A stretch of 63,520 nucleotides of DNA from NCBI GenBank assembly GCA_020346465.1, contig CP070783.1, positions 771,332-834,851 on the forward strand, in the 5' to 3' direction. A program made the translations under genes and the position numbers. This DNA is from Deltaproteobacteria bacterium. GTDB lineage: Bacteria; Desulfobacterota; Deferrimicrobia; Deferrimicrobiales; Deferrimicrobiaceae. Of this stretch, positions 1-63,520 are shown one piece after another. The number at the start of each line of letters is the position of its first letter. The stretch's first letter is position 1. The notes beneath the pieces are model-generated. The model worked only from the letters and a program-made list of their open reading frames with translations. It did not search any database and was not told where the DNA came from.

Positions 1-7
1 CAGACAT
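1..7 (-). CDS. 5' end of a gene running off the left edge
   Basis: Only the first two codons are inside the window. An ATG reads leftward from base 7 and is preceded, six bases upstream, by a perfect Shine-Dalgarno sequence (AAGGAGG, bases 14-20, minus strand). It lies about 36 bases beyond the response regulator stop on the same strand, so it is probably the next gene of the same transcript. The product cannot be told. Confidence 0.5.
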
Positions 8-42
8 GAAATCCCTCCTTGCGCCCCAACGGGGGGACGGGG

Positions 43-681
43 CTACAATTCCACAATCCCGTTCTGGATCGCGAACCGCGTCAGCTCCGCGTTGTTCTTC
101 AAGTTGAGCTTCCTGAGGAGCCGTGCGCGGTAGGTGTCGATCGTCTTCGTGCTGATGTGATAGGTCTCCGCGATCTCCCGGTTGCTTTTCCCCAGCGCAA
201 GACCGCGGAGCACCTGGATCTCCCTGTTCGACAGGGAATCCAGGGGAGACAGGGCCTTGGCCCCCCTGGCCACGCGCAGGGCCAACGACTCGGCGATGGA
301 CTCCGTTACGTAACGCCCGCCGCCGTGGACCTTGCGGATGGCCGCCAGCAGCTGCTCCGCCGCCGATCGCTTGGTCACATACCCCATCGCCCCCGCACCG
401 ATCGCCCGAACCACGTACTGCTCCTCCTCGTGCATGGTCAGGATGAGAACGGGCAGTTTCGGATCGTGGGCGAGAAGCCGTTCGACAACCTCCAATCCGT
501 CCATGCCGGGCATGGAAAGATCGACGACCGCCACGTCGGGCAGGCTCTCCTGGACTTTCCGGATGGCCTCGCGGCCATCGGCGGCTTCGGCAACAACCAC
601 CATGTCGCCGGCATCTTCCACCAGCCGGCGAAGTCCGGCACGGACGATGCTGTGATCGTCTGCGAGGAGTACCCGGATCAA
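43..681 (-). CDS. NarL/LuxR-family response regulator
   Basis: This 212-residue regulator has an N-terminal receiver domain with the acidic pair at residues 8-9, phospho-acceptor Asp54 (VVDLSMPG) and the conserved Lys in YVTKRS. A C-terminal LuxR-type helix-turn-helix follows (LSNREIQVLRGLALG, then the recognition helix around STKTIDTYRARLL). I chose a TTG start at 681 because it gives the family N-terminus (IRVLLADDH). It also overlaps the kinase stop as TTGA and has GGAG seven bases upstream; longer upstream readings are the kinase in another frame. It is almost certainly the partner of the preceding histidine kinase and acts as a cytoplasmic DNA-binding transcription factor. Its targets are unknown; the dehydrogenase upstream is a candidate. 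Confidence 0.93.
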   Translation of the reverse strand: MIRVLLADDHSIVRAGLRRLVEDAGDMVVVAEAADGREAIRKVQESLPDVAVVDLSMPGMDGLEVVERLLAHDPKLPVLILTMHEEEQYVVRAIGAGAMGYVTKRSAAEQLLAAIRKVHGGGRYVTESIAESLALRVARGAKALSPLDSLSNREIQVLRGLALGKSNREIAETYHISTKTIDTYRARLLRKLNLKNNAELTRFAIQNGIVEL

Positions 682-2786
682 TGGTCCGCTCCGCTCGCGA
701 GACCGATGGGCACATGCAAAACCACCCGCGTGCCGTTTCCCGGCCGCGAGTGAATTTCCAGAGTGCCCCCGATCAGGGAGGCGCGCTCGCGCATTCCGGC
801 CACCCCCAGCCCCCGCGAATCCAACAGGGCTTTCGTATCGAAACCGTGGCCATTGTCCGCCACGGACAGAGACAACAGACCGTCTTCCGCCGCAAGGGAG
901 ACGTCCACCCGGGAGGCGGAGGAATGGCGCGCCGCATTGGTGAAGGTCTCCTGGGCGATCCGATAGGCTGCCGTGGCGACGGTATCGTTTATGTCGGGCA
1001 CATCGCGATGCGTAAACACGCAGAGGATCCCCGTCCGCTTTTCGAAATCCATGGCGAACCATTCCAGCGCATCGACGAGCCCCAGATCGTCCAGCACTCC
1101 CGGACGCAGCCGAGTCGCCATGCCCCGGACTTCATCGATGGCATTGTCGATCAGGGTGGACATCATCATGGCTCGCTCCGCGGCTTGATCATCGGTCCCG
1201 TCCAGTCGATCTCTCAGCCACACCGAATCGATGCGCAAAGCGGTGAGCACCTGCCCCAGTTCGTCGTGCAGTTCCCGGGCGACGGCGGCGCGTTCTCTTT
1301 CCTGACTGGCCATGATGCCGTCCGAAAGACGCCGTAATTGATCCTGTGCCCTTTTCACTTCGGTGATGTCCGTGGAAATCCCGCAGACCCGGATGACGGA
1401 TCCGTCTTGATCGTACAGAGGAAATTTCACGGAAAGATAGATATGGATGCCGTCTTCCTGAGGAACGCGCTCCTCCACCTGGCAGGGATGCCCTTCCGCG
1501 AACACTCGCAAGTCGTTTTCCCGAAACTGGTCGGCAATCTCTTTTGGGAAAATATCGTGGTCGGATTTTCCTTGTATCTCCGCGTTCCGTATCCCGAACA
1601 GTTCCTCATAGCGGAAGTTGACCAGCCTGTAACGACCGTCCTTGTCCTTGATATACACGACGGAGGGAGTATTCCGGAGAATGCCCGTGATCTCCCGGGT
1701 TCTCTCCCCCACCTGGCGTTCGAGATCCCTGGAGTAGCGGTGGAGTTCCTCCTTGGCGCTTCGTAATTGCTCTTCGCTCTGCCGCAACGCCTCCTCAGCT
1801 TCTTTCCGCTTGAGGATGTCGGTACTTGCCTTCCTGTAGAGGAAAAATACCGATCCCCCGATGAGAACGCATAAGGCAAGGACGATCGATCCCGAAGCCT
1901 TAAGGAAGGGAACGGAGAGCGTCTTCGATCGTTCCCGGAGGCTGTGCAAGTAAATCACCTGCCAACCCGGATAGCGATCGAGATCCATCCGGTACATCAG
2001 ATACCGATTCCTTGACGCATCCACGACGATCTTTTCATCCCGGGCCTCCACGCCGATCCACTCCCAGGGCCAATCGCCGAATTGCTGGGAATCGACGATC
2101 TCGGAGATCTCTTCGGGGGACAGTTTCCACAAGGTGTGGTAGACCCAATCCTTCCGGTTGGAAAGGAACACGACGCCATGGGGATCCGTGAGCAGCACGA
2201 TCCCTCCGAAGTCCCGGCGGAACCCGGCTTCCATATTGTCGATGGGGGCCTTGATGACGGCGACTCCGATCGGAGCGTCTCCCCTGCTCCGGTAGACCGG
2301 ATGGCTGTAATACACTCCCCGTTTCCCCGAAGTCACCCCCAGGGCCATGTAGGTGGCGGGAGCCCCCCGGATGGCCTGCCGCCAATAGGGACGGAAGGAA
2401 AAGTTCCGCCCCACGAAGCTGTCCGGGGCGTTGCGATTGCTGGAAGCCACGGTGTTTCCGACCCGGTCCATGAGGTAACAGACGTCGGCATCCAGGGATT
2501 CCCGGAAATGGTCCAGGATGGCATTCGCCTTTGCCAGGGCGATCTCATCCGTTCCGGACAGGGCCTGTCCCAGTTCCTGCAATCCCGCCAACGCCTTTAC
2601 CGATTTCAGATTTTCGGACAGATAGGAAGAGAGGTCGTTCTTGATTCTTTCCGCCTGAACGGCAACCTGTCTTTCCGCCTCCTGGAATGCGGATTCTTTG
2701 AGGGAGGAATAGTAGAAGTGCCCTGCAATCGAAACCGAAAGAAACGCAAGGAGGGACAATACGACGAGAATCATGCGAAGGTTCAC
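678..2786 (-). CDS. Membrane sensor histidine kinase (Cache-PAS-HisKA_3-HATPase)
   Basis: This 702-residue kinase has a transmembrane helix at about 5-25, a periplasmic double-Cache-like sensor at about 30-290 and a second helix at about 298-318. A coiled coil (325-365) leads to a PAS domain (about 368-480), then a HisKA_3 dimerisation domain with the phospho-acceptor His near 507 in ARELHDELGQ. The ATPase domain follows, with NAARHS and DNGHGFD. This is the NarX/UhpB/DegS class, which pairs with NarL-type regulators such as the one encoded immediately downstream. The start is either GTG at 2786 or ATG at 2774; both have weak GG-rich upstream sites. The gene begins five bases after the dehydrogenase stop, so the three genes look co-transcribed. 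The ligand is unknown, although Cache domains of this form often bind small carboxylates. Confidence 0.93.
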   Translation of the reverse strand: MNLRMILVVLSLLAFLSVSIAGHFYYSSLKESAFQEAERQVAVQAERIKNDLSSYLSENLKSVKALAGLQELGQALSGTDEIALAKANAILDHFRESLDADVCYLMDRVGNTVASSNRNAPDSFVGRNFSFRPYWRQAIRGAPATYMALGVTSGKRGVYYSHPVYRSRGDAPIGVAVIKAPIDNMEAGFRRDFGGIVLLTDPHGVVFLSNRKDWVYHTLWKLSPEEISEIVDSQQFGDWPWEWIGVEARDEKIVVDASRNRYLMYRMDLDRYPGWQVIYLHSLRERSKTLSVPFLKASGSIVLALCVLIGGSVFFLYRKASTDILKRKEAEEALRQSEEQLRSAKEELHRYSRDLERQVGERTREITGILRNTPSVVYIKDKDGRYRLVNFRYEELFGIRNAEIQGKSDHDIFPKEIADQFRENDLRVFAEGHPCQVEERVPQEDGIHIYLSVKFPLYDQDGSVIRVCGISTDITEVKRAQDQLRRLSDGIMASQERERAAVARELHDELGQVLTALRIDSVWLRDRLDGTDDQAAERAMMMSTLIDNAIDEVRGMATRLRPGVLDDLGLVDALEWFAMDFEKRTGILCVFTHRDVPDINDTVATAAYRIAQETFTNAARHSSASRVDVSLAAEDGLLSLSVADNGHGFDTKALLDSRGLGVAGMRERASLIGGTLEIHSRPGNGTRVVLHVPIGLASGADH

Positions 2787-2790
2787 CGGA

Positions 2791-3549
2791 TCACCCCACC
2801 ATGTTCAAGCCGCCGTTCACGCTCAGGACCTGCCCCGTAATATAGGACGCCTCGTCCGCGGCGAGGAACCGGATCGCCGCCGCGATCTCCTCCGGCGTGC
2901 CGACCCGCCGGAACGGGATCCCCCGCTGCATCGCCGCGATGATCTTCGCCCCCTCCTCCCCCTGGAAGCTCTCCGCAAGAAGCGGGGTGTCCGTCGGTCC
3001 CGGGCAGACGCAGTTGACCCGGATGTTCTGCCGGGCGACCTCCCGGGCGATCGCCTTGGTGAAGGCGATCACCCCCCCCTTGGCGGCGGAGTAGACCGCC
3101 TCGCCCGAGCTCCCGACGCGCCCGGCGTCCGACGCGACGTTGACGATCGCCCCGCCCCCGTTCCCGGCGAGCATCCCCTCGAGGGCCGCGCGCGTGCCGT
3201 GGACCGTTCCCATCAGGTTGATCCCCACGACCTTCTCCCAGTCCGAGGGAACCGTCGAAAGGAACGGGGTGATCCGGTCCCACCCCGCGTTGTTCACCCA
3301 GATGTCCAGCTTCCCGAACTCGTTCCGGATTCTCTCCCCCGCCTCCCGGACCTGCCCGTACGAGGAGACATCGGCCGTGACGTGGAGAAACCGGGATCCG
3401 GACTTCTGTCCCACCAGCGCCAGGTCCTCCGCGGAGTCGTTGCGGATGTCCAGAATCGCCACGGTCGCCCCCTCCTGGAGGAACCGGACCGCCGTCGCGA
3501 ACCCGATCCCCCGGGCCCCGCCCGTCACCACCGCCACCTTGCCCTTCAT
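2791..3549 (-). CDS. Short-chain dehydrogenase, BadH-like (2-hydroxycyclohexanecarboxyl-CoA dehydrogenase family)
   Basis: This is a 252-residue classical SDR. It has the nucleotide motif TGGARGIG near residue 10, the NNAG motif followed by WD, and a catalytic Ser-Tyr-Lys set in VASDAGRVGSSGEAVYSAAK, and it ends in GQVLSVNGGL. The NNAGWD and SDAGRVGSSGEAVY signatures are those I associate with BadH, the NAD-dependent oxidation step in the cyclohexane-carboxylate branch of anaerobic benzoate breakdown. Other 3-hydroxyacyl-CoA dehydrogenases of this subfamily remain possible, because no other bad genes are in view. The ATG at 3549 was chosen over one 60 bases upstream because it gives the family N-terminus and has GGAGGGGGC before it. 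A two-component pair follows within a few bases. Confidence 0.85.
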   Translation of the reverse strand: MKGKVAVVTGGARGIGFATAVRFLQEGATVAILDIRNDSAEDLALVGQKSGSRFLHVTADVSSYGQVREAGERIRNEFGKLDIWVNNAGWDRITPFLSTVPSDWEKVVGINLMGTVHGTRAALEGMLAGNGGGAIVNVASDAGRVGSSGEAVYSAAKGGVIAFTKAIAREVARQNIRVNCVCPGPTDTPLLAESFQGEEGAKIIAAMQRGIPFRRVGTPEEIAAAIRFLAADEASYITGQVLSVNGGLNMVG

Positions 3550-3574
3550 GGATGCCCCCTCCCGGACCCTCGTT

Positions 3575-3599
3575 GTTCCCGACCGCGTCGGGATGGAAC
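3575..3599. repeat. Imperfect inverted repeat between the SDR gene and bamD
   Basis: An inner 6+6 palindrome (CCCGAC at 3578-3583, GTCGGG at 3587-3592) is flanked by a second matching pair (GTTCC at 3575-3579, GGAAC at 3595-3599). It lies 26 to 50 bases upstream of the dehydrogenase start and just ahead of bamD. It could be an operator for a dimeric regulator or a leader hairpin of the dehydrogenase mRNA. No regulator is identified. Confidence 0.4.
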
Positions 3600-3608
3600 A
3601 GCCTAACA

Positions 3609-3640
3609 TTGACTTTTCCGGTTGGCTATACTACCGTCGT
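3609..3640 (+). promoter_or_regulatory. Probable bamD promoter
   Basis: A very good -10 box, TATACT, lies at 3627-3632. A TTGACT is present at 3609-3614, but the gap is only 12 bases, so it is not a normal -35. Transcription would start near 3639, leaving a leader of about six bases before the bamD ATG, and there is no Shine-Dalgarno sequence. Confidence 0.4.
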
Positions 3641-3644
3641 CCCC

Positions 3645-4370
3645 ATGCGGCCGACGCGCTTCCTTCTCGCCATCCCGATGGCCGCGGCCCTGCTTGTCGT
3701 ATCCTGTTCCGGAAAACTGGCAGAGCAGAAAGGGCTGACCGACTCGGACCTCTTCTCCCGGGGGCAGCAGCTGCTCGCGAAGAAAAAATACGACCGGGCG
3801 ATCGAGCATTTCCAGGTGCTCCTCGAGCGGTTCCCCACCTCACCCCTGGCCCCGCAGGCCCAGCTTTCCCTCGCGGACGCCCGCATGGAAAACAAGGACA
3901 ACCTGGAGGCGGAAATCGCATACGACGATTTCCTGCGCCTGTATCCGGCCCACGGGAAGGTCCCCTACGCCCTCTTCCGGAAAGGGGAGATCCTCTACCG
4001 GCAGGTGGGCAAACCCGGCCGGGACCAGACGAAAACCGTCGAGGCGATCCGGGCCTACAAACGCGTCCTGGAGCAGGACCCCTCCGGGCCGTATGCGAAG
4101 GATGCCGCCCATCGGATAACGGAGCTTCGCAACCGCCTCGCGGAGAACGAAGCCGTCGTGGTCTCCAACTACCTGTCCCGCAAGAAGTACGAAAGCGCCG
4201 AATCCAGGGCGAGGAGGGCCATGTCCGAATATCCCGACACGGCCTCCCTGCCGACCCTGATGTCCCTCCTGGCGAAAGCCCTCGAGAAGGAGGGGAAGAA
4301 GGAGGAGGCCGCCGAGGTCCAGAGAAGCCTCCAGGAGAAATTCGGGGAGACGGGAGGGAAGAAGCGATGA
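3645..4370 (+). CDS. bamD: Outer-membrane assembly lipoprotein BamD
   Basis: This 241-residue lipoprotein has a hydrophobic signal (residues about 6-20) and a lipobox ending VVSC with Cys21. Tetratricopeptide-type helices follow (RGQQLLAKKKYDRAIEHFQVLLERFP, then AEIAYDDFLRLYPAHGKVPYALFRKGE), as in BamD/YfiO, which helps the BAM complex insert beta-barrel proteins. The ATG at 3645 was chosen because the signal peptide begins there; a longer reading would run through the promoter. The basic C-terminal part is a short coiled-coil TPR rather than a full second BamD half. Its stop overlaps the next ATG as ATGA. Confidence 0.85.
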   Translation: MRPTRFLLAIPMAAALLVVSCSGKLAEQKGLTDSDLFSRGQQLLAKKKYDRAIEHFQVLLERFPTSPLAPQAQLSLADARMENKDNLEAEIAYDDFLRLYPAHGKVPYALFRKGEILYRQVGKPGRDQTKTVEAIRAYKRVLEQDPSGPYAKDAAHRITELRNRLAENEAVVVSNYLSRKKYESAESRARRAMSEYPDTASLPTLMSLLAKALEKEGKKEEAAEVQRSLQEKFGETGGKKR

Positions 4371-5074
4371 CCAGCGAACTGTCGATTCTCATCGCCACCG
4401 GGAAGCGGGCCTATGCGGAAAAGGACTTCCGGCGGGCGGAAACGATCCTGCGCGAAGCCATGGAGGGCGGGGCGAACTACCCCGACATCCACCACACCCT
4501 GGGGCTCATCTACCACTACTGGGGGAAGCTCGAGAAGGCCGTGCAGGAGTTCGAAAAGAGCCTCTCCCTGAACCCCCTGTACACGGAGGCCCTGATCTCG
4601 CTGTCGATCACGCTGAGCGAAATGGGCCAGTACGAGGGGGCCCGGGATGCCTACGAGAAGGCGGCCGCCTCGCTCACGCGGCCGGGGATCGTGGCGACGG
4701 GGAACGAGCCTGCCGCCAAGATCGCCAACCTGCACGCCGAACTGGGAGCGCTGTACCTCGCCTTCGGGAAAACGGAGGAGGCGATCGCGGAATACCGGAA
4801 GGCCCTGCTCGTCGCGCCCGGGTTTCCCGACCTGCGGATCCGGCTGGCCGCCGCCCTCCGGGAAGCGGGGCGCCTCGAGGAAGGACTCGAGGAGCTGGAC
4901 ATGGCGATCGCCAGCCGGCCCGGGCTGGTTCCCGTCCTCGCCCAGCGGGGCGTGATCCTGTACCTGCTGGGGAGGAAGGAGGAGGCCCGCGAGGCGTGGG
5001 AGAAAGCCCTCTACCGGGACCCTCTCAACAAGCTGATCCAGCTGTACCTGAACGCCCTCGAGCGGGAATCTTAG
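4367..5074 (+). CDS. Tetratricopeptide repeat protein
   Basis: This 235-residue soluble protein consists almost entirely of TPR units. Clear repeats include YPDIHHTLGLIYHYWGKLEKA, LHAELGALYLAFGKTEEAIAEYRKALLVAP and VLAQRGVILYLLGRKEEAREAWEKAL. It has no signal peptide or membrane segment, so it should be cytoplasmic and act as a protein-binding scaffold. It is coupled to bamD by an ATGA overlap, suggesting a shared role in envelope biogenesis, but its partner cannot be read from the sequence. Its stop codon overlaps the stop of alaS on the other strand. Confidence 0.85.
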   Translation: MTSELSILIATGKRAYAEKDFRRAETILREAMEGGANYPDIHHTLGLIYHYWGKLEKAVQEFEKSLSLNPLYTEALISLSITLSEMGQYEGARDAYEKAAASLTRPGIVATGNEPAAKIANLHAELGALYLAFGKTEEAIAEYRKALLVAPGFPDLRIRLAAALREAGRLEEGLEELDMAIASRPGLVPVLAQRGVILYLLGRKEEAREAWEKALYRDPLNKLIQLYLNALERES

Positions 5075-7722
5075 CCTGGCCGGGAACCCCTCCCGGCAAG
5101 CCACGCGGAGAGCGACGACACCGCGGAGTCGACCCCTTCCACGTTCGATCCCCCCGCCTGGGCCATGTCCCGGCGTCCTCCCCCCCCTCCGCCCACGAAC
5201 CGGGCCGCGTTCTTGACGATCTCGGACGCGGAATAGGCGGGAGCAAGGTCCGGGGTAGCCCCCGCGACCAGATGGCATCGCCCCTCCTCCACGGTTCCCA
5301 GGAGCAGGAGGCCGCTCTTGAGCCTTCCCTTCACCGCGTCGGCCAGCTCGCGCAGCGCCGCGGGATCCATCGGCTCCACCTTTGCCTCGACCACGCGGAC
5401 GCCCTTCACATCCTGAGCCTTCGCGAGCACCTCGCCCACGAGATCCCGCGCCGACCGGCGCCTCGCCTCCTGGACGTCCTTCTCCAGCGCCCTGACCTGC
5501 GCCTGGAGTTTTCGCACCCGTTCGACGGCGTCGGCAGGGGAAACCTTGAGGTCCAGGGCGATCTGGAGAACCCGGTCGGCGTCCTCCCGGAGGTGGCGGA
5601 AGGCCTCGGGGCCTGTCAGCGCCTCGATCCGGCGGACCCCGGCGGCGAGCGCCCCCTCCGAGACGATCCGGAACATCGCGATCTCCCCGGTTCGGCGGAC
5701 GTGGGTCCCCCCGCACAGCTCCCGGCTCACGCCGGGAACGGTCACCATCCGGACCTCGTCGGCGTACTTCTCCCCGAAGAACGCCATCGCCCCCTTGGCG
5801 ATCGCCTCCTCGTACGGGAGGCGCTCCCAGGTCACCGGCCTGTCGGAGAAGACGGCGTCGTTGACGGCATCCTCCACCATCCGGAGAGCGTCCGCCGGGG
5901 TCGCCTCGAAGTGGGTGAAATCGAACCGGAGCTTGTCGGGGCCGACGTAGGAGCCCGCCTGTTTGACGTGCCCCCCCAGGACCTTGCGCAAGGCCGCCTG
6001 CAGGAGGTGGGTGGCGGTGTGGTTCGCCTGGGTCCGCGCCCGCAGCGTGGAATCCACCCTCAGGTCCACCGTCATCCCCTCGGACACCGTGCCCTCGGCC
6101 ACCTTCGCCCGATGGATGACCAGGTCCGCCGCCGGCCGGCTTGCGTCCGTCACCGCGAGACGAAATCCCTTTCCCGTCCCTTCCCCCGCATCGCCGGCCT
6201 GCCCGCCGGATTCCCCGTAGAAGGGGGTGACGTCCGTCACCAGGTCGACCTCCTCGCCCTCCGCCGCCGACATGACCCGTTCCCCGTCCCGGAACAGGGC
6301 GACCACCCTGGCCGCCGCCTCGAGACGGTCGTACCCGACGAACTCGACGGACACCCCGGTCCGGGAAAGCTCGCCGGTGGCCGCATCGGAGACGCCCACC
6401 TCGCCCCCCTTCCAGGCCTCGCGGGACTGGGCGCGCTGCCTCTCCATCTCGGCCTCGAACCCCTCGGTGTCGAGGGCCACCCCGCGCTCCCTGCACAGGT
6501 CCGCGGTCAGGTCGACGGGGAAGCCGAACGTGTCGTACAGCTTGAACGCGACGGACCCCGCGAAGACCCTGGCGCCCGCGTTCCCGATCCGGGCGAACTC
6601 CTCCTCCACCATGCGCAGCCCCGCGTCGAGCGTTTCGAGAAAGCGCTTCTCCTCGTTCAGGGCGACCGTGTCGATAAAGGATGCGCTCCTTTCCAGCTCG
6701 GGATAGGCGGGAGAGAAGTCCCGGACGACGGCGGCCGCCACCTTGTGCAGGAACGGCCCGTCGAAGCCCAGCTTCTTCCCGTGGCGCAGGGCCCGGCGCA
6801 TGATCCTCCGCAGGACGTACCCCCTCCCCTCGTTGGCGGGGAGAACGCCGTCGGCGATGAGGAACGCCGTCGCGCGGGAGTGGTCGGCGATCACCCGGGT
6901 TGCGGCATCCCGGGAGGGGTCGCCCCCGTACTTCACGCCGCTCAGGCGCTCGATATCCGCGATGATCCTCCGGAACAGGTCGGTGTCATAATTGCTCTTG
7001 ACCCCCTGGATCGCGGCCGCCAGCCGCTCCAGCCCCATCCCCGTGTCGATGCTCGGCTTCGGGAGGGGAGTCCTCGTGCCGTCCTCGCCCTGGTTGAACT
7101 GCATGAACACGAGGTTCCAGATTTCGAGGAACCGGTCGCAATCGCAGCCCACGGCGCACGACGGGCGCCCGCACCCCGTTCCCTCCCCCTGGTCATAAAT
7201 GATCTCGGAGCACGGCCCGCACGGTCCCGTGGGACCCATCGCCCAGAAGTTGTCCTCCTCGTCGAACCGGACGATGCGGGAGGCGGGCAGCCCCATCGTC
7301 TTGTGCCAGATGTCGTACGCCTCGTCGTCCTCCCGGAAGACGGAAACGGTCATCCGTTCGCCGTCGATCCCCATCTCGCGCGTCAGGAAGTCCCATCCGA
7401 AGAAGATCGCGTCCTTTTTGAAGTAGTCCCCGAAGGAGAAATTCCCCAGCATCTCGAAGAGCGTGTGATGGCGCGCCGTGTACCCCACGTTCTCCAGATC
7501 GTTGTGCTTGCCGCTCACGCGGAGACACCGCTGCGCCGTGGCGGCCCGCTTCCAGCCGGCGGACGCCAGTCCAAGGAAATATTCCTTGAACTGCACCATG
7601 CCGGCATTGGTGAACAGCAGGCTCGGGTCGTTTCCCGGAACCAGCGGCGAGCTGGGCAGCACCTTGTGCCCGTGCCTCTCGAAATAGGAAAGAAATGCGG
7701 CGCGGATCTCTGCACCGGTCAT
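5071..7722 (-). CDS. alaS: Alanyl-tRNA synthetase
   Basis: This 883-residue enzyme charges tRNA-Ala. The class II catalytic domain starts at the N-terminus (AAFLSYFERHGH, then SLLFTNAGMVQFKEYFLG). The editing domain carries HTATH and CGGTHV, which together bind zinc and hydrolyse misacylated tRNA, and a DHHA1 domain forms the C-terminus with the glycine-rich FVGGGGGG near the end. Length matches the bacterial norm. The ATG at 7722 follows a GGTGA ribosome site. It is last in the recA-pilT-recX-alaS run; its stop abuts a convergent TPR gene with no room for a terminator. Confidence 0.97.
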   Translation of the reverse strand: MTGAEIRAAFLSYFERHGHKVLPSSPLVPGNDPSLLFTNAGMVQFKEYFLGLASAGWKRAATAQRCLRVSGKHNDLENVGYTARHHTLFEMLGNFSFGDYFKKDAIFFGWDFLTREMGIDGERMTVSVFREDDEAYDIWHKTMGLPASRIVRFDEEDNFWAMGPTGPCGPCSEIIYDQGEGTGCGRPSCAVGCDCDRFLEIWNLVFMQFNQGEDGTRTPLPKPSIDTGMGLERLAAAIQGVKSNYDTDLFRRIIADIERLSGVKYGGDPSRDAATRVIADHSRATAFLIADGVLPANEGRGYVLRRIMRRALRHGKKLGFDGPFLHKVAAAVVRDFSPAYPELERSASFIDTVALNEEKRFLETLDAGLRMVEEEFARIGNAGARVFAGSVAFKLYDTFGFPVDLTADLCRERGVALDTEGFEAEMERQRAQSREAWKGGEVGVSDAATGELSRTGVSVEFVGYDRLEAAARVVALFRDGERVMSAAEGEEVDLVTDVTPFYGESGGQAGDAGEGTGKGFRLAVTDASRPAADLVIHRAKVAEGTVSEGMTVDLRVDSTLRARTQANHTATHLLQAALRKVLGGHVKQAGSYVGPDKLRFDFTHFEATPADALRMVEDAVNDAVFSDRPVTWERLPYEEAIAKGAMAFFGEKYADEVRMVTVPGVSRELCGGTHVRRTGEIAMFRIVSEGALAAGVRRIEALTGPEAFRHLREDADRVLQIALDLKVSPADAVERVRKLQAQVRALEKDVQEARRRSARDLVGEVLAKAQDVKGVRVVEAKVEPMDPAALRELADAVKGRLKSGLLLLGTVEEGRCHLVAGATPDLAPAYSASEIVKNAARFVGGGGGGRRDMAQAGGSNVEGVDSAVSSLSAWLAGRGSRPG

Positions 7723-7728
7723 GGGATC

Positions 7729-8211
7729 TCACCCTTCTCCTTCCGCGATGTCGTCCGAAAGCCCCCGGATCGCCTGCCGGCAGGTCTCGGCGGAAAACCC
7801 GCGCCCGGACAGGAACCGGAACGCCTTCGCGGCCCCCGCGCGCCCCCCCGGGATCTCCCCGCGGAACTTCCTCCCGAGCGCGGCGGATGCTGCGGCCAGA
7901 TCCTCTTCCGGCCGGGACACCGCACGCACGGTCTGCTCGACCATGTCCCGGGGGAACTTCCGGAGGAGCAGCGCCCCCGCGATCCTGCGCGGCCCCAGCC
8001 GTCGGACGTCCCTGTATCTCCGGGCCAGATTCTCGCAGAGACTCCGGTCGTCCACCAGGCCGAGCTCCCGGAGCCTGCCGAGGACGTCCTCGGCATGCGC
8101 CTCCGGGAACCCCTTCGCCGCAAGCCGGAACCGGATCTCCCCTTCGCTCAACGCCCGCCGGGAAAGCATGCGAAGGGCGGCGGACAGCGCCCCTCCCGAC
8201 GGAGACGGCAT
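7729..8211 (-). CDS. recX: Regulatory protein RecX
   Basis: This 160-residue protein has the RecX three-helix repeats: LSRRALSEGEIRFRLAAKG, then LGLVDDRSLCENLARRY and LGPRRIAGALLLRKFP. RecX binds RecA filaments and limits their activity. The ATG at 8211, preceded by AGGGG, was chosen over one 42 bases upstream that would overlap pilT. Here pilT sits between recA and recX, which are often direct neighbours. It ends seven bases before the alaS start. Confidence 0.88.
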   Translation of the reverse strand: MPSPSGGALSAALRMLSRRALSEGEIRFRLAAKGFPEAHAEDVLGRLRELGLVDDRSLCENLARRYRDVRRLGPRRIAGALLLRKFPRDMVEQTVRAVSRPEEDLAAASAALGRKFRGEIPGGRAGAAKAFRFLSGRGFSAETCRQAIRGLSDDIAEGEG

Positions 8212-8221
8212 CGCTTCCCCT

Positions 8222-9352
8222 TCACTCCTTCGGGGGCGTCCCGTCCTTGTCAAAATCGTCCCAGGTAAGGTCGGAGGTCGACGAAACCCCGCGCACGCGG
8301 AGGGCGAAGTCCTCGGGGTTGGATGCCTGCCGGAGCGCCTCCTCCATGGAGATCAGGTTTTCCTTGTGGAGAGCCATGAGGGACTGGTCGAATGTCTGCA
8401 TCCCGTAGCTCACGTATCCCTGGGCGATGGCCTCCCGGATCTTCTTTGTCTTGTCCTTGTCCTCGATGTACTCCCGGACGCGCGCCGTGTTGATCATCAC
8501 CTCGACCGCCGGGACCCTTCCCGTCGCGTCGGAGCGGGGGACCAGCCTCTGGGAAATGACGCCCTTCAGGATCGAGGCCAGCTGGATCCTCACCTGCTTG
8601 TGCTGGTAGGGGGGGAACACGCCGATGATCCGGTTGATCGTCTCCGCCGCATCGAGGGTATGGAGCGTCGACAGCACGAGATGTCCCGTCTCGGCCGCCA
8701 TGATCGCCGTCTCGATCGTGTCGAAGTCGCGCATCTCTCCGACGAGGATCACGTCCGGATCCTGGCGGAGGGCGTTTTTGAGGGCCCCGGCGAACGTGGA
8801 GGTGTCCGCGCCGATCTCCCGCTGGTTGATGATGCTTTTCCGGTCCCGGAGAAGGAACTCGATCGGATCCTCGATCGTGAGGATGTGGCAGCTCCGGTGG
8901 TTGTTGATGAAGTCCACGATCGAGGCCAGGGTTGTCGATTTCCCGCTCCCCGTGGTCCCGGTGCACAGGATGAGACCCCTCGTCTCCAGGGCCAGCTTCT
9001 CGATCACTCTCGGCAGGTGCAACTCCTCGAAGGAGAGGGTCCCGATCGCGATGACCCGGATGGCGATCCCGATCGTGCTGCGCTGCAGAAAGAGGTTCAC
9101 GCGGAACCGCCCCAGCCCCGGCACGCTGTAGGAGCAGTCGACCTCGTGGTTGTTTTCGAACCGTTCCTTCTGCTCCGTGGAGACGAGGATCCGGTCGCTG
9201 ATCGCGTTCAGGTCCTCGACCCGCAGGGGCTGCGGCACCTTGAGGGGCACGAGCTTTCCGTTGATGCGCACGATGGGGGGAAGCCCCACCTTCAGGTGGA
9301 TGTCGGAGGCGGAATTCTTGACCGCGGCCTTGAGGATGTCGTTGAGGTCCAA
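8222..9352 (-). CDS. pilT: Type IV pilus retraction ATPase PilT
   Basis: This 376-residue hexameric ATPase powers pilus retraction (twitching, DNA uptake). It has the PilT N-terminal motif SASDIHLKVGLPP, Walker A GTTGSGKST, the acidic HILTIEDPIEF box, Walker B VILVGEMRD and the HLVLSTLHT box. The start is TTG, directly following the recA stop (TAATTG), with AAGGCG just upstream in recA; the resulting N-terminus fits the family. No other pil genes are near, and its place between recA and recX suggests co-expression with recombination functions. Confidence 0.95.
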   Translation of the reverse strand: MDLNDILKAAVKNSASDIHLKVGLPPIVRINGKLVPLKVPQPLRVEDLNAISDRILVSTEQKERFENNHEVDCSYSVPGLGRFRVNLFLQRSTIGIAIRVIAIGTLSFEELHLPRVIEKLALETRGLILCTGTTGSGKSTTLASIVDFINNHRSCHILTIEDPIEFLLRDRKSIINQREIGADTSTFAGALKNALRQDPDVILVGEMRDFDTIETAIMAAETGHLVLSTLHTLDAAETINRIIGVFPPYQHKQVRIQLASILKGVISQRLVPRSDATGRVPAVEVMINTARVREYIEDKDKTKKIREAIAQGYVSYGMQTFDQSLMALHKENLISMEEALRQASNPEDFALRVRGVSSTSDLTWDDFDKDGTPPKE

Positions 9353-10384
9353 TTACGCCTTCCCTTCCTGCGCGGCCTTGGGGGGTTCCGCCATGCCCGA
9401 CTTCTCGAGGATTTTCCCGCACAGCTCCCTCGCAACGTCCGGGTGGTCCCGGAGGAAGACCCGCGCGTTCTCCCTTCCCTGTCCTATCCTCTCCCCCTGC
9501 ACGGAGTACCACGAACCGCTCTTTTCCACGACCCCCAGGTCGACGCCCAGGTCCAGGACGTCCCCCTCGCGGGAGATCCCGTCCCCGTAGAGGATGTCGA
9601 ACTCCGCCTCGCGGAAGGGGGGCGCAAGCTTGTTCTTGACCACCTTCACGCGGGTGCGCGCCCCGATGACCCCGTCGTCCTTCTTGATCTGGCTGATGCG
9701 CCGGATATCCATCCGGATCGTCGAGTAGAACTTCAGGGCGTTGCCGCCGGTGGTCGTCTCGGGGTTGCCGAACATCACCCCGATCTTCATGCGGATCTGG
9801 TTGATGAAGACGACAGCGGTCTGGGACTTGCTGATCGTTCCGGTCAGCTTCCTGAGCGCCTGGGACATGAGCCGCGCCTGGAGCCCCATGTGGGAGTCGC
9901 CCATCTCCCCCTCGATCTCCGCCTTCGGCACCAGCGCGGCCACCGAGTCGATCACCAGGACGTCCAGGGCGCCGCTGCGCACGAGCATCTCGGCGATTTC
10001 GAGCGCCTGCTCCCCCGTGTCCGGCTGCGAGACGAGGAGATCGTCGGTGTTCAGCCCGAGCTTGCGGGCATAGTTCAGATCGAGTGCGTGCTCCGCATCG
10101 ACGAAGCCCGCGATCCCGCCCTGCCTCTGGGCCTCGGCGATGATGTGGAGGGCCAGCGTGGTTTTCCCGGAGGACTCGGGCCCGAAGATCTCGGTCACGC
10201 GCCCCCTGGGGATCCCGCCGATCCCCAACGCGATGTCCAGCGAGATCGCCCCCGTCGAGATGGCGGGGACGTCCTTGGTCTGGACGTCGCTTCCCAGCCG
10301 CATGATCGCGCCTTTTCCATAACTCTTCTCGATCGCCGCAAGTGCCATGTCGAGCGCCTTGCGCCGGTTCGGATCCTGGCTCAT
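9353..10384 (-). CDS. recA: Recombinase RecA
   Basis: This 343-residue protein is the DNA strand-exchange ATPase and LexA co-protease. Walker [10 protein letters not shown] lies near residue 66, Walker B is LVIDSVAAL, loop L1 surrounds [15 protein letters not shown], and [17 protein letters not shown] and [10 protein letters not shown] are typical. Its ATG overlaps the thpR stop (ATGA), so it appears translationally coupled to an operon headed by pgpA. No obvious LexA-type operator was seen upstream. Confidence 0.99.
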
Positions 10385-10977
10385 TCTCCTGCTCCTCTCT
10401 GTGCTGTCCTGTCCGCCCCTCCCCCGAAGGGAATCTCGCGCAGGACCGAGTAGTTCGCCCCCGACGGGGAGAGGCGGCTTTCGTACAGACGGTACGAGTT
10501 CACCGATACGGTGTCGATCCTCATCCCGGAAACCGCAGCGGCGTACGCTTCTCCCCAGCCCGGCGCCACCTTGCCCCTGACGCGCCCCACCGTCACATGG
10601 GGGTGATAGGGCCTTTCGTCGCGGGGAAAACCCGCCCCGGAAAGCGCGTTCTCCATATTCTCATGCAACTTCCCGACCAATTCAAGCGGTTCCCGGATCC
10701 CGACCCATAAAACCCTTGGTGCCCGAAGCGTCGGGAATCCGCCGGCCTGCCCGACGCGCAGACCGAAGGGGGGGATCTCCCGAACCGCTTCCGTCAGGAG
10801 CACGGCCAGCTCATCCACCCGGCCGGGTGGAGTCTCGCCGAGAAACTTCAACGTCAGGTGCAGGTTCCGTTCGGGGACCCAGGACACGGGAACCTTCCTG
10901 TCCCGGAGGGGGGACACCGCCCCGGCGATCGTCCTGCGGCATTCCGGGGGGAGCCCGATCCCGATGAACAGCCTCAC
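10381..10977 (-). CDS. thpR: RNA 2',3'-cyclic phosphodiesterase (2H family, LigT/ThpR)
   Basis: This 198-residue protein has the two signature H-x-T-x motifs of the 2H superfamily: HLTLKF near residue 48 and HPHVTVGRV near residue 130. The N-terminus [12 protein letters not shown] is typical of LigT. These enzymes act on 2',3'-cyclic phosphates or 2'-5' linkages in RNA. The GTG at 10977 overlaps the cinA stop as GTGA, and the thpR stop overlaps recA as ATGA, placing it mid-operon. Linkage of thpR, cinA and recA is common in bacteria. Confidence 0.92.
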
Positions 10978-11468
10978 CGGCCCCTCCCCTCCTCCCCCGA
11001 AAGAAAGGACACGAGGAGTTCGAGAGCGTGCCGAACCGTCTCTCCGCGGACGGCGTCGCGGTCGCCCGGAAGGCTGAGGTGGTGCGAAAGCCGGACTTCG
11101 CCCGACGCGATCGCCACGTAGACTGTCCCCACGGGCTTGTCCGGGCTCCCCCCCCCCGGGCCGGCGATCCCGGTCGTCCCGATCCCGATGTCCGCCCCGA
11201 AGCGTCGCGCGGCCCCGTCCGCCATCGCCTCCGCGACTTCCCGGCTCACCGCCCCCCGGGATTCGATGAGGTCCGGCGGCACGCCGAGCTCCCTCGTCTT
11301 CGATTCGTTCCCATACGCAACGACCCCCCCGAGGAAGTAGGCGGAGCTTCCCGGGACGGACGTCAGCGCCTCGCACACGCCTCCCCCCGTGCACGACTCG
11401 GCCACCGCCACACGGCGCCTTCCGGAGAGGAGCACCCCCCCGGCGCGGGCGGCGAGGTCCCGGGTCAC
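10974..11468 (-). CDS. CinA C-terminal type nicotinamide-nucleotide amidase (PncC)
   Basis: This 164-residue stand-alone CinA C-terminal domain contains VAVAESCTGGGVCEALTSVPGSSAYFLGGVVAYGN, the SREVAEAMADG helix and TTGIAGPGGG. PncC deamidates nicotinamide mononucleotide to nicotinic acid mononucleotide in the pyridine nucleotide cycle. The N-terminal molybdopterin-binding half of full CinA is absent. I chose the GTG at 11468, which overlaps the pgpA stop as GTGA like other junctions in this operon. A GTG at 11495 would add nine residues and a longer overlap. Confidence 0.9.
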   Translation of the reverse strand: MTRDLAARAGGVLLSGRRRVAVAESCTGGGVCEALTSVPGSSAYFLGGVVAYGNESKTRELGVPPDLIESRGAVSREVAEAMADGAARRFGADIGIGTTGIAGPGGGSPDKPVGTVYVAIASGEVRLSHHLSLPGDRDAVRGETVRHALELLVSFLSGEEGRGR

Positions 11469-11935
11469 CCGGTCAGCCACAGGATCCCCCGGCACGCAAG
11501 GTTGGCATACAGGCCCGCCACCAGGTCATCGGCCACCACGGAGGCCGTCCCGCTGCGGGAGTCGATCCACGCAGCCGGGCCGAACTTCACGATATCGAAC
11601 AGGCGAAAGAGAAGGAACAGGAGGAATCCGGATTTCCACCCCCAGGGAATCCCCGTCGCCGCCAGCAGCATCCCCGCGACCTCGTCGATCACGACAGAAG
11701 GCGGATCCTGCCGGCCGGTCACCCGGATCTCCACCCGCGCGGCGGGGAAGGACAGCACCAGGAGCGATGCCAGCACCCCGAAGTGGATCGCCCCCCAGCC
11801 CCCTCCCCAATACCACAGGGGAAGGGCGAGGAGGGACCCGAGCGTTCCGGGGGCCAGGGGAGCGTATCCCACCCCCAGTCCGGAGGCGACGGCCCGCATG
11901 ACCACGCGATCCGGAAAACGTTTGCCATCGTGCAT
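11465..11935 (-). CDS. pgpA: Phosphatidylglycerophosphatase A
   Basis: This 156-residue membrane enzyme removes phosphate from phosphatidylglycerophosphate to form phosphatidylglycerol. The family signature ASGLGVGYAPLAPGTLGSL is at the N-terminus, followed by SVVIDEVAGML and FRLFDIVKFGPAAWID. Four hydrophobic segments are visible. It heads the pgpA-cinA-thpR-recA-pilT-recX-alaS transcript. The ATG at 11935 has no Shine-Dalgarno sequence and lies about 12 bases from a possible -10 box. Confidence 0.93.
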   Translation of the reverse strand: MHDGKRFPDRVVMRAVASGLGVGYAPLAPGTLGSLLALPLWYWGGGWGAIHFGVLASLLVLSFPAARVEIRVTGRQDPPSVVIDEVAGMLLAATGIPWGWKSGFLLFLLFRLFDIVKFGPAAWIDSRSGTASVVADDLVAGLYANLACRGILWLTG

Positions 11936-11947
11936 GAGGATTATTAG

Positions 11948-11976
11948 ATGATAAATTCATTTGAATTATCAAACAA
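11948..11976 (-). promoter_or_regulatory. Promoter of the pgpA-recA-alaS operon
   Basis: Within an unusually AT-rich 60-base gap, TTGTTT (11971-11976) and TATCAT (11948-11953) are separated by 17 bases on the minus strand. Transcription would start about six bases before the pgpA ATG, so the leader is nearly absent. It overlaps a divergent promoter and the imperfect palindrome at 11950-11970. Confidence 0.5.
11950..11970. repeat. AT-rich imperfect palindrome in a divergent promoter
   Basis: ATTCA (11955-11959) and TGAAT (11962-11966) flank a two-base centre. Outer GATA (11950-11953) and TATC (11967-11970) match with one unpaired base. It overlaps the -35 of the rightward promoter and the -10 of the leftward one, so a bound regulator could control both. 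No regulator is identified. Confidence 0.4.
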
Positions 11977-11989
11977 ATAAAACTATATT
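11961..11989 (+). promoter_or_regulatory. Promoter of the HEAT/HD-GYP operon, predicted leaderless
   Basis: TTGAAT (11961-11966) and TATATT (11984-11989) have the ideal 17-base spacing. The base seven positions after the -10 is the A of the ATG at 11996, so the transcript should begin at the start codon. No ribosome-binding site precedes the ATG, which agrees with a leaderless mRNA. Confidence 0.65.
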
Positions 11990-11995
11990 TTCCAG

Positions 11996-13570
11996 ATGGA
12001 CCCGAATCGGGACTCATCGCCGGACCCAATGCGGGAAAAAGTCGTTCTGGCGATGATCGAACTCGGCAAAGGGATAAAAAACGTCAATTTCTACCCCCCC
12101 GGCCACCCGGCTCTCATCCAGGCGATGGAAAAAATCGTCGCCGCGATCGAGACGGTCCCTCCTCCCGAAGCCGGCATCGAGATCGACGTGACCAAGAACG
12201 CCCTCCTGTACCGGGAGGAGCCCCTTCCCCCGGGCAACAAGGCGATCGCGGACCTCAACCGCGAGCTCTACCACCGGCGCGCCAGCAGGCTCATTCTCCT
12301 GAATGGCCAGAAACCGGAGGAGATCATCGCCTTTCTCGGGGTCATGAACCGGGACATCCAGGATCTGCACGAACAGGGGGGGCTGGAGAAGGCCCTGCTC
12401 CGGGAGAAGGTCTCCCGGATCTGGGTGAACCGTGTCGACTACGAGGGGCTCACCGAAATGCTCAAGAAGGAGGAGGAGGGACCGGCTCCTCCGGAAGAAG
12501 ACGAGGCGGGGGTTTCGGCCGACGACCAGCCCCCCGATCTCGAGGAACGGCCCCCGCAGGGTCCGGAGATCGGGGAGCTTCTCCGGAGGCTGGAGAAGGA
12601 AACGGAGGCTGCCGCCTACCGCGACCTCGTCGTCTCCCTGACGGGCGCTCTGCTCCGGGAGCACGGCGACCGGCGGATCGAATATTCCGGCCAGGCGCTC
12701 TCGATCTACGTGGTGCACGCCGAACGACCCCCGGCGGGAGACCCGGAGATCGCCGACATCGCGCGCACGGGGATCCGGGAACTCGTCTCCGACGACCTGG
12801 TGGCCCACTACATCCGGCGCCTCAAGGAGCGGGGAGGAAGAAACCGGGCGGAGACGGAGGCCCTGCTGACGGCGTTCGGCGAGCGCGCCGTGAAGAGCCT
12901 GCTCTTCGCCCTGGCCGAGGAGGGGGATTTCCTCATCCGGAAATCGGTCGTCGACATCCTCTTGCGGATCGGGCCCCCCGTGGTTCCCGCGATCCTCGAC
13001 AACCTGAACGACGCCCGATGGTACTTCGTCAGGAACATGGTCACGGTCCTGGGAAACCTCGGGGAACCGGACCTCGCTCCCCACATCGTCACGTCGCTTT
13101 CCCACCCGGATCTCCGGGTGAAGAAGGAGGCGATCAAGGGGTTGTCCAGGCTGTCGCATCCCTCCGCCGTCAACGCCCTCTCGGAACTGTGCTTCTTCCC
13201 CGAGGAGAGCATCGCGCTCCAGGCTACCGCCGCCCTCTCCCAGAAAAAGGAGGAGCAAGCGGTCCAGATCCTTGCCCGGAGGGCCGTCCAGAAGAGGATT
13301 CTCTATCCGAACTACCGCCTGGCCCACGAGGCGATCGAGTCCCTTCGCATCATCGACACCGACGCGGCGCTTTCCGCGCTCGAGGAGATCCTGCGCACCA
13401 GGGTGATCTGCGAAACGCCAAATTCCCGCGAGATGAAGCAGCACGCGCTTCGATGCATCTCAAGGATGTCGGGAGACCGGCCGAAAGAGATCGTCCTCCG
13501 GGAGAAAAGCGGCCATGCGGCGCATCTCAGGGCGGAGGCGGAGCGGATCCTGAAGAGGAGAGGCTGGTGA
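11996..13570 (+). CDS. HEAT-repeat protein with an N-terminal domain shared with the next gene
   Basis: This 524-residue soluble protein has three parts. Residues about 14-165 form a domain (LGKGIKNVNFYPPGHPAL, then LILLNGQKPEEIIAFL) that also opens the following HD-GYP protein. An acidic, proline-rich linker follows at about 165-205. From about 280 to the end are HEAT-like helices (LLFALAEEGDFLIRKSVVDIL, DARWYFVRNMVTVLGNLGEPDL, HPDLRVKKEAIKGLSRL). HEAT solenoids bind proteins, so this looks like a scaffold or adaptor working with the HD-GYP enzyme. I do not recognise a named family for the N-terminal domain. The ATG at 11996 sits at the predicted transcription start. Confidence 0.85.
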   Translation: MDPNRDSSPDPMREKVVLAMIELGKGIKNVNFYPPGHPALIQAMEKIVAAIETVPPPEAGIEIDVTKNALLYREEPLPPGNKAIADLNRELYHRRASRLILLNGQKPEEIIAFLGVMNRDIQDLHEQGGLEKALLREKVSRIWVNRVDYEGLTEMLKKEEEGPAPPEEDEAGVSADDQPPDLEERPPQGPEIGELLRRLEKETEAAAYRDLVVSLTGALLREHGDRRIEYSGQALSIYVVHAERPPAGDPEIADIARTGIRELVSDDLVAHYIRRLKERGGRNRAETEALLTAFGERAVKSLLFALAEEGDFLIRKSVVDILLRIGPPVVPAILDNLNDARWYFVRNMVTVLGNLGEPDLAPHIVTSLSHPDLRVKKEAIKGLSRLSHPSAVNALSELCFFPEESIALQATAALSQKKEEQAVQILARRAVQKRILYPNYRLAHEAIESLRIIDTDAALSALEEILRTRVICETPNSREMKQHALRCISRMSGDRPKEIVLREKSGHAAHLRAEAERILKRRGW

Positions 13571-13577
13571 CAGAAGC

Positions 13578-14978
13578 ATGGCAATGAACCGCCGGCAGCA
13601 GGAAGAGAGGATCGTAAGCCTCATCCGTTCCCTGGGAACCTCCCTGAAGAACCGCGGACTGTACCCCCCGGCACACCCTCTGGTCCGGAAGCCCGTGGAG
13701 AAGTGCTTCTCGGAGATCCTCCTCTTCTTCGCGGACCGGCAGGAGCTCGCCCTGGCGATCTCCGACGAGACCCTGGTGTTCGAGGGGGTTCCCATCTTCA
13801 ACCTGACCTCCTCCCTGGAACTCTTCACGGCCCGGCTCGCCGCCATCGGCATCCCGGCGATCGTGTTCGAGAAGGGGCTTGTCCAGGCGGACATCGAGCA
13901 TCTCATCCGGTTCCTCCACGAAACGAAGGAGGAGGGGCTCTCTTCCTCCGACATCCAGGAGCGGATCGAGGAGATGGGCGTCACCCACATCCGGGTGAAG
14001 CCGCCCTCCGAAGAGGGGGAGGACGATTTCTCCCTTGCGCGGGAGATCTACGGCAACGCGATCGACGCGGTAGCCTCGGTGATGGAGGAGATCCGCAAGG
14101 GCCGGATCCCCTCCGGGGCCGAGTCGGACCGCGTGGTCAGGGACATCAGCGGCATGCTCCAGCGGAACCGCGACGCCATCCTGGCCCTCACCCTGATCCG
14201 GAACTTCGACGAATACACCTACAACCACTCCGTCAACGTGGCCGTGATCTCCCTCGCGATCGCCGAAGCGCTTTCCCTGGACAGCCAGGAGAAGACCGAA
14301 ATCGGGGTGGCCGGGCTCCTCCACGACGTGGGGAAGACCCAGGTCGCCCTCGACCTGATCCGGAAGCCGGGGAATCTCACCGTCCAGGAGTTCGAGGAGA
14401 TCAAGAAGCACCCCGAGGAGGGGTTCGTCCTCCTCGGGAAGATGTCCCACATCCGCCCCGCCTCCGCCTACATGGTCCGGGAGCACCACCTGCGGTACGA
14501 CCGGAAGGGATACCCGGAACTGGGAACGGAGTACGCCGTGAACCCGAGTTCGCAGATCATCGCCGTGGCGGACTGCTACGACGCGATCACGACGATGCGG
14601 GCGTACCAGATGGCGAAGCCTCCGCTCGAAGCGCTCGAGCTCATGGGGGAGCTTGCGGGAAAGTCGATCGACCCGGACATCCTGTCCGTCTTCAAGAACG
14701 TGATGGGGGGCTACCCGATCGGGACGATGGTGCGCCTCAGCACCATGGAGGTGGGGGTCGTCGTCGGGGTCGGCCCCGAGGGGCGCGGGCCGATCCGGGT
14801 CTCGGTTCTGGTCGACCGGCAGGGGACCCCGCTTCCCCGCCCGGAGGAGGTGGAGATCGCCGGGCTCGACGCCGTGGCCGCCACCGCCTCGACCGGACGC
14901 TCGATCCTGGGCACCGTCAACCCCCTCCTGTACCCGGACGCCCGGAAGGGGGTTCCCCTCCCGGCCCCACCCCCGTAA
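13578..14978 (+). CDS. HD-GYP domain protein with the shared N-terminal domain
   Basis: This 466-residue protein begins with a domain (LGTSLKNRGLYPPAHPLV, residues about 15-160) matching that of the upstream HEAT protein. An HD-GYP domain covers about 205-400, with the HD pair in LLHDVGK near residue 248, a histidine pair in REHHLRYDRKGYP near 302 and CYDAITTMRAYQ. HD-GYP proteins usually hydrolyse cyclic di-GMP or related dinucleotides. The GYP motif here reads DRKGYP rather than the usual DGSGYP, so activity should be tested. The last 90 residues form a small beta-rich region. The gene starts seven bases after the HEAT gene, so the two form an operon. A P1 peptidase/HEAT pair converges on it. 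Confidence 0.88.
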   Translation: MAMNRRQQEERIVSLIRSLGTSLKNRGLYPPAHPLVRKPVEKCFSEILLFFADRQELALAISDETLVFEGVPIFNLTSSLELFTARLAAIGIPAIVFEKGLVQADIEHLIRFLHETKEEGLSSSDIQERIEEMGVTHIRVKPPSEEGEDDFSLAREIYGNAIDAVASVMEEIRKGRIPSGAESDRVVRDISGMLQRNRDAILALTLIRNFDEYTYNHSVNVAVISLAIAEALSLDSQEKTEIGVAGLLHDVGKTQVALDLIRKPGNLTVQEFEEIKKHPEEGFVLLGKMSHIRPASAYMVREHHLRYDRKGYPELGTEYAVNPSSQIIAVADCYDAITTMRAYQMAKPPLEALELMGELAGKSIDPDILSVFKNVMGGYPIGTMVRLSTMEVGVVVGVGPEGRGPIRVSVLVDRQGTPLPRPEEVEIAGLDAVAATASTGRSILGTVNPLLYPDARKGVPLPAPPP

Positions 14979-15004
14979 CGAGGGACGCACGACCCCCTTC
15001 GGAT

Positions 15005-15574
15005 CTACCCCGCGCTCCACTCCCCGAGGGCGCGCGCGGTTGCCGCCCTGACGGTCTCGTCCCGGTCGGCGGCGTGCGCGAGAACTTTCTCCCACCCGGC
15101 GCTCTCCGTCACCCGGGCGACCGCATGGATCGCCTTGGCACGCACCTCGGGGTCCGGGTGATCGAGGTACCCCTCGATGACGGGCGCCAGTTCCGTCCGC
15201 CGGGACTTCCCCAGCGCCTCGAGGAGGTTGCCGAGCACGACGCCCTCTTCCCCGGGAAGCCTGGCCACCATCGCCTCGAGAACGGCCCCGGTCAGGCAGG
15301 ACTCGAGGGCGCGGACGGCGGCCCCGCGGACTTCCTGCTCCTTGTCCGACAGGGCGGCAAGAAGGATGGTCGTCCCTTCCGTCCCCCCGATCTCCTGCGC
15401 CGAGAAGACAACACGGACCCGCTCTTCCAGGGAGCCGGTCCCGAGCACCCGGAGGTAGGAAGACACCGACTTCTTTCCCCGCAGCCTGTCGAGAGCGGCG
15501 GAGGCCGCCAGGCGGACCGCGACGGAAGGATCGGACAGCATTCCCTTGAGAATCTCCTCGATCCTGTCGATCAT
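15005..15574 (-). CDS. Small HEAT-repeat protein
   Basis: This 189-residue protein is built of HEAT or PBS-lyase-type helices: LLAALSDKEQEVRGAAVRALESC, IEGYLDHPDPEVRAKAIHAVARV and AADRDETVRAATARALGEW. It has no signal peptide or catalytic motif and is probably a cytoplasmic protein-binding module. Its ATG overlaps the stop of the P1 peptidase gene as ATGA, so it is co-translated with it. It converges on the HEAT/HD-GYP operon but lacks the shared N-terminal domain of those proteins. Confidence 0.85.
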   Translation of the reverse strand: MIDRIEEILKGMLSDPSVAVRLAASAALDRLRGKKSVSSYLRVLGTGSLEERVRVVFSAQEIGGTEGTTILLAALSDKEQEVRGAAVRALESCLTGAVLEAMVARLPGEEGVVLGNLLEALGKSRRTELAPVIEGYLDHPDPEVRAKAIHAVARVTESAGWEKVLAHAADRDETVRAATARALGEWSAG

Positions 15575-16548
15575 CGGCTTTCCCTCCCGAGCATGTCCCG
15601 TGCCGACGGCAGTCCGTGCGCCCCCGTCGCAAACCGGACGGCGTCCGCAATCGCCCTTCCGAGTGCCCGTCCCGCGAGAACCGCCGTCTGCATCGGGTTT
15701 CCCCTGCGCCCCGCACCCCCGGTGGACAGGGCCACGACGACATCGCCGTCCATCGGGGTGTGAACGGGCCGGATCGACCGGCAGAGGGCACCGTGCGCCA
15801 TCCTGGCGACCCCGGCAAGTTCCTCCCGGGAGAGGTCCTCGGCGGTGGCGACGACGCCAAGGGTCGTGTTCCCCGGGGCGAACGGCTCCCTCGCATACCC
15901 GTCGAGAAACGCCTCTTCCGTCCCCGACCGCCCTTTCCCGTCTTCGGTCCGCGCCCCGGCGAGCCACTCCCCCGAGAGGGGGTCGAAGACGTCCCCGAAG
16001 GCGTTCACGACGGCGCAGGCCCCGACGATCGCCCCTCCCCCGCGCTCGCTCGCGGTTCCGAACCCGCCTTTCATCGCGCGGCCCAGCCCGAAAATCTTCC
16101 CCACGGTCGCCCCGGCCCCCGCCCCCACGGACCCCTGTGCCGGGGGGTCCGGAGACGCCTTTTCCGCGGCGGCGCGCGCCATCTCCGGAGTGGGCCGGAA
16201 GGCCGGGTCCCCGAAGCCCAGGTCGTAGATGACCACCGTGGGAACGATCGGAACCGGTCCCGCCGGTGTGGGAAAGCCGATCCCCCTTCCCTCGAGGAGG
16301 CGCATCACGCCGGCGGCGGAGTCGAGCCCGAAAGCGCTTCCCCCCGCCAGGACGAGCCCGTGGATGAGGCGCGCCGGGTGGGGCCGGAGGAGCGAATCCA
16401 TCTGCCTCGTCCCGGCGGCTTCCCCCCGGATGTCGGCCGCCCCGGTCGCTCCCCGGGGGAAGAGAAGCACGGTGATCCCCGACCCTCGCCCGAGGTCGTG
16501 CTCGTGCCCCACGAGAACCCCGGGCACGTCGGTGATCGATCCCCCCAT
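15571..16548 (-). CDS. P1 (DmpA/S58) family self-processing peptidase
   Basis: This 325-residue protein opens with ITDVPGVLVGHEHD, and has LVLAGGSAFGLDSAAG and a glycine-rich stretch around GSVGAGAGATVGK. The autoprocessing site is in APGNTTLGVVAT, where DmpA-type enzymes cut before the nucleophile to give two chains. Family members are aminopeptidases or amidases in the Ntn-like group. There is no signal peptide, so it is probably cytoplasmic, and the substrate is unknown. The ATG at 16548 follows GGAGGGAGG. It is first in a two-gene transcript with a small HEAT protein. Confidence 0.9.
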   Translation of the reverse strand: MGGSITDVPGVLVGHEHDLGRGSGITVLLFPRGATGAADIRGEAAGTRQMDSLLRPHPARLIHGLVLAGGSAFGLDSAAGVMRLLEGRGIGFPTPAGPVPIVPTVVIYDLGFGDPAFRPTPEMARAAAEKASPDPPAQGSVGAGAGATVGKIFGLGRAMKGGFGTASERGGGAIVGACAVVNAFGDVFDPLSGEWLAGARTEDGKGRSGTEEAFLDGYAREPFAPGNTTLGVVATAEDLSREELAGVARMAHGALCRSIRPVHTPMDGDVVVALSTGGAGRRGNPMQTAVLAGRALGRAIADAVRFATGAHGLPSARDMLGRESR

Positions 16549-16569
16549 CCTCCCTCCGCAATTCGTATA

Positions 16570-16598
16570 TATCTACCGGACTGCGGTGGGTTCGTCAA
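16570..16598 (-). promoter_or_regulatory. Promoter of the P1 peptidase operon
   Basis: On the minus strand TTGACG (16593-16598) and TAGATA (16570-16575) are separated by 17 bases. Transcription would start near 16563, ahead of a GGAGGGAGG ribosome site. It is back to back with the ruvX promoter. Confidence 0.55.
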
Positions 16599-16603
16599 TC
16601 GTG

Positions 16604-16633
16604 TTGACGGTGCCGTCACGGGAAACGTACACT
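16604..16633 (+). promoter_or_regulatory. Promoter of ruvX-mltG
   Basis: TTGACG (16604-16609) and TACACT (16628-16633) are separated by 18 bases. The expected start near 16640 leaves a short leader containing GGGGA before the ruvX ATG at 16653. Confidence 0.6.
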
Positions 16634-16652
16634 TTTTACGGGGGATTATCGG

Positions 16653-17087
16653 ATGTCCGATCCAAAGGGCGGGAGGATTCTCGGGCTGGACTTCGGCAGC
16701 CACAGGATCGGGGCGGCGGTCTCCGATCCTCTCGGGATCACCGCCCAGCCCCTGGCGGCCATCCCGCGCCGGGGGGACAGGCGGGACATCGAGGCGATCG
16801 GGGCCTTGGCCCGGGAGGTCGACGCCGGCAGCGTGCTGATCGGGCTGCCCCTGCACCTGAGCGGCGAAGAGGGGGTCCAGGCGAAAAAGGTGCGGCTCTT
16901 CGCGGAAAAGGTCCGGAAGCATCTGGAGATCCCGGTCGAAACCTGGGACGAGCGGATGACGACCGTGCAGGCGGAGCGCCATCTGATCGCGTCGGGCGTC
17001 CGGCGCGAGAAACGAAAAGAGATCCGCGACAGCCTCGCGGCGGTCTTTCTGCTGCAGAGCGCCCTCGACCTGAGGAACCGGAAGTAG
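16653..17087 (+). CDS. ruvX: RuvX/YqgF RNase H-fold nuclease
   Basis: This 144-residue protein has the YqgF signatures LGLDFGSHRIGAAVSD at residues 10-25, VLIGLPLHLSG, WDERMTTVQAE and a late Asp in KEIRDSLAAVFLLQ. Family members act in pre-16S rRNA 5' maturation and have been proposed as Holliday junction resolvases. It is followed after seven bases by mltG, a pairing common in bacteria. Confidence 0.95.
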   Translation: MSDPKGGRILGLDFGSHRIGAAVSDPLGITAQPLAAIPRRGDRRDIEAIGALAREVDAGSVLIGLPLHLSGEEGVQAKKVRLFAEKVRKHLEIPVETWDERMTTVQAERHLIASGVRREKRKEIRDSLAAVFLLQSALDLRNRK

Positions 17088-17094
17088 CCCTCCC

Positions 17095-18166
17095 GTGCCC
17101 GTCCGGACATTGAGCATCGCCGCCGCATGCGTTCTCGCCGTGGGCGCCGTCTTTCTCTTCCTCGTGACGGCCCGCCCGCCCCTGGACCAGTGGAGCATGA
17201 CGAAGGTGTACATCCCGAAAGGGAGCACCTTCCCGCAAATCGAGAAAATGCTCACCGAGAAGGGCGTCCTCCGGTATCCGTTCGCGTTCCGGATCCTCGT
17301 CGTCGGCTCGATGGCCAGCAAGAAGCTCCAGTACGGGGAGTACGCCTTCCCGGCACCCCCCTCCGCGCTCGAACTGAGGGAAACGCTCGTGAGCGGCGAC
17401 GTCGCGAAATACCAGGTGACCATCCCCGACGGGTCCACCCTCTTCGATATCGCGGAAAATCTCGGGAATCTGGAGCTTGCCGACCCCTCGGACTTCCTCG
17501 AGGCGGCCACGTCGCCGGCCCTGGCCAGCCAGATGGGAATCCCGGGAAGCACCCTGGAAGGGTACCTCTTTCCGGACACCTACCTCCTTGTCAAGGACAT
17601 GACCATGGAGGAGATCATCGGCGTCATGGTGCGCCGGTTCCGCAGGAAGTTCACCCCGGAAATGGAGGGGAAGGCGGAGGAAAGCGGGTTTACGCTGAAG
17701 CAGATCGTGACGATCGCCTCGATCATCGAGAAGGAAACCGGGATGGAGGAGGAAAAACCACTCGTATCCGCAGTGATCCGGAACAGGCTTTCCCTCGGGA
17801 TGCCCCTCCAGATGGATCCGACGGTCATCTACGGGCTGAAGAAGTTCGGGGGGAACCTCACGAGAAAGGACCTGCGGTCAGGACCATCCCTACAATACGT
17901 ACCGGAACAAGGGGCTCCCGCCGGGTCCGATCTCCAACCCCGGCCTCACGTCCCTCGTCGCCGCGGTCGAGCCGGCCGATGCGGACTATCTGTATTTCGT
18001 CTCCCGCAACGACGGGTCCCACCGGTTCTCCCGGACTCTCCGGGAGCACAACAAAGCGGTGATGTTCTACCAGAAGGGGATCATCCCGGAAGCGACCCGC
18101 GGCAACGGGTCCGCGCAAAGCCGGGAAAACGGGGCGGAGGCCTCTACTCCTCCACCTCGGCCATAG
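17095..18166 (+). pseudogene. mltG: Endolytic transglycosylase MltG, interrupted by a frameshift
   Basis: MltG is a membrane-anchored enzyme that cuts nascent glycan strands. The first part (17095-17880) has an N-terminal membrane helix, a LysM-like region, the catalytic motif IIEKETG near residue 210 and DPTVIYGL. After LTRKDLR at 17877 the frame changes. The expected DHPYNTYRNKGLPPGPISNPG continues only in the frame beginning at 17882 and runs to a TAG at 18164-18166. The bases GGTCAGGAC hold one extra base compared with a continuous reading. Read straight on, the protein loses its conserved C-terminus and runs to 18318, across dksA. This is either a real inactivation or a sequence error; MltG is usually intact in such genomes, so an error is plausible. 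Confidence 0.8.
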
Positions 18167-18542
18167 GGACCTTCTTGACCGCTTCCTCGGGTTCCTCCCG
18201 GGTGTACTTCTCCTCGCGCTCGATCACTTCCTTGCATTCCACGCAATATTTGGCGAACGGCACGACCCGGAGGCGCGCCCGCGGGATCTTGATCCCGCAC
18301 TCCTCGCAGAGGCCGTAGGTCTCTTCCTCGATCCGGTCGAGTGCGTCGTCGATCTGCTTGAGCTTCTGCTTTTCCCGGTCCGTGAGGATCATGTCCAGCT
18401 CCCGCGTCCTCTCCTCGGACACGGAGTCCAGGATGTCCCCGATGTCCGAGACGCCGCTCACGGCGGTCGCCTTGGACCTCCTGGCGATATCCCGCTCGAG
18501 CTCTTCCCGCATCTTGAGAAGCATCTCCTTGATCGGTTTCAT
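18144..18542 (-). CDS. DksA/TraR-family zinc-finger transcription factor
   Basis: This 132-residue protein has an N-terminal coiled coil (MLLKMREELERDI, then RELDMILTDREKQKLKQIDDAL) and a C4 zinc finger, CEECG with CVEC (residues about 80-104). DksA-type proteins enter the RNA polymerase secondary channel and act with ppGpp. The N-terminal coil lacks an obvious DxxDxA tip, so it may not mimic DksA fully. A strong promoter lies in the 3' end of rimO. Its 3' end overlaps the mltG tail by 23 bases on the opposite strand. Confidence 0.9.
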   Translation of the reverse strand: MKPIKEMLLKMREELERDIARRSKATAVSGVSDIGDILDSVSEERTRELDMILTDREKQKLKQIDDALDRIEEETYGLCEECGIKIPRARLRVVPFAKYCVECKEVIEREEKYTREEPEEAVKKVPMAEVEE

Positions 18543-18572
18543 CTCTTGAGGCCCCCACGTTCTGTCGAAAAA

Positions 18573-19943
18573 CTACGGTAGTATACCCGGTGAATACCCC
18601 GTGTCAACCGGTTTTGCGAGGAGATCCCACGCCCGCGCCCCCGTCACCCTCGCCCGGCAGAAACGGCCCGGGGAGGCCCCGGTTCCGGACAGGAGCACGT
18701 TCCCGTCCACCTCCGGCGCCTGCCCCCGGTGCCGTCCGACGGCGCGACCATCCCCCCGGGCCTCCTCGACGAGGACTTCGACCTCCTCCCCCACCATCCC
18801 CGCGTTGCGGGCGGCGAGGATGTCGATCTGCGCGTCCTGGACCCTTCGGGCGCGCTCCCGCTTCACCGCCTCGCCGACCTGGCGCTCCATCGCACAGGCG
18901 GGGGTCCCCTCTTCGCGGGAATAGGGGAAGACCCCGAGGTAATCCCACCGGGACTCGTGGACAAACCGGAGGAGCCGGTCGAACGCCGCGGCGGATTCGC
19001 CCGGGAACCCCACGATCAGCGAGGTCCGGAGGAAGATGCCGGGGACCCGCTCCCGCAACCGGGCAAGGAGGGCCCACACCTCGTCGGGGCCGTAGCGTCG
19101 CCCCATCCCGGCGAGAACGCGCGCATCGATGTGCTGGACGGGGATGTCGAGGTACCGGCACACCTTTCCCCCCTCCGCCACCAGGTCGATCAGCTCGTCG
19201 TCGATGCGTCCGGGATAGAGATAGAGCAGGCGGACCCAGCGGATCCCCCGGATGGCGCAAAGGGCCCGGACGAGTCGTGCCAGACCCCTTTTCTCCCCCC
19301 GTTCCGCGCCGTAGGAGGTGATGTCCTGGCCGACGAGGTTGATCTCCCGCGCACCCCGGCGAACGAGCATCCGCACCTCGGCGAGGAGGGAGTCCCGGTC
19401 CCGGCTCGCAAGCGGCCCGCGGATGTCCGGAATCGTGCAGTAGGCGCACCGGTGGTCGCACCCCTCCTGGATCTTGAGGTAGGCGGACGCCTCCCCTTTC
19501 TCCCGGTACCGGTGCCGGTACGCCTCCTCGGGCAGGGCCGCTGTCCCCACGAAGGAACGCGGCTGCGCCCCCGCGAACAGCCCCCGCAGGAGCCCGGGAA
19601 GCGCCGGGATGTCCCCGGGCCCCACGAACAGGTCCACCTCCGGCAGGGCGCCCGGCAGCTCTTCCCGGTACCGCTTCGCCAGGCACCCGGCCACCACGAG
19701 ACGCCGGATCCGCCCCCGCTCCTTCTCGCGCGCCATCGCCAGGATCTCCCCGATCGACTCCTCCTTGGCGTCGCGGATGAATCCGCACGTGTTGACGATC
19801 CCCACGTCCGCGGGGCTCCGGGAAACGATGCGGCACCCGGCCTTGACGAGAAGGCCGGTCAGCACCTCCGCGTCCACGGAATTCTTCGCGCACCCCAGGG
19901 TCAGGATGCGCACGGCGATCCCTGCCGGTCCCTTCCCGCTCAC
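18573..19943 (-). CDS. rimO: Ribosomal protein S12 methylthiotransferase RimO
   Basis: This 456-residue radical SAM enzyme adds a methylthio group to an aspartate of ribosomal protein S12. The N-terminal domain carries the cluster cysteines in LGCAKN, VNTCGF and VAGCLAKR. The radical SAM motif is CDHRCAYC, followed by IRGPLASR, and a TRAM domain closes the protein. I chose the GTG at 19943, which overlaps the lolA stop as GTGA and has GAGGTGG upstream; a GTG at 19913 is the alternative. Confidence 0.94.
   Translation of the reverse strand: MSGKGPAGIAVRILTLGCAKNSVDAEVLTGLLVKAGCRIVSRSPADVGIVNTCGFIRDAKEESIGEILAMAREKERGRIRRLVVAGCLAKRYREELPGALPEVDLFVGPGDIPALPGLLRGLFAGAQPRSFVGTAALPEEAYRHRYREKGEASAYLKIQEGCDHRCAYCTIPDIRGPLASRDRDSLLAEVRMLVRRGAREINLVGQDITSYGAERGEKRGLARLVRALCAIRGIRWVRLLYLYPGRIDDELIDLVAEGGKVCRYLDIPVQHIDARVLAGMGRRYGPDEVWALLARLRERVPGIFLRTSLIVGFPGESAAAFDRLLRFVHESRWDYLGVFPYSREEGTPACAMERQVGEAVKRERARRVQDAQIDILAARNAGMVGEEVEVLVEEARGDGRAVGRHRGQAPEVDGNVLLSGTGASPGRFCRARVTGARAWDLLAKPVDTGYSPGILP
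18580..18607 (-). promoter_or_regulatory. Strong sigma-70-type promoter for the dksA/traR gene
   Basis: TTGACA (18602-18607) and TATACT (18580-18585) are separated by 16 bases. It lies over the last codons of rimO and would start transcription near 18573, about 30 bases before the ATG. It is among the best promoter matches in the window, so the regulator is probably expressed independently of the upstream operon. Confidence 0.75.
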
Positions 19944-20611
19944 CCGTCCACCACCTCGACGCCGGGCGACTCCCGGAACCGGAAATGGTCCGCCGGAAGG
20001 GCCGGGTCGATCACGATGTCGTCGAGAAAGAGATGGTTCGACCCTCCCAGGTGGTCGTACAGGTGAATCTCGCGGATCGCGAGCCCCGCGTCGTCCACCA
20101 CCAGGTCGACCCTTTTCACTTCGGGCGCCCCGTCCCCCTTCGGAACCAGGCGAAGGGCGGTCTCCTTCCTTCCCTCGAGGGGAAACGCCTTCTCCACGCG
20201 GAAGTAGTCCGTGATGTCGCCCTTCCCGAACAGGAGCAGGAGGGGGATCCTGCCGCCGAGCGCCCCCTCGTCGATCTTGCGCCGGAAGACCCGGGTCGAA
20301 TCGGGAGGCTGGAAGTAGAAGGATTCCCCGTCCGCCAGGAACAGCTGCTTCCCGGGCACCCGGTAATCCCACCGCATCCGCAAGGGACGCTGAAAGTAGA
20401 CCGTGCCGGCGGCCTTCCTCACGATCCCCACGTTCTCCAGCGGAACCTCCTGCCGGAACTGCGCGGACAGGGTCTTGACGCCCCCGTACCTCTTCGCAAC
20501 CCGGCGCAGCAGCGCATCGCCGTCCGCCTCGCCCCCGCCGGAGGCGTTCGGGGAGACGGCCGCGACCAAAAGAAAGAGGGCCGCCAGTGCGGCCCGATGC
20601 CCTAACCTCAT
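19940..20611 (-). CDS. lolA: Outer-membrane lipoprotein carrier protein LolA
   Basis: This 223-residue periplasmic protein has a signal peptide (hydrophobic residues about 8-22, then PNASG). The LolA fold is shown by VKTLSAQFRQEV, GTVYFQRPLRMRWDYRVPGKQLFLADGESFYFQPP and the late beta-strands around RVDLVVDDAGLAIREIHLYD. LolA carries lipoproteins such as BamD from the inner membrane to the outer membrane. It lies between ftsK and rimO on one strand. Confidence 0.92.
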   Translation of the reverse strand: MRLGHRAALAALFLLVAAVSPNASGGGEADGDALLRRVAKRYGGVKTLSAQFRQEVPLENVGIVRKAAGTVYFQRPLRMRWDYRVPGKQLFLADGESFYFQPPDSTRVFRRKIDEGALGGRIPLLLLFGKGDITDYFRVEKAFPLEGRKETALRLVPKGDGAPEVKRVDLVVDDAGLAIREIHLYDHLGGSNHLFLDDIVIDPALPADHFRFRESPGVEVVDG

Positions 20612-20693
20612 GGGAGAACCCCTTTCTCCTTCCCTTCCGGGAAACGACCTGCCCGGTCCGAATGCCGGATCGCCGTCCCGCTCCTCCGGGCGT

Positions 20694-22850
20694 TCACTCC
20701 CGGTTCGTCATGTAGACTTCCCGCGGCTTTCCGCCCTCGGACGGCCCGACGATCCCCTGCCGTTCCATCTCCTCGATGATGCGGGCCGCGCGGTTGAAGC
20801 CGATCTGGAGCCGCCTCTGGAGCATCGAGACCGACGCGCGACCCGCCCGGACCACCTCCTCGACCGCCTCGTCGAACTTCTCGTCGCGCGAAGGGTCCCT
20901 CTCCTCCTCTTCGGTCGGCGGAGCGGTGATGGAGGGCTCGTATTCGGGCGACCCCTGCGCCCGAAGGTGGGCGGCGACCCGCTGGATCTCCTCCTCGCCC
21001 ACGTAGGGGCCGTGGACCCTGACGATCCCGCCCACCCCGGGCTGGAGGAAGAGCATGTCCCCGAACCCGAGAAGGGTCTCGGCCCCCGCCTGGTCGAGGA
21101 TCGTCCGCGAGTCGAACTGGGAAGCGACCTTGAAGGAGACGCGCGACGGGAAGTTCGCCTTGATGATGCCCGTCAGGACGTCCACCGACGGCCGCTGCGT
21201 CGCGAAGATGAGGTGGATCCCCGCGGCCCGGGCCATCTGGGTCAGCTGGGTGATGGAATCCTCGACCTCCCGCCGCGATGCGCTCGTCATCATGAGATCG
21301 GCCAGCTCGTCTATGACGATCACGATGTAGGGAAGGCGCTCCATCTCCTCCGTCTCCCCGTCCCGCGCCTTCACCCGGAGAACGGACCGGGACCTTCTGT
21401 CCACCAGCTGGTTGTAGGCGTCGATGTGACGGACGCCGTTTTCCATCATCTCCTGGTACCTCCCCCGCATCTCCCCGACCGCCCACTTCAGCACCTGGGC
21501 GGCCTCCCGCGGCTGGGTGACGACGGCATGGAACAGGTGGGGGATGCCGTCGTAGAGGGTGAGCTCGAGCATCTTCGGGTCGACGAGAATCAGGCGGACA
21601 TCCTCCGGGGTCGCCCGGAAGAGGAGGGAGAGGATCAGGCTGTGCAGGGCGACGCTCTTGCCCGACCCCGTGGCCCCGGCGATCAGCAGGTGCGGCATCT
21701 TCGAGAGATCCCGGATCACCGGCTCCCCGAAGATGTCCTTCCCGATGACGAGCGAGAGCATGGCCTCGGAACCGGCGTACGCCGCGCAGCCGAGAAGCTC
21801 CCGGAGCCCGATGATCGCCCGCTTCTCGTTGGGAATCTCGAACCCCATGACGCCCTTCCCGGGAATGTTCGGGACGACGCGCACCGACTCGCACCGCATC
21901 GCCAGCGCGAGGTCCCCCGCCATCGCCACGACCCGGTTCGCCTTCACGCCGGGGGCGGGCCGGAACTCGTACGTGGTGACCAGGGGGCCGGTCCGGATCT
22001 CGGTGATGTTCCCCTCGATGCCGTGCTCGGAAAGCTTCTCGAGAAGGGTTTCCGCGTTCCGCTGCAGGGACTCCTCGTCCGCCCCGTTCCCGGCCTCGGC
22101 GGGAGAATCGAGAAGCTCCAGGGAGGGGAGAACGAACTCCTTCCCCTCCCTTCTCGGGGCGGGGGAAACCTCGGGGACGGGCGGCGAGGCGACGATCCGG
22201 GGAGAGGCGGCGTCGCGCCGCGCCGCCGGGGCGTTTTCCCTCGCCGGCCTTTCCCCTTCCCAATCCTCCCGGGCGACCATCTTCTCCTTGACGATCGCGC
22301 GGACCTGCTCGGCGGTCTTCTTCCGCCTCCACAGAGAGGGCAGGCCGCGCAACGGCAATCCGGTGAACCACATCAGGGAGAGGAGGAACAGGGCGGCGAG
22401 GCAGATCAGGCCGCCTACCTTGCTCAGCAGCTTGCCGAAGAAGTTGACGCCGAGCAGGTGCCCCACGATCCCGGGAAGGAAGATGTCCGAGCCGAACAGC
22501 CGGACGTGGCCTGCGAAAAAGGAGGCGATCCCCAGGAGCGAACAGACGGCGAGAAGTCCACCGGCGGTCCGGCTCCAACGGCCCGCCATTTTTTCCCCGC
22601 GGAACGTCCAGTACGCCAGCGCCAGGCAGAGGATCGGAAACCCGACCGCCCCCACGCCGAACAGCTGGAGGAGGAGGTCGGAAACGATCGCCCCCACCGC
22701 GCCGCCCCAGTTCCGCACCACGGCTCCCTTCGAACTCCAGGCGGACAGGGAAGGGTCCATCTGGTGGAAGGAGACGAGCGCGACCGTGAGGAAGATCCCG
22801 ACGGTGAGGAAGAAGATGGCGAGGGCGTCCCTGCGGATTCCGTCCCCCAT
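20694..22850 (-). CDS. ftsK: DNA translocase FtsK/SpoIIIE
   Basis: This 718-residue protein pumps the chromosome at the division septum. Four transmembrane helices occupy about residues 10-165 (AIFFLTVGIFLTVALVSF to AALFLLSLMWF). A charged linker (about 180-240) leads to the motor domain with Walker A GATGSGKSV and Walker B IVIVIDELADLMM. The C-terminal gamma winged helix (SVSMLQRRLQIGFNRAARIIEEME) reads the chromosome's orienting sequences. The linker is much shorter than in E. coli, typical of non-enteric FtsK. It starts one base after the RNase J stop. Confidence 0.97.
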   Translation of the reverse strand: MGDGIRRDALAIFFLTVGIFLTVALVSFHQMDPSLSAWSSKGAVVRNWGGAVGAIVSDLLLQLFGVGAVGFPILCLALAYWTFRGEKMAGRWSRTAGGLLAVCSLLGIASFFAGHVRLFGSDIFLPGIVGHLLGVNFFGKLLSKVGGLICLAALFLLSLMWFTGLPLRGLPSLWRRKKTAEQVRAIVKEKMVAREDWEGERPARENAPAARRDAASPRIVASPPVPEVSPAPRREGKEFVLPSLELLDSPAEAGNGADEESLQRNAETLLEKLSEHGIEGNITEIRTGPLVTTYEFRPAPGVKANRVVAMAGDLALAMRCESVRVVPNIPGKGVMGFEIPNEKRAIIGLRELLGCAAYAGSEAMLSLVIGKDIFGEPVIRDLSKMPHLLIAGATGSGKSVALHSLILSLLFRATPEDVRLILVDPKMLELTLYDGIPHLFHAVVTQPREAAQVLKWAVGEMRGRYQEMMENGVRHIDAYNQLVDRRSRSVLRVKARDGETEEMERLPYIVIVIDELADLMMTSASRREVEDSITQLTQMARAAGIHLIFATQRPSVDVLTGIIKANFPSRVSFKVASQFDSRTILDQAGAETLLGFGDMLFLQPGVGGIVRVHGPYVGEEEIQRVAAHLRAQGSPEYEPSITAPPTEEEERDPSRDEKFDEAVEEVVRAGRASVSMLQRRLQIGFNRAARIIEEMERQGIVGPSEGGKPREVYMTNRE

Positions 22851-22851
22851 G

Positions 22852-24504
22852 CTAGAGCTCCAGAAGTACGGGTATGATCATCGGTTTCCTGTCGAGGCGC
22901 TTGTTGAAGAACCGGCGCAGGGCCTTCCGGAGGTCCGTCTTGATCTCCGCCGCGTCCTTCCTCGCTTCGGGGCCCGCCTCCTCCCACGTGGCGAGGACGA
23001 CCCTTCTCGCGTCCTCCATTATAGTATCGGAAGCGTTTTCGGAAACCACCCCCCGGGTCACGATGTCGGGTCCGTACAGGATTTCCCCGGAGGTCTGGGA
23101 GATGGCCAGCACGACCATGACCATGCCGTCGTTCGAGAGGTGAAACCGGTCCTTGAGCACGACGCCCTCCACCTCCCCCACCCCTTTCCCGTCGACGAAC
23201 AGCCGGCCTGTCGGAACCTTCCCCGCGCGGGTCAACACCCCTTCGGAAAACTCGAGGATGTCGCCGTTCCGGACGAACTCGGGGCGCGGAACCCCCATCT
23301 CCAGCGCGAGGGCCTTGTGGATCATGAGGTGCCTCGGCTCGCCGTGGACGGGGATGAAGTGCTCCGGGCGGAGGATGCGGACCATGCTCCGGAGCTCCTC
23401 CCGGCTGGCGTGGCCGGAGACGTGGATCTCCGAGATCTTCTCGTAGCGGACATCGGCCCCCGCCAGGAAGAGGTGGTTGATCACGTTGGCGATCGCCCGC
23501 TCGTTTCCCGGGATGAACTTCGAGGAGAGGACGGCCGTGTCCCCCTCCCGGATCCGGACGTGCTTGTGCTCCCCCAGCGCCATCAGCGTGAGGGCGGAAC
23601 GGGGCTCCCCCTGGCTCCCCGTGGTCAGGACGGCGACCTCCCTGCCGGGAAGGGTCTCGGTCTCCTCCACGGGGAGGAGGATGTCCGGATGCGGCAGCCT
23701 CATGTACCCCAGCTCGAGCGCGGTCCGGACGTTTCCCACCATGCTCCTGCCGCAGAGCGCCACCCGGCGGTCGTTGCGGGCCGCCGCGTTGATGACCTCC
23801 TGGATCCGGTGGATGTTCGACGAGAACATCGCGACGATGACCCGGCCCCCGGCGGCGCCGAAGAGTTCCGAAAGGGCCTCCCCGACGAACGCCTCCGGCA
23901 GGCTGTGCCCTTCCCGCTCCACGTTCGTGGAGTCGGAGAACAGCGCCGTCACCTGCTCGTGCGCCCCGACGGCCGCAAGGCGGTCCATGGCGGTCGGGAC
24001 GCCGTCCAGCGGCTGCCGGTCGATCTTGAAGTCCCCCGTGTGGACGAACACGCCGTCCCGGCAGCGCAAAATATACCCGAACCCCCCCGGGATGCTGTGG
24101 CAGACCGGGAACGTCTCCACGTCGAGATCGCCGATGCGGAACCGCCCGGACCGCTCGATCGCCTCGAGCCTCGCAACGCCGTCCAGGCCGTACTCGGAAA
24201 GGCGGTTCCGCAGGAGGCCGAGCGTGAGCGGGGTTCCGTAGACGGGAACGTCGAACTCCCTCAGCAGGAACGATACCGCGCCGATATGGTCCTCGTGCCC
24301 GTGCGTGAGCAGGAGCGCCCGGAGCCGGTGGGAGATCTCCCGGAGGCACCCGAAGTCGGGGATGACGAAATCGATCCCGAGCATCGTGTCGTCGGGAAAC
24401 ATGAGGCCCGCGTCCACGAGGAGGGCGGATTCGCCGTCGTCGAAGAGCATGGAGTTGAGACCGAACTCGCCCAATCCTCCCAGCGGGATGATGCGCAGCG
24501 TCAC
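22852..24504 (-). CDS. rnj: Ribonuclease J
   Basis: This 550-residue beta-CASP metallo-beta-lactamase nuclease matures and degrades mRNA with both endonuclease and 5' exonuclease activity. It has the metal motif LTHGHEDHIG near residue 68, HSIPGGFGY, FSDSTNVEREGHS, TTGSQGEPRSAL and VSGHASREEL. Length fits the family. The start is GTG at 24504. It is unusual only in that it lies directly ahead of ftsK in a tight operon. Confidence 0.96.
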   Translation of the reverse strand: MTLRIIPLGGLGEFGLNSMLFDDGESALLVDAGLMFPDDTMLGIDFVIPDFGCLREISHRLRALLLTHGHEDHIGAVSFLLREFDVPVYGTPLTLGLLRNRLSEYGLDGVARLEAIERSGRFRIGDLDVETFPVCHSIPGGFGYILRCRDGVFVHTGDFKIDRQPLDGVPTAMDRLAAVGAHEQVTALFSDSTNVEREGHSLPEAFVGEALSELFGAAGGRVIVAMFSSNIHRIQEVINAAARNDRRVALCGRSMVGNVRTALELGYMRLPHPDILLPVEETETLPGREVAVLTTGSQGEPRSALTLMALGEHKHVRIREGDTAVLSSKFIPGNERAIANVINHLFLAGADVRYEKISEIHVSGHASREELRSMVRILRPEHFIPVHGEPRHLMIHKALALEMGVPRPEFVRNGDILEFSEGVLTRAGKVPTGRLFVDGKGVGEVEGVVLKDRFHLSNDGMVMVVLAISQTSGEILYGPDIVTRGVVSENASDTIMEDARRVVLATWEEAGPEARKDAAEIKTDLRKALRRFFNKRLDRKPMIIPVLLEL

Positions 24505-24577
24505 GACGGTCCTCCCCTCTCCCAGGCCCCGGACCGGCCGGCGCCGGACCGGACGCCCCTCCGCGCGTCTCCGGCGT

Positions 24578-25309
24578 TCATGCGAGCGCCGCCCCGGAGC
24601 CTTGGTGATCCCCCTCGCGCCGGGCGGAAAGAATCCGCTTCCGGGTCTCCTCCGCCATCTCGTCCCTGGTCAGGGTGGACCCGCCGTTCCCGGTCACCAG
24701 GGGCAGAACCCTCACGACAAGAACGGACGGCCGGACCAGGAGCGACCCCCGCGGAAGGGCCCTGGCTCCCCCTTCGATGAGCACCGGCAGCAGCGGAACG
24801 CCCTTTTTCCGCGCGAGGTAGAACGCTCCCGGCTTGAATTCCCCGATGGTCCCGTCCCGGCTGCGCGTCCCCTCGGGGAAGATCACCACCATCTGCCCCC
24901 GGTCGATGCGGTCCGTCGCCTCGCGGACCAGGTGGACGGCATCCTTCGGGTCCTCCCGGTCGATGAAGAGATTCCCGGCTTTCGCCATGGCGGTTCCGAA
25001 CACGGGGATCCTGCCGAGCTCCCGCTTCGCGAGAAACCGGACCTCTCTGGGGAGCGCGGCGAGGAAGAGGGGGATGTCCACCAGGCTCTGGTGGTTCGCC
25101 GCGAGGATGGCCCCGCCCGCCGGAAGGTTCTCCAGCCCCTCGGTGCGAACCTCCCACCCGCCGATCCGGATGAACCCCCTCCCCCACCACCGCATGACTC
25201 CCGACGGGAGCCGGTCGGACCCCGTGAGAACCCCCGCCGCGAAGGCCGCCAGGGAGGAAACCAGGGTGAGGAACAGGATGGCGATGGATCTGAGGATGGC
25301 CGGGATCAC
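24578..25309 (-). CDS. plsC: 1-acyl-sn-glycerol-3-phosphate acyltransferase
   Basis: This 243-residue membrane enzyme adds the second acyl chain to form phosphatidic acid. It has an N-terminal hydrophobic segment (ILFLTLVSSLAAFAAGVLTG), the catalytic NHQSLVD (HX4D) motif, FIDREDPKDA and the substrate motif FPEGTRS. The GTG at 25309 overlaps the radC stop as GTGA and was preferred because it gives a normal PlsC length; a very long reading upstream is an artefact. Confidence 0.93.
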   Translation of the reverse strand: MIPAILRSIAILFLTLVSSLAAFAAGVLTGSDRLPSGVMRWWGRGFIRIGGWEVRTEGLENLPAGGAILAANHQSLVDIPLFLAALPREVRFLAKRELGRIPVFGTAMAKAGNLFIDREDPKDAVHLVREATDRIDRGQMVVIFPEGTRSRDGTIGEFKPGAFYLARKKGVPLLPVLIEGGARALPRGSLLVRPSVLVVRVLPLVTGNGGSTLTRDEMAEETRKRILSARREGDHQGSGAALA

Positions 25310-25884
25310 CAATCCGCTTCCTCCCGCATGCTGACGAAAGAGCAATTTCCTATTATGACATGGTCCAGCACCGGAATCCCCACGATTCCGCCGGCGGAGC
25401 GCAGTCTCCGCGTGACTTCCCGGTCCTCCCGGCTGGGGAACGGGTCGCCGCTCGGGTGGTTGTGCACGAGGATGACCGCAGCCGCGCGCTCCGCGACCGC
25501 GTCGGCGAAGACCTCCCGCGGGTGGATGAGGCTTCCGTTCAGGATTCCCACCGAAACGCGGACGTCCCGCAGGACGCGGTGCTTGACGTCGAGCAGGACG
25601 GCGAGGAAGACCTCGACCGGGGAACCGGCGAGAAGGTAGCGGTATCTCCCGAACACCTCGGCGGCGGACGTCACCGGCTCGGACCGGGGGAACGGGGGGG
25701 AGAGGGCGCGACGGGCAAGCTCGAGGACCGCTTCCCACCTTTCCCGGAGGGTGCCGTCCGACGGTTCCTCCCCCGCGGCGACCTTCCGCATCCCCTCCCA
25801 ACCGTCCGGAAAGGCGGCGCGGAACAGGGCCGTCTCGTCCAGACCCTCGAACGGCCGCCCCGGGCTTCCCACCCTTCTCCTCAT
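25306..25884 (-). CDS. radC: RadC-family JAB/MPN protein
   Basis: This 192-residue protein carries the JAMM metal motif VHNHPSGDPFPSREDREVTRRL and the family strands FLAVLLDVKHRVLRDV, VSVGILNGSLIHPREVF and IPVLDHVIIG. The N-terminal helical part is short, so the protein is somewhat shorter than E. coli RadC. The function of the family is still uncertain despite the name. The ATG at 25884 has GGGGA before it. It begins the radC-plsC-rnj-ftsK-lolA-rimO run. Confidence 0.92.
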   Translation of the reverse strand: MRRRVGSPGRPFEGLDETALFRAAFPDGWEGMRKVAAGEEPSDGTLRERWEAVLELARRALSPPFPRSEPVTSAAEVFGRYRYLLAGSPVEVFLAVLLDVKHRVLRDVRVSVGILNGSLIHPREVFADAVAERAAAVILVHNHPSGDPFPSREDREVTRRLRSAGGIVGIPVLDHVIIGNCSFVSMREEADW

Positions 25885-25966
25885 TCGTTCCCCGGCTTCG
25901 ATGATGGCGGGAAAGCGATTCAATATCCATTCCCATATTTCCCCAAAGGTTCCGAAACATTTCGGC

Positions 25967-25972
25967 GATAAT
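25967..25972 (+). promoter_or_regulatory. -10 box of the moxR operon, predicted leaderless
   Basis: GATAAT ends six bases before the ATG at 25979, which places the expected transcription start on the start codon. There is no Shine-Dalgarno sequence. A clear -35 was not found at 17-18 bases, so this is weaker than the 11961-11989 promoter with the same geometry. Confidence 0.4.
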
Positions 25973-25978
25973 ACCCTT

Positions 25979-26926
25979 ATGGATTCCCGGGAAACCATGG
26001 ATCTTGTCTTCCGGCTGCGCACGAACGTCGAGACCGTCCTCCTCGGGAAAAGCCGGGAGGTGGAACTCGCGCTCGCCTCCTTCCTCGCGGGGGGGCACAT
26101 CCTCCTCGAGGACATCCCCGGAACGGGGAAGACCACCCTCGCGCGGGCGATTTCCGCAAGCATCTCGGGGACGTTCCGCCGCATCCAGTTCACGAGCGAC
26201 CTTCTCCCCCAGGACGTGGTCGGCGTCCACATCTTCGACGCGGACAAGAGGAGCTTCACCTTCTCCCCGGGCCCGCTGTTCGCGAACATCGTCCTCGCCG
26301 ACGAGATCAACCGCAGCAATCCCCGCGCCCAGAGCGCCCTTCTGGAGGCCATGGGCGAACGCCAGGTGTCGGTGGACACGAAAACGTACCCCCTGCCCGA
26401 TCCGTTCCTCGTCATCGCCACCCAGAACCCCTTCGAGCTGCACGGGACCTATCCCCTCCCCGAGTCGCAGCTGGACCGGTTCAATCTCCGGATCCGCCTT
26501 TCCTACCCCGACCGGGAATCGGAACTGCGGCTGATCCGGGAAAACACGCTGGCGAGCGCGCGGGACGGTCTCCTGCCCGTGATCGTCCCGGAACAGATGC
26601 GGCAGATCCGGGCCCTGGTCGAACGCGTCACGGTCCGGGATTCCATCGTGGGATACATCTACCGGATCGTGGAGGCCACGCGGCAGCACCCCCTGGTGCG
26701 GCTCGGCGCGTCCCCCCGGGCCGCCATCGGCCTCAAGAGCACCTCGCAGGCGCTCGCCTTCCTGGCGGGCCGGGACTTCGTCACCCCCGGAGACGTGCAG
26801 AAGACCGCAAAAGCGACCCTCTGCCACCGCATCTTCCTGAAGGGGGAGCCGGGGGAAGCCTCGCAGGCGGATGCCGGGGATGCGATCCTTGCGGAGATCC
26901 TCGAGGCCGTCCCCTCCCCCGTCTGA
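25979..26926 (+). CDS. MoxR-family AAA+ ATPase
   Basis: This 315-residue ATPase has Walker A DIPGTGKTT near residue 42, Walker B IVLADEINRSNPRAQSALLEAMGE and the sensor region IATQNPFELHGTYPLPESQLDRF. MoxR ATPases act as chaperones that mature partner proteins and are typically encoded next to DUF58 and transglutaminase genes, as here. The ATG at 25979 lies at the predicted transcript start; an ATG at 25997 is possible. Its stop overlaps the next start (TGATG). Confidence 0.94.
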   Translation: MDSRETMDLVFRLRTNVETVLLGKSREVELALASFLAGGHILLEDIPGTGKTTLARAISASISGTFRRIQFTSDLLPQDVVGVHIFDADKRSFTFSPGPLFANIVLADEINRSNPRAQSALLEAMGERQVSVDTKTYPLPDPFLVIATQNPFELHGTYPLPESQLDRFNLRIRLSYPDRESELRLIRENTLASARDGLLPVIVPEQMRQIRALVERVTVRDSIVGYIYRIVEATRQHPLVRLGASPRAAIGLKSTSQALAFLAGRDFVTPGDVQKTAKATLCHRIFLKGEPGEASQADAGDAILAEILEAVPSPV

Positions 26927-27882
26927 TGGATCTCTTCCGTGCGCTGCGCCTGCCACGGAAGCTCCGGGTGACATTCCCGGGGAAATGGTTCCTCGCGCTC
27001 ACCGTCGGCGTGGGCATCGCGGCCATCAACACCGGAAACAACCTGCTCTACCTCGCCCTCAGCATGAACCTGAGCCTCATCATCCTGTCCGGCGTCCTGT
27101 CGGAGTGGTGCCTGCGGGGATTGCGCGTCCGCGTGGCCCACGCCTCGGAGGCGTTCGCCTCCCGGGAATCCCTCCTCGCCGTCACCTGCTCGGCCGAGGG
27201 AAAGTGGTTTCCCGCGGTTTCCGTCTCCGTCTCCTCCGGGCTCCCCGGGGCCGGGAAGACGGCCTGGTTCCCCGAGATCCCGCCGGGGGAAGCCGATACG
27301 CGGGTCATCCCGTACCGTCCCGGGCGCCGCGGACCGGTCCCCTCCTTCGCGTGCACCGTCTCCACCCGGTTTCCCTTCGCCCTCTTTGAAAAATCCGCCG
27401 ACGTGCCCCCCGGGGGATCCTTGCTGATCGTCTACCCGGAACCGGACGGGCCGGAGGCCGCGCACCCCGGCGCGAATCACGGCGACCCGGCCGGCGGGAA
27501 ACCCTCCGGGGGAAGAGAGGGAACGTCGATCCGAAGCGTGAAGGACCACGCTCCTTCCGACCCCGTCCGGGACATCCACTGGAAGGCGTCGGCGCGGCGG
27601 GGAAAATGGATGGTGAAGGAAAGGGAGGCGGAACCCGAGCAGGAAATCGACATCCTCCTGCCCGTCCCTTCCGCGCCGCCGGAGTTCGAACGTCTCGTTT
27701 CGCAGGCCTGCGGCCTCGTCCTCCGGTGCGAACGGGCGGGGGTGCCGTACCGTCTCCGGGTCGGCGACCGCATCCTCGTCGGCCCCGGGGACGGCGGACG
27801 GCGAAGGAAGGCGCTCACCATCCTCGCGCGGGTGGAAGCGGACGGCACGCTTCTTCCGGAAGCGGGAAAGGAAGGGTCGTGA
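26926..27882 (+). CDS. DUF58 domain protein
   Basis: This 318-residue protein has two membrane helices near the N-terminus (WFLALTVGVGIAAINTG and LYLALSMNLSLIILSGVL). A soluble region follows with a beta-sandwich and the DUF58 signature DPVRDIHWKASARRGKWMVKE. DUF58 proteins resemble von Willebrand A domains, are partners of MoxR ATPases and are often linked to envelope or stress functions. The biochemical role is not known. It overlaps neighbours on both sides by one base (TGATG). Confidence 0.92.
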   Translation: MDLFRALRLPRKLRVTFPGKWFLALTVGVGIAAINTGNNLLYLALSMNLSLIILSGVLSEWCLRGLRVRVAHASEAFASRESLLAVTCSAEGKWFPAVSVSVSSGLPGAGKTAWFPEIPPGEADTRVIPYRPGRRGPVPSFACTVSTRFPFALFEKSADVPPGGSLLIVYPEPDGPEAAHPGANHGDPAGGKPSGGREGTSIRSVKDHAPSDPVRDIHWKASARRGKWMVKEREAEPEQEIDILLPVPSAPPEFERLVSQACGLVLRCERAGVPYRLRVGDRILVGPGDGGRRRKALTILARVEADGTLLPEAGKEGS

Positions 27883-29930
27883 TGGGGGCGGAGCGGCGAG
27901 CCCGGATTCCGGCGATCCTCTGGATCTCTCTCCGGGCCCACTGGGCCCTGGGCCTGCTTCCGCTCGCATTCCTCACGGAGATCTCCCGCCCCGCACTGTC
28001 CCTTGCGGCGGCTGCGTTCGCGGCCGGCGCGGTCCTGGACTGGAACGAATCCCCCCGCCGGGGGTGGCACCGGGCCGCCTCCCCCCTTCTGGTGGCGGTG
28101 TGCGCGGCGGCGGCCGGCGACCTCTTGGCGGGAAGCGGGGACCTGCTCGCCTCCGTGTCCCTTCTCCTGCTCGGCGTCCAGTCGGTCAAGTTCCTCCTCC
28201 CGAAAACCCACCGGGATGGCTGGCAGCTGTGCGCGTTCTCGTTTCTCGAGTTCCTCGCCGCGGCGGCCTCGACCACGGAGATCCAGTTCGCGGGCTTCCT
28301 TTTCCTTTTCCTGGTCCTGTCCGCCGGGGCCATGTGGGCCCTGCAGGTCGAGGAGGGTGCAGAAACGGGAGGTGCCGCCGCTCCCCGCGCGCGCCCGGGG
28401 TTCGCCGTCCTTCTGCTCCTGTTTTCCGCGGTCGGGGGCCTGTTGCTGACCGCTGCGCTGTTCGCGGTCACCCCCCGCATCGGGCTCGGCCAGTTCCTTC
28501 GCCGCCTGGGGAACCGGGAAAGCATCACCGGCTTCTCCAACACGATCTCCCTCCGGGACGTCACGTCCGTCAAGGTCGACCGGCGCGTCGTCGCGCGGAT
28601 CGAGTTCCCCGCGCTGGCCGCCGGGGTCTCCCCCCCCGGACTGTACCTGCGCGGGGCGACGTACGCCCGCTTCGACGGAACGCGGTGGAGCCGGGCGAGG
28701 AGGCCGCTCGCAAAGGTCCCGATAGCCGGAACCCACTACGTTCTCTCCCCCCCGAAGGAGGTTCCCCTCTCTTCCGCGGAAATCTTCCTGGAGCCGATGG
28801 ACCGCCCCGCCCTTTTCGTCTATGCGGGAGCGGTTTCGCTCGAGGGCGCCCTGGGAGAGATCCGGACCGACGGCCAGGGGAACTATACGCTGGCGGAAGG
28901 GAGTTCGGCGGTCCGCTACCGGATGCTCTTTTCCCGGGAGGAATCCCGGCGGGGGAAACGCTCTCCCGGTCCCGACGGCTCCTACCTTGCCCTGCCGCCG
29001 GGCTCGGACAGGATCCGGGAGCTGGCGACGCTGGTCACCTCGCAGGGAACCTCGGAGGCCGAACGGGCGGAGCTCGCCAGACGGTTCTTCCTGTCGGGGT
29101 TCCGATACACCCTGACCGACGCCGCTTCCTCGGTGGAGGAGTTCCTGTTCCGCAAGAAGGCGGGGTTCTGCGAGCATTACGCCGCCGCCCTGACCCTCCT
29201 CCTGCGGGCGGCGGGCATTCCTGCGCGCGTCGCCGCCGGCTACCAGGGCGGCGAGTGGAGCGATGTCGGGAATTATCTCATCGTGCGCCAGTCCGACGCG
29301 CACGCATGGACGGAGGCGTGGATCGGCGGCCGGTGGGTCACCCTGGACGCCACGCCCCTCCTGGGGGAGAACTCCCCGTTCTTCGCCCGGACGGGAACGT
29401 TCGGCATGTACATCGACTGGAGCCGGCAGCGATGGATCAAGTACGTCGTGAACTACTCGCTCAGGATGCAGGCGGAGGCCGCGTCGGGAGGGTGGCTCGC
29501 CCTGCGCCGGTCCGGCGCCCGGATCCGGAGGGCTCTCGGGATGCCGGACGGCCTGTCCGGCCGGAACATCGCCGCGTTCGGATTGGCACTGGCGGCGCTT
29601 TTTCTTGCCTGGCGCATGCGAGGGGGCGGGGGATCCCTCTTTTCGGGGAGGAAGGGAGCGGGGGATCCGCCGCTGCCCAGGCCCTATGCCCGTCTCCTCC
29701 GGCGCCTGGCGGCCGGCGGCAGACGCGGATCGGCCGGCACCCCCCTCGAGACGATGCTCCGGGAGACGGTGGCCGGGACTCCCGCTCTCCTTCCCCACGC
29801 CGACCGTTTCCTCTCCCTGTACCACCGGGACCGCTTCGGACCGCATTCCCTTTCCGCCGCGGAATCGGCCGAGGCGGCCCGGCTCGCGGATCTTCTCAGG
29901 AGGGGCCTCCCCCGGACCGCTGGCCGATGA
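27882..29930 (+). CDS. TgpA-like transmembrane transglutaminase-core protein
   Basis: This 682-residue protein has about six N-terminal transmembrane helices up to residue 205, then a periplasmic region with a transglutaminase-like core. The catalytic set is Cys in KKAGFCEHYAAALTLLLRAAGIPARV, His in QSDAHAWTEAWI and Asp in VTLDATP. A further helix (NIAAFGLALAALFLAWRM) and a short cytoplasmic tail with a DUF4129-like helix follow. Such proteins sit with MoxR and DUF58 genes; P. aeruginosa TgpA is essential, but the natural substrate of the family is not settled. The ATG overlaps the DUF58 stop by one base. Confidence 0.93.
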   Translation: MGAERRARIPAILWISLRAHWALGLLPLAFLTEISRPALSLAAAAFAAGAVLDWNESPRRGWHRAASPLLVAVCAAAAGDLLAGSGDLLASVSLLLLGVQSVKFLLPKTHRDGWQLCAFSFLEFLAAAASTTEIQFAGFLFLFLVLSAGAMWALQVEEGAETGGAAAPRARPGFAVLLLLFSAVGGLLLTAALFAVTPRIGLGQFLRRLGNRESITGFSNTISLRDVTSVKVDRRVVARIEFPALAAGVSPPGLYLRGATYARFDGTRWSRARRPLAKVPIAGTHYVLSPPKEVPLSSAEIFLEPMDRPALFVYAGAVSLEGALGEIRTDGQGNYTLAEGSSAVRYRMLFSREESRRGKRSPGPDGSYLALPPGSDRIRELATLVTSQGTSEAERAELARRFFLSGFRYTLTDAASSVEEFLFRKKAGFCEHYAAALTLLLRAAGIPARVAAGYQGGEWSDVGNYLIVRQSDAHAWTEAWIGGRWVTLDATPLLGENSPFFARTGTFGMYIDWSRQRWIKYVVNYSLRMQAEAASGGWLALRRSGARIRRALGMPDGLSGRNIAAFGLALAALFLAWRMRGGGGSLFSGRKGAGDPPLPRPYARLLRRLAAGGRRGSAGTPLETMLRETVAGTPALLPHADRFLSLYHRDRFGPHSLSAAESAEAARLADLLRRGLPRTAGR

Positions 29931-30021
29931 ACGGGTCCGGAAAACGGACGATGCCGGCGCCGGCGCAGCCCGCCGGAGATCCTTCCTTCCCCCACCATGA
30001 CATCGGTTGTCGGGAGAGCCC

Positions 30022-31671
30022 ATGGCGGTACGCGGATTGCAGCCCCCGTGCGCGACCGGTTCGGCGCCTGCGGGCGACGACGCCGGAAATCCGCGCAAGG
30101 CACGGGAGGCCTCCCCGTTGCTCGTCCGCGTTCTCTCCTCCACCATCGCGGGGATCGACGCGCTCCCCGTGGAAGTGGAGACCGACATCTCGAAGGGGCT
30201 CCCCTCCCTAACCATCGTGGGACTGCCCGGGGGGGCGGTGCGCGAGAGCGCCGACAGGGTGCGCGCGGCCATCCGCAACTCGGGGTTCCCTTTCCCGGGA
30301 CGCAGGATCACGATCAACCTCGCCCCCGCCGACCGGAAAAAGGACGGAGCCCTCCTCGACCTGCCCATCGCCCTCTCCCTCCTCTGCGCGGAAGGGCTTG
30401 TCCCGGCGAACGCCCTGGGGAAAACCCTGGTCGTAGGCGAACTCTCCCTCGACGGATCCGTCCGGCCCGTCCGGGGCGTCCTCTCCCAGGCTCTTCTCGC
30501 CCGGGAGAAAGGGCTGTCGGGGATCATCGTCCCGTCGGCCAACTGCGAGGAGGCCATGCTCGTCCCCGGCCTTGCGGTCATCCCCGCGGAGACCCTCCGG
30601 GACGCCGTGGAAACCCTGTCCGGACAGGCGCCCCCGCCGCCGCGGGAAGGGCAAAGACGCCTCCCCCCCGCCCCCGCAGAACCCCAAGGGCCGGACCTGC
30701 GGGACGTGGTCGGCCAGCCGGTGGCGCGCAGGGCGCTGGAGATCGCGGCGGCGGGGAGGCACGCGCTTCTTCTTTCCGGCCCCCCCGGGTGCGGGAAGAC
30801 GATGCTCGCGGAGCGGATGCCGGGGATCCTGCCCGACTTCGACGGGGACGAAGCGCTCGAAACGGCGAAGATCTACAGCGCCGCGGGCGAGCCCCCCTGG
30901 CCGCGCCTCATCACGCGGCGCCCCTTCCGGACCGCCCACCACTCCGTGTCCCCCGCCGGACTGGTGGGCGGCGGAACCCCGCCGCGCCCCGGGGAAATCG
31001 CCTTCGCCCACGGTGGGGTTCTCTTCCTCGACGAGTTCTCCGAGTTCCGCCGCGACTCCCGGGAGGCGCTCCGGCAGCCCCTCGAATCCGGGGAGATCCG
31101 GATCGTCCGGGCGGGCGGCGTCTACCGGTTCCCGTGCCGCTTCCTGCTCCTCGCGGCGACGAACCTGTGCCCGTGCGGGAGCGCCGGCCACCCGAAACGG
31201 ATCTGCCGATGCTCCCCCCCCGTCCTCTTCCGGTTCTCGCAGAAATTCTCCGGCCCCCTCCTGGACCGGTTCGACCTGTCGGTCACCGTCGTCCCCCTGT
31301 CCGGCGACGACTGGTCGGAATCGTCCGGCGGGGAGGAGTCGCGCTCCGTCCGTCGCCGCGTCACGGCGGCCTCCCGGCTCCAGTCCCGCCGCTACGCCGG
31401 GAATCCCTTCCGGGCGAACGGGACGGCGGCCGTCCCCTATTCGGGAATGACCTCCTCCTTCTCCCCCGAGGCACGCACGTTCCTCGTGCGCGCGGCCGAC
31501 CGGATGGGACTTTCCGGCAGGGGGATCGGGAAAGCGGCCCGGGTGGCGCGGACGATCGCCGATCTGGCGGGGGAGCAGAAGGTGTCCCTGCCCCACGTCG
31601 CGGAAGCCCTGCAATACCGGCTCCCGGAGGTCGCCCTGCCGGGGAACGGGGGGCGCCGCCCCGGAGCCTGA
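30022..31671 (+). CDS. YifB/ComM-like Mg-chelatase-fold AAA+ protein
   Basis: This 549-residue protein has the N-terminal domain ETDISKGLPSLTIVGLPGGAVRES and ITINLAPADRKKDGALLDLPIAL. The AAA+ module has Walker A LSGPPGCGKT and Walker B GVLFLDEFSEF, and a zinc-like cluster NLCPCGSAGHPKRICRC. ComM, a family member, is a helicase that promotes branch migration in natural transformation. The ATG at 30022 has GGGAGAG upstream. A TTG at 30118, after GGGAGG, gives an N-terminus closer to the family and 517 residues, so the first 32 residues are doubtful. It is about 90 bases downstream of the MoxR cluster. Confidence 0.93.
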   Translation: MAVRGLQPPCATGSAPAGDDAGNPRKAREASPLLVRVLSSTIAGIDALPVEVETDISKGLPSLTIVGLPGGAVRESADRVRAAIRNSGFPFPGRRITINLAPADRKKDGALLDLPIALSLLCAEGLVPANALGKTLVVGELSLDGSVRPVRGVLSQALLAREKGLSGIIVPSANCEEAMLVPGLAVIPAETLRDAVETLSGQAPPPPREGQRRLPPAPAEPQGPDLRDVVGQPVARRALEIAAAGRHALLLSGPPGCGKTMLAERMPGILPDFDGDEALETAKIYSAAGEPPWPRLITRRPFRTAHHSVSPAGLVGGGTPPRPGEIAFAHGGVLFLDEFSEFRRDSREALRQPLESGEIRIVRAGGVYRFPCRFLLLAATNLCPCGSAGHPKRICRCSPPVLFRFSQKFSGPLLDRFDLSVTVVPLSGDDWSESSGGEESRSVRRRVTAASRLQSRRYAGNPFRANGTAAVPYSGMTSSFSPEARTFLVRAADRMGLSGRGIGKAARVARTIADLAGEQKVSLPHVAEALQYRLPEVALPGNGGRRPGA

Positions 31672-31701
31672 TCGCCCCCGCTCCCCGACGGAAAAAGGAG
31701 C

Positions 31702-32694
31702 CTACAGCCGGTCCGCGATGTCCCAGAAGACCTTTTCCACGTAGTTGCGGAACCCGTGGATGAACGCGCACCGCCGGTTGAACCGGGCCAGGGACCCGCA
31801 AAAGTACAGGCCGGGAACGGAGGACTCTCCCGTGCGGGAGATCACGGGGTACCCGTCTTCGTCGGCCCGCACGTCCCCGCCGTCCACCGGGATCCATGCC
31901 GGGCGGTACCCCGTGGCGCAGAGGATCCGGTCGAACTCCTCCTCCTCCCCGCTCTCGAACCGGACCCGGCGGCCCGACACGCCCACCGCGGGGTCCGACT
32001 CCCGCAGCGCGATGATCCGGAAGCGGAGACACTCCTTGAGGGTGCTTTCCGACGACCCCCGGATATCCTCCAGTTCCCCCGTCCCGCTGAAATAGCGCAA
32101 CGGCGACCGGGTGCAGAGCGTCACCTCGGCGGTCCCGGCCAGCTCGATCGCGATCTCCGCGGCGGAGTTCCCGCCGCCGATGATCAGGACGCGCCTTCCC
32201 GAGTAGGTCATGCAATGGACGAAGTCGGACGAGTGGATGACGTACGGGTTGGACGCGATCCCCGGGATGTCCGGATACGCCGGGCTGGACAGGGAGCCGG
32301 TCGCGACGACCAGGAAGCGGCAGGAAACCTGCCCGGCGGACGTTTCGACGGAGAACCCCCCCGGGGCGACGGCGGCGCGGGCCACGGACGTGTTCTCGAC
32401 GATCCGGAGCAGGTGCTCGCGGGCGAAGGCATCGATGTAGCAGAGAAAATCTTCCCGGGTGGGGAACGGCCTCTGCACGCCGTGCAGCGCCCACAGGGGG
32501 TACTTGAGGGTCAGCGACGTCCAGTCGACGCCCGGGACGGCGGGGGAGAGCAGCTTCATCCCGTGACGCATCAGGCGCCACGACTGGGCGATCTTGCCCC
32601 GCTCGAACAGCTGGTAGTCGATCCCGTGCTCCTCGAGGAAATGCCCCAGGAGGAGCCCGCCCGGCCCCCCCCCGACGATGATCACGTCCCTCAT
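31702..32694 (-). CDS. FAD/NAD(P)-binding oxidoreductase (flavin monooxygenase / thioredoxin reductase-like)
   Basis: This 330-residue flavoprotein starts with the FAD motif IIVGGGPGGLLLGHFL. It has a family-typical LVVATGSLSSPAYPDIPG, a second nucleotide motif LIIGGGNSAAEIAIEL for NAD(P)H and a closing ILCATGYRPAW box. No CxxC pair is seen, so it is not a thioredoxin reductase; it resembles CzcO/YpdA-type putative oxidoreductases. The substrate is unknown. The ATG at 32694 was chosen because the FAD motif begins there. It is a single gene converging on YifB. A nine-C tract (32665-32673) encodes part of the glycine motif. Confidence 0.87.
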   Translation of the reverse strand: MRDVIIVGGGPGGLLLGHFLEEHGIDYQLFERGKIAQSWRLMRHGMKLLSPAVPGVDWTSLTLKYPLWALHGVQRPFPTREDFLCYIDAFAREHLLRIVENTSVARAAVAPGGFSVETSAGQVSCRFLVVATGSLSSPAYPDIPGIASNPYVIHSSDFVHCMTYSGRRVLIIGGGNSAAEIAIELAGTAEVTLCTRSPLRYFSGTGELEDIRGSSESTLKECLRFRIIALRESDPAVGVSGRRVRFESGEEEEFDRILCATGYRPAWIPVDGGDVRADEDGYPVISRTGESSVPGLYFCGSLARFNRRCAFIHGFRNYVEKVFWDIADRL

Positions 32695-32760
32695 CGGTTC
32701 CCCTTCGCGGTACAATGGATTGCGGTCCAATATATCACCGGAGCGGGGCGATTTCCGATA

Positions 32761-32789
32761 TTGACAGGAAACCCCGACTTTTCTATAGT
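32761..32789 (+). promoter_or_regulatory. Promoter of the rplU-rpmA-obg operon
   Basis: TTGACA (32761-32766) and TATAGT (32784-32789) have a 17-base spacer, close to consensus. Transcription should begin near 32796, leaving a leader of about 30 bases that ends in GGAGG before the rplU ATG. The leader is too short for a large autoregulatory structure. Confidence 0.8.
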
Positions 32790-32826
32790 AAATGGTTCTT
32801 ACCGTTGCCCGTGGAGGATGAAATCG

Positions 32827-33141
32827 ATGTACGCTGTGGTGCGCACCGGAGGGAAGCAGGTCCGCGTTTCTCCCGGTGACGTGATCAAGGTGGAGAAGCT
32901 TTCCCTGGAGCCGGGGGAGACCGTGGAGCTCTCGGACGTGCTGCTCGTGTCTTCCGGAGAGGGAACGGCGGTGGGAACCCCCACGGTTCCCAACGCGAAG
33001 GTCGTCTGCATGTCCCTCGGCGACGGGAAGGAAAAGAAGATCGTCGTCTACAAGTACAAGCGGCGGAAGGGGTACGCGCGCAAGCAGGGGCACCGCCAGC
33101 CGTTCACGAGGCTTTCGGTCAAGGAAATCCGGGTGGGCTGA
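32827..33141 (+). CDS. rplU: 50S ribosomal protein L21
   Basis: This 104-residue protein matches L21 ([42 protein letters not shown]). L21 binds 23S rRNA together with L20. The ATG at 32827 was preferred over one nine bases earlier because GGAGG ends exactly at the earlier ATG and is properly spaced only for the later one. It leads the rplU-rpmA-obg-proB-proA-nadD-rsfS run. Confidence 0.97.
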
Positions 33142-33166
33142 ACGCCCCCGGGGGAAAGGGTCCGCA

Positions 33167-33424
33167 ATGGCGCACAAAAAAGGGGTCGGAAGCTCAAGGA
33201 ACGGACGGGACAGCCAGGGACAGCGCCTCGGTGTCAAGGCGTACGGCGGCGAGACCGTCACCGCCGGGGCGATCATCCTCCGCCAGCGGGGCACGGCCGT
33301 GCATCCGGGCCGGAACGTCGGAATGGGGAGGGACCACACCCTGTTCGCCCTGGTCGACGGGAAGGTCCAGTTCGAGCGGTTCGGGAAGGACCGCAAGAAG
33401 GTGTCCGTCCTCTCCGTCCAGTAG
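33167..33424 (+). CDS. rpmA: 50S ribosomal protein L27
   Basis: This 85-residue protein begins [24 protein letters not shown] and contains [21 protein letters not shown]. Its N-terminal tail reaches the peptidyl transferase centre. No Firmicute-type N-terminal cleavage extension is present. It lies 25 bases after rplU, the usual order. Confidence 0.98.
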
Positions 33425-33438
33425 CGCTTCCCCTCTCC

Positions 33439-34446
33439 ATGCCATTCATCGACGAGGCCACCATCACCGTCCGGGCCGGGGACGGAGGGCGGGGTTGCGT
33501 CAGCTTCCGCCGGGAGAAGTACGTTCCCCGGGGGGGGCCGGACGGCGGCAACGCCGGCAACGGCGGCAGCGTCATCCTCCGGGTCAGCCCGAACCTCTCC
33601 ACCCTGCTCGATTTCCGGTACCGGAAGATCTTCAAGGCCAAACGCGGACAGCACGGGATGGGAAAGAACATGCACGGGAGGAACGCGCCCGACCTCGTGA
33701 TCCCCGTGCCGCCGGGAACCACGGTGACCGACGGGAAGACGGGGGAGCTGCTGGCCGACCTCACCCGGGAGGACGATCAGTTCCTGGCGGCGGCGGGAGG
33801 GCGCGGAGGGCGCGGGAACGCCTCCTTCGCCACCTCGACGAACCAGGCCCCGGACACGGCGCAGCCGGGGATCCCCGGGGAGGAGAGGACTCTCGTGCTC
33901 ACCCTGAAGCTCATCGCCCAGATCGGCCTGGTCGGGCTCCCCAACGCGGGGAAGTCGACCCTTCTCTCCCGGATCTCCCGGGCCAGGCCCAAGATCGCCG
34001 ACTACCCGTTCACCACCCTCTCTCCCGTCCTGGGCGTGGTCTCCCACAACGACGAGGAGTTCGTCGTGGCCGATCTCCCGGGGCTCATCGAGGGCGCCCA
34101 CCGGGGCGCGGGCCTGGGGCACCGGTTCCTCAAGCACGCGGAGCGCACCGAGGGGCTGGTGCACGTCCTGGACGCCGCCCGGCCGGCCGACGAGATCGCA
34201 CGGGCATGCCGGGTCGTCCGGCAGGAGATGGGGAAGTTCCTCCCGGAGCTGGCCGCCCGCCCGACGCTCCTGGTGTTCAACAAGATGGACCTTCCGGGCG
34301 CGCGGGAAGCCGCGGAGCGGGCCCGCGCGGAGTTGAATTTCCCGGAGAGGGATGCCTATTATATTTCCGCGGCCACCGGGCAGGGGATCCGGGAACTGCT
34401 GAACGGCCTGGTGGCGCTTCGGAGACGCCCGCCCTATGAGCTCTGA
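33439..34446 (+). CDS. obgE: GTPase Obg/CgtA
   Basis: This 335-residue GTPase acts in 50S ribosome assembly and stress signalling. The glycine-rich Obg fold is N-terminal (GDGGRGCVSFRREKYVPRGGPDGG). The G domain has G1 GLPNAGKST, G3 DLPGLIEGA and G4 NKMD. The C-terminal extension found in some species is missing. It overlaps proB by 11 bases. Confidence 0.97.
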   Translation: MPFIDEATITVRAGDGGRGCVSFRREKYVPRGGPDGGNAGNGGSVILRVSPNLSTLLDFRYRKIFKAKRGQHGMGKNMHGRNAPDLVIPVPPGTTVTDGKTGELLADLTREDDQFLAAAGGRGGRGNASFATSTNQAPDTAQPGIPGEERTLVLTLKLIAQIGLVGLPNAGKSTLLSRISRARPKIADYPFTTLSPVLGVVSHNDEEFVVADLPGLIEGAHRGAGLGHRFLKHAERTEGLVHVLDAARPADEIARACRVVRQEMGKFLPELAARPTLLVFNKMDLPGAREAAERARAELNFPERDAYYISAATGQGIRELLNGLVALRRRPPYEL

Positions 34447-35635
34447 GACCAAGACGCACCGCGCATCCGTGCTCCTCTCCCGGAAGTTCCGGCGGATCGT
34501 CGTCAAGATCGGCAGCGGGGTCCTCGCGGACGCCGAGGCGGGGCTGCGCGTTCCGCACATCCGCGCGCTGGCGGGCCAGGTGGCGCGGGCCTGGGAGGAG
34601 AGGGGGATCGCGTTCGTGGTCGTCACCTCGGGCGCGGTCGCGGCGGGACGGAAAAAGATGGGGATGGCAGAGAAGCCGCGGACGATGACGCTCAAGCAGG
34701 CGGCGGCCGCCGTCGGGCAGACGAGCCTGATGTACGCCTACGAGCGGGCCTTCGAGAGGCGGGGGCGGAAGGTGGGGCAGCTGCTCCTGACCCACGAGGA
34801 CTTCGAGAGCAGGGAGCGGTACAACAACGCCCGGAACACGGTCGAGGCGCTCCTGTCCCGCGGCATCGTGCCGATCATCAACGAGAACGACACGGTGGCG
34901 ACCGAGGAGATCCGGCTGGGGGACAACGATCACCTGGCCGCCCTCGTGACGCAGATGATCGGGGCGGACCTGCTGATCCTGCTGACCGACAACGAAGGGG
35001 TCTTCACCCGGGATCCCCACCGCTTCGCGGACGCGCAGCGGATCCCGGTGATCGGGACGATCGACGAGGAGCTGCTGCGGGTGGCGAGCACCCTGCGGAC
35101 CCAGGCCATGGGGACCGGCGGCATGGCGTCGAAGCTGCTGGCGGCGCGCGTCGTCAGCGAGTCGGGCACGCCGGTGGTGATCGGGTCGGGCCTGGTGCGC
35201 CGGTCCATCGACGACATTCTCGCCGGGAAAGAGGTCGGAACGCTCGTCCTCCCCACCGACCGCGGACGGAGGAGCAGCCGGAAGATGTGGATCGCCTACG
35301 CGAGGCACCCGCACGGCACCATCGTCGTGGACGACGGGGCCGTCCGGGTCCTCCGGGACGGGGGGAAGAGCCTCCTGCCCGCGGGGGTGGTGTCCGTCCA
35401 GGGGAGATTCCGCCGGGGGGACGCCGTCTCCATCAGCGACCTGAACGGGCAGGAGTTCGCCCGGGGGATCACGGCGTGGAGCAGCAAGCAGGTGGAACGA
35501 GGCAGGGGGAAGAAGAGCCACGAGGTCCGCTCCCTCCTCGGCGAGGGAACCCCCATGGAGGTGGTGCACCGGGACGACCTCATGATCATCAACCCCCACA
35601 AGTCCCCCGAGGGGAGAAAAGGAGCAGACCCGTAG
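34436..35635 (+). CDS. proB: Glutamate 5-kinase
   Basis: This 399-residue enzyme carries out the first step of proline synthesis, phosphorylating glutamate. The kinase domain has VVKIGSGVLAD, VTSGAVAAGRKKMG, NENDTVATEEI and LTDNEGVFTRDP. A PUA domain occupies about residues 285-370 (VDDGAVRVLRDGGKSLLPAGVV). The last 25 residues are a basic tail. Its stop is followed immediately by the proA ATG, so the two pathway enzymes are co-translated. Confidence 0.97.
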   Translation: MSSETKTHRASVLLSRKFRRIVVKIGSGVLADAEAGLRVPHIRALAGQVARAWEERGIAFVVVTSGAVAAGRKKMGMAEKPRTMTLKQAAAAVGQTSLMYAYERAFERRGRKVGQLLLTHEDFESRERYNNARNTVEALLSRGIVPIINENDTVATEEIRLGDNDHLAALVTQMIGADLLILLTDNEGVFTRDPHRFADAQRIPVIGTIDEELLRVASTLRTQAMGTGGMASKLLAARVVSESGTPVVIGSGLVRRSIDDILAGKEVGTLVLPTDRGRRSSRKMWIAYARHPHGTIVVDDGAVRVLRDGGKSLLPAGVVSVQGRFRRGDAVSISDLNGQEFARGITAWSSKQVERGRGKKSHEVRSLLGEGTPMEVVHRDDLMIINPHKSPEGRKGADP

Positions 35636-36910
35636 ATGGCGGAGACCAGGACGACCACGACCGAAGAGATCGTTACCGGGATCTGCCGCGCGGCCCGGGA
35701 GGCCTCGGCGCGAATGGGGCGGGCAGGCACGGCCGAGAAGAACGCGGCCCTTGCCGCCATGGCCGGGGGACTGCGCGAACGCGCGGAGTGGCTCAAGGAG
35801 GAGAACCGGAGGGATCTCGAGGCGGCGGCGTCCAAGGGGCTCTCCGGGGCCATGCTCGACAGGCTCACCCTCACGGACGCACGGATCGAGCAGATGGCCG
35901 CGGGGATCGAGGAGGTCGTCGCCCTGCCCGATCCCGTCGGAGAGGTCGAGAAGATGTGGCGGCGGCCCAACGACCTCTGGGTGGGAAAGATGCGCATCCC
36001 GCTCGGCGTGATCGGGATCATCTACGAGTCGCGGCCGAACGTCACCGCCGACGCGGCCGCGCTCTGCATCAAGTCGGGCAACGCCGTCATCCTGCGGGGG
36101 GGCTCCGAGGCCATCTTCTCCAACACCGCGATCGCGCGGATCCTCCGCGACGCGATGCTCCATGCGGACCTTCCCGCGGACGCCGTGTCGGTGATCGAGC
36201 GGACGGACCGGGAGGCCATCGACCGGATGCTCGCCGCCGAGGAGTACATCGACCTCATCATCCCCCGCGGGGGAGAAGGGCTGATCCGGAGCGTGGCGGA
36301 GAAGTCCCGCATTCCCGTCATCAAGCACTACAAGGGGGTCTGCCACATCTACGTCGACGAGGGCGCGGACACGGGGCAGGCGGTCGCGATCTGCGTCAAC
36401 GCAAAGGTCCAGCGGCCCGGGGTGTGCAACGCGATGGAGACGCTCCTGGTGCACGAGAAGGCCGCCGGGGAGTTCCTTCCCGCCGTCTCGGCGCCGCTCC
36501 GGGAAAAGGGGGTTGAGCTCCGCGGCTGCCCGCGGACCCTGTCCCTCGTGCCCTGGGCGAAGCCGGCCTCCGCGGAGGACTGGGGGACCGAGTACCTCGA
36601 CCTGATCCTCGCGGTCCGGGTGGTCCCCTCGATGGACGAGGCGATTTTGCACATCCGCCGGCACGGATCGCTGCACACGGAGGCGATCCTCACGAAGGAC
36701 CACGCCCGGGCCATGCGGTTCCTGCGCGACGTGGACTCCTCCCTCGTCCTCGTCAACGCATCCACCCGGTTCAACGACGGGTTCCAGCTGGGGCTCGGGG
36801 CGGAGATCGGGATCAGCACCACGAAGATCCACGCGTTCGGTCCGATGGGGCTGACCGAACTCACGACGACGAAGTTCATCGCCTTCGGGGACGGCCAGGT
36901 CCGGACGTAA
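35636..36910 (+). CDS. proA: Glutamate-5-semialdehyde dehydrogenase
   Basis: This 424-residue NADPH-dependent enzyme reduces glutamyl-5-phosphate, the second step of proline synthesis. The N-terminal aldehyde dehydrogenase fold includes [17 protein letters not shown] and [14 protein letters not shown]. The catalytic Cys lies in [10 protein letters not shown], and the C-terminal strand [14 protein letters not shown] is characteristic. It starts directly on the proB stop and ends directly on the TTG start of nadD. Confidence 0.98.
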
Positions 36911-37594
36911 TTGGGGGCGAACCGACCATCGGCGGCCCTGTTCGGCGGGACGTTCGACCCGTTCCACAACGGCCATCTGCGCATGGCGATCGAGGTTAGG
37001 GAGGCGCTCTCCCTTCCCCGGGTCGTGCTCCTTCCCGCCCACTACCCGCCCCACAAGCCCCGTCAGCCGGTCTCCGAGGCCAGGCACCGCCTCGCCATGG
37101 CGTCCGCCGCCGTCGCGCGGCTCCCGGGGATCACGGTCTCCGACCGGGAGATCCGCCAGGAGGGCCTCTCCTACTCCCTGACGACGGTGCGGGACTTTCA
37201 CCGGGCGGAGCCCGGGGTCGACTGGATCTTCGTGATGGGGGCGGATTCCTTCGGGGAGATCTCCACCTGGCACCGGTACGAGGAGCTCCTCGCCGCGTGC
37301 GACATCGTCCTCCTCCCGCGGCACGGGACCCCCCGCAAGCCTGCGCCCCCCTTGGGGTTGCGTATTGAAAAAGAGGAACCCCATTGCTATAGTTGGAAGG
37401 GAGAAAGCTACCGCCTCCCGGGAGGGCGAAGGCTGCTCTGCCCCGCCCTGCCGATCCTGGACATCTCCTCCCGCTCCATCCGGGAGAAGGTCCGGAACGG
37501 GAAGAGCATCCGGGGGCTTGTCCCGCCGGAGGTGGAGGAATACATCGCCGAGCACGGCCTGTACCTCGGCGCCGGGGAGGAAGGACGACCATAA
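36911..37594 (+). CDS. nadD: Nicotinate-nucleotide adenylyltransferase
   Basis: This 227-residue enzyme forms deamido-NAD. It has the nucleotidyltransferase motif FGGTFDPFHNGHL near residue 10, VLLPAHYPPHKP and the closing ISSRSIREKVRNGKSI. The start is a TTG that begins immediately after the proA stop (TAATTG), the same junction as recA/pilT. It ends in TAA that overlaps the proposed AUA start of rsfS. Confidence 0.95.
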   Translation: MGANRPSAALFGGTFDPFHNGHLRMAIEVREALSLPRVVLLPAHYPPHKPRQPVSEARHRLAMASAAVARLPGITVSDREIRQEGLSYSLTTVRDFHRAEPGVDWIFVMGADSFGEISTWHRYEELLAACDIVLLPRHGTPRKPAPPLGLRIEKEEPHCYSWKGESYRLPGGRRLLCPALPILDISSRSIREKVRNGKSIRGLVPPEVEEYIAEHGLYLGAGEEGRP

Positions 37595-37941
37595 CCACGC
37601 GGGATACGCTGATCCAGTGCGCGAAGCTGGCGCAGGAGAAGAAAGCCGCCGGGATCCGCGCCCTGGACGTCCGGGAGAACGCCACCTTCACCGACTACTT
37701 TCTCCTCTGTTCGGGAACGTCCGACCGGCAGGTCACCGCCGTCGCCAGCCACATCGAGGAATCGCTCAAGAAGAAGGGTGTGTATCCGATGGGGGTGGAG
37801 GGGATCCGCGAGGGGCGGTGGGTCTTGATCGACTATAGCGATTTCGTGGTGCACATCTTCCTGGACAGCGTCCGGGATTTCTACCAGTTCGACCGGTTGT
37901 GGGGATCCTCGCCGGAAATTCCCATCCCCGCAGACCGATAG
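37591..37941 (+). CDS. rsfS: Ribosomal silencing factor RsfS, apparent AUA start
   Basis: This 116-residue protein matches RsfS/Iojap (DVRENATFTDYFLLCSGTSDRQVTAVA, GVEGIREGRWVLIDYSDFVVHIF). RsfS binds L14 and prevents the ribosomal subunits from joining. No ATG, GTG or TTG is in frame near the expected start; the nearest upstream is an ATG 198 bases away, deep in nadD. The codon at the right place is ATA (37591-37593), with GGAGGAAGG just upstream, and it overlaps the nadD stop as ATAA where ATGA would be normal. I therefore call an AUA start. Confidence 0.88.
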   Translation: MTTRDTLIQCAKLAQEKKAAGIRALDVRENATFTDYFLLCSGTSDRQVTAVASHIEESLKKKGVYPMGVEGIREGRWVLIDYSDFVVHIFLDSVRDFYQFDRLWGSSPEIPIPADR

Positions 37942-37962
37942 AGTCCCGGAGGCCCCCTACCC

Positions 37963-39294
37963 ATGGCGGTTCGACTGCTCTTCCTCCTCTTCGTCGTCAT
38001 CCTGGTCGCCTTTTCGTACATCTCGCTCCTGAACGGACAGCACATCCAGTTCTTCTACTCCGGGAGCGGGCAGGTGGAGGTCACGGTCAGCGAGCTCGCC
38101 ATCCTGGCCTTTTCCCTGGGCGCGGCGATGGTGATCCTCGGCACGATGGTCAAGGACGTGACCCAGGCGTCGAAACACTGGAAGGAGAGCCGGGAGAAGC
38201 AGCGGCGGGACGCCGCCCGGGCCCGGGTCGCCAAGGCGTCCGGCCTCTTCCAGCGGGGGATCCTCGACGAGGCGGCGGCGGAGGTGCAGAAGAGCCTCTC
38301 CGTCAACGCCGAGGACCGGGAGGCGCTCGACCTCCTGGCCAACGTGGAGTCCGAGCGGAAGAACTACCTGGAGGCCGTCAAGGCCCTGACCCGCGTGAAG
38401 CAGATCGACCCCTCGGACATCACCGTCTACTTCCGCCTCGCGGAGCTGTCCCGGAAGATGAACGACCTGGAGAACGCGCTGTCGCTTCTCCGGACGATCG
38501 AAACCTCCGAGGGGGAGAACCTGCGCGCCTGGGAAGGGATCCGGGACATCCACATCCTTCGGGAAGAGATGGTGGCCGCCTACGCCATGCAGAAGAAGAT
38601 CCTCAAGCTCAAGGGGAAAACCGCATCCGAGGGGGACAAGGCCCTGTTCGACGCCCTCCGGTACGAGAAGGCGGTCCGGCGCATGGCGGAGGGAAAGACC
38701 GACGACGCGGAGCGGCGCCTCCGGGAGCTCATCAAGGACCAGCCGCTCTTCACGGCGGCCTACCCCGCCCTCGCCGGGCACCTCCGGGAACGGGGAAACC
38801 TGGAGGAGGCGACGGAGACGCTGCTTGCGGGGTACCGGGCGACCCGCAACGCCGTCCTCCTGATCCGGCTCGAGGATCTGGGGGTGGAGACGGAAAGGCC
38901 GGAGGCGGTGATCGCGGTGTACCAAGACCTGCTCCGGGAGTTCCCCTCCTCCTACGACGTCAATCTCTTCCTGGGGAAGTTCTACCTGAGGCTGGAGATG
39001 AACGACGAGGCGCTGGAACAGTTGTTGAAGGCGGAGCATCTGGACCCGGAGTGCGAATCCGTGAACGTCCTGCTCGCCGAGGCGCTCCGGCGGAGAGGCC
39101 GGTATGAGACCGCCTGCCATCACTACCAGCGCGCGTTCGGATACAAGCGGCGGTACCTCATCCCGTTCCGCTGCACCGGATGCGGACAGACGACCATCAA
39201 GTGGGCCCCCCGCTGCTCCTCCTGCGGGGTCTGGAACGAATACGCCATCTTCCACGGCCACCCGGAACACGCCATCCCCGCCACCGCCCGGTGA
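37963..39294 (+). CDS. LapB-like TPR protein fused to a LapA-like membrane domain
   Basis: This 443-residue protein begins with two hydrophobic helices (residues about 4-22 and 44-64) around NGQHIQFFYSGSGQ, resembling LapA (DUF1049). A basic helix and about eight TPRs follow (DEAAAEVQKSLSVNAEDREALDLLANVE and others). It ends in a rubredoxin-like metal site with CTGCG and CSSCG. LapB (YciM) uses TPRs plus such a metal domain to control LpxC levels and LPS assembly; LapA and LapB are separate genes in E. coli. The gene therefore looks like a LapA-LapB fusion. It starts 21 bases after rsfS. Confidence 0.85.
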   Translation: MAVRLLFLLFVVILVAFSYISLLNGQHIQFFYSGSGQVEVTVSELAILAFSLGAAMVILGTMVKDVTQASKHWKESREKQRRDAARARVAKASGLFQRGILDEAAAEVQKSLSVNAEDREALDLLANVESERKNYLEAVKALTRVKQIDPSDITVYFRLAELSRKMNDLENALSLLRTIETSEGENLRAWEGIRDIHILREEMVAAYAMQKKILKLKGKTASEGDKALFDALRYEKAVRRMAEGKTDDAERRLRELIKDQPLFTAAYPALAGHLRERGNLEEATETLLAGYRATRNAVLLIRLEDLGVETERPEAVIAVYQDLLREFPSSYDVNLFLGKFYLRLEMNDEALEQLLKAEHLDPECESVNVLLAEALRRRGRYETACHHYQRAFGYKRRYLIPFRCTGCGQTTIKWAPRCSSCGVWNEYAIFHGHPEHAIPATAR

Positions 39295-39994
39295 TCCCCG
39301 CGGCGCGGGGAGGCGCCTCCGCGCCGCCCTTGCGACCGCAACCCGGGCGCTTTCCGCCGAGATCGCCCTCCTTCGGACGCTGCTCCCCCCCGCGACGCCC
39401 GACCTCTCCCCCGGGGCGGTAGACACCTGGCCCGCCTGCCGGGAGGGACAGGGGATTTCCCCCTGTCCCCAGGACCGGCCGTTCGACCTCGCCCTGTCCC
39501 TGTTCGCCTACCGGGAGGAGGTGCGGGAAGGAATCCGGGCCGCCAAGTACGAGGGCAGGAGCGACGTGGCGCACATCCTCGCAAGGATGCTCTTCGAGGC
39601 GATCCGCGGGGCATGGGCCGACCGCTTCCCGGCCGGGTTCCGGCCGACGATCGTCCCCGTACCGATCCGTCCGGCGAAATATCTGCAAAGGGGGTACAAC
39701 CTCCCCGCACTGGTGGCCCTCCCCCTCGGCCGTCTTGCCGGATGGCCCTGCGACCCTCTCCTCCTGCGGAGGACGGGGGAACTCCGGCCCCAGGCGGGTT
39801 CCCCTCTCCCCGACCGGGAGGAAAATATCCGGGGTGCGTTCGCCGCCCGGCCCGGGGCGCGGGTCCCTCCCGACATCCTCCTCGTCGACGACGTATATAC
39901 CTCGGGGGCGACCGTCGGCGCGTGCGCCCGCACCTTGAAAAACGCCGGGGCGGAGCATATAGTGGTCCTGACGGTGGCGCGCGCCATTCTTTGA
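39291..39994 (+). CDS. comF: ComF-like phosphoribosyltransferase with a disrupted start
   Basis: The phosphoribosyltransferase core is clear: IRAAKYEGR, PTIVPVPIRPAKYLQRGYN and the PRPP loop ILLVDDVYTSGAT. ComF takes part in DNA uptake. The coding frame is open from 39293, but no ATG, GTG or TTG precedes the core except inside the LapB-like gene. A GTG at 39291 overlaps that gene's stop as GTGA but is in another frame; one extra base in the CCCC run at 39296-39299 would join them. The N-terminal zinc-binding cysteines of most ComF proteins are missing (only LLPPATP remains). Boundaries assume the frameshift. Confidence 0.75.
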
Positions 39995-40041
39995 GTCACC
40001 CGACGCCCATCCCGCCCCAGGCAACCAGTAAGGGAGACCGC

Positions 40042-40845
40042 ATGAGACCGCCCTTTCGGGCCGCCGCCCTTCAGGTCCCCGTCGAGATGGGAAACGTCGA
40101 AGCGAACGTCTCCCGGGCCTTCGCCCTCCTCCGCGATGCCGTATCAGGGGGGGCGGCCCTGTGCGTCCTCCCGGAGATGTGGAGCACGGGCTTCTCCTAC
40201 GGCAACCTGCGGACGCTGTGCGGGACCACCCCCGATCTCCTGGTCGATCTGCGCCGCTTCGCGGCCGACCGGCGCGTCGTGATCGCCGGCTCGCTTCCCG
40301 AGCGGTCCGGAAGGTTTGTGTACAACACGCTCTACGTCATCGACTCGACGGGGGCGGTCGCGGGGGAGTACCGGAAAGCGCACCTGTTCTCCCCCTCCGG
40401 GGAGCACCTCCACTTCCGGCGGGGGACGGCCGCCCTGACCGTCAAGACCTCCGTGGGGATGATCGGCCCCCAGATCTGCTACGACATCCGGTTCCCCGAG
40501 CTGTCCCGGAAATACGTTTCCGAAGGGGCGACCCTGTTCTGCGTGCCCGCGCAATGGCCGGCCGCCCGGAAGGCCCACTGGGACCTGCTCACCGTGGCGC
40601 GCGCCGTGGAGAACCAGCTCTTCGTGGTGGCGGCCAACGCGGTCGGGAGGTCGGGCGATTTCACCTACGCCGGGGGGTCGGTCATCGCCTCCCCGTGGGG
40701 AGAGCGGCTCGCCCAGGGAGGGGAGGACGAAGGCATCGTGTCCGCGAAGATCGACCCGGCCCTGGTCGACGAGGCAAGAAGGAGGATCCCGTGCGCAAAG
40801 GACCGGAACGTCCGCGCCTACCGGAAGACCCGGCCAAAAAGATAA
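40042..40845 (+). CDS. Carbon-nitrogen hydrolase (nitrilase superfamily, omega-amidase-like)
   Basis: This 267-residue cytoplasmic hydrolase has the catalytic Glu-Lys-Cys set in VLPEMW, YRKAHLFSP and GPQICYDIRFPEL, with a second conserved Glu after the cysteine. The pattern resembles omega-amidase (YafV/Nit2-like) enzymes that act on alpha-ketoglutaramate or on small amides. The ATG at 40042 follows AGGGAGA. The coding end overlaps the start of the following adenylyltransferase by 55 bases. Confidence 0.9.
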   Translation: MRPPFRAAALQVPVEMGNVEANVSRAFALLRDAVSGGAALCVLPEMWSTGFSYGNLRTLCGTTPDLLVDLRRFAADRRVVIAGSLPERSGRFVYNTLYVIDSTGAVAGEYRKAHLFSPSGEHLHFRRGTAALTVKTSVGMIGPQICYDIRFPELSRKYVSEGATLFCVPAQWPAARKAHWDLLTVARAVENQLFVVAANAVGRSGDFTYAGGSVIASPWGERLAQGGEDEGIVSAKIDPALVDEARRRIPCAKDRNVRAYRKTRPKR

Positions 40846-41306
40846 TCCCCCGCAAGGCGGTCCGCGCCGCCCTCGCCCGATGGCGCCGGCAGGGAAAGAC
40901 GATCGTCTTCACCAACGGGTGCTTCGACATCCTGCACGCCGGGCACGCGCGGTACCTGCGGGAGGCGGCCGCTCTCGGCGACGTTCTCGTGGTGGGCGTG
41001 AACGGCGACGCGTCCGTGCGGCGCCTGAAAGGGGAAGGACGCCCCGTCCAGCCCGCCCGGGACCGCGCCTACCTTCTGGCGTCGCTCGCCTGCGTCTCCC
41101 GCGTCGTCGTCTTCTCCGAGGACACCCCGGCGGCCCTGATCGAGCAGGTGGTCCCGCACGTGCTCGTCAAGGGGGAGGACTGGAAGGGAAAAGAGATCGT
41201 CGGTTCCGGGTTCGTCCTGTCCCGCGGCGGGACCGTGCGGACGATCCGGCTCCTCCCCGGACGGTCCACCACGTCCATCCTCCGCCGCGCGCGGGCGCAT
41301 TCCTGA
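40791..41306 (+). CDS. rfaE2: D-glycero-beta-D-manno-heptose 1-phosphate adenylyltransferase
   Basis: This 171-residue protein corresponds to the C-terminal half of HldE and makes ADP-heptose precursors for the LPS inner core. It has the nucleotidyltransferase motif FTNGCFDILHAGHARYL, VVGVNGDASVRRLKG and HVLVKGEDW, ending with STTSILRR. The GTG at 40791 was chosen for its strong AGGAGG five bases before it, although it overlaps the nitrilase. The kinase half (HldE N-terminal domain) is not in the window. Confidence 0.92.
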   Translation: MRKGPERPRLPEDPAKKIIPRKAVRAALARWRRQGKTIVFTNGCFDILHAGHARYLREAAALGDVLVVGVNGDASVRRLKGEGRPVQPARDRAYLLASLACVSRVVVFSEDTPAALIEQVVPHVLVKGEDWKGKEIVGSGFVLSRGGTVRTIRLLPGRSTTSILRRARAHS

Positions 41307-41349
41307 ATTCGGCGACGCGCTGCAGTGAGGGGGGATCCGGGCCCGCGCG

Positions 41350-42510
41350 TCAGCGGCGGGCGGAGGCGATCTTCCTGAGCGCGGCGAGAAATCCGGAGAT
41401 CTCCCTGCGCGTGCTGAACGGCCCCGGGCTCACGCGCACCGTCCCCTCCGGGAACGTGCCGAGCGTCCGGTGGGAGTTGGGAGAGCAGTGCAGCCCGGCC
41501 CGGACGAGAATCCCGAACGTCTTCTCGAGCCGCATCCCGACCACGCCGGGGTCCATCCCCTCCACCAGGAAGGAAACGAGCGAAACGCGCCGGGACGGAT
41601 CGCGGGGGCCGAAGACCGTCACGCCCGGGATCCGCTCCATCCCGGAAATCAGGTCGCCCAGCAGCTCCTCCTCCTTCCGGCGCACGGTCTCCACCCCCCT
41701 GCGCAGCAGCCAGGCGAGCGAAACGGCGAGTCCCGCGATCCCCACGCTGTTCTGGGTGCCGGACTCGAGGGCGTCCGGGAAGAAGTCGGGCTGGTGGTCC
41801 GACTCGGAGCGGCTGCCCGTCCCTCCCTCGATCAGCGGCACGAGCGGCACGCCTTCCCGGACGTAGAGAAACCCCGTCCCCTGCGGGCCCAGGAGGGCCT
41901 TGTGCCCCGTAGCCGCCAGCATATCCGCCGGGATGTCGGCGAGGGAGAAGGGGATCGATCCCGCGCTCTGGGCGGCGTCCACCAGGGTGAACGCCCCCGC
42001 CCTGCGGGCCGCGCGCGCGATCTTTGCGACGGGCTGGATGGCGCCGGTCACGTTCGACGCGTGGACGACGGCGACCAGCCGGGTGTTTTTCCGGATGGCG
42101 GCGGCGACCGCGCCCGCATCCACGACCCCGCCGGGGCCCGCGGGGACCACCGTCACGGAGACGCCCCCCTCCTCCATCCGCCGCAGCGGCCGCATCACCG
42201 AGTTGTGCTCCAGGGAGGTCGTCACCGCGTGATCGCCCGGACGCAGGATCCCCTTGATCGCCTGGTTGAGAGCCTCGGTGGCGTTCTCCGCGAACACGAA
42301 CCGCGAGCTGTCCCGCACGCCGAACAGCGCGGCCAGCCGTTCCCGGGCGACGAACAGGTCGCGGGCCGACCGGATGGAGAGGGCGTGTCCCGAGCGCCCC
42401 GGGTTCCCCGCGCGCCGGATCGCCCCGGCCACGGACTCCGCGACCCCTTTCGGTTTGGGCAAAGAGGTTGCCGCGTTGTCGAGGTAGACGAATGAACGCG
42501 GATCGGGCAG
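41350..42510 (-). CDS. Class V aminotransferase, cysteine desulfurase family, apparent CUG start
   Basis: This 386-residue PLP enzyme opens with FVYLDNAATSLPKPKG. It has the PLP-lysine in TGHKALLGPQGTGFLYVR and the sulfur-carrying Cys in VRAGLHCSP, a group II (SufS/CsdA-like) arrangement. The YLDNAATS motif is essential, so translation must start upstream of the TTG at 42462. In that frame no ATG, GTG or TTG exists before a stop. A CTG at 42510, with GGAG seven bases upstream, gives the normal N-terminus. It begins one base after the transglycosylase stop. Its nearness to DUF3343 suggests sulfur or selenium transfer. Confidence 0.88.
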   Translation of the reverse strand: MPDPRSFVYLDNAATSLPKPKGVAESVAGAIRRAGNPGRSGHALSIRSARDLFVARERLAALFGVRDSSRFVFAENATEALNQAIKGILRPGDHAVTTSLEHNSVMRPLRRMEEGGVSVTVVPAGPGGVVDAGAVAAAIRKNTRLVAVVHASNVTGAIQPVAKIARAARRAGAFTLVDAAQSAGSIPFSLADIPADMLAATGHKALLGPQGTGFLYVREGVPLVPLIEGGTGSRSESDHQPDFFPDALESGTQNSVGIAGLAVSLAWLLRRGVETVRRKEEELLGDLISGMERIPGVTVFGPRDPSRRVSLVSFLVEGMDPGVVGMRLEKTFGILVRAGLHCSPNSHRTLGTFPEGTVRVSPGPFSTRREISGFLAALRKIASARR

Positions 42511-42511
42511 A

Positions 42512-44317
42512 TTACGACTCCGTGGGGATCTGAAGGACGCGGCCGCTGCGCAGGGACTCCCGGGGATCGATGTTGTTCCGGTCGGCGAGCTGGTTCACCG
42601 TGACGCCGTGCCGCCTGGCGATCGACCAGAGCGTCTCCCCGGGGCGGACGACGTGGCGGGAACCGTTCCCGGAGCGCGAGACGCCGCCCGGGATCCGGAT
42701 GACGGAGCCGGCCCGGAGGGTGCCGGTGGTCTTCATCCGGTTCTCACGCGCCAGCGCCTGAATGCTCACGCCCGACCTTCTGGAAATCGTCCACAGGCTG
42801 TCGCCCTTCCGCACCCGGACCTTCTGCCCCCGCCGATACCCCTCGTCCCCCCGCATGTGCGCCATCCGGAGCCGGTCGGGAGACACCTTCGTTCCGGGGA
42901 CCGACTCCTCCCCGGAAAGGCCGGTCACCGGGATGATCAGCTTGGGGACCCGGCGGAGGGAGTCGCCCCGCAGCCCGTTCATCTCTTTCAGGGTCGAAAT
43001 CGGCGTGTTGTATTGATCCGCGAGGGAGGCAAGCGTTTCCTTCTTCTTCACCTTGTGTTCGAGGAAGGTGACCCTGGCTTCCGTCCGGATCTCCTCCATC
43101 CGTTCCGCGGCGACCGGCCCGAACCCCTTGGGAAGGCGGATTTCGACCATCTCCGCTTCGGGATGGGTGCAGAAGCGCCTGAGCTGCGGGTTCAATTCCT
43201 TCAGGGTCTCGACGGGGACCCCGATCAGGCTCCCCATCGCGGCAAGATCGGTTCCCCCGGGGACGGCCACCTTGTCGAACGCGATCGGCTCTTCGTACCG
43301 GACGTCCCCGAAGCCGTACTTCTCCGGATTCTTCGCGATCGTGAGCGCCGCGAGCATCTTGGGTACGTAATCCTTCGTCTCCCGGGAGAGGTACCGGTAG
43401 CGGGTGAGCGTTCCGAAATCGTCCGTCTTGTAGCGGGAAACGGCCCGCTGGATCTTGCCTTCGCCGCAGTTGTAGGCCGCCGCGGCAAGGGGCCACGAAT
43501 CGAACATGCCGTACAGGTCCTTCAGGTAGTTGGCCGCCGCGTGCGTCGATTTCTCGTAATCCCTGCGCTCGTCGACCCACCAGTTCACCTGGAGGCCGTA
43601 TCGTTTTCCGGTCCCCGGGATGAACTGCCAGGGGCCCGCCGCCCGCGCGACCGAATAGGCCTGCGGGGAGAACCCGCTTTCGATCAGGGCAAGATAGACG
43701 AGATCGCCCGGCATCCCGTACTTCGCCAGGATCTCGCGCATCATGTCCGAGTACTTTCCGGAACGGGCGAGCCAGACCTCGAAACGGTCCCGCGCGTTGG
43801 TCTGGAAATACCGGATGAACTTGTCGATCCGCCGCGTGAGGTTCGCGTAGCTGCCGTCGCTCCCCTTCTCGACTTCGTCCGGCGCGTTGGCGAAGAATTC
43901 CGCGTCCAGAACCACCACCGGTTCCGCTTCCTCTCCCGTTTCCATCGCGCCGGCGACGTCACTCGGCGCAAGAACAATGTCGGAGTCCTTCTCGTCCCGG
44001 AGGAACGCACGGAACGGCACCGTCCCGGCGGGCGGTTCCGGCCCCCGCAGGGAGGCGTTCGCGCCGGTCAGGATCGAAGAGAATACCGGCACGTCTCCCG
44101 GCGCGCGGGGCGCCACACCTTCCGTCCGATCAGGCGCAGGAGGCGGAACGGCCTTCAGAGGGACGAGGGAAAGGGCGGACCACGCCGGCACCGCCGGCGA
44201 CGGCTCCGTCAATGCCTGCGGGAACGCCGAGAAAAGAGGACTCTCCGAGGCGATCCCCCGGACAGGGGTTGTCAGGATGCTTCCGAAAAACGTCACTACC
44301 GCGAGAATGATTCCCAT
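42512..44317 (-). CDS. MltD-like lytic transglycosylase with LysM domains
   Basis: This 601-residue envelope enzyme cleaves peptidoglycan glycan strands. A signal peptide (residues about 2-20) is followed by a long low-complexity region. The SLT domain has catalytic Glu in LIESGFSPQAYS, then AAGPWQFIPGTGKRYGL and AAAAYNCGEGKIQRAV. Three LysM modules follow (HKVKKKETLASLADQY, VRVRKGDSLWTISRRSGV, HVVRPGETLWSIARRHGV). The ATG at 44317 was preferred because a promoter overlaps the earlier candidate starts. It is the middle gene between DUF3343 and the desulfurase. Confidence 0.92.
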   Translation of the reverse strand: MGIILAVVTFFGSILTTPVRGIASESPLFSAFPQALTEPSPAVPAWSALSLVPLKAVPPPAPDRTEGVAPRAPGDVPVFSSILTGANASLRGPEPPAGTVPFRAFLRDEKDSDIVLAPSDVAGAMETGEEAEPVVVLDAEFFANAPDEVEKGSDGSYANLTRRIDKFIRYFQTNARDRFEVWLARSGKYSDMMREILAKYGMPGDLVYLALIESGFSPQAYSVARAAGPWQFIPGTGKRYGLQVNWWVDERRDYEKSTHAAANYLKDLYGMFDSWPLAAAAYNCGEGKIQRAVSRYKTDDFGTLTRYRYLSRETKDYVPKMLAALTIAKNPEKYGFGDVRYEEPIAFDKVAVPGGTDLAAMGSLIGVPVETLKELNPQLRRFCTHPEAEMVEIRLPKGFGPVAAERMEEIRTEARVTFLEHKVKKKETLASLADQYNTPISTLKEMNGLRGDSLRRVPKLIIPVTGLSGEESVPGTKVSPDRLRMAHMRGDEGYRRGQKVRVRKGDSLWTISRRSGVSIQALARENRMKTTGTLRAGSVIRIPGGVSRSGNGSRHVVRPGETLWSIARRHGVTVNQLADRNNIDPRESLRSGRVLQIPTES

Positions 44318-44348
44318 CTGTTTCCGGCCCACATCCCCCCCGGCAGAC

Positions 44349-44377
44349 AAAATATAAGTGCCCATTCTATTTGGCAA
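44349..44377 (-). promoter_or_regulatory. Promoter of the transglycosylase-desulfurase pair
   Basis: TTGCCA (44372-44377) and TATTTT (44349-44354) are 17 bases apart on the minus strand. Transcription would start near 44342, after the upstream in-frame ATGs and ahead of the chosen start at 44317. Confidence 0.5.
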
Positions 44378-44421
44378 ATCCCTGCATGTCAATCACGATC
44401 TCTCCCTGGAGCAGCAGTGCA

Positions 44422-44691
44422 TTACCAACAAGGTTCTTCCTCGTACACCTCTCCTTCACGCAAGATGTGTACCGATCGGGGAAGAAGTTTGGCCCGGGAG
44501 AGGACCTTCCGGGCACGGTCCTTGTCGGGGGGGAAAATCCGGATCGCGAGTCCGCAGTCCGACGTGAGCCGCCTCGGGACGGGGATGAGCCGCATCGGCA
44601 CGCCGCCTCTCTTCAGAATCTTCTCCGCAGACATCACCTGATGCGTTCCCCGGAAGATGAGGATGACTTCCGGGTGGGCGGCCCGCGCCAT
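44422..44691 (-). CDS. DUF3343 protein (putative Se/S carrier)
   Basis: This 89-residue protein has the DUF3343 layout: a beta-strand VILIFRGTHQVMSAEKILKR, then PVPRRLTSDCGLAIRI with the conserved Cys, and a short helix. DUF3343 proteins are small TusA/YedF-like carriers proposed to move selenium or sulfur and often lie near selD or a class V aminotransferase. One such enzyme is encoded two genes downstream. The protein ends in CW. AGGGAGG precedes the ATG. No independent promoter was seen, so partial read-through from the small secreted-protein gene is likely. Confidence 0.82.
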   Translation of the reverse strand: MARAAHPEVILIFRGTHQVMSAEKILKRGGVPMRLIPVPRRLTSDCGLAIRIFPPDKDRARKVLSRAKLLPRSVHILREGEVYEEEPCW

Positions 44692-44724
44692 TTGGATCCT
44701 CCCTGTCCCCTGTTCTCCGGCAAA

Positions 44725-44754
44725 GGAAAAATCTTAGCGACGATGTCTCGCTAA
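44725..44754 (-). terminator. Intrinsic terminator overlapping the stop of the small secreted-protein gene
   Basis: On the minus strand TTAGCGA pairs with TCGCTAA (44748-44754 with 44734-44740) across a seven-base loop. It is followed by GATTTTTCC. The stop codon of the upstream gene (44751-44753) is part of the stem. The stem is only seven base pairs, so termination may be partial. Confidence 0.6.
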
Positions 44755-45059
44755 AACTCTCGAATGACCACGGGAAGAGTCGTGACGATTGTTTTTACAT
44801 AGTCATCCTGTTTCCCGTAATTCGAGTGCCAGATGTAGGTTACTGCATTGCCCTGGATGGTGATCTCCTCGTGGGTCCTGCTATTCATGCCACTCACGGG
44901 TACCCCGGTGGGAAAATACACCTCGACCGTTTTTTCCACTCCATCGGCAAGAAGGTTCACCGTCGCGGGAAACGGAGATGTCGTTACACCGCCGGCGCCC
45001 TCCCACAAGCCCAAGGAAAAGAGAAGTGCCAGCCCGAGCAAAAAAACCATTTTTTTCAT
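44751..45059 (-). CDS. Small secreted protein of unknown function
   Basis: This 102-residue protein has a clear signal peptide (KKMVFLLGLALLFSLGLWEGAGG, with cleavage likely near AGG). The mature part is about 80 residues, rich in beta-strand (TVNLLADGVEKTVEVYFPTGV, ITIQGNAVTYIWHSNYGK), with no cysteine. It should be periplasmic or exported. No family is recognised. The ATG at 45059 has GGAGGGCGA before it and the earlier reading is a poorer fit. Its surroundings are less GC-rich than the rest. Confidence 0.7.
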   Translation of the reverse strand: MKKMVFLLGLALLFSLGLWEGAGGVTTSPFPATVNLLADGVEKTVEVYFPTGVPVSGMNSRTHEEITIQGNAVTYIWHSNYGKQDDYVKTIVTTLPVVIREF

Positions 45060-45274
45060 ATTCTCGCCCTCCGAATGTCTCTCTCCAATTGGCAGGCCAG
45101 ATTCCGGTTCGGTTCCTGTTGATCTTGTCGTGCGGGACGTTTCCATCATTATAAATTACTTTGCCATCCCTCGTTCCCCTGCCAAAGGGATTGCAGATCG
45201 CCCCGACCGAACGGAAAAATCCGCAAACCCCCGCAAACAGGAGGAAACGTCCACCGGTAAGATATAGAAAATGT
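45060..45274. other. Less GC-rich divergent intergenic region
   Basis: This 215-base gap separates the small secreted-protein gene (minus) from the small membrane-protein gene (plus). It contains a TATAAT-like box on the minus strand (45148-45153) about 90 bases before the secreted-protein start, and TTGTCG (45125-45130) with an AT-rich match 17-19 bases downstream on the plus strand. No coding, RNA gene or repeat was recognised. Confidence 0.4.
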
Positions 45275-45613
45275 ATGAGTTATTTCCTTCCCTCGGGTTT
45301 ATCCATTATAATCCCGGGAGGAACCGACGGGCGGGAAACGATCATCCTGAGCACTCATACCTTATCGTTCATGGGAGTCATCGGCGTCACCGCGCTGGTC
45401 CTCAACATCCCCCTGGGCTATCTGCGCGAAGGGCAGCGGAAGTATTCCCTCGCCTGGTTCGCGTACGTCCACCTTTCCATTCCCCTGATCGCCTGGCTCA
45501 GGATCGCCAACCACGTCACCTCCTGGCTGATCCCCTTCTTCATTCTCTGCGCCGTCGCCGGGCAGATCGTGGGGGGGAGGGTTCGCAGGCAGACGGAAGG
45601 GGGGGGGCGGTGA
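45275..45613 (+). CDS. Small integral membrane protein
   Basis: This 112-residue protein has three hydrophobic segments: LSFMGVIGVTALVLNIPLGY, VHLSIPLIAWLRI and WLIPFFILCAVAGQIVGG. A conserved-looking YLREGQRKYS lies in the first loop. I do not know its function. The start is uncertain. The ATG at 45275 precedes a good TATAAT (45307-45312) and GGGAGG (45315-45320), which hint at a shorter protein starting nearer 45341, but no standard start codon is there until 45371. It overlaps the DUF721 start as GTGA. Confidence 0.65.
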   Translation: MSYFLPSGLSIIIPGGTDGRETIILSTHTLSFMGVIGVTALVLNIPLGYLREGQRKYSLAWFAYVHLSIPLIAWLRIANHVTSWLIPFFILCAVAGQIVGGRVRRQTEGGGR

Positions 45614-46086
45614 GCGTCCGGAGGCTCTCGACGATCCTGGAGACGCTCCTTGTGGACACGCTCGGTCTTCCCGCCGCCGCGGCCCAGGTGCGCCTCCTCC
45701 GGTCCTGGGGGAAGATCGTCGGTCCCCTCCTCGGCGGAAAGACCTCCCCGGGAAAAATCCGCAACGGCGTGCTGACGGTCTTCGTCCGGAATCACGCGTG
45801 GGCCCAGGAGCTTCAGCTTTCCAAGCCGGCGCTGCTCGAACGGATCCGGTCGTTCGAGGGCGGGGATGCGATCCGGGAGATCCGGTTCGCCGTCGATTCC
45901 GGGAGCTGCCCGTCCGACGGGGCGGAATCTCTCCCCGGGAAGGAACCGTCCCCGGCGGCGGAACCGTCTCCGCACCCCGACGGCCCTCTCCCCCCCGATC
46001 CCGGAGGCCTCGAGGAGGTCCGCGATCCCGAAACCCGCGAGATCCTTCGCTCCATCAGCCGGAAATCGTCCCGCAGGAAAGGATAG
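45610..46086 (+). CDS. DUF721 (DciA-like) protein
   Basis: This 158-residue protein has the DUF721 core: RSWGKIVGPLLGGKTSPGKIRNGVLTVFVRNHAWAQELQL then LLERIRSF. This family includes DciA, which interacts with the replicative helicase DnaB, but most members are untested. The C-terminal half is a proline-rich, acidic tail ending in a basic cluster SRKSSRRKG. The start is GTG, overlapping the preceding stop as GTGA. The gene converges on trmN6. Confidence 0.85.
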   Translation: MSVRRLSTILETLLVDTLGLPAAAAQVRLLRSWGKIVGPLLGGKTSPGKIRNGVLTVFVRNHAWAQELQLSKPALLERIRSFEGGDAIREIRFAVDSGSCPSDGAESLPGKEPSPAAEPSPHPDGPLPPDPGGLEEVRDPETREILRSISRKSSRRKG

Positions 46087-46124
46087 GCTTCCCTGCACCG
46101 CGGGCGCGTTCCGTCCACTCCCCC

Positions 46125-46862
46125 CTACTCCCGGAAAAACCCCGTGAAGATCTTCTCGACCTCCGGATGATACCGGCGTCTGCCCGCATAGACGACGAGG
46201 GGAGGCAGGACGACCTGCTCCGCCGTCTTCCGGCGGCTTCCCGCCACCAGCACCCGGTTCGCCGGCTCGTCGGCGTGGGGATGGACGAACCGGATGGTCT
46301 CCGGCAGGATGCCGGCGGCCTCGCCCAGGGCGAACAGCTCCGGGAGGCGGGCCGAGGGACAGACGATCGCGAAACGGCCCCGCGGGGCGAGATACCTCCC
46401 CGCGGCGGTGAAGACGTCGGCCATCGTGCACGCCACCTCGTGGCGGGCGATCTCCCTGCGGGGGTCCGGGTTCCTCCTCCCCTCGCCGATTTTCCGGTAC
46501 GGGGGGTTGGCGACCACGAGGTCGAAGGAGCGCGGGGAGAGGCCCGGAATCGTTTCCCGGAGATCGCCCAAAACGGCGGAAAGACGGTCCCCCAGCCCGT
46601 TCTCCCGGATGTTCCGGCAGGCGTACTCCCACAGCGTCCGCTGGATCTCCACCCCCACCCCCGTTTTCAGGACATCGCACCGCCGGGCGAGGAGAAGAAG
46701 GACGACCCCCGACCCGGTGCCCAGGTCGAGGACCGACCTGCCGCAACAGGCGGACGCGAAATCGGCGAGCAGCACGGAATCGATGGAGAACCGGTACCCC
46801 TTCTCCGGCTGGCGGACCCGGAGGGGGGGAATCGCACCCCCCCTATCCCGGCAGCGTGTCAT
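46125..46862 (-). CDS. tRNA1(Val) A37 N6-methyltransferase TrmN6-like
   Basis: This 245-residue SAM-dependent methyltransferase has motif I SVLDLGTGSGVVLLLLA and motif IV VVANPPYRK, with an N-terminal GYRFSIDSVLLADF as in TrmN6/YfiC. The NPPY motif indicates methylation of an exocyclic amine. The tRNA substrate is inferred from the family. It is the last gene of the minus-strand run from alr, and its start overlaps the DUF1015 gene end by 20 bases. Confidence 0.9.
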   Translation of the reverse strand: MTRCRDRGGAIPPLRVRQPEKGYRFSIDSVLLADFASACCGRSVLDLGTGSGVVLLLLARRCDVLKTGVGVEIQRTLWEYACRNIRENGLGDRLSAVLGDLRETIPGLSPRSFDLVVANPPYRKIGEGRRNPDPRREIARHEVACTMADVFTAAGRYLAPRGRFAIVCPSARLPELFALGEAAGILPETIRFVHPHADEPANRVLVAGSRRKTAEQVVLPPLVVYAGRRRYHPEVEKIFTGFFRE

Positions 46863-48171
46863 CTCCCCGCACGGGGAGAATCAGAAGGCCCGTCAGGATC
46901 TTCGGGTAGAAGAAGGTGGTCTTCTGGGGGAGGACGTGCCCGGAGAGGGAGACGTCCCGGAACTCCTCCATCGTGACCGGATTGAGGAAGAAGGCGGCCT
47001 GGAGCTCCCCGCCCGCGAGCTCGGAGGCGGCTTTCCGGGCTTCCTTGTAGTACCGGACGAACCCCCCCGCCGTGACCGCGTCCGGGGAGATCCCCAGGAT
47101 CCGCTCGAAGAGGAAGCCGTGGAGGATCACCACGTCGAGCGTGCGAAGCCTGGCGGGAAAGCGGGACAGGTTCTTCTCGCCGAAGCTCTCCGGGTCGGGG
47201 AACGAGGCGACGTAATACCGGCCGGCGCCGGCGCTCCAGGCGATCGCCTTCCCTTTCCGTCCCGCCTCCGCGACCGCCCTCTCCGCGTCCTCGGGCGTCC
47301 CTGGACGGGTGTCCAGGGGGACCAGGGAGCCCACGCGGGCGGCGAACTCCTCCGCGGAGAACCCCGGCACCGAGTGGATCCCCCGGTGGGTGGGAAGGAT
47401 CACGATCCCCTCGTCGTCCATGTTGCACAGGAACATGAGGACGTGCTCGTACGCCGCGTCCTCCCTCGACCCGTGTCTCTGCCTCATCTCGTCCCGGAAG
47501 GCGAGCGCCGTCTCGTACCGGTGGTGCCCGTCGGCGATGAACACCTTCTTGTCCGCCATCTTCCCCACCGCGTCCGCGAGGGACGCGGGGTCGGAGACCC
47601 GCCACATCCGGTGCTTTACCCCGAGGTCGTCGGTGGCCGTAACGTCCGGCTGCGCCGGCAGCTTCGCCCGCAGGGCCCTCGCCACCCCGTCCCCGGGGTC
47701 GGAGTAGAGCCCGAAAATGGGGCTCGTGTTCGCCTCCGTCGCGCGCATGAGCGCGAGCCGGTCCTCCTTGGGCCGGGAGTGGGTCTTCTCGTGGGGGTAG
47801 ACCATCCCTTCCCCGAAGGCCGACAGCCGGAGGGCGCCGAGGAACCCCTTCCGGACGAACAGGCCGTGGCCGGGAAGGGAAAACTCCTGCTCGTAGTAGT
47901 AGAGGGAAGGGTCCGCGTCCCGGACGAGGGTCCCCTCCTCCATCCACTGCCGGTAATGGCCGGCCGCCCGGGTGTACTTGTTCTTCTTGGGGCCGTCGCC
48001 TTCCTCCTCCAGCCCGAAATCGATGTGGGCGATGTTGCGGGGGTGGCGCAGGTGAAGGCTTTTCTGCTCCTCGGGGGAGATCACGTCGTAGGGCTGGGAG
48101 ACGACCTGCGACAGGTCGCTCCCTTTCGACAGGTCGTAGCGGATTCCCCGAAACGGCGACACGATGGCCAT
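46843..48171 (-). CDS. DUF1015 family protein
   Basis: This 442-residue cytoplasmic protein is a full DUF1015 member. It starts VSPFRGIRYD with VVSQPYDVISPEEQKSL, and has YYYEQEF, HEKTHSRPKEDRL, and the conserved FIADGHHRYETAL. The biochemical function of the family is unknown, although the conserved His and Asp residues suggest an enzyme. It follows tsaC by four bases in the same transcript, close to tRNA-modification and purine genes. Confidence 0.93.
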   Translation of the reverse strand: MAIVSPFRGIRYDLSKGSDLSQVVSQPYDVISPEEQKSLHLRHPRNIAHIDFGLEEEGDGPKKNKYTRAAGHYRQWMEEGTLVRDADPSLYYYEQEFSLPGHGLFVRKGFLGALRLSAFGEGMVYPHEKTHSRPKEDRLALMRATEANTSPIFGLYSDPGDGVARALRAKLPAQPDVTATDDLGVKHRMWRVSDPASLADAVGKMADKKVFIADGHHRYETALAFRDEMRQRHGSREDAAYEHVLMFLCNMDDEGIVILPTHRGIHSVPGFSAEEFAARVGSLVPLDTRPGTPEDAERAVAEAGRKGKAIAWSAGAGRYYVASFPDPESFGEKNLSRFPARLRTLDVVILHGFLFERILGISPDAVTAGGFVRYYKEARKAASELAGGELQAAFFLNPVTMEEFRDVSLSGHVLPQKTTFFYPKILTGLLILPVRGDDTLPG

Positions 48172-48175
48172 GCTT

Positions 48176-48814
48176 CTACCCCTCTCCGAGAGCGTTGATA
48201 ATGGTCGGAAAGGGGATCACCCCTTCCCGCAGGAGGGAAACCCCTCCCTCCCCGACGAGCACGACGGTCGAACCGGCCGACGCCGGAGCGGGCCCGTCCC
48301 AAAGGATCCAGTCGGCCTCGCCCGCGAACTCGGTCACGAGCTCCTCGGCCGTCCCCCAGGCGCCGGGGCTGCCGGCCCGGTTGGCCGACGTCCCCGTGAT
48401 CGCCCCCCCGGCCGCCGCGGCAAGCGCCCGGGGAACCGGATGCCCGGGGACGCGCAGGCCCACGGTCCCCGTTCCGCCGGTGATGGCCGCAGGAAGCGAC
48501 GGCCTGGCGGGCAGCACGATGGTCAGCGCCCCCGGCCAGAATCTCTCCATCAGCCGGGACGCCTCCGCGGGAATCCGCCGGGCCAGGGAGGACGCCCTCG
48601 CGGGCCCGTCGAGCAGAAGGGGGATCGGCTTTCCCCCCTCGCGCCCCTTCGCGGCAAGGAGCCGGGCGAGCGCCTCTTCCGAGGCCGGGTCGACCCCGAG
48701 CCCGTACAGCGTGTCCGTCGGAAAGACGAGCATCCCCCCCGCCCGGAGAGACTCGACCACGCCCGGCGGCGGGAAGGAGACCGATCCCGCGTCCAGGCGG
48801 ACCAGGCGGGTCAT
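48176..48814 (-). CDS. tsaC: L-threonylcarbamoyladenylate synthase (TsaC/Sua5/YrdC)
   Basis: This 212-residue protein makes threonylcarbamoyl-AMP, the activated precursor for t6A at position 37 of tRNAs. It has [48 protein letters not shown] and [11 protein letters not shown]. The C-terminal Sua5 extension is absent. The ATG overlaps the DUF89 stop as ATGA. Confidence 0.95.
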
Positions 48815-49674
48815 CCCGCCCCTTCTCCGTCCAGCACGACGAGGTCCCCTTCGGGCCTCCCGAGAGCCCGGGAGACGACGGGGCACTTGCATCGGAACAG
48901 GAAGAAGGCGTTCCGGAGGTGCCCGAACAGCGTTTCGAAATTCGCCTGCCCCTTCGACAGGATCAGGTCGGAGCCCGCGATCCGGTCGCGGAACTCCCGC
49001 GTGCAAAGGGCCAGGTCGGTCCCCACGCCCCGGTTGCCGTTCGACACGACATCGCCGTAGGCGGACAGCCCCAGCCGGTGGGCCTCCGCCTCGGTCAGGT
49101 CGTCGATGACGGGCCCTCCCTTCACGCCGACCCAGACCGTCCTCCCCGTCCCCGCAATCCGCGCGAGAAGCGGCACGTCGAATGCCACCTCTCCCGCATT
49201 GTCCAGCAGGACGCCGATCGTCCGGGAGCCGTCGATCCGGGCCCTGAGCTTCTCCGGGATCTGCCGGGATCCGTCCTCCGCCGCAAGCCGTCCCACCTCG
49301 ACCTCCATGGACTCCCGTTCGACGATCCCGGAGTCCATGATGTTCCCGAAGACCGAAAGCCACACGGCCGCCGCCACCGGGTCCGCGGAGCCGGCGACGA
49401 GCGCCTCCGCCCTCGAGGCCATCTCCGCAAACCGGCCGAACTCCCGTTCCTTCACCTCCCGGAACGGGTCGTCGGCCCCGAGTTCCTCCCGGACGATCTC
49501 GTGCAGGCGGGTGGCGACCCTCGCCGGGACCTCCCCCGGCGAAACGTCGGACAAAATGCCCGCGACCCGGTCGCCCACGGCCTTCCGGCCGGACCCGGAG
49601 GCACCGTGCGCGCGGGCCGCCAGGTCCGCCTGCCGCAGGAAACAGGGGAAGCACTCCGGGGAAAGCGCGATCAT
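48811..49674 (-). CDS. DUF89/ARMT1-like metal-dependent phosphatase family protein
   Basis: This 287-residue protein begins with [11 protein letters not shown], the N-terminal CxxC signature of prokaryotic DUF89. It has [21 protein letters not shown] (the metal-binding aspartate), [12 protein letters not shown] and [11 protein letters not shown]89 proteins are metal-dependent phosphatases of damaged or unwanted phospho-metabolites. The substrate cannot be inferred. It is coupled by ATGA overlaps to purE before it and tsaC after it. Confidence 0.92.
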
Positions 49675-50159
49675 CGGATCTCGTCGGCCGAGGCGGCGAC
49701 CTCCTCTGCCATCCGTCTCCTGCTCTCCCGGACCTTCTCCCGGAGCCCGGGATCCGAGAGGGAGAGGATCTGCGCGGCGAGGTGCCCCGCGTTCCGGGCG
49801 CCCGCTTTCCCGACCGACATGGTCGCCACGGGGATTCCCGCCGGCATCTGGACCGTCGAGAGGAGGGAGTCGAGCCCCGCCAGCGGCGAACCCTCCAGCG
49901 GCACGCCGATCACCGGGAGAAGGGTCTCCGCCGCGACAACACCCGCGAGGTGCGCTGCGTAGCCGGCTCCGGCGATGATGACCGAATACCCGTCTCCCTC
50001 GGCCTGGGCCACGATCTTCCGGGTGCGGGCGGGGGACCGGTGCGCGGACGTCACCGTCATGGTGCAGGGAATCCCGAACCCGGACAGGACGCGGGCGGCC
50101 TCTCCCATCACCGGTTCGTCCGACTTGCTCCCCATGAGGATCAGGACCTTGCCGGCCAT
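49671..50159 (-). CDS. purE: N5-carboxyaminoimidazole ribonucleotide mutase PurE
   Basis: This 162-residue enzyme converts N5-CAIR to CAIR in purine synthesis. It has [11 protein letters not shown] at residues 7-17, [12 protein letters not shown] and [15 protein letters not shown], all class I PurE motifs. The matching purK is not in the window. It is next to purD with a three-base gap. Confidence 0.96.
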
Positions 50160-50162
50160 CGG

Positions 50163-51449
50163 TCAGACCTCGTCCCGCTGGAGCGCCCGTTTCCCGATGT
50201 CGGTCCGGTAGTACGCCCCTTCCCACCGGATCTTCTCGACCGCGCGGTATCCCCGTGCGATCGCCTTCCGGATGTCGTCGTCCACGGCGGTGACCCCGAG
50301 CACCCTTCCCCCGCTGGTGACCAGCTTCCCGTCCCTAATCGCCGTGCCGGCGTGGAAGACCTGGACGCCGCCCAGCCCTTCCGCCTCGTCGATGCCCAGG
50401 ATCGGATCCCCTTTCCGGTAGGGGCCCGGGTATCCGGCGGAGGACATCACGATGCAGACGGTCGGCCTCGGGTCGATCTCCATGACCGCGTCGGTGAGCT
50501 TCCCCTGGGCGCACTGCATCAGCAGGGGCACGAGATCGCTCGCGAGCCGCATGAACAGCGGCTGCGCCTCGGGGTCCCCGAAGCGCACGTTGAACTCGAG
50601 GACCTTCGCCGCGCCCCGCTCGATCATCAGGCCGCCGTAGAGGATCCCCCGGAACGGCGCCCCCTCGGACCGCATCCCGGCGAGGAGCGGCTCGAAGATC
50701 TCCCGCTGGACCTTCCGTTCGATCTCGGGGGTCAGCACCGGCGCGGGGGAGTACGCGCCCATTCCGCCGGTGTTCGGCCCCGTGTCGCCGTCGCCGATCC
50801 GCTTGTGGTCCTGGGAGGAGGGCAGGGGAACGAACTTCTCCCCGTCGCTGAAGACGATGTAGGAGGCCTCCTCGCCCGTGAGGCACTCCTCGACGACGAC
50901 CCGTTCCCCGGCGGGACCGAACACCCGCTTCTCCATCACGTCCCGCAGGAAGGCGACCGCCTCCTCGTACGTCCCCGCCACGGACACCCCCTTCCCCGCC
51001 GCGAGCCCGTCGGCCTTGATCACGACCGGGAGACGGTGCGTGAGGACGTACTGCTCCGCGTCGTCGAAGGAGTCGAAGACCCGGAACTCCGCCGTCGGGA
51101 TCCCGTATTTGGCCAGGATGTTCTTCGTGAACACCTTGGACCCCTCGAGCTGCGCGGCGGCCTTGCTCGGCCCGCAGACCAGCAGGCCGCGCCGGGTCAG
51201 GTCGTCCGTGATGCCGGCGGCCAGAGGCGCCTCGGGCCCCACGACCGTCAGGTCGACCCGCTGCTTCACGGCGAAATCGACGATCCGGGAGGTCTCGTCC
51301 ACCGGCACGGGAACGAGCTCCGCGCTTCCGGCGATCCCCGGGTTCCCGGGCGCCGCGAAGATCTTCTCCACCAGAGGACTCTGCGCGATCTTCCAGACGA
51401 GGGCGTGTTCGCGACCCCCGCTACCCACGATGAGAATCTTCAGCCCCAC
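50163..51449 (-). CDS. purD: Phosphoribosylamine-glycine ligase PurD
   Basis: This 428-residue ATP-grasp enzyme makes GAR, the second committed step of purine synthesis. It begins LKILIVGSGGREHALVWK, and has VVIKADGLAAGKGV, SSQDHKRIGDGDTGPNTGGMGAYSPAP and FGDPEAQPL. The GTG at 51449 with AGGAGG upstream gives the usual N-terminus; a longer reading into purH was rejected. Confidence 0.98.
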   Translation of the reverse strand: MGLKILIVGSGGREHALVWKIAQSPLVEKIFAAPGNPGIAGSAELVPVPVDETSRIVDFAVKQRVDLTVVGPEAPLAAGITDDLTRRGLLVCGPSKAAAQLEGSKVFTKNILAKYGIPTAEFRVFDSFDDAEQYVLTHRLPVVIKADGLAAGKGVSVAGTYEEAVAFLRDVMEKRVFGPAGERVVVEECLTGEEASYIVFSDGEKFVPLPSSQDHKRIGDGDTGPNTGGMGAYSPAPVLTPEIERKVQREIFEPLLAGMRSEGAPFRGILYGGLMIERGAAKVLEFNVRFGDPEAQPLFMRLASDLVPLLMQCAQGKLTDAVMEIDPRPTVCIVMSSAGYPGPYRKGDPILGIDEAEGLGGVQVFHAGTAIRDGKLVTSGGRVLGVTAVDDDIRKAIARGYRAVEKIRWEGAYYRTDIGKRALQRDEV

Positions 51450-51484
51450 CGGTCTCCTCCTTCCTGCTCCATGCGCCTTTGGGA

Positions 51485-53047
51485 TCAGTGACGGAAGTGG
51501 CGCACCCCCGTGAACACCATCGCCATCCCGTGCTCGTCGGCTGCCGCGATCACCTCCGCGTCCCGCACCGATCCCCCGGGCTGGATCGCGGCGGTCGCCC
51601 CCGCCGCGGCCGCCGCATCGAGGCCGTCGCGGAAGGGGAAGAAGGCGTCCGAGGCCACGACCGTCCCCGCGGTCGGGCGCTGGGCCTTCATCACCGCGAT
51701 CTTCGCGGAGTCCACGCGGCTCATCTGTCCCGCGCCCACGCCGACGGTGCGGTCCCGGAGCGCGTAGACGATCGCGTTGGATTTCACGTGCTTGCACACC
51801 TTCCACGCGAAGAGCAGGGCTTCCTGCTCCTCCCCGGTGGGGGCGCGCTTCGTCACGACCTTGAGGGAGGCGGGCTCGAGGACGTGCCGGTCCCTCCCCT
51901 GCAGGAGAAGCCCCCCGCTCACCTTCTTCATCTCGTGCCCGGGGTCCCCGCCCCAGCGGAAGACCCCGCCCGTCTCGAGGAGCCGGAGGTTGGCCTTCGC
52001 GGAGAGGATCTTGCGGGCCTCCTTGTCGAACGACGGGGCGACGACGGCCTCGAAGAAGGTCGCCGCGACCTCCCTCGCCGTCTCCCCGTTGACCGGCCGG
52101 TTGAAGCCGATGACCCCCCCGTAGGCCGAGACCGGGTCGCACTCCCGGGCCTTCTTGAAGGCGTCCACGAGCCGCCTCCGGGACAGCCCCACGCCGGAGG
52201 GGTTGGTGTGCTTGATGATCGCCGCCGCGGGCTCCGCGAACTCGAGGGCGAGCTGGAGCGCCGCGTCGAGGTCGACGATGTTGTTGTAGGAGAGCTCCTT
52301 GCCCTGGAGCTGTTTCGCCCCGCCGAGGGTGGGCTCGCCGGGCAGGCGGGTGTCGGCGTAGAAGGCCGCGGTCTGGTGCGGGTTCTCCCCGTACCGGAGC
52401 GACTGGACCCTGCGCCACTGGGCGGTGAACGTGATCGGGTACTCCCCCCCCCCCTCCGCCACGCGACCGAGATAGTTGGAGACGGCGGCGTCGTACCGCG
52501 CCGTCAGGACGAAGGCCTTGCGGCCCAGATCCGCGTGCGTTCCGGGGTCGAGGTTGCCGTTCCCCTTCTTGAGCCTCCCGAGGATGTCGGGATAGTCCGA
52601 CGGGTCGGTGACCACCGCCACGTCCCGGAAGTTCTTCGCCGCGGAGCGCAGCATCGCGGGACCGCCGATATCGATGTTCTCGATCGCCTCCTCGAGCGTG
52701 CAGTCGGGCTTCGCGACCGTCGCCTCGAACGGGTACAGGTTGACCACGACCATGTCGAACGGGACGATGCCGTGGGACGCGATCGTCTTCATGTGGAAGG
52801 CGTTCTTCCGGACCGCCAGGATTCCGCCGTGGATTTTCGGGTTGAGCGTCTTCACCCGGCCGTCGAGCATCTCCGGGAAACCGGTGTACTCCTCGATCAG
52901 CCGCACGGGGACCCTCTTCTCCCGCAGCAGCCCCGCCGTCCCTCCCGAGGCGAACAGCTCCACCCCCAGCCGGGACAACCCCCGGGCGAACTCCGCAACC
53001 CCGGATTTGTCGGAAACGCTTACGATCGCCCTGCGGATCCTCGCCAT
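51485..53047 (-). CDS. purH: Bifunctional AICAR formyltransferase / IMP cyclohydrolase PurH
   Basis: This 520-residue enzyme carries out the last two steps to IMP. The N-terminal cyclohydrolase domain has [31 protein letters not shown] and [11 protein letters not shown]. The transformylase half has [26 protein letters not shown] and [12 protein letters not shown]. An 11-C tract (52444-52454, plus strand) encodes GGG in VAEGGGEYP and is a possible slippage site. It lies 41 bases downstream of mlaD on the same strand. Confidence 0.98.
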
Positions 53048-53088
53048 GGCACGGTCCCCGTCCTTTGGTCTTTAAAGTGTGCGGCCGC

Positions 53089-54609
53089 CTACGGCCGGAG
53101 CGGGATGGTTCCCAGGACGGTCTTCAGGTCGTCGTCCCCGAACTTGATCCCGAACCCGAAAAAGAGAGTGCGGAAATCCTCATCGGAATTGAGGACATCG
53201 TCCACGCCGGCCGTGACGAAAAAGTTTTTCACGATATCATAGTTGCCGAACACTTTCAAATGCGCCTTCTTGTTGCTCCGGGTGAAGTCGAAGGCGTCCA
53301 CGCCGATTTTCAGGCGGTCCTTCAGCAGGTGGTAGTCGAGCCCGAACCCGCCCGTGGACTCCATGAGGCCGCCGCGGATCGTGACGTCCGAGAACCTCTT
53401 CGCGATCAGCGCGTTGAACTTCAGGTCGTTGGAGTACGTCTCCTGCTTGGTGACCACCGTCGCGCCGGGGGGCGTGACCGTGGTCGTCGTTTCGGAGGCG
53501 TCGTACTTCCCCCGCGGGTCGTCCACGATCCCGAGCAGGTAGTACTTGTCGGCCGAGGGCTGGATGCGCAGGTCCGCGTAGGTCTTCCACGCCGAAGGCT
53601 CGGTCTGGTACTCGAGACGGAAGTCCAGGAAGGTCTTGAGCGCCTCCCTCTTCTCGATGTAGCGGTTGATCGACTCGAGCGTGTCGTCGAGCGTGGTGAT
53701 GGTCGTGTTGTCGGAGACGAGCTTGCCGAGCGTCCCCTCCCCCCGCTCGATCCGGGCCATCACCTTGCCCGCCGAGTCGAGCGTGTTGTCGAGCTTCGCG
53801 GAGGCGCTCCGGAGGTTCTCGAGGCTCTCCCGGATGTTCGACCGGTTCTCCGCGACGACGCCGCTGACGTTCTCGCTCATCTCCTGGAGCTTGCTCGCCA
53901 GGCCGGGAGCCTCGGTCTTGAGCGTCTCGGAAAAGGAGCGCAGGTTCGCGATCATCGCCCGGAGGTCCTCCTTGTTGGCGGCGGAGATCTCCTTCAGGTC
54001 CGAGGAGAGGGTGTCGATGTTGGCCATGATCCGGTTCAGCCGCTCCTCGTTCCCCGCCACCACCGTCCGCAGGACCTCGGTCGTCTCCCGGACGTTCCGG
54101 ATGATGTCGGAAAGCGCCTCCCTCCCCTCCTCCGTGCCCATCGTCTCGGAAAGGGTTCTGGTGAAGTTCTGCAGGTCCTCCGAGATCCGCGACACCTTCC
54201 GGATGATCTCGTCGAGGTTGGCGGGGGGAATCGTCTCCGCCACCCGGCCGCCGGGGGGAAGCACCTTTTCGGTCTCCTTCCCCGGCAGGATCTCCACGTA
54301 CTTCTCCCCGAGCAGCCCCTGCGTCTGGATGGAGACCACCGAGTCGACCGGGATCCGGACGTCGTCCCGGATCCTCAGGACGAGACGGGCGTTGTTCCCC
54401 ACCAGCTCGATCGCCTCCACCTTCCCGATCGGGACGCCCGCCATCTTCACGTTCGCCTTCGGCTCGAGCCCGGCCGCCGTCTCGAAGTCGACGGTCAGCC
54501 TGTACCCCTTCGCCCCGATGCCGCCCATCCGGCTGACGCGGAACGTGAAGAAGGTGAGGACCACGATCCCCATCAGCACGAAGATCCCCACCTTCGCCTC
54601 TCTCGACAT
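53089..54609 (-). CDS. mlaD: MlaD-like MCE-domain lipid transport protein
   Basis: This 506-residue periplasmic protein is anchored by one N-terminal helix (VGIFVLMGIVVLTFFTFRV). The MCE domain (about residues 35-115) includes TVDFETAAGLEPKANVKMAGVPIGKV and LLGEKYVEILPG. A long helical region (about 125-310) is followed by a beta-rich C-terminal part (FLDFRLEYQT, GGFGLDYHLLKDRLKIGVDAF, LFFGFGIKFGDDDLK) resembling an outer-membrane-facing barrel-like domain. It is much longer than E. coli MlaD and may reach farther across the periplasm. Confidence 0.9.
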   Translation of the reverse strand: MSREAKVGIFVLMGIVVLTFFTFRVSRMGGIGAKGYRLTVDFETAAGLEPKANVKMAGVPIGKVEAIELVGNNARLVLRIRDDVRIPVDSVVSIQTQGLLGEKYVEILPGKETEKVLPPGGRVAETIPPANLDEIIRKVSRISEDLQNFTRTLSETMGTEEGREALSDIIRNVRETTEVLRTVVAGNEERLNRIMANIDTLSSDLKEISAANKEDLRAMIANLRSFSETLKTEAPGLASKLQEMSENVSGVVAENRSNIRESLENLRSASAKLDNTLDSAGKVMARIERGEGTLGKLVSDNTTITTLDDTLESINRYIEKREALKTFLDFRLEYQTEPSAWKTYADLRIQPSADKYYLLGIVDDPRGKYDASETTTTVTPPGATVVTKQETYSNDLKFNALIAKRFSDVTIRGGLMESTGGFGLDYHLLKDRLKIGVDAFDFTRSNKKAHLKVFGNYDIVKNFFVTAGVDDVLNSDEDFRTLFFGFGIKFGDDDLKTVLGTIPLRP

Positions 54610-55415
54610 CAGCGACCCTCCTGCATCCCGCTCTCGCCCGAGCGGCGGACGAAGCGGAGGAAATCCTCGTGCTCCGCGGTGATGGGGCCCTCCGCCCTCC
54701 CCTCGACGAACTGGGAGACGACGGCGTTGCGCGTGTTCCGGATCTCCTCCGGCGTCCCCGTCTCGACGATTCTTCCTTTATACAACATGGCGATCTGGTC
54801 CGCGATCTTGTACGCGGACGCCATGTCGTGCGTGATGGAGATCGACGTCACCCCGAGCGACTCCCGGAGGGAGACGACCAGATCGTTGATCACGTCGGCC
54901 ATGATCGGGTCGAGCCCCGTCGTCGGCTCGTCGTACAGAAGGATCTCGGGCTCCGAGGCGATGGCCCGGGCCAGGCCGACCCGCTTCTTCATCCCCCCCG
55001 AGAGCTCCGCCGGCATCAGGTGCTGGATGTCCCGCAGCCCCACCATGGCGAGCTTCTCCTCCACCACGTCGCGGATCTGGCGCTCCGGGTAGAGATGGAG
55101 CCGGCGGAGGGCGAACGCGACGTTCTCCCCCACGTTCATCGAGTCGAACAGGGCGGAGCCCTGGAACAGCATCCCGAACTTCCGCCGGACGCGGACGAGC
55201 TCGCGCTCGTTCATCTTCGTCACGTCCTCCCCGTCGATCAGGATCTCCCCCGCGTCCGCGCGGAGGAGCCCCACCACGCACTTGATGAGGACCGACTTCC
55301 CCGTCCCGCTCCCCCCGATGACCACGGTGTTCTTCCCGCGCGGGACATCGAGGTCCAGACCGTCGAGGACGACCTTCTCCCCGAACCTCTTGTGCAGTCC
55401 CCGGATCCCGATCAT
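54609..55415 (-). CDS. mlaF: MlaF-like ABC transporter ATPase
   Basis: This 268-residue ATPase powers the lipid transporter. It has Walker A GGSGTGKSV, the ABC signature LSGGMKKRVGLARA, Walker B ILLYDEPTTGLDP and the switch His in SITHDM. The C-terminus carries the short MlaF-type extension. Its last codon overlaps the mlaD start by one base. Confidence 0.95.
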   Translation of the reverse strand: MIGIRGLHKRFGEKVVLDGLDLDVPRGKNTVVIGGSGTGKSVLIKCVVGLLRADAGEILIDGEDVTKMNERELVRVRRKFGMLFQGSALFDSMNVGENVAFALRRLHLYPERQIRDVVEEKLAMVGLRDIQHLMPAELSGGMKKRVGLARAIASEPEILLYDEPTTGLDPIMADVINDLVVSLRESLGVTSISITHDMASAYKIADQIAMLYKGRIVETGTPEEIRNTRNAVVSQFVEGRAEGPITAEHEDFLRFVRRSGESGMQEGR

Positions 55416-55467
55416 TGCACGATGCCCGCTCCCTCTCCCCGTCCCGGATGCGCTCCGCGGGGCGCCT

Positions 55468-56271
55468 TCAGAACATGAACGACGTCATGAAGTAGTCCGA
55501 CACGAGCACCGTCATCGACGAAGCCACCACCGCCCGCGTGGTGGCCCGGCCCACTCCCTCCGCGCCCCCCTGGGCGATGAACCCGTTATAGCAGGAGATG
55601 AGCGCGATGAGAAAGCCGAAGACGGCGGCCTTGACGAGGCCCGTGTAGATGTCCCGGAACTCGAGATACTGGTACGTCTTGTCCGTGTAGACGTACGGGT
55701 TGGCGCCGAGGAGGTAGACGGACACGAAGTATCCCCCCAGGATGCCGATCAGGTCCGCGAAGATGACCAGAACCGGAAGGACGAGGGTGGAGGCGACGAC
55801 CCGCGGGACGACGAGGTACTTGACCGGGTTCGTGGCCAGCGTCACCAGCGCGTCGATCTGCTCCGTCACCTTCATCGTGCCGAGCTCGGCCGCCATGGAG
55901 GCCCCCACCCGCCCCGAAACCATGAGGCCGGCGAAGACCGGGCCCAGCTCCCGCGTCATGGAGAGCGCGACCACCGAGCCGACGAAGCTCGTCGCCTGGA
56001 ACCGCTGGAATCCCGACCAGCTCTGGAGTGCCAGCACCATCCCCGTGAAGGTCGCCGTGACCATCACCACCGGCAGGGAGTTGATCCCCACCTCCTCCAT
56101 CTGCTTGACGATGTTCTTGATCTCCGAGGGCGGCCGGAACAGCCAGGTGACGCACTGCACCAGGAGGACGAAGATGTTCCCCAGGTCCTCGATCAGCCGG
56201 AACACGCGGGTGCCGAAGGAATCGAGGAAGGCGGCGAGGCCGTTCCTTGTCCGGGTGTCAGCCAACGACAA
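55468..56271 (-). CDS. mlaE: MlaE-like ABC transporter permease
   Basis: This 267-residue permease has the amphipathic N-terminal helix and several transmembrane helices. It has the MlaE hallmarks LPVVMVTATFTGMVLALQ, FVGSVVALSMTRELGPVFAGLMVSGRVGASMAAELGTMKVTEQIDAL and ATNPVKYLVVPRVVA. The start is a TTG (56271) that overlaps the alr gene end by 14 bases. With MlaF and MlaD it forms a retrograde lipid transport complex; MlaB and MlaC are not seen here. Confidence 0.94.
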   Translation of the reverse strand: MSLADTRTRNGLAAFLDSFGTRVFRLIEDLGNIFVLLVQCVTWLFRPPSEIKNIVKQMEEVGINSLPVVMVTATFTGMVLALQSWSGFQRFQATSFVGSVVALSMTRELGPVFAGLMVSGRVGASMAAELGTMKVTEQIDALVTLATNPVKYLVVPRVVASTLVLPVLVIFADLIGILGGYFVSVYLLGANPYVYTDKTYQYLEFRDIYTGLVKAAVFGFLIALISCYNGFIAQGGAEGVGRATTRAVVASSMTVLVSDYFMTSFMF

Positions 56272-57373
56272 CCCTCGGGATCCGCCGCCCGACCTGCGTG
56301 AGGATCTCGTAGGGGATCGTCCCCGCGATGCGGGCGAGCTCGTCGGCGGTCGGCCCCCCCTCCCCCATCACGACGACGTCCGTCCCGATCGACACGCCGG
56401 GAACGCCGGTGACGTCGAGCATCGTGTGGTCCATGCAGACCCGGCCCGCCACCGGGGCCCTGTTCCCGTTCACCCCCATCCAGGCGGCGTTGGAGAAGGC
56501 GCGCCGGTAGCCGTCGGCGTATCCCACGGGGACCGCGGCGATCCTGCGCGTCCCCGCGCAGTGGAAGTGCCGCCCGTAGCTCACCGGGTGCCCGTCGGGA
56601 AGGTCCTTGAGCGAGACGATCCTGGTCACGAGCCGCATCACCGGCTTGAGCCCCAGGCCTGCGCCCACCCCCTCCGCCGGCAGGGACCCGTAGAGGATGA
56701 TCCCCGGGCGCACCATGTCGTGGACGTGCTCCCGGTACGACAGGATCCCCGCGCTGTTCAGCGCATGGGCCCGCACGGCCGCGCCGAACGCTTTCCGGAC
56801 GAGGGGGACCTCATCGCCGAACGACGCAAGCTGCATCCGGGTGTACTCCTCGTCCGACCCGGCGCTCCCGTCGGCCGAGGAGAGGTGGGTCATGACCCCC
56901 TCGACGAGGAGGAACCTCGCGGATCCGATCGCCTCGACCGCCGCCCTCGTCGCCTCGCGGAGGAGACCGAGGCGCCCCATCCCCGTGTCGATCTTGATGT
57001 GCACGGGAAAGGGGACCCCGCCCCGCTCGCCCGCGCGGTCCAGGAAGGGGATCTGCCCCAGGTCGAACACGGCGGCGGAAAGGCCGTGTTCGCGGGCCTC
57101 CCCGGCCTGCGGCTCGTCCACCCCCCCCTGCACCAGCACCGGCCCGGCGATCCCGGCCCGGCGCAGCTCGATCCCCTCCTCCACCGTAACCACCCCGAAC
57201 ATGCTCACCCCTTCCTCCGCGAGCGCCCGGGCGACGGGGACCGACCCGTGCCCGTAGGCGTCGGCCTTGACGACCGCCAGGATCTTTGTGGAGGGGGGAA
57301 GAAGGGAGCGGACCGTCCTGACGTTGTGGCGCAGTGCAGGGAGGTGGATTTCCGCCACGGTGGGTCTTGCCAA
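56258..57373 (-). CDS. alr: Alanine racemase
   Basis: This 371-residue PLP enzyme makes D-alanine for peptidoglycan. The PLP-lysine is in AVVKADAYGHG near residue 38, with HIKIDTGMGRLG, HALNSAGIL, RPGIILYG, the catalytic-tyrosine region AVPVGYADGYRR and GRVCMDHTMLD. The start is a TTG with AAGGAG upstream. It heads the alr-mla-pur run. Confidence 0.97.
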   Translation of the reverse strand: MARPTVAEIHLPALRHNVRTVRSLLPPSTKILAVVKADAYGHGSVPVARALAEEGVSMFGVVTVEEGIELRRAGIAGPVLVQGGVDEPQAGEAREHGLSAAVFDLGQIPFLDRAGERGGVPFPVHIKIDTGMGRLGLLREATRAAVEAIGSARFLLVEGVMTHLSSADGSAGSDEEYTRMQLASFGDEVPLVRKAFGAAVRAHALNSAGILSYREHVHDMVRPGIILYGSLPAEGVGAGLGLKPVMRLVTRIVSLKDLPDGHPVSYGRHFHCAGTRRIAAVPVGYADGYRRAFSNAAWMGVNGNRAPVAGRVCMDHTMLDVTGVPGVSIGTDVVVMGEGGPTADELARIAGTIPYEILTQVGRRIPRVVVG

Positions 57374-57419
57374 ACGGGCGCTCCTTCAAACGGCCGGGAT
57401 GGGCACGATCTACCCGGAA

Positions 57420-57448
57420 AGTCTACTTGAACCCCCCCGTCAAGTAAA
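57420..57448 (-). promoter_or_regulatory. Possible alr promoter with overlapping inverted repeat
   Basis: TTTACT (57443-57448) and TAGACT (57420-57425) are 17 bases apart on the minus strand. Between them a 7-base inverted repeat, TACTTGA (57424-57430) and TCAAGTA (57440-57446), flanks a run of seven Cs. The repeat overlaps both promoter boxes and could be an operator. Confidence 0.4.
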
Positions 57449-57486
57449 GACGGGCGGCCGCTCCCGCCTTGCCGCGGGCTTCCCGA

Positions 57487-57515
57487 TTGACAACGGCGGG
57501 GGGGGGAGATACCAT
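57487..57515 (+). promoter_or_regulatory. Promoter of the thiamine operon
   Basis: TTGACA (57487-57492) and TACCAT (57510-57515) are exactly 17 bases apart, with transcription expected near 57522, where the riboswitch begins. The spacer contains a run of nine Gs (57498-57506). Confidence 0.7.
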
Positions 57516-57521
57516 GTTCCT

Positions 57522-57616
57522 ACAGACGCCAGGGGTGCTCTTCGCTGAGAGTCCGCGCATCGCGCGGGCAACCCGTCGAACCTGATCCGGATAATACCGG
57601 CGCAGGGAGCGTGGTT
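57522..57616 (+). promoter_or_regulatory. Thiamine pyrophosphate riboswitch (THI element)
   Basis: The conserved THI box elements are present in order: GGGGTGC then GCTGAGA (57532-57550), ACCC..GAACCTGATCCGG (57571-57590), and GATAATACCGGCGCAGGGAGC. The closing stem pairs ACGC (57526-57529) with GCGT (57609-57612). TPP binding should favour the terminator just downstream and turn off the thiH-like/thiSGEC operon. Confidence 0.95.
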
Positions 57617-57620
57617 CTCT

Positions 57621-57658
57621 CCGCACCGTACCTTTCCCTGGTGCGGTTTTTCTTTTTT
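57621..57658 (+). terminator. Riboswitch-controlled intrinsic terminator
   Basis: CCGCACC (57621-57627) pairs with GGTGCGG (57640-57646), followed by TTTTTCTTTTTT (57647-57658). It lies five bases after the aptamer and 22 bases before the first gene, so the riboswitch most likely works by transcription termination. Confidence 0.92.
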
Positions 57659-57679
57659 CCCAGGGGGGGAACGAAGACG

Positions 57680-59083
57680 ATGCTTCCACAGAACAAGCCG
57701 AGGAACGGCGACCTCCTCCCCGTCTCCGCGGAGGAGATCTCCCGGCTTCTCGGGGAGGCCGCCCCCTTCCGGCGGCGCGAGGCGTTTTCCCTGCTCGGGT
57801 CCCTGACCCCGCGGCGCAGGCTCACCCTTCCGGAAGCCGCCCGCCTGCTGGCCACGGCCGACCCGATGGTGTGGGAGAAGGCCGCGGCGATGGCCCGGGC
57901 CGTGCGCGAAGAGGTCTTCGGGCGGCGGATCGTGCTGTTCGCCCCCCTCTACCTCTCCAACGATTGCGTGAACAACTGCCTGTACTGCGGATTCCGCCAG
58001 GTCAACCGGGAAGCCCGGAGGATCACCCTCTCCCCCGCGGAGGCGGTCCGGGAGGCCCGCTTCCTGGAGAAGAAGGGGTACCACCGCCTCCTGCTGGTCA
58101 GCGGGGAGAACCCGGGGAAGACCGACGCCTCGTACCTCGCGCAGGTCCTGCGGGCGATCTACCGGGAAACGGGGATGCGCATCCTGCACGTCAACGCCGC
58201 CCCGATGCCGGAGGAGGAGCTTGCGCTCCTCAAGGAGGCAGGCGCGGGAGTCTACCAGGTCTTCCAGGAGACGTACCACCCGAAGACCTACCGGGAGATG
58301 CACCCCTCCGGGCCGAAGGCCGACTACGCCTGGCGCCTCACCTGCATGGACCGGGCGCTGCGGGCGGGGTTCCGGGACGTCGGGATCGGCGCGCTGCTCG
58401 GGCTGCACGACTACCGGTTCGAGGTCCTGTCGGTCATCCGGCACGCGGAGTCCCTCCTGGAGACGCACGGGACCTTCCCGCACACGATCTCCGTCCCCCG
58501 GTTCAAGAGGGCGTTCGGCGCCCCCCTGACCAGGCCGCCCCGGCCGGTCTCCGACCGGGAGTTCGAGAAGATCGTGATCGTCTACCGGCTCTCCGTCCCG
58601 CCGGCGGGCGTCGTCGTCTCCACGCGGGAACCGGCGGCGCTGCGGGAGAGGGTGCTCGACATCGGCGCCTCGCAGATCAGCGCGGGGTCGAAGACCGACC
58701 CGGGCGGATACACGCAGGAGGCGCGGCACGCCGACTCGGAGCAGTTCGAGCTCGACGACACCCGCCCGATCGAGGAGATCGTCCGGATGATCCTCGGGCG
58801 CGGGTACCTTCCCTCCCTGTGCACCAGCTGCTACCGGATCGACCGCACGGGAGAGACCTTCACGGAGATGGCGACCGACGGCCACATCCGCGGGTTCTGC
58901 CTCCCCAACGCGCTGCTGACGCTGGCCGAGTACGCCGTGGCCGCGGAGGACGCCCGGCTGCGGGAGCAGTGTCTCGCGGCGGTCGCGGAGGGGACGAAGG
59001 AGATGGAGGGGTCTCCCCTCGCCGGGGAATTCGCGCAGAAGCTGGCGCGGGTGATCGCGGGGGAGAAGGACCTGTTTTTCTGA
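57680..59083 (+). CDS. HydG/ThiH-like radical SAM tyrosine lyase
   Basis: This 467-residue radical SAM enzyme has the SAM-cluster motif CVNNCLYCGF near residue 100. Its C-terminus contains CTSC followed exactly 22 residues later by another Cys (CX2CX22C, nt about 58820-58902), then LPNALLTLAEY. This is the auxiliary-cluster motif of HydG, the [FeFe]-hydrogenase maturase, and is not expected in ThiH. HydG and ThiH both split tyrosine into p-cresol and dehydroglycine. The gene is first after a TPP riboswitch and before thiS-thiG, so its likely job is to supply dehydroglycine for the thiazole ring. No hydrogenase genes are seen. The ATG at 57680 was chosen because it follows the terminator and a GGGGGG site. 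Confidence 0.9.
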   Translation: MLPQNKPRNGDLLPVSAEEISRLLGEAAPFRRREAFSLLGSLTPRRRLTLPEAARLLATADPMVWEKAAAMARAVREEVFGRRIVLFAPLYLSNDCVNNCLYCGFRQVNREARRITLSPAEAVREARFLEKKGYHRLLLVSGENPGKTDASYLAQVLRAIYRETGMRILHVNAAPMPEEELALLKEAGAGVYQVFQETYHPKTYREMHPSGPKADYAWRLTCMDRALRAGFRDVGIGALLGLHDYRFEVLSVIRHAESLLETHGTFPHTISVPRFKRAFGAPLTRPPRPVSDREFEKIVIVYRLSVPPAGVVVSTREPAALRERVLDIGASQISAGSKTDPGGYTQEARHADSEQFELDDTRPIEEIVRMILGRGYLPSLCTSCYRIDRTGETFTEMATDGHIRGFCLPNALLTLAEYAVAAEDARLREQCLAAVAEGTKEMEGSPLAGEFAQKLARVIAGEKDLFF

Positions 59084-59099
59084 TGCGACGGAGGAGCGC

Positions 59100-59300
59100 A
59101 TGGAAATCTTCGTGAACGGGGAGACGCGGCAGATCGGGGAGGGGGCGACGGTCCTTCTCCTCCTCCGCGAGCTCTCCCTGCCGGAGACGCGCGTGGCGGT
59201 GGAGCGGAACCGGTCCCTCGTGCGGAAGGCGGAGTTCGCCGACACGGTCCTGGGCGAGGGGGACCGGATCGAGATCGTGACATTCGTGGGAGGGGGGTAG
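59100..59300 (+). CDS. thiS: Sulfur carrier protein ThiS
   Basis: This 66-residue ubiquitin-fold protein begins MEIFVNGETRQIGEG and ends in VGGG, with the C-terminal Gly-Gly that is converted to a thiocarboxylate and gives sulfur to the thiazole. A GGAGGAG site precedes the ATG. ThiF, which activates it, is not in the window. Confidence 0.96.
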   Translation: MEIFVNGETRQIGEGATVLLLLRELSLPETRVAVERNRSLVRKAEFADTVLGEGDRIEIVTFVGGG

Positions 59301-59303
59301 AGC

Positions 59304-60074
59304 ATGGACACTCCGTTTACCCTTGGAGGAAAGACGTTCCGGTCCCGGCTCCTGGTGGGCACGGGGAAGTACCCGGATTACCCGTCGATGGTCCGGGCGC
59401 TCGAGGCCTCGGGGGCCGAGATCGTGACGGTGGCGGTCCGGCGGGTGAACCTGGACAGGAGCAAGGAGTCCCTCCTGGACCACGTCGACCCGAAAAAGTA
59501 CACCCTCCTTCCCAACACGGCCGCCTGCTACACGGTGGACGACGCGGTGCGCACCTGTTTCCTCGCCCGCGAGGCGGGGATGTCGAACATGGTCAAGCTC
59601 GAGGTGATCGGGGACGAAAAGACCCTCTTCCCCGACACGGAGGGGCTTCTGGTGGCGGCGAAGCAGCTGGTCAGGGAGGGGTTCATCGTCCTGCCGTACA
59701 CCAACGACGACCCGATCATGGCGAAGAAGCTCGAGGACGCGGGGTGCGCCGCGGTGATGCCGCTGGCGGCCCCGATCGGGTCGGGCTTGGGGATCCGCAA
59801 CCCGTTCAACATCCGGATCATCCTGGAGACCGTGAAGGTCCCGGTGATCGTGGACGCGGGGGTGGGAACGGCGTCCGACGCGGCGGTGGCGATGGAGCTC
59901 GGGTGCGACGGCGTCCTGATGAACACGGGGATCGCGGGCGCGAAGGACCCGGTGCTGATGGCCGAGGCGATGCGGGAGGCGGTCTCCGCGGGGAGGAAGG
60001 CGTTCCTCGCCGGCAGGATCGCGAAGAAGCTCTACGCCACGGCGTCCTCGCCGCTGGACGGGACGTTCTTTTAG
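59304..60074 (+). CDS. thiG: Thiazole synthase ThiG
   Basis: This 256-residue TIM-barrel protein joins deoxyxylulose phosphate, dehydroglycine and ThiS-carried sulfur into the thiazole phosphate. It has [15 protein letters not shown], the imine-forming Lys in [26 protein letters not shown] and [28 protein letters not shown]. It follows thiS by three bases. Confidence 0.98.
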
Positions 60075-60091
60075 GAAAGGGAAAGGCGCCG

Positions 60092-60766
60092 GTGAAGGTC
60101 GACTTCCGCGTCTACCTGATCACCGACCGCAGGCAGGCGCCGGGGGGCGACATCGCAAGGGCCGTCGCGGGTGCCCTCGACGGCGGGATCCGGGCCGTCC
60201 AGCTCCGGGAGAAGGACCTTCCGGGGAGCGAGCTCTTCCGGCTCGCCGGGCGGATGCGGGATCTCACGGCAAGGCACGGGGCCCGGCTTCTCGTGAACGA
60301 CCGCGTCGACGTCGCCCTGGCCGTCGGTGCCGACGGCGTTCACCTCGGGGGCGCCTCGATCCCCGCGTCGGTCGCCCGGGGGCTCCTCGGCAAGGAGGCG
60401 CTCATCGGCTGCTCCACGCACGGCGCGCGCGAGCTGCGGGAGGCGGTCGACCAGGGGGCGGACTTCGTGACGTTCGGCCCGGTCTACCCGACGCCGTCGA
60501 AGGCCGCGTACGGGCCGCCGGTGGGTGTGGCGGCCCTCGCGGAAGCGTGCCGGACGGCGGCCGTCCCCGTCTTCGCCCTGGGCGGGGTCAAGGCGGAGAA
60601 CGCCGGGGAGGTGATCGGGGCGGGCGCGTTCGGCATCGCGCTGATTTCCGGGATCGTGGCCGCGGCGGACCCCCGGGGGGCCGCGGCGGAACTTGTCGCC
60701 CGTTACGAAAAACCGCCCGCCGCCGGAAAGGCGCGGGGCGGGAACGCGAAGGAAGGTGAGCCATGA
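60092..60766 (+). CDS. thiE: Thiamine phosphate synthase ThiE
   Basis: This 224-residue TIM-barrel enzyme couples the pyrimidine and thiazole halves of thiamine. It has YLITDRRQ, VQLREKDL, LLVNDRVDVALAVGADGVHLG, IGCSTHG and FGPVYPTPSK. The GTG at 60092 with AAAGG upstream gives the usual N-terminus. Its stop overlaps the thiC ATG (ATGA). Confidence 0.96.
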   Translation: MKVDFRVYLITDRRQAPGGDIARAVAGALDGGIRAVQLREKDLPGSELFRLAGRMRDLTARHGARLLVNDRVDVALAVGADGVHLGGASIPASVARGLLGKEALIGCSTHGARELREAVDQGADFVTFGPVYPTPSKAAYGPPVGVAALAEACRTAAVPVFALGGVKAENAGEVIGAGAFGIALISGIVAAADPRGAAAELVARYEKPPAAGKARGGNAKEGEP

Positions 60767-62052
60767 CGCTGCTGCATAACGCAAGGAACGGAATCCTCTC
60801 GCCGCAGGTGGCGCTTGCCGCCGCGGAGGAAGGGATCCCCCCGGAGAAGCTCCGGGGCCTCATCGCATCGGGGAGGGCCGTCCTCCCCCGGAACCGGAAG
60901 CGCAGGGAGATCCGGCCGGTCGCCATCGGGGAGGGGCTGCGCGTCAAGGTCAACGCCAACGTCGGCTCCTCGCGCGACCGGGCCGACGTGTCGCTCGAGC
61001 TGGAAAAGACGCGGGTCGCCGTCGCGGCGGGCGCCGACGCCGTGATGGACCTGTCCACGGGGGGGCCGATCGACGAGATCCGCAGGGCGATCCTCGCGGA
61101 GTGCCCCGTGCCCGTGGGGACCGTCCCCGTCTACCAGGCCGCCGCCGACGCGGCCGGCAAGGGAAAGTCCTGGGTCGAGCTCACCCCCGACGACTTCTTC
61201 GAAGGGATCGTGAAGCAGGCCGAGGACGGGGTCGATTTCATGACGGTCCACTGCGGGGTGACGCGGGAGGCCCTCGAGCGCCTGATCCGGGAAGGCCGCC
61301 GGCTGGACATCGTCAGCCGGGGCGGGTCCCTGCTGGCGGAGTGGATGGAGTACAACGACCGGGAGAACCCGTTCTACGAGCAGTACGACCGGCTGGTCGA
61401 CATCTGCCGGGAGTACGACATCACCATCTCGCTGGGGGACGGCCTGCGGCCGGGATGCCTCTCCGACGCGACCGACCGCGCGCAGGTCCACGAGCTGATG
61501 ATGCTCGGCGAGCTCACCGAGCGCGCCTGGGAAAAGGACGTGCAGGTCATGATCGAGGGGCCGGGGCACGTGCCGATGGACCAGATCGCGGCGAACGTGG
61601 TGCTCCAGAAGCGCCTGTGCCACGGGGCGCCGTTCTACGTTCTCGGTCCCCTGGTCACCGACATCGCGCCGGGATACGACCACATCACCTCCGCGATCGG
61701 GGGGGCGATCGCCGCGTGGAGCGGGGCGGATTTCCTGTGCTACGTGACGCCGTCCGAGCACCTTCGGCTCCCGTCGGTCGGGGACGTGAAGGAAGGGGTG
61801 ATCACCTCCCGCATCGCCGCCCACGCCGCCGACATCGCGCGGAAACTCCCGGGCGCGATGGACCGGGACAACCGGATGGCCGACGCCAGGCGGAACCTCG
61901 ACTGGAAGAGCCAGATCGAGCTGTCGCTCGACCCGGAGCGGGCGCGCGAACTGCGCGGGGGAAGCCTGCCGACGGCCGACGAGTCCGCCTGCACGATGTG
62001 CGCAGACCTCTGTGCCATCAAGACATCGCAGAAGGCGATCCGGCGACGGTAG
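60763..62052 (+). CDS. thiC: Phosphomethylpyrimidine synthase ThiC
   Basis: This 429-residue radical SAM enzyme converts AIR to HMP phosphate. It has NANVGSSRDRADVSLELEK, MTVHCGVT, SLGDGLRPGCLSDATDRAQ, MIEGPGHVPMDQI and the C-terminal cluster motif CTMCADLCAIK (CX2CX4C). It lacks the long N-terminal extension of E. coli ThiC, like many anaerobe forms. Confidence 0.98.
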   Translation: MTLLHNARNGILSPQVALAAAEEGIPPEKLRGLIASGRAVLPRNRKRREIRPVAIGEGLRVKVNANVGSSRDRADVSLELEKTRVAVAAGADAVMDLSTGGPIDEIRRAILAECPVPVGTVPVYQAAADAAGKGKSWVELTPDDFFEGIVKQAEDGVDFMTVHCGVTREALERLIREGRRLDIVSRGGSLLAEWMEYNDRENPFYEQYDRLVDICREYDITISLGDGLRPGCLSDATDRAQVHELMMLGELTERAWEKDVQVMIEGPGHVPMDQIAANVVLQKRLCHGAPFYVLGPLVTDIAPGYDHITSAIGGAIAAWSGADFLCYVTPSEHLRLPSVGDVKEGVITSRIAAHAADIARKLPGAMDRDNRMADARRNLDWKSQIELSLDPERARELRGGSLPTADESACTMCADLCAIKTSQKAIRRR

Positions 62053-62064
62053 CGGCCGGGGGGC

Positions 62065-62083
62065 CTCCGCTCCGGAAGCGGAG
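62065..62083. repeat. GC-rich hairpin after thiC
   Basis: CTCCGCT (62065-62071) and AGCGGAG (62077-62083) flank a five-base loop, CCGGA. No T-run follows, so it is not a standard terminator. It may stabilise the thiC mRNA end or weaken translation of the next gene. Confidence 0.4.
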
Positions 62084-62092
62084 CCGGGGCTC

Positions 62093-62863
62093 ATGCCGGT
62101 GGACCGGGCGCTGCGCCAGCGGGGGATCGTCGAATCCGACATCGCCGGGGAGGGACGCACACTTCTGCCCTATCTCGCCTCCCCCGGGGACCGCGAGTCC
62201 CTCTACGGCCTTCTCCACTCCTACGCGTTCCGCCTCTTCCTGCGCGACATCCTCGCCCTGCGGGACCGGTACCAGCCGGAGCGCCTGGGACCCTTCTTCT
62301 CGCCGGAATCCGTGGAGCGGATGGCCCGGCAGGTCGAGCGCCTCGGGCTCATCCGGCGCATGCGGGGCGGGAAGATCCGCCTGTTGGCCGACGCGGTCAA
62401 GGATTTCGGGGACACCTTCGAGTGGTTCGTCGCCGAGACGCTCCGGCGGGAGTTCGCCGCCGACGTCCTCTGGGGGGTGACGATCCCGGGCCTGCCGTGC
62501 GGGGGGGATTTCGACATCCTCGCGCTGGTCGCCGGGAAGCTCCTCTACCTGGAGACGAAGACCTCCCCGCCCAAGCACATCGAGCAGAAGGAGATGTCGG
62601 CGTTCCTCGCCCGGGTGAAGACGCTGTCGCCGGACTTCGCCATCGTCCTCGTGGACACGCACCTGAGGATGAAGGACAAGCTCGTGCCGCTTCTCTCGGA
62701 GGGGCTCCGCGCGGAGGGGATGGCCGACGGGAAGATGGAGAGAGTGGAGAAGGAGACCTTCTCCTGGGAACGGCGGATCTACCTCACCAACGCCAAGCGG
62801 GACATCGCGTCGAACCTCTCCCTCTGCCTGCGGAACTACTTTTTGGACCGGTTCTTCGGCTGA
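62093..62863 (+). CDS. Uncharacterised protein with a PD-(D/E)XK nuclease-like core
   Basis: This 256-residue protein has an N-terminal helical part resembling a winged helix (ESVERMARQVERLGLIRRMRGGKIRLL) and a core with FVAETLRREFA, then GDFDILALVAGKLLYLETKTSPP. The Asp of FDIL and the ETK about 15 residues later fit the metal site of PD-(D/E)XK phosphodiesterases, and a later QKEMSAFLARV helix also suits that fold. A role in nucleic acid cleavage or repair is inferred. No named family was recognised. The ATG at 62093 was chosen because the longer reading is arginine-rich shadow. It overlaps cvpA by 28 bases on the opposite strand. Confidence 0.8.
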   Translation: MPVDRALRQRGIVESDIAGEGRTLLPYLASPGDRESLYGLLHSYAFRLFLRDILALRDRYQPERLGPFFSPESVERMARQVERLGLIRRMRGGKIRLLADAVKDFGDTFEWFVAETLRREFAADVLWGVTIPGLPCGGDFDILALVAGKLLYLETKTSPPKHIEQKEMSAFLARVKTLSPDFAIVLVDTHLRMKDKLVPLLSEGLRAEGMADGKMERVEKETFSWERRIYLTNAKRDIASNLSLCLRNYFLDRFFG

Positions 62864-63396
62864 GGGGGGGTGGCCGGGAGATCCTTGACGGCGGGCAGCG
62901 AGGGGATCTCGCGGATCTTCTCGCGAAAGCCTTCCCGGATCTTCTCCGGAAAGAGCTTCTCCATCCACCGCGCGGCCTCCATCGCGGTGGGGGCGAGCGT
63001 CGACTGCCGGAGGAAGGCGGTATCTTTCGGGAGCAGGATGACCAGCACGAAGACGAGGAGCACCGAGAGGAGGGCTCCCTTCACGAACCCCGCCACCATC
63101 CCGGCGGCCCGGTCGGCCCCCGAGAGCTCCGAGCTGCGCACCACCCGCTCGACGATGAGGCCCGCCAGGCGAACGATCACGTAGACGCCCAGGAAGGTCA
63201 GCAGGTACGCCACGACCTCCCCGTGGGGGAAGTCCAGGTGCAAGTTCTCCTGCACGGCCGCGTAGTAGCGCACGCCGCCGACGTGCCCCAGGATGAGCCC
63301 CCCCCAGGAGAAGATCTGGCGGATCACCCCCTGGAAGATCCCGTAGACGGCGAACCCGAGGCACAGGGCGATGATGATGATGTCGAGAAAGCTCAC
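62836..63396 (-). CDS. CvpA-family membrane protein
   Basis: This 186-residue inner-membrane protein has four hydrophobic helices (LDIIIIALCLGFAVYGIFQG, VVAYLLTFLGVYVIVRLAGLIV, the AAGMVAGFVKGALLSVLLVFVLVILL region). The CvpA signature region is G-x-x-RQIFSWGGLI with GADRAAGMVAGFVKGALL. CvpA is linked to colicin V production and envelope tolerance in E. coli, but its molecular role is unclear. The C-terminal tail is charged and proline-rich. It converges on the nuclease-like gene. Confidence 0.88.
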   Translation of the reverse strand: MSFLDIIIIALCLGFAVYGIFQGVIRQIFSWGGLILGHVGGVRYYAAVQENLHLDFPHGEVVAYLLTFLGVYVIVRLAGLIVERVVRSSELSGADRAAGMVAGFVKGALLSVLLVFVLVILLPKDTAFLRQSTLAPTAMEAARWMEKLFPEKIREGFREKIREIPSLPAVKDLPATPPQPKNRSKK

Positions 63397-63453
63397 GCCC
63401 CTACTTTACCCCAAATCGCCGTGCGCGACCAACCGCCCTCCCCGGGGGAACGC

Positions 63454-63482
63454 TTGGATTTTTCCCCCTCCGCGTGTATAAA
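63454..63482 (+). promoter_or_regulatory. Promoter facing the right edge
   Basis: TTGGAT (63454-63459) and TATAAA (63477-63482) have a 17-base spacer and would start transcription near 63489. A CCCC-AAAA-GGGG hairpin follows at about 63492-63503. The gene it serves lies beyond the window. Confidence 0.5.
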
Positions 63483-63520
63483 AATAACTACCCCAAAAGG
63501 GGACGTTCCTGAACTTTCCC

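What the first reader, a model, noticed from the sequence alone, without database searches (positions are those of the whole stretch)
57522..59083. HydG-type tyrosine lyase under a TPP riboswitch in a thiamine operon
Seen: the first gene after a clear TPP riboswitch has the radical SAM motif CX3CX2C and also a perfect C-terminal CX2CX22C motif. That second motif holds the auxiliary cluster of HydG, where it turns dehydroglycine into CO and cyanide for [FeFe]-hydrogenase. Known: ThiH makes the same dehydroglycine but lacks this motif. The gene sits with thiS-thiG-thiE-thiC and no hydrogenase gene is visible. Inference: either a HydG lineage was recruited as ThiH, or this is a dual-purpose enzyme whose cluster has another role.
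Basis: partly seen in the sequence, partly recalled or inferred. Interest (0 to 1): 0.7.

Follow-up and report, generated by a model that had tools for sequence, protein, structure and literature searches.

The report
HydG-type tyrosine lyase replacing ThiH
In many deltaproteobacteria without [FeFe]-hydrogenase, vitamin B1 synthesis appears to use a tyrosine-splitting enzyme of the hydrogenase-maturation (HydG) type instead of the usual ThiH; it has kept all ligands of the second iron-sulfur cluster that HydG uses to make carbon monoxide and cyanide, so that cluster probably has another job, possibly an older one.

Summary
Confirmed. The gene (ATG 57680-59083, 467 aa) lies behind a TPP riboswitch with an intrinsic terminator and heads thiS-thiG-thiE-thiC. 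It passes the NCBIfam HydG cut-off (388 vs 312 bits), fails ThiH (312 vs 380), and its model matches HydG 4WCX (TM 0.92/0.95). It keeps the radical-SAM cysteines, the three auxiliary-cluster cysteines, the HydG dangler-iron histidine and the tyrosine-binding residues.

It is not a stray HydG. Forty homologues were found; 38 sit beside thiS/thiG, none beside hyd genes. In a tree, 32 of them separate from 30 other HydGs (100/100). Of 35 genomes carrying it, 0 have canonical ThiH, 0 HydA; 0 of 27 tested have ThiO. Its ThiG partners are a separate clade (100/100). In the window's family it alternates with ThiH+ThiG modules. Seven positions fixed in 95 other HydGs are changed, some next to auxiliary-cluster ligands.

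Best reading: this is the ThiH of these bacteria, with a preserved but altered auxiliary site that probably holds or passes dehydroglycine to ThiG rather than making CO and cyanide. 'HydG recruited as ThiH' is only partly right: the lineage is sister to, or stem of, hydrogenase HydG, not nested in it. Biochemistry is untested.

The parts
57487..57515 (+). sigma-70-like promoter, TTGACA-17-TACCAT, 10 of 12 matches
   Evidence: consensus match only; none expected in shuffles
57521..57624 (+). TPP riboswitch aptamer (RF00059)
   Evidence: 61 bits over gathering score 54.3, full length; an aptamer lies upstream in 27 of 30 scanned loci of this gene type
57625..57659 (+). intrinsic terminator (stem-loop plus T run), probable expression platform of the riboswitch
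   Evidence: predicted fold
57680..59083 (+). hydG* : HydG-family radical SAM tyrosine lyase, 467 aa, thi-type lineage, proposed ThiH
57965..57988 (+). radical SAM motif CX3CX2C (C96, C100, C103)
58481..58483 (+). H268, equivalent of the HydG dangler-iron histidine (His265 in T. italicus)
   Evidence: 40/40 thi-type, 95/95 other HydG, 0/13 ThiH; role of His265 from background knowledge
58820..58900 (+). auxiliary-cluster motif CX2CX22C (C381, C384, C407)
   Evidence: all three cysteines in 40/40 thi-type
59100..59300 (+). thiS, sulfur carrier, C-terminal GG intact
59304..60074 (+). thiG, thiazole synthase, member of the ThiG clade that goes with hydG*
   Evidence: PF05690, 368 bits
60095..60766 (+). 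thiE, thiamine phosphate synthase (start at a GTG, inferred)
60763..62052 (+). thiC, phosphomethylpyrimidine synthase

Best explanation
The gene encodes the dehydroglycine (2-iminoacetate) supplier of the thiazole branch of thiamine synthesis, a functional ThiH, but built on the HydG scaffold with an intact auxiliary-cluster site. When thiamine pyrophosphate is scarce the riboswitch lets the operon be read (inferred from aptamer and terminator). The radical SAM cluster cleaves SAM and the resulting radical splits tyrosine into p-cresol and dehydroglycine (inferred from the conserved active site). ThiG joins dehydroglycine with the sulfur of ThiS thiocarboxylate and deoxyxylulose phosphate (established pathway). 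The auxiliary cluster at the bottom of the barrel is kept, but its surroundings are remodelled, so it most likely binds or shields dehydroglycine and passes it to the co-evolved ThiG instead of breaking it into CO and cyanide. The ThiH role is well supported (about 0.9); the relay role of the auxiliary cluster is inference (about 0.4). The confidence given is for the ThiH role with an auxiliary cluster that is selected for something other than H-cluster assembly.
For: Operon and riboswitch in the window; same arrangement in 38 of 40 thi-type genes, none beside hyd genes. 0 of 35 carrier genomes have ThiH, 0 of 35 HydA, 0 of 27 ThiO over cut-off. ThiG partner forms its own clade, 100/100. In the same family seven of nine genomes without the gene have canonical ThiH. 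Auxiliary Cys and dangler His 40/40, tyrosine pocket 40/40. Positions fixed in 95 of 95 other HydG and changed here lie partly beside auxiliary ligands: G263 two before His265, F/Y379 directly before the first Cys.
Against: No biochemistry. The dangler-iron ligand is retained, so CO and cyanide production cannot be excluded. That the changed residues form one pocket is inferred without coordinates. One thi-type gene (L039) has no thi gene within 10 kb. No thi-type gene was compared experimentally with ThiH.
Confidence: 0.82

Rival explanations
1. It serves as ThiH, but the auxiliary cluster is only structural: the C-terminal domain closes the bottom of the barrel or docks ThiG, and the cluster does no chemistry on dehydroglycine.
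For: Remodelled residues around the auxiliary ligands; ThiG co-inherited with this lyase; ThiH does the job without such a domain.
Against: The dangler-iron histidine, which a purely structural cluster would not need, is kept in 40/40.
Confidence: 0.3
2. It is bifunctional: it makes dehydroglycine for ThiG and also CO and cyanide for some other metal centre.
For: All HydG ligands for CO/cyanide synthesis are kept. A different HydG lineage in G102 and G335 sits with a HypC-HydE fusion, so HydG can serve systems other than [FeFe]-hydrogenase.
Against: No HydA in 35 carrier genomes; no [NiFe]-hydrogenase large subunit in the window genome or in G009; residues fixed in other HydG are changed; expression is tied to thiamine by the riboswitch.
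Confidence: 0.06
3. It is an ordinary hydrogenase HydG that happens to lie in a thiamine operon.
For: HydG HMM score over the curated cut-off; HydG fold.
Against: No hydrogenase or maturase partners in the genome; separate lineage at 100/100; ThiH otherwise missing in all 35 carriers.
Confidence: 0.02
4. The auxiliary site, with its iron and a bound cysteine, also donates sulfur or another group to the thiazole, so that the enzyme does more than supply dehydroglycine.
For: The HydG dangler iron carries free cysteine (PMC6212873), and its His ligand is kept here.
Against: ThiS with an intact GG tail is next door and a ThiF-like protein is encoded (230 bits, below the curated cut-off of 275), so the usual sulfur route looks available.
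Confidence: 0.04

Closest known systems
HydG, [FeFe]-hydrogenase H-cluster maturase (TIGR03955; PDB 4WCX, 4RTB)
   Same: HMM score over cut-off, fold (TM 0.92/0.95), radical SAM and auxiliary cysteines, dangler-iron His, tyrosine pocket, HydG-type Asn in place of ThiH Glu158, Phe at the channel positions
   Different: Separate lineage (100/100); thiamine operon and TPP riboswitch; no HydA/E/F in the genome; R165, N167, T188, G263, Y305, F/Y379 and M394, fixed in 95 of 95 other HydG (F or Y at 379), all changed
ThiH, 2-iminoacetate synthase (TIGR02351; PDB 7PD1)
   Same: Gene context with thiS-thiG-thiE-thiC, mutual exclusion with ThiH, same expected reaction (tyrosine to p-cresol and dehydroglycine)
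   Different: Below the ThiH cut-off (312 vs 380); has an extra C-terminal domain with CX2CX22C; lacks Glu158; Phe instead of Tyr at the channel positions; ThiG partner is from another clade
ThiO, glycine oxidase
   Same: Alternative source of dehydroglycine for ThiG (background knowledge)
   Different: Unrelated flavoenzyme; none over cut-off in 27 thi-type genomes

Membership tests
HydG (TIGR03955) | score over the curated HMM cut-off | tested here: met
   387.8 bits vs 312.15; nine further thi-type proteins also over it
HydG (TIGR03955) | CX2CX22C auxiliary-cluster motif with dangler-iron His | tested here: met
   C381/C384/C407 and H268, 40/40 in the clade; a few clade members have slightly different spacing to the third Cys
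HydG (TIGR03955) | fold of HydG including the C-terminal domain | tested here: met
   AlphaFold2 model pLDDT 94.3, 4WCX TM 0.92/0.95
HydG (TIGR03955) | co-occurrence with HydE, HydF and HydA | tested here: not met
   none in the window genome; HydA 0 of 35 carriers
HydG (TIGR03955) | phylogenetic place inside hydrogenase HydG | tested here: not met
   thi and hyd split 100/100 without outgroup; never nested in hyd
HydG (TIGR03955) | makes CO, cyanide and an Fe(CO)2(CN)Cys synthon | not testable with these tools
   needs assay of purified enzyme
ThiH (TIGR02351) | score over the curated HMM cut-off | tested here: not met
   311.7 bits vs 380
ThiH (TIGR02351) | Glu158 (T. carboxydivorans numbering) binding the tyrosine carboxylate, and no auxiliary cluster | tested here: not met
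   Asn172 at that position and a full auxiliary motif
ThiH (role) | operon with thiS/thiG and TPP control | tested here: met
   38 of 40 loci beside thiS/thiG; TPP aptamer in 27 of 30
ThiH (role) | fills the missing dehydroglycine step (no ThiH or ThiO elsewhere) | tested here: met
   0 of 35 ThiH, 0 of 27 ThiO over cut-off
ThiH (role) | delivers dehydroglycine to ThiG | not testable with these tools
   needs complementation or reconstitution

The most novel reading that the evidence does not exclude
The two-cluster tyrosine lyase first served thiamine synthesis: its auxiliary cluster with dangler iron evolved to hold dehydroglycine for ThiG, and hydrogenase HydG arose from this lineage by turning that site into a CO/cyanide factory. 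The thi-type enzymes would then be living intermediates between ThiH and HydG.
Probability: 0.3. Interest if true: 0.88.

Novelty: new variant of a known kind. Interest (0 to 1): 0.7.

Why it matters
The auxiliary cluster of HydG is understood only as the site where dehydroglycine becomes CO and cyanide for [FeFe]-hydrogenase. Here its ligands, including the fifth-iron histidine, are kept without exception in 40 diverged homologues, and all 35 carrier genomes that were searched lack that hydrogenase, so the cluster has a second selected use. That gives a natural set of HydG variants for learning which residues turn dehydroglycine into CO and cyanide and which let it go to ThiG, and it makes the origin of H-cluster assembly testable. 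In practice, these genes score as 'HydG' in automatic annotation and can be miscounted as evidence for [FeFe]-hydrogenase, while the same genomes look as if they lack ThiH.

Tried and rejected
An undetected hydrogenase: HydA, HydE, HydF and [NiFe] large-subunit searches of the window genome were empty or below cut-off. Motif by chance: 0.15% of shuffles contain it, but it aligns column for column with HydG and its cysteines are universal in the clade. Canonical ThiH with a stray motif: rejected by HMM, fold and tree. Nested inside hydrogenase HydG (simple recruitment): not seen in any tree, but root placement is weak (82-93% bootstrap), and a quick tree even nested hydrogenase HydG inside a paraphyletic thi group. 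The 'compensating' Glu at ThiH position 128, cited from T. italicus HydG in PMC9046217, is not general: C. hydrogenoformans HydG and nearly all HydG here have Val, so it was not used as a test. The PNAS HydG papers are not in the library, so residue 265 as dangler ligand rests on background knowledge; the numbering was checked against E133, F81 and F192 in PMC9046217. No record of a thiamine-operon HydG was found in the papers searched; most subscription journals are not in that library.

Full report
Observation. The interval holds a TPP riboswitch (57521-57624, 61 bits), an intrinsic terminator (57625-57659) and the gene 57680-59083, 467 aa. thiS, thiG, thiE and thiC follow with short gaps or overlaps. 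The protein has CX3CX2C (C96/C100/C103) and CX2CX22C (C381/C384/C407). It scores 387.8 bits on the HydG model (cut-off 312) and 311.7 on ThiH (cut-off 380). Its best solved relatives are HydG 4WCX and 4RTB, well ahead of ThiH 7PD1. An AlphaFold2 model (pLDDT 94.3) matches 4WCX with TM-scores 0.92/0.95 over 462 columns and ThiH with 0.71/0.90.

Genome. The window lies in a single 2.32-Mb contig, 96% complete. Its nearest named relatives are deltaproteobacterial MAGs such as CSP1-8. It has one HydG/ThiH homologue, no HydA, no HydF or HydE over cut-off and no [NiFe]-hydrogenase large subunit. One ThiF-like protein is present, so ThiS activation looks possible.

Distribution. Two surveys (59 relatives; 395 genomes of the phylum) and a scan of a genome collection gave HydG-family genes of two kinds. 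Forty thi-type proteins were collected; 38 have thiS and/or thiG directly downstream, one ends at a contig end (L036) and one has neither thi nor hyd genes within 10 kb (L039). None of the 40 has a hyd gene nearby. The others sit with hydA/hydE/hydF or have no diagnostic neighbour, and none has thi genes nearby. Thi-type genes occur in nine families of the survey (f1, f2, f42, f44, f47, f53, f59, f87, f92). A TPP aptamer lies upstream in 27 of 30 loci where that could be scanned.

Replacement of ThiH. Of 35 genomes with the thi-type gene, none has a ThiH over cut-off, none has HydA (37 genomes searched, including two without the gene), and none of 27 tested has ThiO over cut-off. In the window's own family, 15 genomes have the thi-type gene and no ThiH; of nine without it, seven have canonical ThiH (Fisher p = 1e-4; against all 35, p = 9e-7; these tests ignore shared ancestry). 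One genus contains both kinds (G005 against G015 and G019). The partner changes too: 34 ThiG from thi-type operons and 12 from ThiH genomes separate at 100/100, including ThiG of ThiH-bearing members of the same family. So a whole thiG-lyase module was exchanged. Two genomes (G102, G335) hold a thi-type gene and, separately, a second HydG next to a HydE-like gene, which suggests that the two kinds are not interchangeable versions of one gene.

Residues. Compared with 95 other HydG-family proteins and 13 ThiH, the thi-type clade keeps the SAM cysteines (39/39), all auxiliary cysteines (40/40), the dangler-iron histidine H268 (40/40; never in ThiH) and the tyrosine-pocket residues T315, R316, R322, S334, S337 (40/40). 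It has the HydG Asn (N172) in place of ThiH Glu158 and HydG-type F87/F195 at the proposed dehydroglycine channel, where ThiH has Tyr (channel residues from PMC9046217). Against this, several positions fixed in all other HydG are changed (T. italicus numbering): R165>I, N167>H, T188>V, G263>F/H/W/Y, Y305>S/T/P, F/Y379>L, M394>T; T306 and Y74 change in nearly all. G263 is two residues before the dangler histidine; F/Y379 directly precedes the first auxiliary cysteine. R165 and N167 alternate on the strand whose next in-facing residue contacts the tyrosine carboxylate in ThiH, so they should face the lower barrel. That these positions form one pocket is inference from sequence and secondary structure; no coordinates were available.

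Tree. Without outgroup, 32 thi-type and 30 other HydG proteins split at 100/100. Rooted with ThiH, careful trees give two sister clades (thi 91/87 and hyd 89/88; 82/98 and 82/74; 86/90 and 93/88 with long branches removed), while a quick tree placed hydrogenase HydG as a clade inside a paraphyletic thi group. In no tree does the thi-type fall inside hydrogenase HydG.

Mechanism. Shown: family, operon, riboswitch and terminator sequences, ligand conservation, mutual exclusion with ThiH, co-inherited ThiG, absence of hydrogenase. Inferred from established knowledge: tyrosine lysis to p-cresol and dehydroglycine, and use of dehydroglycine by ThiG. Inferred here: the auxiliary cluster is under selection for something other than H-cluster assembly, most likely holding or relaying dehydroglycine to ThiG (about 0.4), with a structural or docking role next (about 0.3).

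Known background. PMC9046217 compares ThiH with HydG and states that dehydroglycine goes to a second active site in HydG but to ThiG from ThiH. PMC3226654 shows that HydG co-occurs with HydF in 179 of 180 genomes at its best cut-off, so a hydrogenase-free HydG lineage is unusual. [quoted passage not shown] whether those organisms use this enzyme was not tested. Searches of the held library found no report of a thiamine-operon HydG.

Limits. Many genomes are MAGs. The survey is centred on one phylum. The root is uncertain, and no biochemistry exists.

Noticed in passing
L210:5566-8243 and 8221-9795 (G102); L211:6575-9446 (G335); L221 (G119): An ORF with an N-terminal HypC domain (PF01455) fused to a HydE-family radical SAM protein (TIGR03956 over cut-off) lies directly before a HydG gene in G102 and G335, genomes that lack HydA but have [NiFe]-hydrogenase; in G102 a hydrogenase maturation protease and a HypB-like gene follow. 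G119 has the same fusion, cut at a contig end. It suggests that HydG/HydE supply CO or cyanide to [NiFe]-hydrogenase maturation, whose anaerobic CO source is unsettled.
   Followed up: partly
65 of 95 non-thi HydG sequences, mainly Bacteroidales (for example L042:10001-11404, L049, L146, L213): The residues that hold the tyrosine phenolate in ThiH and HydG (T299, S318, S321 in ThiH numbering), described as strictly conserved, are A, D and T (or S) in these proteins, many of which lie beside hydA/hydE/hydF. The tyrosine pocket or even the substrate may differ.
   Followed up: partly
L146 (G052) and L213:4965-6482 (G180): HydG-family proteins in which the second auxiliary cysteine of CX2C is Gly (CTAG in place of CTAC), one of them with no hyd genes in reach.
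   Followed up: no
L039:10001-11380: A thi-type HydG (all clade signatures tested) with neither thi nor hyd genes within 10 kb; its genome was not searched for thiG.
   Followed up: partly
L208:6330-7730 (G337): A second HydG gene without hyd neighbours, in a genome that also has a hyd-context HydG and canonical ThiH.
   Followed up: no
window 62012-62863: ORF of 283 aa overlapping the end of thiC, with no Pfam match; it may be co-transcribed with the thi operon.
   Followed up: no
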